From a virus, in the IMG/VR virus record IMGVR_UViG_3300042470_000924, positions 1 to 27,910 of that record: 27,910 nucleotides of DNA; one strand, 5' to 3'. A program made the translations under genes and the position numbers. Positions 1-27,910 of this stretch are shown here, in pieces. Every line of letters starts with the position of its first letter. Positions within the stretch are counted from its first letter, which is position 1. The notes beneath the pieces are model-generated. The model was not told the origin of the DNA and searched no databases. It saw only the letters and a list, made by a program, of their open reading frames with translations.

Positions 1-435
1 TTGGATAAAAAGGGAATGGATTTTTCGCAAATCACAGGGGCTTCATCGTCCTATGCTCGTAAGTATGCTTTGCAAGGCTTGTTGGCTTTGGATGATGGGT
101 CTGCTGATCCCGATGCTACAAACAAGCACGAAACAACAAGCAATGACAGGCCAGAACCTGCACAATCATCCTACAAAACCACATCATACAGCAGTTCATC
201 TGCAAGTGATGGACAAGGTCCAAAACTAGCCAGTGAGAAACAAATAGCCATGATTCGTGCCCTTGGTAAAAAACTTCCTCAGGAAGTTGTGGCTAAAATT
301 AGAACAGCATCCGGTGTTGTCACAAAAGATCAATGGGATTCCATGACATCATTTACGGCATCCAAACTTATCACTGCTTTAAAGGACGCTGAAGCGCAAT
401 CTGAACCTGATTTAGATGATGAAATTCCTTATTAG
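1..435 (+). CDS. erf: ERF-family single-strand annealing protein, C-terminal part (5' end cut by window)
   Basis: C-terminal 144 residues of what looks like an ERF-type recombinase. These phage proteins anneal complementary single strands during recombination or genome circularisation. The ITGASSSYARKYALQGLLALDD stretch (about residues 11-32 of the visible part) matches the conserved end of the ERF core, in which an SSY-RKY-L motif precedes an acidic patch. A Ser/Thr-rich linker follows (about 45-75), then a small helical domain (about 76-130), then an acidic tail ending LDDEIPY. That tail closely resembles the DDDIPF tip of bacterial SSB proteins. The reading frame is open to base 1, so the TTG there is probably not the true start. 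The gene heads the plus-strand group that runs into the lysis genes. Family assignment is from motif recall, not a database search. Confidence 0.8.
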   Translation: MDKKGMDFSQITGASSSYARKYALQGLLALDDGSADPDATNKHETTSNDRPEPAQSSYKTTSYSSSSASDGQGPKLASEKQIAMIRALGKKLPQEVVAKIRTASGVVTKDQWDSMTSFTASKLITALKDAEAQSEPDLDDEIPY

Positions 436-505
436 GGGCAAAAATGCTTTGAAATTGCAAAAAATGTCTATAAGGTTATGTAAAACCTGCCAAAGGAGAG
501 ATGAA

Positions 506-787
506 ATGAGGTTCTTTTTTTCACTCTCTAAACCTAAAAAACCCCAAATAAAGGAAGACCCCATGTCTGAAGTTCAACAACACTTAGCCGCTATTGAGGA
601 AGTTTACAAAGTGGCTTCTTTTGATCTTGCTGCTATTGCTTTTCGTATTATTCGCAGCCCTGAAATTGTTGCTAAAATCACGAAAGTGGAAGGCGAGCAA
701 CTGATTTTGTCTGCTCTTAATGACTTTCCTAACTTTCAAAACCAAGTTCGCACCACTGTTGCACACGTGCAACAACGGGGAAACTAA
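506..787 (+). CDS. small unknown phage protein
   Basis: Unrecognised 93-residue protein between erf and the lysis genes. The ATG at 506 has a strong AAAGGAGAG ribosome site at 492-500. An in-frame ATG at 563 also has a good site (AAGGAAG, 551-557) and would give 74 residues beginning MSEVQQHLAAIEEV, so the true start is uncertain. From about residue 20 on the protein looks helical with alternating hydrophobic and charged residues. No membrane segment is seen. It ends 11 bases before the GTG of the next gene and is probably co-transcribed with the lysis cassette. No function can be assigned. Confidence 0.6.
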   Translation: MRFFFSLSKPKKPQIKEDPMSEVQQHLAAIEEVYKVASFDLAAIAFRIIRSPEIVAKITKVEGEQLILSALNDFPNFQNQVRTTVAHVQQRGN

Positions 788-798
788 GGGCCCCTGTT

Positions 799-1035
799 GT
801 GGATAACAGCAGCAACACAAATACCAAGTTGCTTGTGACGTTGCTTGGTATTGTTATCGCTACCATTGCGGGGGCTGGTCCGTATTTTTTGCAGACACAA
901 GCCGCCATTGATAAAAACTTGGCCGTAATGGTAGCCTTGCAACAGAAGTCTGAGAAAGACTTTGAAAAGCTGGAAGGTCGCTTGACCAACGTTGAAAACG
1001 CCATCCCTTCTTTAATTTCCCAAGGTGATAAATGA
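799..1035 (+). CDS. one-TM small membrane protein upstream of endolysin (holin or spanin-like candidate)
   Basis: 78-residue protein with a GTG start and a weak AAGGG ribosome site at about 786-790. The N terminus is short and polar. One hydrophobic segment (about residues 11-31, LLVTLLGIVIATIAGAGPYF) is followed by a charged helical tail with coiled-coil character (QKSEKDFEKLEGRLTNVENA). Its stop overlaps the lysozyme start by ATGA (1032-1035), so translation is probably coupled. A short one-TM protein immediately before an endolysin is often a holin, pinholin or inner-membrane spanin, but no family signature was recognised. A second, better holin candidate lies at 2181-2696, so this protein could be an accessory lysis factor. 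Confidence 0.65.
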   Translation: MDNSSNTNTKLLVTLLGIVIATIAGAGPYFLQTQAAIDKNLAVMVALQQKSEKDFEKLEGRLTNVENAIPSLISQGDK

Positions 1036-1499
1036 TGCTATCTCTTTCTCAAGATGGAATTGACCTGATCCATGCTTTTGAAGGGTGCCGATTAAGAGCA
1101 TACGATGATGGGGCAAAGTATCCCACTATCGGATGGGGGCACAGAATATGGCCAGAGGAAACAGAGCGTTTTAAAAATGGTCTTACCCAAGAAGAGGCAG
1201 ACGCACTTTTTCTAGTAGATAAAAAAAAAGCAGAAAACCACATCCACGATTTGGTCCATTTTCCCCTAAACCAAAACCAGTTTGATGCTATGGTTTCTTT
1301 TGTTTTTAACCTTGGGAGAGGGAAAGTTTCTAGTTCAACCATACGCCGCCTGTTGAACGAAGGCAGAATACAAGAAGCATCCGCAGAATTTAAACGATGG
1401 ATTTATATTAAAGGTCAACCCTCTAACGGCCTTCGCAGACGCAGACAGGCGGAATCTTTGATGTTTTTAGGCAATGAAGGATGGAAAGAGTTATTATGA
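1032..1499 (+). CDS. phage lysozyme (endolysin), glycoside hydrolase family 24
   Basis: 155-residue muramidase that would cleave the N-acetylmuramic acid to N-acetylglucosamine bond of peptidoglycan at the end of infection. The T4-lysozyme catalytic triad is visible with exact spacing: Glu17 (HAFEG), Asp26 (+9) and Thr32 (+15, YPTIGWGH). The C-terminal family motif with Asn-Gly-Leu-Arg-Arg-Arg lies at about residues 132-138. Length is typical of the family (150-165). No signal peptide or SAR segment is seen, so export should need a holin. The start is the ATG at 1032, in ATGA overlap with the gene before; a second ATG follows at once at 1035. Its own stop overlaps the next ATG at 1496. Confidence 0.95.
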   Translation: MMLSLSQDGIDLIHAFEGCRLRAYDDGAKYPTIGWGHRIWPEETERFKNGLTQEEADALFLVDKKKAENHIHDLVHFPLNQNQFDAMVSFVFNLGRGKVSSSTIRRLLNEGRIQEASAEFKRWIYIKGQPSNGLRRRRQAESLMFLGNEGWKELL

Positions 1500-1936
1500 A
1501 AAACTTAACTGGTATAAGAGAAAACATTGATTCTATTGCAGACATTGGAGAACCTGGGTCTTTTTTTGAAGCATCAAAAGAAGAGCTGGATTATCTTTTA
1601 AAAAGAAACTTTAAAAAACATTTTATGAAAAACCTAGTAGATGAGACCGTTTATCAAAATGTGTTTGAAAACCTCAAAGGGGAAACAAACGCGCACTGGT
1701 TATGCGTGGCATTGAATGACAAACTAAATGAAATTCATAAATTTTTGCCTATGATTTCTCATACTTTGCGGCTAAATTTAGATGATGTGGATCAGGAAAA
1801 AAGGGAAAGTCTTGAAGAGATTATAGAGTTTACGGATGATCTCGCTGAACATATCCGAGTTGAACAATGCCGTCATATTGATAAAATGAGAGAGTTTTCA
1901 GGGTTAAGGGAATACGGGAAAGGCATGAAACTATGA
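1496..1936 (+). CDS. unknown protein in lysis cassette
   Basis: 146-residue unrecognised protein. The ATG at 1496 overlaps the lysozyme stop (ATGA 1496-1499) and has GGAAAGAG upstream; an earlier in-frame ATG at 1481 is less likely. It is rich in charged residues and looks mostly helical. Two acidic/hydrophobic helices (about residues 90-135) contain two histidines and a cysteine (EHIRVEQCRHIDKM). No membrane segment or signal peptide is seen. It is translationally coupled on both sides (ATGA at 1933-1936), which ties it to the lysis genes by expression but does not reveal its role. Confidence 0.75.
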   Translation: MKNLTGIRENIDSIADIGEPGSFFEASKEELDYLLKRNFKKHFMKNLVDETVYQNVFENLKGETNAHWLCVALNDKLNEIHKFLPMISHTLRLNLDDVDQEKRESLEEIIEFTDDLAEHIRVEQCRHIDKMREFSGLREYGKGMKL

Positions 1937-2184
1937 CATCTAACGTCGTTGCTTTGTACCCAAAACAAAAACGAAAAAAATCCATTAGAATAAATCCTAA
2001 AAAAATGTGTGATGGGTTTTTAGAAAGCAAACCCGCTGGTGTTTTTGCTATGACATGGGATAAAAACGGAAACGTTGAGTTTTATTCAACGCACGGTGAA
2101 AACAAACAGCATTTTATTCGATCAAGTTTGCTGTTTTTTCTAACAGGTTTTGCAAAAAGAGATTTATGGGAAGATGAATTATGA
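1933..2184 (+). CDS. small unknown protein in lysis cassette
   Basis: 83-residue protein with a basic N-terminal segment (KQKRKKSIRINPKK, about residues 11-24). A probable beta section follows (AGVFAMTWDKNGNVEFYSTHG) and then a hydrophobic stretch (SSLLFFLTGF, about 65-74) too short to be a convincing membrane span. It starts in ATGA overlap with the gene before and ends in ATGA overlap with the holin-like gene. Not recognised; the real gene status rests on the unbroken overlap chain. Confidence 0.7.
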   Translation: MTSNVVALYPKQKRKKSIRINPKKMCDGFLESKPAGVFAMTWDKNGNVEFYSTHGENKQHFIRSSLLFFLTGFAKRDLWEDEL

Positions 2185-2696
2185 GTACATGGAAGGACGT
2201 AGGCGCATGGCTAAGCAGAAACGGCACGGAAGGCGCAAACCTTGTCGGTTCACTTTTAACTGGAAACCTTGGAAATGCTGTAGAGGCTGGCGTAAAGCTG
2301 GTTTCAGGGGCAACACACTATGCAACGCCTGATTTGGCACTATCCGTCCTGCAAAACGATTCACAGGCTCTAGAACGGCTTAGAAAGATGGCTAACGACA
2401 ATGAAGCCTCTATTCGCTCTCACCTGCTGGAAATGGAACGCATCCGGCTACAGGATTCACAGCTTGAGCAAAAAGAAACGCAAGACACGATTAGGGCAGG
2501 GGACAAAGCAGATGATATTTTTGTGCGTTCTACCCGCCCTGGTATGGCGTGGCTAGGACTCTTAGGAAGCATCGCCTATGTTATTCTTATGCCCAGCCCC
2601 AACGAAAAGGTATTTGATGGGCTTATGATGCTGCCCTACATTTACATGGGGCTGAGAACATTTGATAAACTTTCGGCATTGAGAGCAAAAGCATAA
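2181..2696 (+). CDS. probable holin of the 3TM / gene-transfer-agent type
   Basis: 171-residue protein resembling the GTA_holin_3TM family, which forms inner-membrane lesions that release the endolysin. The first 60 residues are Gly/Ala-rich (LVGSLLTGNLGNAVEAGVKLVSG). A long charged amphipathic helix follows (about 62-110). Then a conserved-looking RSTRPGMAWLGLLG junction (about 116-129) opens two hydrophobic segments (about 122-138 and 144-158), with a short charged C terminus. The TRP before the first membrane segment is what prompted the family call. The start overlaps the gene before by ATGA. It is the last gene of the plus-strand group; its stop lies right beside the stop of the minus-strand peptide gene at 2697. 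Confidence 0.7.
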   Translation: MSTWKDVGAWLSRNGTEGANLVGSLLTGNLGNAVEAGVKLVSGATHYATPDLALSVLQNDSQALERLRKMANDNEASIRSHLLEMERIRLQDSQLEQKETQDTIRAGDKADDIFVRSTRPGMAWLGLLGSIAYVILMPSPNEKVFDGLMMLPYIYMGLRTFDKLSALRAKA

Positions 2697-2738
2697 TTAA
2701 CAGCCTTTCCCGCCGCCTTTTCCTTTTTTCTTTTTCAT
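2697..2738 (-). CDS. 13-residue Lys/Gly-rich peptide gene (MKKKKGKGGGKGC)
   Basis: A very short minus-strand reading frame at the extreme 3' end of the late operon. The peptide is M-K4-G-K-GGG-K-G-C. Its ATG (2738-2736) has a consensus AAAGGAG site (complement of 2744-2750) at ideal spacing, and that site overlaps the stop codon of the repeat-protein gene (2751-2749). A strong, well-spaced site serving so short a frame is the main reason to call it a gene. The composition (five Lys, five Gly, a terminal Cys) suggests a nucleic-acid-binding or metal/redox peptide, but this is a guess. The alternative is that the site is fortuitous. Confidence 0.5.
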   Translation of the reverse strand: MKKKKGKGGGKGC

Positions 2739-2748
2739 AAAAACTCCT

Positions 2749-3672
2749 TTAAGTCCAATCTACGGTTGGGGCATTTCTATCCCCTGTGGGAGACGTTGAT
2801 GCCTGTGCAAATACGGTTGTACCATCCAGTTTATAGATTGTCACTTGTCCTGTTGTTTCGTTAATATCAACTCTAGCAAGCTGCGTTCTTGTTACGCCTC
2901 TAAGCATTTGTCCCGCAGAAACAGAGCCTTCTAAAATATAATTCCACACCTCTTGAGCAATCTCTTGGGCTGTGGGACAAGTTGTTGATGCACCAGAATA
3001 GGTTAGCGTTGCATTATTACCAGAATAAGACAACGTTCCCGTATCTGCTACTAACGTGTATGACCCTATTGTTGCATACGTTAAATTCGCATTATTCCCT
3101 AAATAACTGTATGTGGACCCATCAGCCTCAATTTTTTTATTGTATAATAAATTAGAAGCATTACCAGAATATGTATAAATCCCGCCATCAGCTGCGACTG
3201 TTCTAGGATAAATCAGGTTAACGTTGTTTCCAGAATAAGAAAACGTCCCTGTATTTGCGGATAATGTGTATGAACCTGCGGTAGCATATACAAGATTAGC
3301 ATCGTTACCTGAATAAGTGTAAGCACCTCCATCGGCCAAAATAATCCGCGAATAAACAAAATTGGAATTATTGCCAGAATAAGAAAATACCCCTCCATCT
3401 AAAAGAATCGTCCTATTAAACAAAAGATTAGCGTTGTTTCCTGAATACGAAAACGCGCCAACGTCCGCGGAAATTGTTTTATTAAACAATAAATTAGAGT
3501 TATTCCCACTGTAAGTGTATGTGCCGCCGTCCGCAGACAAAACATACGATCCAACTGTAGTATACGTTAAATTAGCGTTATTTCCTGAATAAGTGTATAT
3601 TCCACCATCCGCAACTAACGTATATGCGCCGCTTGCTGCTCCTGTGATTCTTGGGACTCTAACCCGCAACAT
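2749..3672 (-). CDS. virion-associated beta-repeat protein with nine tandem repeats
   Basis: 307-residue protein. Residues about 15-220 are nine imperfect repeats with the core ADGGxYSYSGNNANLxY. Units are 22 residues, or 26 when a GSYTL segment is inserted (repeats 1, 2, 6 and 9). Alternating aromatic and small polar residues suggest stacked beta strands. The C-terminal 75 residues are different: a helical part (AQEIAQEVWNYILEGSVSAGQML) and a small beta part ending in NAPTVDWT, a module I associate with phage virion proteins. It starts two bases after the LamG-like gene's stop, with a weak ribosome site. An appendage, adhesin or fibre-like role is inferred from repeats and position; no enzyme motif is seen. 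Confidence 0.75.
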   Translation of the reverse strand: MLRVRVPRITGAASGAYTLVADGGIYTYSGNNANLTYTTVGSYVLSADGGTYTYSGNNSNLLFNKTISADVGAFSYSGNNANLLFNRTILLDGGVFSYSGNNSNFVYSRIILADGGAYTYSGNDANLVYATAGSYTLSANTGTFSYSGNNVNLIYPRTVAADGGIYTYSGNASNLLYNKKIEADGSTYSYLGNNANLTYATIGSYTLVADTGTLSYSGNNATLTYSGASTTCPTAQEIAQEVWNYILEGSVSAGQMLRGVTRTQLARVDINETTGQVTIYKLDGTTVFAQASTSPTGDRNAPTVDWT

Positions 3673-3674
3673 AA

Positions 3675-4484
3675 TCAGTCACCGATAAAAGGTGGGCGGT
3701 TTCGGAAGGGGTGAGCGGCTGGGAGGCTGCTTTGAAGATTCCATTTCCAGGCAATGTAGCCCTCTGCAACCTGCTGTTGACGCCCGTTTTGTCTGGTACT
3801 CCCAATGAACGAAACTACATCACCGTAGTCAATCAGCGAGTATCTGACGGGGTTTGTGGACCCCCCAAGGCTGATGCCGTCGATGACTGTGTTCGCGGAC
3901 GATATTGTTCCGGTAACACCTTCCTGCACTCCATTCCGCAAAACGCGCCATGCCGTTGTTTCGGCCGAAAAGGTCATTATCTCGGGCCGTCCGTTTGCAT
4001 ATGCGGTCCCACTGCTTAGGTCATAACTCCCCCAGGTACCGTGGGGGACAGACGCTCCGAACAGATTGTTGCTCTTGATGAAGTGATAGCCTCCAACATT
4101 TGCCCCTGCCGAGTCCCAACCGGCCAGCGATGGTTGGTAAGTGTCACCTGTCCCAGTGCCACGGCGCACCATAAGCCACGTGTGCGAGAAATTGGTGACC
4201 TGCAATGCCGCGCCGAAGTTGGCGATAAGAATGTCATTTAGCCCGTCGAACCGGACAAGGGGCAATCCGTTCAGGGCGTTGGCTGCCAACGTCGGCTGAT
4301 TTGCCCCAGTGGCTTGCGTTGCGTTGCGCCCGTTACTGCTTTTGTCACGCCACTCGCTGATGCCTGTGCCAAAGCTGAAAACCGTCGGGTCGGAAGGATC
4401 AAGCCATAGTGCAGTGTTGCCCGCAGGTGTCCACAACCGCCCCTGCAGCCGAGCCTCATCGTAAAGTGAGGTCCCACGCGGCAT
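3675..4484 (-). CDS. LamG/concanavalin-like jelly-roll protein, probable virion adhesin
   Basis: 269-residue protein with a lectin-like jelly-roll pattern. It shows ALWLDPSDPTVF (about residues 25-36), a WRDKSSNGRNATQ motif (about 45-57) and an LNGLPLVRFDGLNDIL motif (about 71-86). It ends with EGYIAWKWNL and HPFRNRPP, the usual close of such domains. These domains usually bind carbohydrate or protein surfaces, so host recognition is likely. The start overlaps the stop of the gene before (TAATG). Base composition is strikingly different: sampled 60-base lines are 52-62% G+C against 30-42% in the genes on both sides, and the shift coincides with the gene limits. This suggests recent acquisition from a G+C-richer source. 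Confidence 0.8.
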   Translation of the reverse strand: MPRGTSLYDEARLQGRLWTPAGNTALWLDPSDPTVFSFGTGISEWRDKSSNGRNATQATGANQPTLAANALNGLPLVRFDGLNDILIANFGAALQVTNFSHTWLMVRRGTGTGDTYQPSLAGWDSAGANVGGYHFIKSNNLFGASVPHGTWGSYDLSSGTAYANGRPEIMTFSAETTAWRVLRNGVQEGVTGTISSANTVIDGISLGGSTNPVRYSLIDYGDVVSFIGSTRQNGRQQQVAEGYIAWKWNLQSSLPAAHPFRNRPPFIGD

Positions 4485-4897
4485 TACACAATATCTTCGT
4501 TAAATGGCGTAACGTAAATTTCATTTCCACTGGCCGCTAAAGACACGCCTGAATTGTTCACCAAAGAAAACCGCAAAGAGAACGGGTAAAGCCGAACAAG
4601 CGAGATGATATTGACTTTTGCACTTGCACCAGATGTTAAAGGTATTGCATACAAATCACCGCCGATTTTATCGGATACATCTGTTCCATCAGATTGCGTA
4701 ATCCGCAAACTTACCGATCCCCCCGTAGAAGGCGTAATACTGCCAAGTTTAAGCGTCACCGCCGCATAAAGGTCTTTGTTTGTAGCGTTATCGTATGTGA
4801 CGGTCGCACTTTCCGATCCGTTTGCTAAAGAGTTAAAAGCCGTGCTGGCAAAGTTTGAAAACCGTGTACTTGGCGTAGTCCATTTAGCAACACTCAT
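4484..4897 (-). CDS. small beta-rich phage structural protein
   Basis: 137-residue protein, mostly predicted beta strand (SATVTYDN, LYAAVTLKLGS, VSLRITQSDGTDV, FSLRFSLVNNSGVSL). No cysteine, membrane segment or catalytic motif is seen. The start (4897) is preceded by a good GAGAGGAG site and overlaps the end of the gene before (ATGA 4897-4894). It belongs to the run of small genes after the tail fibre, where capsid or tail appendage proteins are usual. I recall similar unnamed proteins beside fibre genes in other phages but cannot name a family. Confidence 0.75.
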   Translation of the reverse strand: MSVAKWTTPSTRFSNFASTAFNSLANGSESATVTYDNATNKDLYAAVTLKLGSITPSTGGSVSLRITQSDGTDVSDKIGGDLYAIPLTSGASAKVNIISLVRLYPFSLRFSLVNNSGVSLAASGNEIYVTPFNEDIV

Positions 4898-5355
4898 GCG
4901 ACGGCTCCTCTCGCTAACCCTACATCACGCGATGTGACGGGTGGTAAATTATTGGCTTCTGCCCATGAAGGGCGGCGGTTGGTTAAGGCAATCAGGGCAT
5001 CATACGTGCCTTGCGTAATAACGCCTGCTCCTAAAAGGCCAGTTAAAACGGTGTTAGTTTGGGCAAAGATATTAAAAAGAGACGTTCGAATCGTATTCGT
5101 CTCTTTAAAAGTATCCCGCACAACAATACATGCGCCCCTCAAACTTTCAGGAGCCGACGTATTATCCGCCGTTAAAACAATAGCCGCCCATTCTCCGCTG
5201 GAAAGTAAAACCTCTTTTATATCCGATGTGGAAACATCCTGCTTAACATAAGCCAAAGACGCATCTAGCGCATTTAACGCATCCGCAACCTCCGATTCCG
5301 TTAGGTTGTCAAACTGTGATTCCGCAACCTTGTCAATAAGGACTTGGGATACCAT
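4894..5355 (-). CDS. unknown phage structural-module protein
   Basis: 153-residue protein with a helical N-terminal half (LTESEVADALNALDASLAYVK) and a C-terminal region that includes ALTNRRPSWAEANNLPPVTSRDVGLARG in two short blocks. The RPSWAE and VTSRDVGLARG motifs recur in unnamed proteins of many phage structural clusters, which supports a real gene. AGAGGTAAC precedes the ATG at 5355. The stop overlaps the next gene's start by ATGA. No membrane segment. The role in the virion is unknown. Confidence 0.75.
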   Translation of the reverse strand: MVSQVLIDKVAESQFDNLTESEVADALNALDASLAYVKQDVSTSDIKEVLLSSGEWAAIVLTADNTSAPESLRGACIVVRDTFKETNTIRTSLFNIFAQTNTVLTGLLGAGVITQGTYDALIALTNRRPSWAEANNLPPVTSRDVGLARGAVA

Positions 5356-5365
5356 GATGTTACCT

Positions 5366-5770
5366 CTAAGAAAGGGTGATTGCTGCGCCCGTTAAATCTA
5401 CCGTAAATGTCTCAGCGTTTGCCATCGTAATGCTAGAGCCATAATCCCACCATCCCATCAAAGGATCAGCAGGCGATGTCGGGGTGTCATCGTACAAAAC
5501 CGCATACCGAAAAGATGCTACAGGACCAGAAGCCGTTAAAACCAAATCCGCTAACACCAAGGTATATGTGCCAGATGTTTGAGACGAGCTTGTGGTAGTT
5601 ACGTTCCGACTTGAAAGGTTTGTGTAGCTGATTTGCGTAATGTCCGCTAAAACGCTATTTGTAGCTACAGGGGCCGTGTTGGTTAAGGCAATGACAAATT
5701 GATCCGTGCCCAAATTGGCCACCTCAACCATGTTTTTAGACCAAGCATGAAATTTGTTATAAGCTACCAT
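5366..5770 (-). CDS. beta-rich phage structural protein
   Basis: 134-residue protein. The N-terminal block (KFHAWSKNMVEVANLGTDQF, then VIALTNTAPVA) and a later LADITQISYTN block belong to a widespread unnamed phage protein type found near tail-fibre genes. The rest is Thr/Ser-rich beta strand with a WWDYGSS motif (about residues 107-113). The ATG at 5770 has an AGAGGG site with the same GGTAAC spacing seen before the 5355 start. It probably forms part of a virion appendage; no direct evidence of function. Confidence 0.75.
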   Translation of the reverse strand: MVAYNKFHAWSKNMVEVANLGTDQFVIALTNTAPVATNSVLADITQISYTNLSSRNVTTTSSSQTSGTYTLVLADLVLTASGPVASFRYAVLYDDTPTSPADPLMGWWDYGSSITMANAETFTVDLTGAAITLS

Positions 5771-5788
5771 GTTACCCTCTGTTTTTAA

Positions 5789-6172
5789 TTATTGTTTCCG
5801 AAAAGCACGTCTTACTCTTGGTATAACACCAAAAACAAGAAATACAAGAAAAGAACCTATGGTTAGATTCAAAAGATCCATGTTTTTTATAAAAAAAACA
5901 ATGGAAAAAATAGCACCAACACCCTGAAATATCCAATCAATCAAAGAATCTTTAAAAGAAGAATTTTTAAACATATCAATGCTTTCTTTGATTCCAGCAA
6001 AAACCAAAGCAGGAAGAATTGCAAAATGAACAGGCAATACTTGTATGGCAATGGCGGTGATTATCACACCGATGGTAAAATGCCCCGTTTGATTTGTCGC
6101 CCACCCGTACCAGTCAAGTTTCTGATCGTCTGGTGTTTTCAGGCTTTTCAGGATAACTGATAAAAATGTCAT
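5789..6172 (-). CDS. phage integral membrane protein (about three TM segments)
   Basis: 127-residue protein with a polar N terminus containing LDWYGWATNQTGHF (about residues 19-32). Hydrophobic stretches follow at about 32-60, 81-96 and 101-119, with a strongly basic C terminus (RVRRAFRKQ). The layout (about three spans, charged tail) fits a holin-like protein, yet it sits in the structural operon, away from the plus-strand lysis cassette. Its start overlaps the previous gene's stop by ATGA (6172-6169). A role in superinfection exclusion or DNA entry is equally possible. No family was recognised with certainty. Confidence 0.7.
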   Translation of the reverse strand: MTFLSVILKSLKTPDDQKLDWYGWATNQTGHFTIGVIITAIAIQVLPVHFAILPALVFAGIKESIDMFKNSSFKDSLIDWIFQGVGAIFSIVFFIKNMDLLNLTIGSFLVFLVFGVIPRVRRAFRKQ

Positions 6173-6585
6173 ATTTGCGCCGCCTGTATAAACATGCCAT
6201 CAATCTGTTCACTTGTTAGCGAAAGCAATGACCCGAATGCCGAAACAAGAGGATCGTTTCTTTCCACAGTCGTCAAATTTGCCCAGCGTATCTTAATGGC
6301 CGCATTCTCTGCCGCCGTGCCACTAAGCAAAGCACTAAAGGCCGTGGGGAATATTGTTCTATCCGTGGCCTCTGTCTCCGTTATAAAGCCCATAGCCTGC
6401 AACACAATCAGCATCTGCGTGGCCGTGATGGTGGGAATGGGTGTCGGTGGGGCCACGTAAGGACCGATGGGGGTATTGTCCGCAATCAATCTTTGGTATA
6501 CTCCGTTGCCCACGTCAACGGGAATAAACGTGCCTTGTCCGTCGGTAATGATAGTGTTTTGTGAGTTAATGTAGGTGTAAATCAT
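6169..6585 (-). CDS. phage tail-fibre-associated protein
   Basis: 138-residue protein directly after the tail fibre. The N-terminal segment (TIITDGQGTFIPVDVGNGVYQRLIAD) contains a GTFIPVD-GN--YQ pattern seen in small proteins next to phage fibre genes, some annotated as tail-fibre assembly-like. A Pro-rich linker (about residues 43-52) leads to an Ala-rich helical C terminus. The ATG at 6585 has GGAAAT upstream and lies two bases after the fibre gene's stop. An assembly chaperone or small appendage subunit is the most likely role, by position. Confidence 0.7.
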   Translation of the reverse strand: MIYTYINSQNTIITDGQGTFIPVDVGNGVYQRLIADNTPIGPYVAPPTPIPTITATQMLIVLQAMGFITETEATDRTIFPTAFSALLSGTAAENAAIKIRWANLTTVERNDPLVSAFGSLLSLTSEQIDGMFIQAAQI

Positions 6586-6587
6586 GA

Positions 6588-7898
6588 TTAAATTTCCGAT
6601 GTTGCTGCGGCCGCTGATAATGTAGAGGCATAGTCTCCAATAGCTGCGGATGTAATTTTAATTTGAAATCCTCCCGCCCACAATCCGATAGCCGATTCAC
6701 TTTGAACGTTTATACCACTTACAAAAGTTGTTGAAAGTACCGGCGTTACCCGCATAAGTGTAGGAAACGTAATTGTTTGATATGTGTTAGCCCCTGATCC
6801 TTGCCCGTATCCTTGAATTAAAATACTATTGCCAAAACGCCAATAATACCTATGACATAAAATTGTTTCAGGACCACGTGGCCGATATTCAGGCCGTGGC
6901 GGCGCATTATTTAACCCCAAAGGCGCATCTGGCGTAACACGAATGTCCGCTGCTGAAATATAAACGTTTTTCCCAGCACCATTAAGTTGAGAGCCAAAAT
7001 TAAGATCAAAGCCATACCCACGGGTTGCAAGACTGTTTGTGTTAAACGTGTAGGCAACTGTTGCTGTTGCGCCAGAGGCAATAGTTTGCAACGATGTAAC
7101 ACCAAGATCACCAACGACTGAGGTATGATTATCTGATGCCGTTGGGTAATAAGTGGTTATTGTGGGCGTTATAGATGCCCCTGTTTGGTTTGAAATTACA
7201 AACTGAACCGTTACCCGTTTTCCGGCAATTTGCGACGCCATATTGCTTTCAATGCGATGGTAAACCGTGCATCCAGTCAAACCTGATGCTCCCAAAAGAC
7301 CAAGAGATGTTGAGCTGTACGTAGAGCCACTTAAAACGGACCCAGCTTGCTGCCAAGATACGTTAGCCCCTGTAGCCAATACGGCCCATCCGTCTAAGGT
7401 GTAAGCTCCTACCCCTGCTGTATTGGTTCCTGACGTTCCTCTTTGCGCAACCTCCATAAATGGATTGCGAAACATGTTTTGCATTCCGCTGGGAAGATGC
7501 AAAAGGTAAGCAAACGTTCCAAAAGAAACATCCGTGGGCGTTGCACTGGAAATCAATGCGTTTGCCTTTACCGTAGTCGCTGGCATCAAAGCCAAGTTTG
7601 AATTTTGAATGTTTGATTGAACCACACCAAACGACTGAATGTTGTCCGTACTTCTCACCAGAACGTCACCAGACGTCTTTAAGTCGAACCGATACGTTGT
7701 CCCATCCAAAAACACCGTGGCACGTCCAGCAGCGTCTAAAACGACTGGGTTGGCATTTGCTGTTAAACCAGCCGCATCCGTGTAGGTTGCTTTCGGTGTT
7801 GTGCCACCTGCATCATAGGTGTAAAGCCGACCACCCGATAAAGGATTGCCATTATCGTCAAAGAATTGAACAAAATGCTGGGTGTATAAGACGGCCAT
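6588..7898 (-). CDS. tail fibre / receptor-binding protein
   Basis: 436-residue protein. The N-terminal domain (residues about 1-95) has the pattern NPLSGGRLYTYDAGGTTPKAT, then NPVVLDAAGRATVFLDGTTYRF and a closing STDNIQSF. This is the short virion-attachment domain common to many podovirus fibres and tailspikes. A middle domain begins GMQNMFRNPFMEVAQRG (about 138-154) and continues with YTLDGWAV, a beta-sandwich pattern seen in carbohydrate-binding phage proteins. The C terminus (PEYRPRGPE, then ILCHRYYWRF) is also typical of phage fibres. No catalytic motif is obvious, so it probably binds receptor rather than cleaving it. It follows the 652-residue gene after a 22-base gap, with a weak ribosome site. 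Confidence 0.85.
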   Translation of the reverse strand: MAVLYTQHFVQFFDDNGNPLSGGRLYTYDAGGTTPKATYTDAAGLTANANPVVLDAAGRATVFLDGTTYRFDLKTSGDVLVRSTDNIQSFGVVQSNIQNSNLALMPATTVKANALISSATPTDVSFGTFAYLLHLPSGMQNMFRNPFMEVAQRGTSGTNTAGVGAYTLDGWAVLATGANVSWQQAGSVLSGSTYSSTSLGLLGASGLTGCTVYHRIESNMASQIAGKRVTVQFVISNQTGASITPTITTYYPTASDNHTSVVGDLGVTSLQTIASGATATVAYTFNTNSLATRGYGFDLNFGSQLNGAGKNVYISAADIRVTPDAPLGLNNAPPRPEYRPRGPETILCHRYYWRFGNSILIQGYGQGSGANTYQTITFPTLMRVTPVLSTTFVSGINVQSESAIGLWAGGFQIKITSAAIGDYASTLSAAAATSEI

Positions 7899-7920
7899 TT
7901 ATTTTTCATCCATAGAAATG

Positions 7921-9879
7921 TTATTTTTTGGTTTTTAACGTTTCTTGTTGCAATAGAGATTCCATTGTTTTTACAGCGTTTTCTCTATTTACACCTTGCA
8001 ATTTATTGATACCTTTTGATGCAAGGTTTATAGCGGTCTGTGCAAGATTTCCTCTTGCAAGGTTTGCTCCTATTTGCACAGTCTGGCCCACTTGCTCCAT
8101 TTGACCTTTTAATGATGTATCTGCGGAAGATCCAAACATTTTTTCTAATTCATTAGCAAAAATAATTTGATTGGTTACATCAGCATTAGACTTGTACCCA
8201 TACGATTTTGCTGTTGTTTTTATTAAATCTAAAGCATCTATAGCATTAACGCGACCTGTTTGATTACTCAATGTTTTTCTGGTAAAGGTTCCTAACGCTT
8301 TGTCTGCATTAGGTGAATTAAAATCAACATTAGATCCAACAGATTTTTGTAAATTTGTTAAAGCATCTATTGTTTCAGAATACTGAGTATTCATTTTTTT
8401 GTAATTTTTAGATGACTTTCCAAGTGCTTCATTTAAATTTCTTCTAAGATTTTTTACAATCATTTCGGATCTTTCCGATAAAGGATTTGAAACTTTTTTT
8501 CCATAAGAAATTTGCGTATCAAGAAATCGTTTTGCGCGATGAACACCAAGACCATCTGGAACGTTTACATCATAAAGCCTTTCTAAAACACCGTTTAAAA
8601 GACTTTGAGATTGTTTATCACCTTGAATTTCAGAATTTCTTAAATTTGCCTCAAGAATCCCTGATTTATTTGTTTTCAAAGAAACACCAATATCGTCTAA
8701 TTCTTTCAAAAAAGAATCTATTGCAGGCTTAACATCAACAGTTTTTCCTTTTAATTCTTTTTTAGCAATGTCATCTATAGATATTCCGGCTTCATTTTTT
8801 AATTTTGACAAATAATTAATTTGGTTTTCTACGGTTTTCCCAATAGTATCAGAAGGCCTATTAAAAGCTCTATATTTTACGTTTTTTTCACCTGTTTTAA
8901 AAACATCAAGCATTTGTTTCATTGCTATTTTGTCTTCAAGAGACGATGCTTTAATGGCAGAAACAGCACTATCTTGCCATCCTTGATTGATGGCATTGAT
9001 TGCTTGATTATCTACAACAGGCTTACCATTGTATAATTTATATCGCGCTGCATCCGCAGATAGTGGATCCTCTGTTAACACCTGTGCAATATCTTTTTGT
9101 TTAGATGGAGAAGCCCCTAATTTTGCCCCTCTGTAAATCTCTTTTATTGTTTTTGGTGGAACAACAGGAGAAGCGCTTGGTGTTACAGCCTCACCAATAG
9201 CCCTAACTCCACTTTTTAATAAACTTCTTGCGTTTGGAAGCAAACCGGCACCAAAGCCCGCTATGGTTTGCTGTAAAGGACTTGCTCCTTCTTCTGCGGC
9301 AAATTGAGAGGCACCACCAGCAGCACCACCACTAAAATACTGCGCTAAAGGCGATTCAGACAACACTTGCCCCACTCTTTGAGAAAGGGGATTGGCTGAG
9401 CCCGCAAGTGTTTTTCCAAGTCCTATAAATGCTTTTTGACCACTAGCACCACCAGATGCCGCTTGAACAACGCGCTCGGTTTCTGTTCTGGGTTGTGGCG
9501 TTCCCGCACGAGTAAGTAAATTCTGAAATGAATCAGATGGACTGGGATAATTTGTTCCTAAAGCATAATTTGCAACAGGCGTTAGAACATCCGCCGCAAG
9601 TAACGCTGTGGGTGCAGCGGCAGCTCCTAAGGGACCCGCAGTAACAGCACCCAAGGTAGCCGCAGCCGCATAAGGAGCAGCACCACGACCAGCAGCCGCT
9701 AACAAACCAGATGCCGTCGTTCTGGGTTCTTTTGCGGGTTGCTGCTGTTGTGGGGCTTGCTGTTGCGTGGGTTTATAATTATTTTGAAAATACGATAATG
9801 CCTGCTCTTGAGTTGTTCCATCAGGAGCAGTTACTTCAAACTTTTTACCATCAGGAGCAGTTATTTCATATTTAGGCAT
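7921..9879 (-). CDS. large internal virion / DNA-ejection protein
   Basis: 652-residue protein starting with MPKYEITAPDGKKFEVTAPD, a short module (about residues 1-35) found at the N terminus of many phage ejection or internal proteins. A Gln/Pro linker follows (about 37-52). A long Ala/Gly-rich hydrophobic region (about 57-115) could interact with membrane. The remainder is long, charged and helical (about 230-652). Size, order (third of three such genes, before the fibre) and the hydrophobic N-terminal part match the P22 ejection-protein set (gp7, gp20, gp16), although direct homology to one of them cannot be shown by eye. Its start overlaps the previous stop by one base (TAATG). Confidence 0.75.
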   Translation of the reverse strand: MPKYEITAPDGKKFEVTAPDGTTQEQALSYFQNNYKPTQQQAPQQQQPAKEPRTTASGLLAAAGRGAAPYAAAATLGAVTAGPLGAAAAPTALLAADVLTPVANYALGTNYPSPSDSFQNLLTRAGTPQPRTETERVVQAASGGASGQKAFIGLGKTLAGSANPLSQRVGQVLSESPLAQYFSGGAAGGASQFAAEEGASPLQQTIAGFGAGLLPNARSLLKSGVRAIGEAVTPSASPVVPPKTIKEIYRGAKLGASPSKQKDIAQVLTEDPLSADAARYKLYNGKPVVDNQAINAINQGWQDSAVSAIKASSLEDKIAMKQMLDVFKTGEKNVKYRAFNRPSDTIGKTVENQINYLSKLKNEAGISIDDIAKKELKGKTVDVKPAIDSFLKELDDIGVSLKTNKSGILEANLRNSEIQGDKQSQSLLNGVLERLYDVNVPDGLGVHRAKRFLDTQISYGKKVSNPLSERSEMIVKNLRRNLNEALGKSSKNYKKMNTQYSETIDALTNLQKSVGSNVDFNSPNADKALGTFTRKTLSNQTGRVNAIDALDLIKTTAKSYGYKSNADVTNQIIFANELEKMFGSSADTSLKGQMEQVGQTVQIGANLARGNLAQTAINLASKGINKLQGVNRENAVKTMESLLQQETLKTKK

Positions 9880-11012
9880 TATTTTATTTCCCGAATAGAA
9901 AATCCACCACCACCAGCAGGCATCATAGGCTGTGCAGCATTTTGCGCGGGTTGCTGTCCCACATTTAATCCAAGACCTTCCACTGTGGGAATGGTGAAAT
10001 CTTTGGGTGTTGCTCTTCCAGCACGGGCTTTAAGTGATTCAATATAAGCAGGTATAGAATCCAGCTTTTGTTTAACTGTGGCATCATCATCAAACCATGA
10101 CGGTGTTATTTCTTCTATTTTTCTTCTAGCCTCAGCTTCGTTTTGTCCAGCACCTGTAGCCGCTCTTAATAAAGCATCTGATATTGTTTCGGTTGCCTGA
10201 ACAAACTGCTCTCTTTCTGCTGTTCTACGAGCAGCACGCGGACTTATAGGAACATACTTTGAATTTAAAAAAGCCTCTACAGCATTCGGCCTTTCGGCTC
10301 CTGTTCTTTCACCTTTTTGATTGTACATGGACTTCAAAAGGTTTTTATATGCGGAGTTTGCCTGTAATAACCAAGAAGCTCCTTTTCTTTCATCTTCAGT
10401 TGTTGGATTTTTATAATCCATCGCCCATGCTTTTTCAGCTATTCTTTTATCCCATATTTTACCTTTGTATCGAGCTTTACCATTCCCTAAATCTTCAGGA
10501 GGCAATAAAGTAGCATCTTGCTGCGTTGGCATTGTAGGCGCGGCCTCGGAAAGACCATCTCCTCCATCAAAAGGCATAATAGGACCTTGCTGCATAGAAG
10601 GTTGCCGACGAGATGGTGCAGAAGGTTGCCGTTGAGGTGCTGGCATCGTCATGGGTTGATTCATATCACCCACATCACCCATACCGTCCATCATCCCCAT
10701 GTTTTCAAACTGAATTTGAGAATTTGGGGCTTTTGCTCTCAGATATAAGGCCTGTTCACGAGGAGACAGCTTGCTAAGGAAATTGTATTCCTGAATAGCA
10801 GACGGCGTGTTTCCATTATAACCCTGTTCATAATTTTGCAAATCTTGCTGAAGTTTTTGCTGCGCTTGCGCTAAATCCAACTCATTCTTTTGTTGGTTAT
10901 ATTGACGCGCAATGGCTTTATCCTGCATTAATTGCCGTCTTGCGGCATTTTGTTGCATTCTTTCCGAAAAGCTAACGTAAGGACGATTGCTGTATTGTTC
11001 TAAACTTGTCAT
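9879..11012 (-). CDS. internal virion / DNA-ejection protein
   Basis: 377-residue protein. Residues about 14-65 are a Gln-rich helix (ARQYNQQKNELDLAQAQQKL). A low-complexity Met/Gly/Pro/Gln region follows (about 104-165). A C-terminal helical domain (about 255-345) contains TETISDALLRAATGAGQNEAE and ITPSWFDDD, seen in phage DNA-transfer proteins. No catalytic residues are recognised. It lies between two other internal-protein genes with small gaps or a one-base overlap. The GGGTGA ribosome site lies just before the ATG at 11012. Confidence 0.75.
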   Translation of the reverse strand: MTSLEQYSNRPYVSFSERMQQNAARRQLMQDKAIARQYNQQKNELDLAQAQQKLQQDLQNYEQGYNGNTPSAIQEYNFLSKLSPREQALYLRAKAPNSQIQFENMGMMDGMGDVGDMNQPMTMPAPQRQPSAPSRRQPSMQQGPIMPFDGGDGLSEAAPTMPTQQDATLLPPEDLGNGKARYKGKIWDKRIAEKAWAMDYKNPTTEDERKGASWLLQANSAYKNLLKSMYNQKGERTGAERPNAVEAFLNSKYVPISPRAARRTAEREQFVQATETISDALLRAATGAGQNEAEARRKIEEITPSWFDDDATVKQKLDSIPAYIESLKARAGRATPKDFTIPTVEGLGLNVGQQPAQNAAQPMMPAGGGGFSIREIK

Positions 11013-11015
11013 AAA

Positions 11016-11981
11016 TCACCCGATAACCTTCCAGTTACTTCCACCCATGCCTTTACTCAAACGCATGTTTTGAGCAGAGTTTTGCCTGCCAAATCCAGTC
11101 ATAGGCCTTCTTGCACCAGTCCTTAATGGCATATCTGCTGATTTTGCAAAACTTGCTCTTCCTGGTAAAAAAGCACCACCACCTATTTGATACAAAGAAT
11201 TTTGTGGTTGCTGAACTTGAGCAGGTTCATTTCCAAAATTTGTTAAATAATCCCCTATGCCACTCAAAACAGGGGCAGCGTTGTCTAGCAATCCAGCACT
11301 TAAATCATTGCGCCCCTGACCTCTGCGAACACGATAATCTGCTCGATTTTTTCCCATGCTTAGCATTAACTCGCCCATGCCAGTACCAGCCGTTTGACCT
11401 CGTGATGCCAAATTACCTAAAGCCTCGTTTTCAATGTTAAATTTATTTAAATTCCTATTGTAAACATTGTTAAACTGACCCTCAGCCATACCTTGGCCAT
11501 ATTGAGTAGCTTCTTTTAATGCACGGCCACTGCCAAGCAAACCAGATGCTGCTGCTTGCGTATTCAAACCGCGTTGACCCTGTTCAAGCTGAAACTGATA
11601 CCCTGGATCGTTATACAAATCTGCCTGATTGAAATTAAAGCCTCCCATAAGGCGATCAGAGAGCCTCTGGTTGGCTTGCGTGCCCGTTTGGTAGTATGGG
11701 TTCAAAAGCTGAGAGGCTTGCTCTCCAGCCTTTAATTGCGCCTCTAAAATGCCTTTATCAACCTTTTCTTGTCCATAAAAATTATACAAACCACCAGCCA
11801 TACCGCCTAAGCCAGATGCAAGATCATTGCCGCCACCACCGCCACCACCACCGCCGCCAAACAAAGAACCAGCCAATGCACCACCAGCAGGACCACCAAA
11901 ATACATGCCAGCAGCACCCGCCGCAATGGGAGCCACTGTTTTTAGGGCCCTACCTATCCCTTTAAATACTCTGCCGCCCAT
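11016..11981 (-). CDS. DNA transfer / ejection protein, P22 gp7-like by position and motif
   Basis: 321-residue protein. An N-terminal Gly/Ala-rich hydrophobic region (about residues 12-50) includes a run of ten Gly. A helical central domain holds the diagnostic-looking blocks LLNPYYQTGTQANQRL, DPGYQFQLEQGQRGLN and ASGLLGSGRALKEATQYGQG (about 92-165). These are typical of phage DNA-transfer proteins of podoviruses. The C terminus is basic (TGARRPMTGFGRQN). The poly-Gly tract is a short GGN DNA repeat and could vary in length. GGTGGGGAT precedes the ATG. One base separates it from the acetyltransferase stop. Confidence 0.8.
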   Translation of the reverse strand: MGGRVFKGIGRALKTVAPIAAGAAGMYFGGPAGGALAGSLFGGGGGGGGGGNDLASGLGGMAGGLYNFYGQEKVDKGILEAQLKAGEQASQLLNPYYQTGTQANQRLSDRLMGGFNFNQADLYNDPGYQFQLEQGQRGLNTQAAASGLLGSGRALKEATQYGQGMAEGQFNNVYNRNLNKFNIENEALGNLASRGQTAGTGMGELMLSMGKNRADYRVRRGQGRNDLSAGLLDNAAPVLSGIGDYLTNFGNEPAQVQQPQNSLYQIGGGAFLPGRASFAKSADMPLRTGARRPMTGFGRQNSAQNMRLSKGMGGSNWKVIG

Positions 11982-11982
11982 A

Positions 11983-12420
11983 TTATATCCCCACCATTAA
12001 ACAGCCTGTTTTTTTAAGACCAAATTTCTTCCAAAGATTTTCAAACATCTTATCGTTTTTTTCATCAATGCCTGACCCACAAAGCGCATAAATCACCCGC
12101 GCATCATTCGCAATGGCCAATCTCACAAGGTTTTCTGCTAACATTCTTGCAATCCCTGTCCCACGATACTCAGGTTGAACGTAAAACTTGTCAATATCCG
12201 CTTCCCGTTCCTCAAAAAACTCTGTGGCAATCACCAATGCCCCAAAACCCACCAATTTACCATCAATTTCAGCCACTAAAATACTAGACCAATTTTCAAT
12301 ACATTCAAGGGCCTTTTCTCTCGAATACGTCATGACCTTTCCGTACATCGTCTGTTCTGCAAACTCACGACACAAAGCCTCTACGGCATTTATATCGTCG
12401 TTTGTTGCAAATCGAATCAT
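11983..12420 (-). CDS. GNAT-family N-acetyltransferase inside the virion operon
   Basis: 145-residue protein with a complete GNAT fold pattern. The N-terminal strand-helix is MIRFATNDDINAVEALCREF, the central strand is SSILVAEIDGKLVGFGAL (about 46-62), and motif A is DKFYVQPEYRGTGIARMLAE (about 77-96) with the acetyl-CoA loop Q82-PEY-R86-G-T-G89. It would transfer an acetyl group from acetyl-CoA to an unknown amine; nothing shows the substrate. It is embedded with ATGA overlap to the gene before and a one-base gap to the ejection gene after, so it is expressed with structural genes. Possible roles are modification of a virion or host protein. Base composition is like its neighbours. Confidence 0.88.
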   Translation of the reverse strand: MIRFATNDDINAVEALCREFAEQTMYGKVMTYSREKALECIENWSSILVAEIDGKLVGFGALVIATEFFEEREADIDKFYVQPEYRGTGIARMLAENLVRLAIANDARVIYALCGSGIDEKNDKMFENLWKKFGLKKTGCLMVGI

Positions 12421-12842
12421 GTTGCCTCTAAAACACCGCTTAGCGTTATCGTTTGCGTTTCGTTTGTCCAGTGCGGCAAGATCAAACGATCCGGACTGCT
12501 TTGCGATATTCCCGTTCCAATGCTCCGATCACTAATCGCCACATTAAAGCCACTCGATGCCAAAATCCTTAATGGAAACGTAGCGTAACTTGAATGACCT
12601 GACGTTGTTGTGTGCGTGACAGGAACAATCACGATATTAAAATAGCACAAATACTGAGAAATTCTATAGAATTTTGCTGTGACCGTCATAGGATGGCTAA
12701 AGTTTGTCCAAACAGGGGTCCATGGTGTGCCCGAGTCACCCCTCCAGTCTTTGTTAAAATAGTCCCGCCATGGTAACGAGGCATGGCCCGAGCCATCCAC
12801 AAGCATTTCACGAATCGGAGGCTGAGGAACAACACCACTCAT
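12417..12842 (-). CDS. small phage structural protein
   Basis: 141-residue protein. The N terminus (IREMLVDGSGHASLPWRDYF, about residues 11-30) carries a pattern frequent at the start of small podovirus structural proteins, where a proline-rich segment precedes a W-YF motif. The rest is beta-rich (FYRISQYLCYFNIVIVPVTH, TQTITLSGVLEA). It overlaps both neighbours by ATGA. Located between gp10-like and GNAT genes, it may be a tail or appendage component. The family is not named. Confidence 0.75.
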   Translation of the reverse strand: MSGVVPQPPIREMLVDGSGHASLPWRDYFNKDWRGDSGTPWTPVWTNFSHPMTVTAKFYRISQYLCYFNIVIVPVTHTTTSGHSSYATFPLRILASSGFNVAISDRSIGTGISQSSPDRLILPHWTNETQTITLSGVLEAT

Positions 12843-14245
12843 GCGTTAAGATACCCCCCAATCAAACACCGCTTGACAGGGTCCGCAATCCTCACGCGAA
12901 ACGTGAATGTGGATGCTGTTCCCAGACGTCTAAATATCACACGCTTTTTGTATTCACCGACTTTTCCCATAAAACCCTCCAAAGGACCAAACCACGTGCG
13001 GCCATCGTCTTTGCTGACATACAAAAGCATTCTTGGATTCAATCCTTGGCCCGTTTGCGTGCCTACACCCGCCTCAAAGGCAATCTCTAAACTATCTGCC
13101 GAAAAAGGTTTGTTTTCTTCGTTAAGGTGCCTAAAAACACGCTCCCCAATCAATTCAAACGTGTCATCCATGGTATATTCTAAAGACATATCATAGATTT
13201 TTCCGTAGTCTTTGTGCGCCACAAGCGTTTTGTTAAATCCAGTAATCCCAAAAACCCCTAAATGTTGCTCAAACAAGCCCGTTACAGGGCTAGAATACGC
13301 TCTTTCATGCCATTGATCCGTTGTAAGGTCATAAACAAGGCTTGTCTCTAAATCACCGCCTGTAAGCACATAAAACGTGTGTCCGTCCTCTTGATACATA
13401 TACGCAGACATAAGGCTTGGATTCATCACCTTGTGAATCTGACGCTCTATAAAAGGGTTACTAATCCTTTTGGGAGAAAGATTGTTCATTTGATAAACAA
13501 TGCCATCACCTTGCGCATTTCGAGAAACAAAAATAACCCCAAAAGCACTTGAAACAGCCGTTTCTGGGGCAAAAATACCAATATCAATTTTACCACCAGA
13601 TGTTCTCTGAAAAGGAAACAAAGGGTCACCCGTGTTAGACCAAACCTCTGTTGTTCTTTCCCCTAAGAGCCACAATTCCCCATTAACGGCAATCACCTTT
13701 AAAATCTTGTCTGGTGACGATTCCGCCGATGCAAAATCTAAAGCAGACCACACCGTTCCGTTATTAACCGCACTAACAAAAAACTGAGTCGTGCCAGAAG
13801 AATTGACGATAAAATAGCTATCTAAAAACGTGACATTGTTTGCAACAGGAAAATCTAAATCTGAAATTTGAACAAACGTATTGCTCGAATACGTAAAAAT
13901 GTAACCCTTTGTCCCATCCACAAGCATCAACTGCGTGGGATTCTCAGCAAACGACACCAAACCCAAAGACGATGCCAACGTTCCCAAAACCGTGGCAACA
14001 CCCAAAGAAGAAATTTCATACAAAACAGACCCAGCAACATAAAAAACCCTACCATTGTATGAAGCAAACAATCCCCTGCTTTTGCTTAATCCCGTATCGC
14101 AAAAGACAGAAAGCCCAGGAGTGCCATACAAAGCTGAAATTTCTTTGCCAGATTGATTCAATTCAGGATAAAAATTGATTGTTCTTTGGGCGTCGAAAGA
14201 CAAACTTCTTTCAGAATATGACGGACCAACAAGACCCGTTTTCAT
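12839..14245 (-). CDS. P22 gp10-like packaged-DNA stabilisation / tail hub protein
   Basis: 468-residue protein (from the ATG at 14245, chosen because it overlaps the gp4-like stop by ATGA; an in-frame ATG lies 9 bases upstream at 14254). The N terminus YSERSLSFDAQRTINFYPEL followed by YGTPGL is the typical opening of this podovirus family. The sequence then repeats beta blades (GLFASYNGRVFYVAGSVLY, NPTQLMLVDGTKGYIFTY), as expected for the beta-propeller-like hub that plugs the portal after packaging. A typical late motif is HTFYVLTGGDLETSLVYDLTTDQWHERA (in two short blocks). Length matches P22 gp10 (472). It follows gp4 directly, as in P22. Confidence 0.85.
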   Translation of the reverse strand: MKTGLVGPSYSERSLSFDAQRTINFYPELNQSGKEISALYGTPGLSVFCDTGLSKSRGLFASYNGRVFYVAGSVLYEISSLGVATVLGTLASSLGLVSFAENPTQLMLVDGTKGYIFTYSSNTFVQISDLDFPVANNVTFLDSYFIVNSSGTTQFFVSAVNNGTVWSALDFASAESSPDKILKVIAVNGELWLLGERTTEVWSNTGDPLFPFQRTSGGKIDIGIFAPETAVSSAFGVIFVSRNAQGDGIVYQMNNLSPKRISNPFIERQIHKVMNPSLMSAYMYQEDGHTFYVLTGGDLETSLVYDLTTDQWHERAYSSPVTGLFEQHLGVFGITGFNKTLVAHKDYGKIYDMSLEYTMDDTFELIGERVFRHLNEENKPFSADSLEIAFEAGVGTQTGQGLNPRMLLYVSKDDGRTWFGPLEGFMGKVGEYKKRVIFRRLGTASTFTFRVRIADPVKRCLIGGYLNA

Positions 14246-14943
14246 CGAAACCACCCAGCGTAGATATTATCCGTTTGTCTAAAATCCTCATCATCGCCAA
14301 ACACAAACTTGCGATTCCGATTGATTGCCCGACGAATCCCCATTTTGGCATCATCCGCAATCTTCACAATGGCAGGGTCAACCGCTTGCTGATACTCAGG
14401 AAACAACATCACAGCCAAATTATACGCAATGGCTAACTCCCAACCCTCAGGAAACGAAATCACCGTGTCCAAAGACGCAATGGACGTTAAAGCCTTCTCA
14501 GACAGAATAAACAACTGATAATTCTGATCAGGAACAGGGTAAAACTTAATCACAGAAGAAGGATAATCATTGTTAAAATTATAACAATATGGAACACCAA
14601 CGATTGATTTCATTGATATTTCGTTAGAATAATCACGATCGCTAATTTCTTTGACAGTGTAATCCACCGATCCGGTTCTTACATACATTGTCTGTATAAC
14701 GATAGGCTTAACCGTATTAAACGTTTGTCCTGTGCCAATCGTGTAGGACGAAACATTGCTAACAAGCGAGAAACTTTCTAAAGTTTGAGCAAAAACGTTT
14801 AAGTTATCTGTACTCCAACTGGACAGCATCATATTTAAAATCATCAAGGCATCGGCTGCCTCAGAAGCACTAGGATTCTCACCAGGGGCAAGAACCCTAC
14901 ATGCTTTTAACGCCCTTGTGATAAGGTCACGCGCCGTTGCCAT
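14242..14943 (-). CDS. P22 gp4-like tail accessory / head-completion protein
   Basis: 233-residue protein. The N-terminal LITRALKACRVLAPGENPSASEAADALMILNMMLSSW (read as successive short blocks, about residues 7-43) is the hallmark of the P22 tail accessory factor family. That factor attaches below the portal and begins tail-machine assembly. A central FPVPDQNYQL-like strand (here FYPVPDQNYQLFIL, about 132-145) and PEGWELAIAYNLAVMLFPEY (about 164-183) also fit. Longer than P22 gp4 (166 aa), similar to many relatives. GGGGTAA precedes the ATG. It lies between the decoration-like gene and gp10. Confidence 0.85.
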   Translation of the reverse strand: MATARDLITRALKACRVLAPGENPSASEAADALMILNMMLSSWSTDNLNVFAQTLESFSLVSNVSSYTIGTGQTFNTVKPIVIQTMYVRTGSVDYTVKEISDRDYSNEISMKSIVGVPYCYNFNNDYPSSVIKFYPVPDQNYQLFILSEKALTSIASLDTVISFPEGWELAIAYNLAVMLFPEYQQAVDPAIVKIADDAKMGIRRAINRNRKFVFGDDEDFRQTDNIYAGWFR

Positions 14944-14946
14944 ACA

Positions 14947-15270
14947 TTACCCCGTTGTTACACGACCCGCGATGCTCTCAGGGCGCGTAACCAAAAACAC
15001 ATAATCAGCAGCCGCAGGGTCAAGGGCACCTGCCGTGGCATTGACAAAACGCACAGAAACGGTGTCAGCTGCCGTTACAAGAGCCCCAGCAATGCCCAAA
15101 CCAGCGTTTAGCGTTGAAGGAGGCACCACAACAACAATGTCATTAGGCAACACACCTGGAACTGTAATCGATTGCGCCGCTACTGTTGCCGCCGCTACAG
15201 ACGCAGGGTTAAAGTTGACCACCACCGCACAAATGGCAAACGTGTTGCCTCCAATAATTCCTGAACTCAT
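14947..15270 (-). CDS. small capsid decoration-like protein
   Basis: 107-residue, beta-rich and Ala/Val-rich protein (AICAVVVNFNPASVAAATVA, NDIVVVVPPSTLNAGLGI, DTVSVRFVNATAGALDP). No membrane topology signals such as flanking charges are seen, so the hydrophobic residues probably belong to a beta sandwich. A small beta protein directly after the coat gene is commonly a head decoration or stabilising subunit; the role is inferred from position and size. GAGAGG precedes the ATG. A strong transcription terminator lies in the 52-base gap from the coat gene, so its expression may be lower or depend on read-through. Confidence 0.7.
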   Translation of the reverse strand: MSSGIIGGNTFAICAVVVNFNPASVAAATVAAQSITVPGVLPNDIVVVVPPSTLNAGLGIAGALVTAADTVSVRFVNATAGALDPAAADYVFLVTRPESIAGRVTTG

Positions 15271-15289
15271 AAAAACCTCTCAAATGATT

Positions 15290-15316
15290 AAAAAGGGGGA
15301 CAGTTTCCCATCCCCC
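15290..15316 (-). terminator. intrinsic terminator just after the coat gene
   Basis: Read on the minus strand: GGGGGA (15316-15311), a 10-base loop, TCCCCC (15300-15295), then five T (15294-15290). The G/C-rich 6-bp stem followed by a U run is a standard Rho-independent form, placed just after the coat stop at 15323. It would reduce transcription of the decoration and tail genes relative to coat unless an antiterminator acts. Confidence 0.65.
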
Positions 15317-15322
15317 CATGCG

Positions 15323-16579
15323 TTACGCCGTAACCCTTGTTGCCCACTCAGGACGAACAGGAACAAACCCACCCAAAAAGTCTATTCTGAGGATGTACTG
15401 ATCGGTTTTAATGTCGTGATCCGCCAAAACCCGAATGGTCAAACCATCCACAGTCTCTTGCGCCGCCTTGTCCATACCACCTGGCAAAATCAAGGGCACA
15501 GACGCAAAACGAAACGCATCCTTACAATACGTCAAAGAGTTTTGAAAGTTTGCACTTGTAGTCTTACCCGTTAAAAACACCACAGCCGCACCAGAACTTG
15601 GCAAAGCAGAAACGTTCTGCAATCCAACACCCGTAGAACTGTAAATGGTTGGGGAAACAGAAAGCGTGGCCGCACCAGAAGACGCCGTTGCCGTTGTTGT
15701 TACAACAAAAGGCTGCAAAAACGGCAAGGTTGCTTTGGTAATAGGGTGAACCGCAAACGCACCTGCCACCGTAAACACAGTACCAGCAGTGATTGTCCCA
15801 GAGCCCGATAAACCCGTTACAGCAATAGTTGAAGCACCGTTGGTCATGTTTGCCGTTGTGGTAACCGAACCATCTGTTTGCGTTCCCGTACCCGTTGTGT
15901 GGGTATACATCAGGTTGTTACTCAAGTAAGTAAAACCATCCGCCTGACCCATTACACCGCGCTTGTATTGCTTAGAGATTTCCTCAGAAGACTGAAACAA
16001 ACCTTTTCTTGCATCCACAGCAGAGGTTTTAGCACTAGGAGACAACAAAGCAATCCACTCGTTTTCACTGCCTGTTGCCAGCAACTCAGACATACGCTGG
16101 TTAGCTTGCATCATGGTCAAGGTGTTAAAGACGGTTGAACCAGCAGTACCAATAACGTTAGCCGTAGATTGACACGCCAACTGAATAAACGTTGATTCAA
16201 TGCGATGGGCCATTTGAGACACCAAAGGCTTTAAAACACGCACGGCAAACGAATCAAACGCCATATCTGTTGCAAACTCATTCGATGTCAACGCTACAGC
16301 CGCCGTAAACGACTGATTTAACGTCATTGCAACCTTTTCTTCCGTAATGTCCTGGATACCACCAGAGGTAATATCTCTGTTCGTTCCTGTCGTAAACCGA
16401 GGAGGCTTATTGATAAAAATCGTGTCACCAGGCTTGTAACCACCAGCTTGCGGGGCAAAATCTACCGAATCTTCCCGCGCAATGGTCCTTACAAACTGCA
16501 TATCATCAGAAAACATGGTCGCTGCCACTTTGGCAATCCGACCAGGAGCCGATTTATTTGTGTTAATTGTATTAGGCAT
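15323..16579 (-). CDS. major capsid (coat) protein, P22 gp5 type
   Basis: 418-residue protein; about 415-430 is usual for P22-type coat proteins with the HK97 fold. N-terminal blocks include DSVDFAPQAGGYKPGDTIFI and FTTGTNRDITSGGIQDITEEKV (in short runs), followed by a helix with MAHRIESTFIQLAC (about 115-128). The middle region has Gly/Thr-rich beta segments (VTGLSGSGTITAGTVFTVAG, about 248-267), which fits the inserted domain of this family. The C terminus LRIDFLGGFVPVRPEWATRV closely resembles the end of P22-family coats. AAAGGAAAA lies before the ATG at 16579. It follows the scaffold gene, the usual order. Confidence 0.9.
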   Translation of the reverse strand: MPNTINTNKSAPGRIAKVAATMFSDDMQFVRTIAREDSVDFAPQAGGYKPGDTIFINKPPRFTTGTNRDITSGGIQDITEEKVAMTLNQSFTAAVALTSNEFATDMAFDSFAVRVLKPLVSQMAHRIESTFIQLACQSTANVIGTAGSTVFNTLTMMQANQRMSELLATGSENEWIALLSPSAKTSAVDARKGLFQSSEEISKQYKRGVMGQADGFTYLSNNLMYTHTTGTGTQTDGSVTTTANMTNGASTIAVTGLSGSGTITAGTVFTVAGAFAVHPITKATLPFLQPFVVTTTATASSGAATLSVSPTIYSSTGVGLQNVSALPSSGAAVVFLTGKTTSANFQNSLTYCKDAFRFASVPLILPGGMDKAAQETVDGLTIRVLADHDIKTDQYILRIDFLGGFVPVRPEWATRVTA

Positions 16580-16590
16580 CAGTTTTTCCT

Positions 16591-17415
16591 TTATCTAAGG
16601 TTATATTTTTTCCTGATCTCATCAGGGGTCATGTCAGCAACGTCTTTTGTGTAAGTCCCCGTGCCTTTTACAGCCTGAATAGGCTTTGGTGCAGCAGAAA
16701 CTTTCCTTGAATTCTTAATAAATTCTTGGCCTCGCACCTCAGCTTTAGCAAGAAATCTCAAGGCCTCTCGCCCGTCCATGTCCTCTAAATCCTCAATGCG
16801 ACCTTCCTTCATCAAAGTGTAAAGAGCCAAAGCCCCATCCTCTGATTCCAAAATGGCCTTTTGAACATCCGCAGATAGATTAGGCAAAACGTCTTTTTCA
16901 ATACGATCACCAATAACCTCAAAATCAGAAATCCTCTCAGAATGCTTGTCAACACTCACACCAAAGTCTTTAATTCTCTGGCTAAAGTATTCTTGCTCTT
17001 TCCGAGAAACCTCAGATTGTTTTTCTTGCGATGTTCTTTTTTCTAAAGCCGTTTTCACATTATGCTCAACCTTAGCCTCAAGATACTGATCCCAAGTCTC
17101 ATAATCATCAGGATTAGGAGCAGAGTCAGATTTTGAAACCTCAGGTTCTTTTACCTGTGAAACCTGTTCTTTAGAGGGCACCTGCTGCAACTGAGCTTTA
17201 AGCTGCTCGTTTTCCGCACGCAGTTTTTCGATCTTCTTTTCACGCCTCGAAATAGCGTTTACAGCCTTCTTAGGAAAGGGCGTATCATCTTCAGGCTCGG
17301 CAATCTCTTCCTGAACCTCGGGACTCTCAACCTTACTTTCTTCAATCTGGCCTTCATCTGTTGCAACATCAGAGGAAACTTCCTCTTCATTTACAACGAC
17401 ATTTTCTTCATTCAT
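16591..17415 (-). CDS. capsid scaffolding protein
   Basis: 274-residue, highly charged helical protein. The N-terminal 48 residues are strongly acidic (VVNEEEVSSDVATDEGQIEE). A basic coiled coil follows (ISRREKKIEKLRAENEQLKAQ, about 54-74). Further helices contain ETWDQYLEAKVEHNVKTA and ESEDGALALYTLMKEGRI, and the C terminus has DMTPDEIRKKYNLR. Scaffolds of podoviruses are of this type and assemble the procapsid before leaving it; the basic C-terminal end would contact the coat. The order portal-scaffold-coat supports the call. AAGGTG precedes the ATG at 17415. Confidence 0.82.
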   Translation of the reverse strand: MNEENVVVNEEEVSSDVATDEGQIEESKVESPEVQEEIAEPEDDTPFPKKAVNAISRREKKIEKLRAENEQLKAQLQQVPSKEQVSQVKEPEVSKSDSAPNPDDYETWDQYLEAKVEHNVKTALEKRTSQEKQSEVSRKEQEYFSQRIKDFGVSVDKHSERISDFEVIGDRIEKDVLPNLSADVQKAILESEDGALALYTLMKEGRIEDLEDMDGREALRFLAKAEVRGQEFIKNSRKVSAAPKPIQAVKGTGTYTKDVADMTPDEIRKKYNLR

Positions 17416-17446
17416 ACAGCACCTTTTTTAAAATTTCAATACACTT

Positions 17447-19600
17447 TTACATAACGGTCAGGGATTCCATCAATCCGTTGGCATCTCTGTTGATCGTGAT
17501 GTTCTTTTTGCTCTGCATCAGGTTGGTTATTCCCTGAATTGCGGCACTGTTACCCTGCAAAAGAGCAAGCTCTAAATCCCTTGATCCATTATCACCTTCA
17601 TCCTCTTTTTCCATCTTACCAGAATCATCTTCTTGGTTTTGGGCATTAAAGTTATTCGTCATAATCTCAAGTTCTTTTAATTCTTTCTGCATCCGCAATT
17701 CTTCCAAACGGATCATCAATTCCTGTTCTTTAATCTCAAGTTCTTTAAACTTTATCTCAAGTTCTTGCTGCTTTAACTGAGCATCTGTTTCCATTTCAGA
17801 CTGCTGCAACGTCAACTTTGCACTTTCAATTTCAACTTTGTTTTGTTCACTCTGAACCTTTATCTGCGTGTCAGCTTGTTTGTTATCAAGCTGCTGTTGC
17901 ATGGCTTGCATCTCTTGCGCTGCCGCTTGTAGCTGCTGCTGCATGGCTTCCATCTGCTGCTGATATTGCGCCGCCATAGGATCGTTTTCTTCGTCCAAAA
18001 GCCTCGGGTCCATGGTTTTCTTGATTCTTTCCGATAAAGCCTCCGCACCTGGTAAATCCATGTACTTAAACACCAAATCACCAACAATCTGCATCATCTC
18101 AGGCTGAGATTGCGCAATCTTTCCAAAGAAATCCGCCGATTCTTGCCGCTTTGTCGTAAAGGATGGACCCGTTGTCACCTTCACAGTGTAACGTCCCCTT
18201 GTCAGGTCAACATCTTCTTGCTGGTCTTCCGTTATCTCACCATTAACCCCAACCTTCTTAACGTTCCCCTCAAGGTCCATAACGTTCAAAATACGGGCCG
18301 TGTCGTAAATCTTAGGAATAGCAGATACAATCACCCTTCCTGCGTAAGATATTGCTTTCGTTAGGTTATCCGCAAAGTGAAACGTAGCCGTGTCACCTTC
18401 TTGCTGCCGTCTCTGAATTGCAATACCGCTGGTCTCGTTAGATTTATTCCCCAAAGACGCATCAAAGATACCCGTTGTGGCCTTAATGTCCTCTGCCATC
18501 GTTAAGGCAGCATCCACAATACCAGTAGGTATCTGAGGCGGCGGCAATCTTTGCGGCGAAGGATAAACATTTCCAACCCCATCCGAAAGTTTGTATTGCA
18601 CAAACAAAGAAGTGGGGTCTTTCCATCCGTCTTCAAAGCCAGAAATTTGACCCTCAGCCACCATGGTAGGGGCAATTTGCTGTTTCATAAGCAACGATAT
18701 TTCAACAGAACGCCAGTAGTTATACATCCTTTGCGGGTCCTTTGCCCGACGAATGGCACTTGCCAAATACCGCTTGCCCTCAACCCAATATTCTTCCCCA
18801 AATACAGGCACAACAGGAATATAATCCCCTGGAAACGTTGTTTTTTCTAAAACATCCTTGCCAGACACCAATACCCTGTGAATTATCTTCCTAACAACAG
18901 GACGGCGCATCGTTTCATCATCCGGCGATACAAGCTCTTCCTTTTTATTCTCAATATAAAAATGCTCGGCAATAAAAATACTATCTTCGTCTTTATACTG
19001 CCGCTCTATGCCGCCTTCTTTAAATGATGAAGGATCAAACTCAGGATAATCCTCTTTAAAATCTGAAACCAATATCTCTTGTAAGATTGTCGCATGCTTC
19101 ATATCCGACCCATCTGCCTCAACAGACGTGCAATCAATATAAACACTCAGCGGGTTAGCCACCCTCTTTATGCATATCTTTTGATTAAAAGACGTATCAT
19201 CTTCGTATTCCGTCTCAATGCGCATAAAGCCAATGCCACAGCGCACAGACGACAAAGCAGCAGAATCATAAACAGAATCCGCCATGGATTCATATTCAAT
19301 GTTCTTTATCAAACCAGACAGTATTTCCGCCACATCCTCGCTAGATTCACGGTCCCCTGGAATCACCTTAATCGCCGGCGTGTTCATGCGTATGTCATTT
19401 GCAATCTGATTCACCACAGATGAAAGCCTGTCAATGGTAAGTGCCGTGCCTATGGGCTTCTTAAGGCCCACCCACTGCGCATCCGGTTCACCAGACAAAA
19501 ACATCATATCACGCTTGGCTTCATCATATATTGATGACCAATAGCCTTGATCTCTGTTAAACTTATCCTTAATTTTTTGGACTAAATCTTCGTCTTTCAC
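17447..19600 (-). CDS. portal protein, P22 gp1 type
   Basis: 717-residue protein (P22 portal is 725). It forms the dodecameric ring at one capsid vertex through which DNA is packaged and ejected. Conserved-looking blocks include LTIDRLSSVVNQIANDIRMN (about 53-72), SVRCGIGFMRIETEY (about 118-132), KRVANPLSVYID (about 145-156) and RMYNYWRSVEISLLMKQQIAP (in part, about 292-312). The last 170 residues form a very long Gln/Glu/Lys helix (MQQQLQAAAQEMQAMQQQLD, then many KELEIK-like heptads), as in the P22-type C-terminal barrel. The start is GTG at 19600 with AAAGGAAAA upstream. The terminase is separated from it by an antisense gene. Confidence 0.92.
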   Translation of the reverse strand: MKDEDLVQKIKDKFNRDQGYWSSIYDEAKRDMMFLSGEPDAQWVGLKKPIGTALTIDRLSSVVNQIANDIRMNTPAIKVIPGDRESSEDVAEILSGLIKNIEYESMADSVYDSAALSSVRCGIGFMRIETEYEDDTSFNQKICIKRVANPLSVYIDCTSVEADGSDMKHATILQEILVSDFKEDYPEFDPSSFKEGGIERQYKDEDSIFIAEHFYIENKKEELVSPDDETMRRPVVRKIIHRVLVSGKDVLEKTTFPGDYIPVVPVFGEEYWVEGKRYLASAIRRAKDPQRMYNYWRSVEISLLMKQQIAPTMVAEGQISGFEDGWKDPTSLFVQYKLSDGVGNVYPSPQRLPPPQIPTGIVDAALTMAEDIKATTGIFDASLGNKSNETSGIAIQRRQQEGDTATFHFADNLTKAISYAGRVIVSAIPKIYDTARILNVMDLEGNVKKVGVNGEITEDQQEDVDLTRGRYTVKVTTGPSFTTKRQESADFFGKIAQSQPEMMQIVGDLVFKYMDLPGAEALSERIKKTMDPRLLDEENDPMAAQYQQQMEAMQQQLQAAAQEMQAMQQQLDNKQADTQIKVQSEQNKVEIESAKLTLQQSEMETDAQLKQQELEIKFKELEIKEQELMIRLEELRMQKELKELEIMTNNFNAQNQEDDSGKMEKEDEGDNGSRDLELALLQGNSAAIQGITNLMQSKKNITINRDANGLMESLTVM

Positions 19601-19661
19601 AAAGTTTTTCCTTTATTTTGTTTATAGGCTATAGTTAAAAAAACCTTAAAGTCAAACAAAA

Positions 19662-20051
19662 ATGTGGTCTAACCGATACTGGGCTAAAACATACTGGGCA
19701 GGCAACTACTGGACACCCAACACCACAACGCAAGACGTGGAACTGTTAGGCGGCGGTGGCTATGTATACATTCCCGCACACCAAAAGAAACACAAAGTCC
19801 ACATTGACACCATCGTCACACAAATCATCACAAAGCAAATCCCTAAAAAGAAGATCAAACAAGACCTAAAACAGCTTTCCGCCCTGTTTAACGTCTCAAT
19901 CAAAAAACCCCAAGACATTGCCAAGATAAACAGGCCATCACTCTTAAAAGAAACAAAAGCCTTAGAGATACTCCTAAAGATTTACTTAAACTTTGTCATC
20001 AAAGAAGAAGATGAATTGCTGGTCTTACTGTTGTTGTTGGACATGATTTAA
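19662..20051 (+). CDS. plus-strand gene between terminase and portal, YW-repeat N terminus
   Basis: 129-residue protein encoded antisense to the late operon. The N terminus has three tandem five-residue YW units (YWAKT, YWAGN, YWTPN at about residues 6-20). Comparable aromatic N termini occur in unnamed phage proteins, which supports a real gene. A Gly stretch (LLGGGGYVYIP) follows, then a basic helix (about 38-80) and a very hydrophobic C terminus (LLVLLLLLDMI). Its stop shares bases with the TerL stop (TTAA at 20048-20051). A(T)-rich sequence at 19610-19661 contains TATAGT and could be a promoter; no good ribosome site is visible. Function unknown. Confidence 0.65.
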   Translation: MWSNRYWAKTYWAGNYWTPNTTTQDVELLGGGGYVYIPAHQKKHKVHIDTIVTQIITKQIPKKKIKQDLKQLSALFNVSIKKPQDIAKINRPSLLKETKALEILLKIYLNFVIKEEDELLVLLLLLDMI

Positions 20052-21283
20052 CCTGCACTCCAGTTTCCAAACGTATCCACAAGCCTTAGAGGCCTAGGCT
20101 CTTCACGTCTTAGGTTCTTAAAGCCCTCACACGCATACCTTAGCGCATCAATGCAATGATCGGCTTGATTCTTTTCAAGTTCAGGCAATACCTTACCGCT
20201 GTCTTTATCCGTGGCATAGCTATAAAAGGACAGTTCGTTTATCGTCTCCTCACACCGTGGATGCACAACAATCCTGTATCCCTTCAGCAGCTCTATCCCC
20301 TCAATCACGCTATTCTTGCCTTTAAGGCTTGGCATAACCTTAGGGAACCCATGCCGCTTCAGATGCGATATGGTCTCAGGACGTGATGAATCCGCCACGA
20401 TGATATATCTCTGGCTTTCCGGTATGCTCAAAAACATTTTGGGCATGTCTATAGTCTCACACTGTTTCAGCACCAACTCTTGGTCTATATATAGCGTGCG
20501 CTCTTTGAGATAGCAGCGTATCAGGACCGTGGGATCTACACTAAAACCAAAGTCAGCCCCAAACTGAAAGACAGCATCCACGTCAGTATCAAAGGCCTTA
20601 ATTACCCAATCCTTAAAGACTCTTGTCTCGCTTAACTCAATATATCCGCCCATCCACACATGTTGGTACTTGTCTACGCTTCGTGATCTGTCGTATTCCA
20701 TTTCATCCCGCAAAACCTGTGGAAACCATGGGTTGTCCATATAATTAACCTGCACCACAATGGAATCAGGCGGAGGATTCTCACACCTTAACAATGCATC
20801 CACGGCATCCGTTTTAAAGTTTGGATTCCACGTAAACCACAACTCTGATCCTGGTTTTCGGATTGTTGGCCGCAACAACTCAAGGCTTCGATGTGATAAC
20901 GATTGAGCCTCTTCCACCCATGCACGATCAAAACCGGCCAAAGACTTAATACTATCAGCCGTATGGCTTTGCATGCCTTGAAATACAATCTCTCCCTTCC
21001 CATACTTGTTTTTAATCACATTGCTTTGCACCACAAAATGATCAGCAATGCCCATTTCCTCTATTTTAATTTCAAGGTCACGTTTAACTGATCTGTCCAA
21101 CGATTGCTGGATCTCCCTAACGCAAACGCTGCACGTGTCTGGATTCATAAGATGCTCTTCCAGCAGCATCTCAGCAAAGAAATGAGATTTACCGCTTCCT
21201 CTACCACCATGCGCCCCCTTGTAACGCGCTGGCTTTAGCAACGGCAATGCCCATTTCGGCGTATCAATCTTGAGAGTCGTCAT
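20048..21283 (-). CDS. terL: terminase large subunit, PBSX type
   Basis: 411-residue DNA-packaging motor with its two usual domains. ATPase: Walker A GGRGSGKS (26-33), Walker B WVEEA (122-126, catalytic Glu) and coupling motif TWNP (151-154). Nuclease: likely metal-binding acids Asp244 (FGADFG), Asp298 (IVADSS) and Asp375 or Asp379 (ADHCIDALRY). It pumps DNA into the procapsid and cuts the concatemer. The length is typical. The start overlaps the end of terS by 20 bases, implying coupling. Portal follows on the same strand after the antisense gene. PBSX-type motors are often headful packagers, but the packaging mode cannot be read from the sequence. Confidence 0.95.
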   Translation of the reverse strand: MTTLKIDTPKWALPLLKPARYKGAHGGRGSGKSHFFAEMLLEEHLMNPDTCSVCVREIQQSLDRSVKRDLEIKIEEMGIADHFVVQSNVIKNKYGKGEIVFQGMQSHTADSIKSLAGFDRAWVEEAQSLSHRSLELLRPTIRKPGSELWFTWNPNFKTDAVDALLRCENPPPDSIVVQVNYMDNPWFPQVLRDEMEYDRSRSVDKYQHVWMGGYIELSETRVFKDWVIKAFDTDVDAVFQFGADFGFSVDPTVLIRCYLKERTLYIDQELVLKQCETIDMPKMFLSIPESQRYIIVADSSRPETISHLKRHGFPKVMPSLKGKNSVIEGIELLKGYRIVVHPRCEETINELSFYSYATDKDSGKVLPELEKNQADHCIDALRYACEGFKNLRREEPRPLRLVDTFGNWSAG

Positions 21284-21719
21284 TTACAACGATTCTTTCT
21301 ATTTTCTGAAGCAAAATCGGGTTGCCATTCTGCCCACCGATATTGATCTTTGTTGCCTCATTATAGCCATACATCGCGTTAAGCTCTTTTAAAGCCCCTG
21401 TGGCACCTTGTGCATGGTTTTGGTCCCTAGCTAGCTGGTATGTGTCTAGCAGTGCCGTCATAGCCATCTCACGGGTCCAAACAACGCCTTGCTCTGCTCT
21501 TGCCTTGAGGTCAGCTATCATATCCGCTACGTTAGTCTTACGGATTTCATGTAAGGCCCTGACTCTCTGAGAATTTTTATTAGTGGTTTTTGTATCGTAT
21601 GCGTCTCTATAAGCGTCAACTTGAGTCATTCCACTTGCAACGTTCCTAGCGAATTTCTCTTGCTTAGGTGTTAGCTTCTTCTTTGGGCTTTTCTTCGGCT
21701 TTTTATCATCTTTATCCAT
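21264..21719 (-). CDS. terS: terminase small subunit
   Basis: 151-residue protein starting at the ATG at 21719, which has an excellent GGGAGG site; an in-frame ATG 33 bases upstream lacks one. After a basic Lys-rich N terminus (DDKKPKKSPKKKLTPKQEKF) comes a helix-turn-helix-like region (FARNVASGMTQVDAYRDAY, about residues 23-41), typical of the Terminase_2 family. It recognises the packaging site and stimulates TerL. An oligomerisation region with EQGVVWTREMAMTALLDTY (about 77-95) follows. First gene of the late operon; a promoter must lie in 21720-21805. Confidence 0.88.
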   Translation of the reverse strand: MDKDDKKPKKSPKKKLTPKQEKFARNVASGMTQVDAYRDAYDTKTTNKNSQRVRALHEIRKTNVADMIADLKARAEQGVVWTREMAMTALLDTYQLARDQNHAQGATGALKELNAMYGYNEATKINIGGQNGNPILLQKIERIVVNDDSQD

Positions 21720-21805
21720 AAAATCCTCCCTTTTGTGTATGTATGACAACAAAAGCCTATAAAATCAAGCCCTTTCTTTTTTCCTATTTTTTTTAAAAAA
21801 AGGTG
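21720..21805 (-). promoter_or_regulatory. probable late-operon promoter region (poorly defined)
   Basis: The only gap upstream of terS, shared with the divergent early promoter. On the minus strand TTGATT (complement of about 21765-21760) is followed 17 bases on by CATACA, a weak match to a sigma-70 promoter. Late promoters often depend on a phage activator, so the weakness is not decisive. No other candidate is better. Confidence 0.3.
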
Positions 21806-21834
21806 TTGACATGCTGCAGAAATTGCAGTAGTCT
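21806..21834 (+). promoter_or_regulatory. early promoter P1 with operator O1
   Basis: TTGACA (21806-21811), a 17-bp spacer and TAGTCT (21829-21834, 3 of 6 to consensus). The spacer contains CTGCAGAAATTGCAG (21814-21828), an imperfect copy of the palindrome found in P2. The first gene lies 50 bases downstream. A regulator bound there would block RNA polymerase. Confidence 0.7.
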
Positions 21835-21840
21835 GTATAT

Positions 21841-21875
21841 AACAATAACAACAACACAAGCGTAACCAACAAAGG
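21841..21875 (+). promoter_or_regulatory. conserved CAA-rich leader of P1 transcript
   Basis: AACAATAACAACAACACAA followed by GCGTAACCAA and CAAAGGA. The same leader follows P2 at 23011-23053 with small insertions. The run lacks secondary structure and ends in the ribosome site of the 21885 gene. Unstructured CAA-rich leaders commonly favour translation. Confidence 0.55.
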
Positions 21876-21884
21876 ATCACCACC

Positions 21885-22076
21885 ATGGATTGCTCGATCA
21901 ATTTAAAAATTATTAAAACCCAAAATGTTTTTATACCTGTTTACGTTGTCAAATCGCAAAACAAGTGCCTTTATTCTAAAAGAGAAAAGGTTTCCTTTGT
22001 TTCCAAAAAGGATGCGATTGATTTTGGAAACAAAATCATTAATGAGGCTTACCATTGCGGGTACTTGCCTGTTTAA
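21885..22076 (+). CDS. 63-residue early protein, paralogue of the 23497 gene
   Basis: First gene of the P1 transcript. It aligns without gaps to the 63-residue product at 23497-23688, with 27 identical residues by eye. These include LKI (7-9), VKS (22-24), KRE (32-34), FVS (38-40), II-EA (51-55) and GY-PV at the C terminus. The conserved pattern looks like a small beta-beta-alpha domain. It is basic with no membrane segment. The family is not recognised. It lies directly behind an operator-controlled promoter, so it is probably an early regulator or host-takeover protein. AAAGGATCACCACC precedes the ATG. Confidence 0.75.
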   Translation: MDCSINLKIIKTQNVFIPVYVVKSQNKCLYSKREKVSFVSKKDAIDFGNKIINEAYHCGYLPV

Positions 22077-22110
22077 ACCACTTTCACACACAATCAAAGG
22101 AAACCAAGCC

Positions 22111-22611
22111 ATGACCAAAAGACTTGAAATTTTGAAAGCCTCTTTAGAAAAAAAGCAAAATGATTTTGATGCTCGTTTAAGCGATCATTTTGATGATGTA
22201 AGAAGTGCCAACGGACAACCTTTGAACGACAAGCGGGGCGGATACAAAACCTTAAACCGCTGGGAAAAACAAAACGAATCTTTGAGAGATCGCCAAAAAG
22301 GCATTGAAAAAACTGAAATGGCCATTGAGCGGGAAGAAAGCAAAATTGCTTACTGCGAAAGAACGCTTGCCGATCTGCCCCAGTGTATTGTTGACCTTGT
22401 CAAAGATGGCACCTTGATACAATGGCGAAAATTCCCAAACACGTTTTTTATTGCTGGCGTTGAAAAAGGCCGCTTAGGCTTTAACTTTGAAAAAAAATGC
22501 GCTTTCCATCGCTTTTATAAAGAAATTCCAACGGCAGAACAAAAGGCAAAATTTAAAGAGATTTACAACAACCTGAACACAACCATCACAGAATCCCAAG
22601 CAAAATCCTAA
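22111..22611 (+). CDS. unknown early protein with long helical region
   Basis: 166-residue protein; the ATG at 22111 is chosen for its AAAGGAAACCAAGCC leader, shared with several early genes, although the frame is open further upstream. Residues about 1-95 are highly charged and helical (LEILKASLEKKQNDFDARLS, WEKQNESLRDRQKGIEKTEM), probably coiled coil. The C-terminal part looks globular and beta-rich (LIQWRKFPNTFFIAGVEKGR). No nuclease, HTH or membrane motif is recognised. Second gene after P1, 34 bases behind the first. Confidence 0.75.
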   Translation: MTKRLEILKASLEKKQNDFDARLSDHFDDVRSANGQPLNDKRGGYKTLNRWEKQNESLRDRQKGIEKTEMAIEREESKIAYCERTLADLPQCIVDLVKDGTLIQWRKFPNTFFIAGVEKGRLGFNFEKKCAFHRFYKEIPTAEQKAKFKEIYNNLNTTITESQAKS

Positions 22612-22975
22612 CACAACACACAACAAAAGAGGGGATGGTGAATCCCCCCACTTCATCCCAAAAAAAAGACGTTCAAAGATTTTGAACAGAATTCCCCTTA
22701 CGAACCAGCTAACGCTGGGTTTGTTTCATAGGGGATGCTCACCGATAGGCTAACGCCTCTCTGCCGCTCCCCTAAAGACCCCTAGGCGTATATATTTTAA
22801 GAATATCTTAAAGGTTATCAAACAATCAGGGTATTGAGCTATTAAGTTTACGCGCACGAGGCTTTCTAACAAACAAAAATCACACTGTCAAGTAAATAAA
22901 AACTACACCTTTTTAAATCTGTTTCCTTGTGGTGCTTTTCTGTTTCTCTTTTTTTCAAAAGATGCAATTTTTTCC

Positions 22976-23004
22976 TTGACAGGCTGCAATAATTGCAGTA
23001 TATT
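22976..23004 (+). promoter_or_regulatory. early promoter P2 with perfect operator O2
   Basis: TTGACA (22976-22981), a 17-bp spacer and TATATT (22999-23004, 5 of 6). The spacer holds CTGCAATAATTGCAG (22984-22998), a perfect palindrome with a single central base. The 15 bases upstream (GATGCAATTT then TTTCC) are nearly identical to those upstream of P3 and contain an extra TGCAAT half-site. The best-formed promoter in the window. Confidence 0.82.
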
Positions 23005-23010
23005 GATCTT

Positions 23011-23053
23011 AACAATAACAACAACACAACAAGCGTAACCAAACAACAAAGGA
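23011..23053 (+). promoter_or_regulatory. conserved CAA-rich leader of P2 transcript
   Basis: AACAATAACAACAACACAA then CAAGCGTAACCAAA and CAACAAAGGA. Nearly the same as the P1 leader at 21841-21875, with two short insertions. It carries the ribosome site of the gene at 23064. Confidence 0.55.
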
Positions 23054-23063
23054 AACCAAAACC

Positions 23064-23444
23064 ATGACAACTTTAAACTACAATGATCTTTCTGCTTTTA
23101 CCAAAGGCTATATCGATGCGATGTTTTTTTCAGCGGATGATTATCTTTCCCCAGAACTGGGATTTAATGATCTGACCGATGAAACTTTGGCCACGATTGT
23201 AGGGGATTGCGCTGGGTTTGAAGTATCAAACAATGATCTTTTAAACCAAGCAGGAACACCTACAGAGAATGGGCACGATTTTTGGGTGGCTCGTAATCGT
23301 GAGCTGACAGAGTTTTGGAGCTGGAATCGTTTTTGCCCAAAAAATGTGGGGGACGCTTTGCTGAGCGCGTCTCGTAAATACGCGGAGCAATCTTTAGCCC
23401 AAGGTGATGATGGCTTTTTATATCTTGAGCAAGGGAGGGCTTGA
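23064..23444 (+). CDS. small acidic early phage protein
   Basis: 126-residue acidic protein. The central block GHDFWVARNRELTEFW (about residues 70-85), followed by GDALLSASRKYAEQSL, matches a pattern I know from unnamed proteins common in phages of many proteobacteria, where DFW--RN is followed by a GD-L helix. No catalytic residues are recognised. It is the first gene behind P2 with an AAAGGAAACC site. Acidic composition could fit DNA mimicry or inhibitor roles, but this is speculative. Confidence 0.8.
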   Translation: MTTLNYNDLSAFTKGYIDAMFFSADDYLSPELGFNDLTDETLATIVGDCAGFEVSNNDLLNQAGTPTENGHDFWVARNRELTEFWSWNRFCPKNVGDALLSASRKYAEQSLAQGDDGFLYLEQGRA

Positions 23445-23496
23445 GAGTAGCCGAAACAACACAGCAATCGTTTAACTCAACAAAGGAAACCAAACC

Positions 23497-23688
23497 ATGA
23501 ACCCCAAAATCATCCTAAAAATCACCAGAGGCAACGGCGGATACGTGCTGGGATACCTTGTCAAATCAAACGGCAAAATCCTGTTCACAAAACGTGAATC
23601 GTCGCAATTTGTTAGCAGACAGGCCGCCCAATACTACGGGCAGTGCATCATCAAAGAAGCAAACCAACTGGGATACTTCCCCGTTTAA
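23497..23688 (+). CDS. 63-residue early protein, paralogue of the 21885 gene
   Basis: Same length as, and about 43% identical by eye to, the product at 21885-22076, with conserved LKI, VKS, KRE, FVS, II-EA and GY-PV. It is basic and has no membrane segment. Its codons are G+C-richer than those of its paralogue, so the two copies either diverged long ago or arrived separately. It is the second gene behind P2, with an AAAGGAAACCAAACC leader, and ends just before P3. Function unknown. Confidence 0.75.
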   Translation: MNPKIILKITRGNGGYVLGYLVKSNGKILFTKRESSQFVSRQAAQYYGQCIIKEANQLGYFPV

Positions 23689-23705
23689 ATGATGCAATTT
23701 CTTCC

Positions 23706-23734
23706 TTGACAGACTGCAAGTATTGCCGTATTGT
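23706..23734 (+). promoter_or_regulatory. early promoter P3 with degenerate operator O3
   Basis: TTGACA (23706-23711), a 17-bp spacer and TATTGT (23729-23734, 4 of 6). The spacer contains CTGCAAGTATTGCCG (23714-23728), which keeps most of the P2 palindrome. Upstream GATGCAATTTCTTCC (23691-23705) differs from the P2 flank at one base, so P2 and P3 look like duplicates. Confidence 0.75.
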
Positions 23735-23764
23735 ATATCTATCATCAACAAAAGGAAACCAACC

Positions 23765-24154
23765 ATGACCAACATCGAAAACATAGAAGACAACATCGAA
23801 TCCCTGGAAAACAGCTTGGAAAAGGCAAAAGCCGAGCTAGAATTTTCTAAATTCCTTTCGTGCTTTGAAGAGTTTATCCCAGACCCAAAAGGATCAACCG
23901 AATACAATTATTACAAATACCAAGCCCATAAAGACACACACCCAAACCGAATTGTTCAGTTTGCCTTAAAAGGCCGTCAATTTTTCATATCTGAACGTAT
24001 TTTACGTAGTTTGCGTTTCACATGGCATGATAAAACCCGCACTATCACAATCCCTATTGATAAAAAAACAAACGAATTTCTTAAAGATTTAAAGGGTGTC
24101 TTAGAAAAACATAAGGATACTTTGGGCCCTATCACAAATCATTCACCAGAATAA
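23765..24154 (+). CDS. unknown early protein
   Basis: 129-residue protein; the ATG at 23765 is used because of the AAAGGAAACCAACC leader. The N-terminal 30 residues form an acidic helix (NIEDNIESLENSLEKAKAEL), probably coiled coil. The remainder contains KDTHPNRIVQFALKGRQFFI (about 60-79) and a basic-aromatic block (RSLRFTWHDKTRTITIPI). No recognised domain. It is the first gene of the P3 transcript, which also contains the HTH-pentapeptide gene. Confidence 0.72.
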   Translation: MTNIENIEDNIESLENSLEKAKAELEFSKFLSCFEEFIPDPKGSTEYNYYKYQAHKDTHPNRIVQFALKGRQFFISERILRSLRFTWHDKTRTITIPIDKKTNEFLKDLKGVLEKHKDTLGPITNHSPE

Positions 24155-24165
24155 GGAAACCAATC

Positions 24166-24603
24166 ATGACCGACGAAAACCCCTTAAAAACCCATTGCCT
24201 TGACGCACTAGAGGCACAACTTAATCGCAATCTTTTTGAAACAGAGCATGAAACCCTAGACGTGATCTGCAATCTTTTGCCGCTGTATTATCACAGCCGC
24301 ACGGGGGAACCGCTTTATCCCAAGGTCAATGTTGCTCCGTCCCTTAGAAAGCTCGCTTTAACATGGACTTTGCCTAGTATTGCTTACAATACATTTTCAA
24401 TAAATTTTGGTGACGAAACCATCACAAACTATGTCATCAAAACACCTTATGAAAACAAAGAAGTGCATCAAAAATTCTATCCAGACCTAGACAAAAGAAA
24501 GGAAATGGAGCCAGCTTTTTTGTCGGGCCTATATAAAGCCTACACCGATTTTTTTCTCGATCCCGACTATGAATCAAAACCCCAAAGGAACCACCACAAA
24601 TGA
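24166..24603 (+). CDS. unknown early protein
   Basis: 145-residue protein with AAGGAAACCAATC before the ATG. The N-terminal helix (LKTHCLDALEAQLNRNLFET) is followed by LLPLYYHSRTG and a beta section (LALTWTLPSIAYNTFSINFG, DETITNYVIKTP). The C-terminal part is acidic-helical. No motif was recognised. Its stop overlaps the start of the HTH-pentapeptide gene (ATGA 24600-24603), so the two proteins are probably made in linked amounts. Confidence 0.72.
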   Translation: MTDENPLKTHCLDALEAQLNRNLFETEHETLDVICNLLPLYYHSRTGEPLYPKVNVAPSLRKLALTWTLPSIAYNTFSINFGDETITNYVIKTPYENKEVHQKFYPDLDKRKEMEPAFLSGLYKAYTDFFLDPDYESKPQRNHHK

Positions 24604-25220
24604 CACCCGAACATTTTAAACAAGCAAGGCTACACTTAGGTGTCAGCCAAACAAGACTATGCGCCCTTGTGGGTAAATGCGTGCGCACGATCCGATCCTA
24701 TGAATCCGGCGAATACCCCATCCCCAAATCCATGGAGTTACTCATCAAGCATCTTGTTACACAAAAGGATCAACATCCTTCAGAAAAGGTTTATTTCACA
24801 GGATGCGAATTGGCCACGGCCTATTACCAAGGCCGGAGAGATTTTAGAGGCATTATCCTTACGGAATCAGGCTTTTCAGGAAATGAAAAAACAGACTTTT
24901 CGTATGCCGACTTTTCAGGTTCTGATTTTAGCGGGCATCGACTTAAAGTTAGCTTTCACAAGTCAAAACTCACCAACTGCAATTTTAATAAAGCCAACCT
25001 TTCTGGCGTATATGCTGGAGGCGCAGATTTTACAGGATCAAATTTCACGGATTGCGATCTTTCAGACAGTTACTTAGATGAAACTATTTTTAATCACTGC
25101 AACTTTACAAATTCCAACTTTTATGGTGCCCAGTGGTTTAAAAAAGCATCGTTTAAAGGTGCCGTTTTTAGCAATACTTTGTTTCCCGATAAAACCCGTA
25201 GGACTGGCAAAGGAGTATAA
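24600..25220 (+). CDS. fusion of XRE-type helix-turn-helix and pentapeptide-repeat domain
   Basis: 206-residue protein. Residues about 4-52 are a Cro/C1-type helix-turn-helix (FKQARLHLGVSQTRLCALVG, then RTIRSYESGEYPIPKSMELL), with the VSQ turn at 15-17 and recognition helix about 26-34. After a linker, residues about 78-195 are some 20 pentapeptide repeats. Central Phe or Leu occurs every five residues (for example 124, 129, 134, 144, 149, 154, 164, 169, 174), with small residues two before (ADFSG, SDFSG, ANLSG, ADFTG, SNFTD). Such repeats form a right-handed four-sided helix; some family members (Qnr, MfpA) imitate DNA and bind gyrase. A DNA-binding head plus possible DNA-mimic tail suggests a regulator. 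No target is shown. Confidence 0.85.
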   Translation: MTPEHFKQARLHLGVSQTRLCALVGKCVRTIRSYESGEYPIPKSMELLIKHLVTQKDQHPSEKVYFTGCELATAYYQGRRDFRGIILTESGFSGNEKTDFSYADFSGSDFSGHRLKVSFHKSKLTNCNFNKANLSGVYAGGADFTGSNFTDCDLSDSYLDETIFNHCNFTNSNFYGAQWFKKASFKGAVFSNTLFPDKTRRTGKGV

Positions 25221-25222
25221 CC

Positions 25223-25477
25223 ATGATCCAAAATAACATTCTCACTTTTTCAATGATTGACAATCTCATCAATCAAATCTTTGGACAAACCGATGACCGC
25301 GAAAAACTGCAAGCCTTCGCCGCTCGCATTCTACTAGAGCAACAGAAACTCAATAGCCCCTGCCTAGGCAACAAATGGGGTAAAGAACACGCAGAAACGT
25401 CTTACGTCTCGCCAGAATACAACCCCTATAGTCCTTTTAAATTCCCCATTATGAACCACCAAATTAAAGGAGCATAA
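25223..25477 (+). CDS. small unknown early protein
   Basis: 84-residue protein. A helical N terminus (SMIDNLINQIFGQTDDREKL) is followed by QAFAARILLEQQKLNS and an aromatic-Pro tail (YVSPEYNPYSPFKFPIMNHQ). The AAAGGAGTATAACC site lies across the end of the HTH-pentapeptide gene, two bases away, so the genes are coupled. Not recognised. Confidence 0.68.
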   Translation: MIQNNILTFSMIDNLINQIFGQTDDREKLQAFAARILLEQQKLNSPCLGNKWGKEHAETSYVSPEYNPYSPFKFPIMNHQIKGA

Positions 25478-25479
25478 CC

Positions 25480-25710
25480 ATGAACACCATCTACATCCAA
25501 AAACTACGCGACCTCGGTTTTTACACGCGCTGCATGGTGCAAATGGAAGAACACGGACACAAGGCCCTTTTTGTCAACGAGGAAGGCCGCAGAGCATCTG
25601 TAACGCTGGCAGAGTGCAAGGTGGAGATCAGAAACATCAACCATGACCTGATGATGCTTAAAACGTCCCTACCGCGTGAATGGACAGAACACCACAAGCA
25701 CGTATCGTGA
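25480..25710 (+). CDS. small unknown early protein
   Basis: 76-residue soluble protein with AAAGGAGCATAACC before the ATG, nearly the same leader as the gene before (AAAGGAGTATAACC). It shows possible beta strands (YTRCMVQMEEHGHKALFVNE, RASVTLAECKVEI) and a helical end. It stops in the repeated CGTGAGGGG element just before the next gene. Not recognised. Confidence 0.68.
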   Translation: MNTIYIQKLRDLGFYTRCMVQMEEHGHKALFVNEEGRRASVTLAECKVEIRNINHDLMMLKTSLPREWTEHHKHVS

Positions 25711-25717
25711 GGGGAAT

Positions 25718-25939
25718 ATGGACAACAAAGAACACCTTAAAAAAGCCCTGTTTTTGACAGGCTACCTCTTAAAAAACATGGGAAACTTTTTCCTGATAAT
25801 CCTTTTGCCCATCTTGGCATTGTATTATATCGCTGGCATGACTGAAGACGCAGAAAAAATTATCAAAGTTTTGCCGTTTCCGATCCTGTGCCATGCTCTC
25901 AGATTTTTCTGTAACCGCACTCTTAATCAATTATCGTGA
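25718..25939 (+). CDS. small one-TM membrane protein
   Basis: 73-residue protein; the ATG at 25718 has GAGGGGAAT before it. A charged N terminus is followed by one strong hydrophobic segment (GNFFLIILLPILALYYIAGM, about residues 22-41), a short acidic turn and a second moderately hydrophobic part (IIKVLPFPILCHALRFF). Small phage membrane proteins of this sort include lysis inhibitors and superinfection-exclusion factors, but nothing specific is recognised. Confidence 0.65.
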   Translation: MDNKEHLKKALFLTGYLLKNMGNFFLIILLPILALYYIAGMTEDAEKIIKVLPFPILCHALRFFCNRTLNQLS

Positions 25940-25946
25940 GGGGACT

Positions 25947-26276
25947 ATGAAATACGGACAAGAATTGCTTGATCTAATCAACTATGTTGCATCATTAAAA
26001 AATGAAAATTATTTTTTTGAGATATATATAGAATGCCCTGCAAAAGAAAATATCGCCTTTCGTTTTGTATCGCGCACTGTTTTTGACCAAAAATTTCCAG
26101 ATTCTGCAAACGTTCACGAAACGCTTTTTTGTAAATCAGAGGAATTAAATGCCGATACTGTTATCGCTTGGTTGCACCAACAAAAAAACAATCTTGACCA
26201 AAAAATAGCAGAAATCCGCATAAGAGAACAACTTAAAAAACAATACACATCTCCCAAAAGAAAGCCAGCACTATGA
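25947..26276 (+). CDS. unknown early protein
   Basis: 109-residue protein starting at 25947, with the same TATCGTGAGGGGA-TATG initiation element as the gene before. The N-terminal half looks alpha-beta (YGQELLDLINYVASLKNENY, FFEIYIECP). The C-terminal half is a charged helix (QQKNNLDQKIAEIRIREQLK) with a basic tail (SPKRKPAL). Its stop overlaps the next ATG (26273-26276). Not recognised. Confidence 0.68.
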   Translation: MKYGQELLDLINYVASLKNENYFFEIYIECPAKENIAFRFVSRTVFDQKFPDSANVHETLFCKSEELNADTVIAWLHQQKNNLDQKIAEIRIREQLKKQYTSPKRKPAL

Positions 26277-26539
26277 AAAGCCCATCCTTTTACATCATCC
26301 TTGATCTGTTTTTTATCCTTTTGTCTTTGCTGCTATGCTCAGGCTTTTTGTACCTGCTTAAAAATGACGATGGCACATCCCTACCTTTGCCCGTGATCCT
26401 AGCCCCTGTGGGCGTTGGCCTAGCCAGCCTGTGCCTTTGCATTGCCCTAGCATCCCTTGCCGATTCCATCCACTTCTTCATGAAACGAAAACGCCGCAAA
26501 CAACCCGAAGAAAAAAACGTTTACTCAATCTTGGACTAA
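26273..26539 (+). CDS. small two-TM membrane protein
   Basis: 88-residue protein. Hydrophobic segments at about residues 7-29 (FYIILDLFFILLSLLLCSGF) and 40-66 (PVILAPVGVGLASLCLCIAL) are joined by a short polar loop. A strongly basic cytoplasmic-type tail follows (MKRKRRKQPEEKN). The hairpin topology with both ends inside is like a holin or a membrane exclusion protein. It lies in the early operon, not the lysis cassette. ATGA overlap with the gene before. Confidence 0.65.
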   Translation: MKSPSFYIILDLFFILLSLLLCSGFLYLLKNDDGTSLPLPVILAPVGVGLASLCLCIALASLADSIHFFMKRKRRKQPEEKNVYSILD

Positions 26540-26543
26540 ACCC

Positions 26544-26675
26544 ATGCAATACGAAATCTACACCCTGATTTATTTACTCAGGGGAGCAATCCTTAAATCC
26601 ATGACCGGAAAACCACTACCAGATGCAGCAAAACCTTTGATTCTAAAACTAAAAAAAGAACTGGAAAATCAATAA
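26544..26675 (+). CDS. 43-residue small protein
   Basis: Short frame fitting exactly between its neighbours: it starts four bases after the previous stop and ends in a TAATG overlap with the next start (26675). The product (starting MQYEIYTLIYLLRGAILKSM and ending KLKKELENQ) looks like one amphipathic helix plus a charged helix. The ribosome site is weak, so translation would rely on coupling to the gene upstream. The exact packing is the main support. Confidence 0.55.
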   Translation: MQYEIYTLIYLLRGAILKSMTGKPLPDAAKPLILKLKKELENQ

Positions 26676-27124
26676 TGCGCCCTCTTACGAGAAAAGAATG
26701 CTATGAAAAACTTTGGTCTATTTTTATCTATGAATCAAAAAAAGGATGGTGTGGCAGTGATTATGAAAAAAAAGGATGGACTGATTTTAATAGGGAATTT
26801 GTAAACCCAAAATCCGCAGTAAACACAATGCTTTTTTTGGCGGAACTACCAAAAGATATAGAAAGTCCACTTCCAATTTTTATATCCTGTGACGAAAACA
26901 TACATTTGACGTGGCAAACCTCTCTAGCGCACCGCATAAAACACAGAAAAGAACATTATATTTCAATGCACGTACATGCAAAGGAACAAACAATAACTAT
27001 CAAAGGCACAGCATTCGGAGAACACAAAAAACTTATCGGAACATCTCACGACTTTTCAAACGGCATACCCAAAGAAGTCATTGATTTGTTGCAAGAAATA
27101 ACAGACATAAATTCAAAATACTAA
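26675..27124 (+). CDS. unknown early protein
   Basis: 149-residue protein. The N-terminal region is aromatic and charged (ECYEKLWSIFIYESKKGW, YEKKGWTDFNREFVNPKS). A middle beta region (PLPIFISCDENIHLTWQTSL) and a His-rich segment (AHRIKHRKEHYISMHVHAKE, about residues 84-103) follow. The clustered histidines could bind metal, but no known metal motif is complete. It begins in TAATG overlap with the 43-residue gene. Not recognised. Confidence 0.68.
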   Translation: MRPLTRKECYEKLWSIFIYESKKGWCGSDYEKKGWTDFNREFVNPKSAVNTMLFLAELPKDIESPLPIFISCDENIHLTWQTSLAHRIKHRKEHYISMHVHAKEQTITIKGTAFGEHKKLIGTSHDFSNGIPKEVIDLLQEITDINSKY

Positions 27125-27127
27125 ACC

Positions 27128-27183
27128 ATTTCTTAACCCTTTGTTGGTATGGTTCTTATACATCAACAACAAAGGAGACTACC
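27128..27183 (+). promoter_or_regulatory. possible promoter and ribosome site of the last plus-strand gene
   Basis: TTAACC (27134-27139), 17 bases, then TTATAC (27157-27162): a weak sigma-70-like pair. After it CATCAACAACAAAGGAGACTACC leads to the ATG (in short blocks, with AAAGGAG as ribosome site). No operator palindrome like those at P1-P3 is present. Confidence 0.35.
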
Positions 27184-27483
27184 ATGTTACCGTTTCAATA
27201 CCTCTTTATCGCCGCCGCTGCTATGTGGGGACTATCACAAATAATCCCCGCCAACCACATTCAAATCAAAATGCAAAGCACGTCTGCCTTGATTATGATG
27301 ATGATTGGCATGACCATCACAGGCGTTATCACCATCCCTCAATTCGAGCCTGAGAAACCTCTAAAATACCTTGAACCATCGCAAGCCGTGCTGCGCGAAA
27401 ACAACACTGCCCGTATCAAGCCTATGGACACTTTCGGGCCAGATGACCTTGACCGCGACATCAAACGCTTAGGGAAATACTAA
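27184..27483 (+). CDS. small two-TM membrane protein, last gene of the plus-strand group
   Basis: 99-residue protein with an excellent AAAGGAG site. There are two hydrophobic segments: about residues 4-22 (FQYLFIAAAAMWGLSQIIP) and 32-52 (STSALIMMMIGMTITGVITI). A polar C-terminal tail of about 45 residues (EPEKPLKYLEPSQAVLRENN) follows. The first segment could be a signal anchor. It ends directly before an intrinsic terminator, so it closes the operon. Not recognised; a phage membrane or exclusion protein is possible. Confidence 0.7.
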   Translation: MLPFQYLFIAAAAMWGLSQIIPANHIQIKMQSTSALIMMMIGMTITGVITIPQFEPEKPLKYLEPSQAVLRENNTARIKPMDTFGPDDLDRDIKRLGKY

Positions 27484-27488
27484 AAGGA

Positions 27489-27517
27489 AAAAGGGACGGT
27501 TTTTAATCGTCCCTTTT
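27489..27517 (+). terminator. intrinsic terminator closing the plus-strand early group
   Basis: AAAAGGGACG (27489-27498), a nine-base loop and CGTCCCTTTT (27508-27517): a perfect 10-bp stem with an A-rich left arm and T-rich right arm. It starts five bases after the stop of the last plus-strand gene. The symmetry lets it also stop transcripts arriving from the minus-strand gene on the right. Confidence 0.85.
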
Positions 27518-27652
27518 AAACAAACCCCGTTAGGTGCTTAGGGCTTGTTAAGGCTGTCTGTTTTGCATCCTCTCAAGACAACCAGAGTAACCAATAAGAC
27601 CGACCGAGTATTCCCAGTCCAAAATCTTTATTGGTCAGTGTACACCAAAAAC
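27518..27652. other. intergenic stretch with an inverted repeat
   Basis: No gene is supported. ACCAATAA (27590-27597) and TTATTGGT (27628-27635) form an 8-bp inverted repeat around 30 bases. This could be a recombination or binding site. No tRNA, promoter or direct repeat was identified. Confidence 0.35.
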
Positions 27653-27910
27653 TTAATCACTTTTTGTCACGGATTGCAAGGCTTCTTTTCCCAATCTGGC
27701 TTGTTCTTCCTGCATAAATTCCTTTATCCATGGCGTGTCCTCTTCAGGATTCCGAACACCAAATTCCCTAAGAATCTCTAATCCCAAAACCAGCAAATCA
27801 TCATCATCAGCCATAGGTGATAGATACCCATATCTTGTGCGACGATGACCAAACAAATCATCAATCACATTAACGATTCTGTCTTCTAAAGTCTCCATCA
27901 ATTCTGCCAC
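27653..27910 (-). CDS. unknown acidic protein, possibly cut by window end
   Basis: 85 visible residues on the minus strand. The frame is open to the last base: the codon at 27910-27908 is GTG, and an ATG follows four codons later (27898-27896), so either could be the start, or the gene could continue outside. The protein is acidic, with helices such as LMETLEDRIVNVIDDLFGHR and WIKEFMQEEQARLGKEALQS around a DDDDLLVLGLEIL segment. No motif was recognised. It converges on the terminator at 27489-27517. Whether it is phage or host cannot be decided. Confidence 0.55.
   Translation of the reverse strand: MAELMETLEDRIVNVIDDLFGHRRTRYGYLSPMADDDDLLVLGLEILREFGVRNPEEDTPWIKEFMQEEQARLGKEALQSVTKSD

Follow-up and report, generated by a model that had tools for sequence, protein, structure and literature searches.

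Phage proteins in which a helix-turn-helix (HTH) domain and an effector are united in one chain have a precedent in AcrIIA15, and the authors of its structure speculate that fused repressor-inhibitors arose by accidental fusion of adjacent genes (PMC10901769). Such HTH-plus-inhibitor proteins are the closest working analogues of the fusion described here; like it, AcrIIA15 and AcrIIA1 carry an N-terminal HTH and a second domain in a small phage protein. Aca repressors are small HTH dimers that act on palindromes within core promoters. Among pentapeptide-repeat proteins, HetL binds HetR and shields this transcription factor from its inhibitor (PMC7476756), a case of a solenoid cooperating with a DNA-binding regulator, but as two separate cyanobacterial proteins. 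Gyrase inhibitors made by phages exist as well (PMC10886550), and a C-terminal dimer helix is a trait of the gyrase-binding pentapeptide group. Caulobacter phage RW gp016 and Rheinheimera phage Barba21S gp043 possess pentapeptide repeats of similar length and of unknown function; unlike the fusion, neither shows an HTH at the start of its translated sequence. No HTH-pentapeptide fusion of this kind was encountered in the open-licence papers searched for pentapeptide repeats with HTH, XRE or phage regulators.

The stretch analysed, referred to as the window, is a 27,910-base IMG/VR record. Its fusion gene (24600..25220, + strand) encodes 206 residues, composed of an HTH_3 head (residues 1-58, 24600..24773) and a pentapeptide tail (residues 59-206, 24774..25217) of about 23-26 steps. 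The original prediction of a Cro-type HTH of about 50 residues joined to about 20 repeats in a single protein was thus borne out with exact gene boundaries and an HTH of 58 residues. In Pfam, the HTH_3 match of the window protein (residues 7-40, E 5e-4) lies just below the cut-off with 20.4 against 23 bits, and the tail-less homologue in the related contig L081 lies above it with 23.8 bits. PF00805 is matched by the C-terminal half with E 4e-21 and 74.7 bits (cut-off 20.2). Pairs of F, L or W at a distance of five residues occur 19 times, compared to 4.3 on average in shuffled sequences and never more than 12 in 100,000 shuffles, and the stretch from F66 to F195 can be written as 26 quasi-pentapeptide steps. 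An AlphaFold2 model based on an alignment of 39 diverse rows (mean pLDDT 83.6) gives the predicted four-helix HTH and beta-solenoid. Its helices cover residues 3-12, 17-24, 28-36, 43-58 and 68-76, the last being a capping helix, followed by the solenoid over about 80-194 and a basic, disordered C-terminal end. At the level of sequence, the domain composition can be regarded as established.

The fusion is no assembly accident, because the frame is intact in six copies, five of them from other metagenomes: four are complete (window, L002, L003, L004) and two are cut by the contig end (L005, L006). An artefact of assembly is ruled out by this recurrence. The architecture is nevertheless likely to be rare. 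The domain search found it in none of 80 viral pentapeptide proteins, and no HTH family was among the 25 families listed for 77 bacterial ones, with three single-member families outside this listing; both samples were chosen by similarity to canonical repeats and are limited, so that absence elsewhere does not follow. Pfam further recognises a large terminase subunit (Terminase_3) and a P22-like portal in the window, and these two point only to relatives of P22-portal podoviruses with mixed hosts. A host search by full alignment revealed no relative among 84,980 genomes.

The head is the counterpart of a stand-alone protein of 61-63 residues found in related phages. Its best PDB match is Aca10 (7xi5) with E 0.008-0.01. 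This match is weak, yet it agrees with the operator layout described below, because Aca palindromes fall within core promoters. In the pairwise alignment, Q22 and R34 of Aca10 correspond to Q17 and R29 of the head, while Q37 and R44 are replaced by R32 and Y39. Similar to Aca10, Aca3 and the small HTH_3 Acas, the head is a four-helix HTH of about 60-70 residues. Against NCBIfam it scored below every cut-off. An MqsA-type antitoxin (TIGR03830) was considered and rejected, with 30.9 bits against a cut-off of 61.8 and a match restricted to the C-terminal HTH part of the family model (positions 66-124 of 127).

Within this phage group the HTH gene is a constant element. It is present in all ten searched contigs of 30-40 kb, the size of the long relatives, and short contigs that lack it stop near or before its place. 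The dN values of 0.02-0.07 for the head establish strong purifying selection. The recognition helix (residues 28-36, 24681-24707, from the model) is nearly invariant among relatives. Among 44 mostly non-structural ORFs of the relative G013, neither an integrase nor a CI repressor was seen.

Three promoters with a 17-nt spacer precede the genes of this region on the + strand, each with a palindrome in its spacer. P1 (21806..21834, TTGACA and TAGTCT) is a promoter-like site absent from the list of a sigma-70 scan and contains O1 (CTGCAGAAATTGCAG, 21814..21828). P2 (22976..23004, TTGACA and TATATT) contains O2 (CTGCAATAATTGCAG, 22984..22998), the sole exact site of the three. P3 (23706..23734, TTGACA and TATTGT), presumed to be the HTH operon's own promoter, contains O3 (CTGCAAGTATTGCCG, 23714..23728). 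Operator matches with up to three mismatches number 10 with both strands counted, compared to 1.17 expected.

The comparison set comprises about 21 related viral contigs found through the HTH. Every relative, tail present or not, carries the palindrome CTGCAAnnnTTGCAG within the -35/-10 spacer of 2-4 promoters, so that layout and conservation of the operators are established across 22 of 22 loci, the window and tail-less ones included; their spacing is equal in fused and tail-less phages. Over 33 distinct sites, CTGCA and TTGC form nearly invariant half-sites, and variation is found at the central position 7 and in the last two bases. The P3-type sites beside the HTH gene have an imperfect right half (TTGCCG) in 12 of 15 distinct cases. 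Scanning IMG/VR for the full operator-promoter pattern returned this phage group, shorter contigs with the same promoters, and G002, an apparently unrelated virus judging from its translated genes, which was set aside. Inverted repeats in the promoter of an early accessory operon are common to AcrIIA15, AcrIIA1, AcrIF24 and the fusion, and a palindrome inside the core promoter of the own operon is likewise shared with Aca10 and Aca3. In comparison to the Acas, the operators of the head stand at several separate promoters, no known acr gene was recognised beside it, and the published descriptions of Aca proteins that were examined contain no pentapeptide tail.

A link between protein and operator is plausible, and the tail is unnecessary for it, since the operators occupy promoter spacers also where the HTH has no tail. 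The proposal that the fusion is the autoregulator of O1-O3 gains strong circumstantial support for the HTH alone, whereas its extension to the tail is not needed. With moderate confidence, we infer that the HTH protein binds DNA and represses early accessory promoters including its own. Alternatively, a host repressor or some other protein of the phage would occupy the palindromes, leaving the HTH protein with a different role. Small phage HTH genes are common, and the barely varying recognition helix precludes a covariation test between helix and operator, which leaves room for such a binder. Nevertheless, we consider it unlikely: gene and operators are constantly linked, the imperfect site usually lies closest to the HTH gene, and the HTH is the sole Pfam-recognised transcription-factor-type protein among the 44 ORFs of G013.

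At the junction behind the head, the relatives exist in three states. About 15 loci are tail-less and encode the HTH protein alone, six contigs (the fused copies listed above) carry the pentapeptide tail, and L026 has a different in-frame extension of about 70 residues at the same place. In a DNA alignment, the tail stands out as a clean insertion that separates the HTH from the gene behind it. Where the tail is missing, the final codons of the HTH gene (AAAAGGACCAATCCAATG) contain a likely ribosome-binding site (AAAAGGA) together with the ATG of the following gene. This following gene differs in L015, L019 and L026, so that the P3 promoter and the HTH gene are the constant pieces of the locus. 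The presence or absence of a tail between close relatives also distinguishes the fusion from AcrIIA15, to which, in turn, Cas inhibition belongs.

On a tree of the upstream gene and the HTH, from which L005, L017 and L019 were left out owing to truncated or missing upstream genes, the four complete fusions occupy four places, and a single clade of fused genes is rejected (AU p 1.7e-7). Between fused genes, dS spans 0.31-0.77 for the HTH, 0.38-0.53 for the upstream gene and only 0.04-0.15 for the tail. Tail-less heads show a similar median dS of 0.41; because they diverge about as much as the fused ones, the heads must be old and the tails recent. The absence of a fused clade and the far younger age of the tails together indicate that the tail spreads as a module. 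An old fusion with later losses is disfavoured by the same two observations, the youth of the tails and the scattered fused state.

This mobility bears on the question whether the tail matters at all. It might be a near-neutral passenger of recombination, with only the repressor being of consequence, since most relatives live without it and genes come and go at the junction. Against this, at least four diverged heads have retained an intact copy of the same tail. Core positions of the tail show conservative changes, and an excess of synonymous substitutions was obtained with p values of 0.004, 0.06 and 0.12 for three pairs, the first of which speaks against a passenger; taken over the three pairs, constraint on the tail has only moderate significance and is less well supported than that on the head. 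Taken together, we regard this explanation as quite improbable. GC3 of the tail is 0.35, compared to 0.43-0.48 in most neighbours examined (one has 0.38), which is a weak hint at foreign origin.

Structural comparison of the tail revealed designed beta1 rods (Z 22), NP275-NP276 (Z 20) and HetL (Z 18.1) as good matches, while MfpA (Z about 15) and QnrB1 (Z about 14-15) ranked lower. The residues 78-192 of the solenoid have a pI of 7.0 and a net charge of -0.4. Each face exposes 1-3 K/R and 3-4 D/E, none being strongly acidic, and the whole tail has a pI of 8.3. Scores of Qnr and MfpA models on the tail reach 19-31 bits in comparison to cut-offs of 240-500 (Qnr 28.6 against 240, MfpA 26.9 against 360). 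A C-terminal dimer helix was not seen in the monomer model, where residues 199-206 are disordered.

These properties do not agree with two earlier suggestions. A DNA-like tail had been proposed; with a neutral solenoid that has no strongly acidic face, DNA mimicry is unsupported, and the tail differs in this respect from the C-terminal domain of AcrIIA15, which is an acidic mimic of double-stranded DNA and blocks Cas9. The second suggestion was a gyrase-directed factor; in this reading, the head would bring to the operators a tail that resembles MfpA or Qnr and acts on gyrase or topoisomerase. Phage-made gyrase inhibitors provide a precedent (PMC10886550), and the tail does share the right-handed pentapeptide solenoid fold of MfpA, QnrB1 and AlbG. 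However, generic and designed solenoids as well as cyanobacterial rods match better (Z 18-22 against 14-15). In contrast to MfpA, QnrB1 and AlbG, the tail is neutral, far under the family cut-offs, fused to an HTH and modelled with no C-terminal dimer helix. Charge and family scores thus leave the gyrase reading unsupported, and we consider it very improbable. For a further suggestion, an antirepressor, the evidence speaks neither for nor against.

The tail contains no methionine and should therefore be made mainly or only in fused form. The sole start-like codon in frame near the beginning of the module, a TTG at codon 71 (24810..24812, + strand) with AGGA a few bases upstream, could serve as a candidate internal start. 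Production as a fusion would also suit the main rival explanation, according to which the tail acts on the head by bulk, stability, contacts between dimers or as a landing place for an inducer, has no separate host target, and makes the fused repressor stronger or able to be switched off. In the model the tail joins directly after helix 4 by a short linker and the capping helix, and HetL with HetR is a loose precedent (PMC7476756), HetL being among the better fold matches. Yet many pentapeptide proteins match equally well, so that HetL is not singled out, and neither the operators nor their spacing differ between fused and tail-less phages. We judge such tuning of the head to be rather doubtful. 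Much of the same evidence would be compatible with a tail that tunes the head or with a near-neutral passenger.

The P3 operon begins with a gene for 129 residues (23765..24154, + strand) that has no Pfam family over the cut-off and is replaced or absent in some relatives. Directly upstream of the fusion, a gene for 145 residues of no known family (24166..24603, + strand) overlaps the HTH start by ATGA; it is absent in L017 and L019. Downstream follows a gene for 84 residues (25223..25477, + strand); in most tail-less relatives it starts before the HTH gene has ended. Searches of the window's operon against libraries that contain few anti-CRISPR or defence genes recognised no known member of either kind.

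In five relatives (L007, L018, L019, L023, L026), an ArdC-like anti-restriction gene lies behind an operator promoter. In L007 it is located at 5531-6370 (- strand; ArdcN E 3e-8) and follows a divergent promoter containing the same operator, second in line after a clamp-like gene. Since such a gene stands behind the operator in several members, unknown genes that this operator also precedes are candidates for counter-defence.

Further products were observed in these regions. Two paralogous proteins of 63 residues with 43% identity are encoded at 21885-22076 and 23497-23688 of the window, the first behind P1 and the second, which is kept in most relatives, behind P2 and right before P3. A P2-operon product of 126 residues (23064-23444) matches PHROG 1915, of unknown function, with E 2e-10 and has no close copy among the relatives examined. 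The operator-controlled region of L007 (6361-7110, - strand), L014, L016 and L080 encodes a protein of 232-250 residues that weakly resembles RusA-like resolvases and polymerase processivity factors. Finally, a second pentapeptide protein of 127 residues was found in the structural gene block of G013 (L082:11326-11706, - strand; PF00805 1.6e-9) and at the matching place in L084 (G009); the window lacks it there. The repeat stretch of this protein, MDFSGTDFSGYD, is similar to the repeats of the fused tail.

As the overall explanation we propose an Aca-like autorepressor of early operons that is fused in some phages to a pentapeptide effector, a proposal we hold to be evenly poised between right and wrong. 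The head would be the phage's own early-operon repressor, acting as a dimer held by helix 4. This dimer would bind the CTGCAAnnnTTGCAG palindromes in the -35/-10 spacers of several early promoters, among them the imperfect O3 before its own operon. It would shut down these strong host-polymerase promoters after a first burst. The regulon may be a shifting set of small accessory genes, to which the ArdC-like gene of the five relatives would belong. The solenoid module presumably entered the cassette slot behind the repressor gene in frame and devoid of its own ATG, and may now move among related phages by recombination.

The tail probably provides an additional function directed at the host. 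The most likely gain would be a bifunctional protein whose rod binds a host target, be it a defence protein or some other factor, with the head limiting the dose of the fusion itself, as in AcrIIA1, AcrIIA15 and AcrIF24. More specifically, and only tentatively, the solenoid may be an effector of counter-defence or host takeover, physically linked to the very repressor that controls its operon and exchanged between phages as a tail of an unchanging DNA-binding head.

For this phage group, the operator motif marks the early accessory operons, and the occurrence of the same head in tail-less, pentapeptide-tailed or otherwise extended form in close phages makes the gain from fusion directly comparable. 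Pentapeptide proteins are common in phages, mostly with no known function, and the locus supplies a functional context for them. HTH-plus-effector proteins of phages are known, and by analogy the new element would be the pentapeptide solenoid as the fused part; if the proposal is true, the fusion would add a new kind of effector to these proteins.
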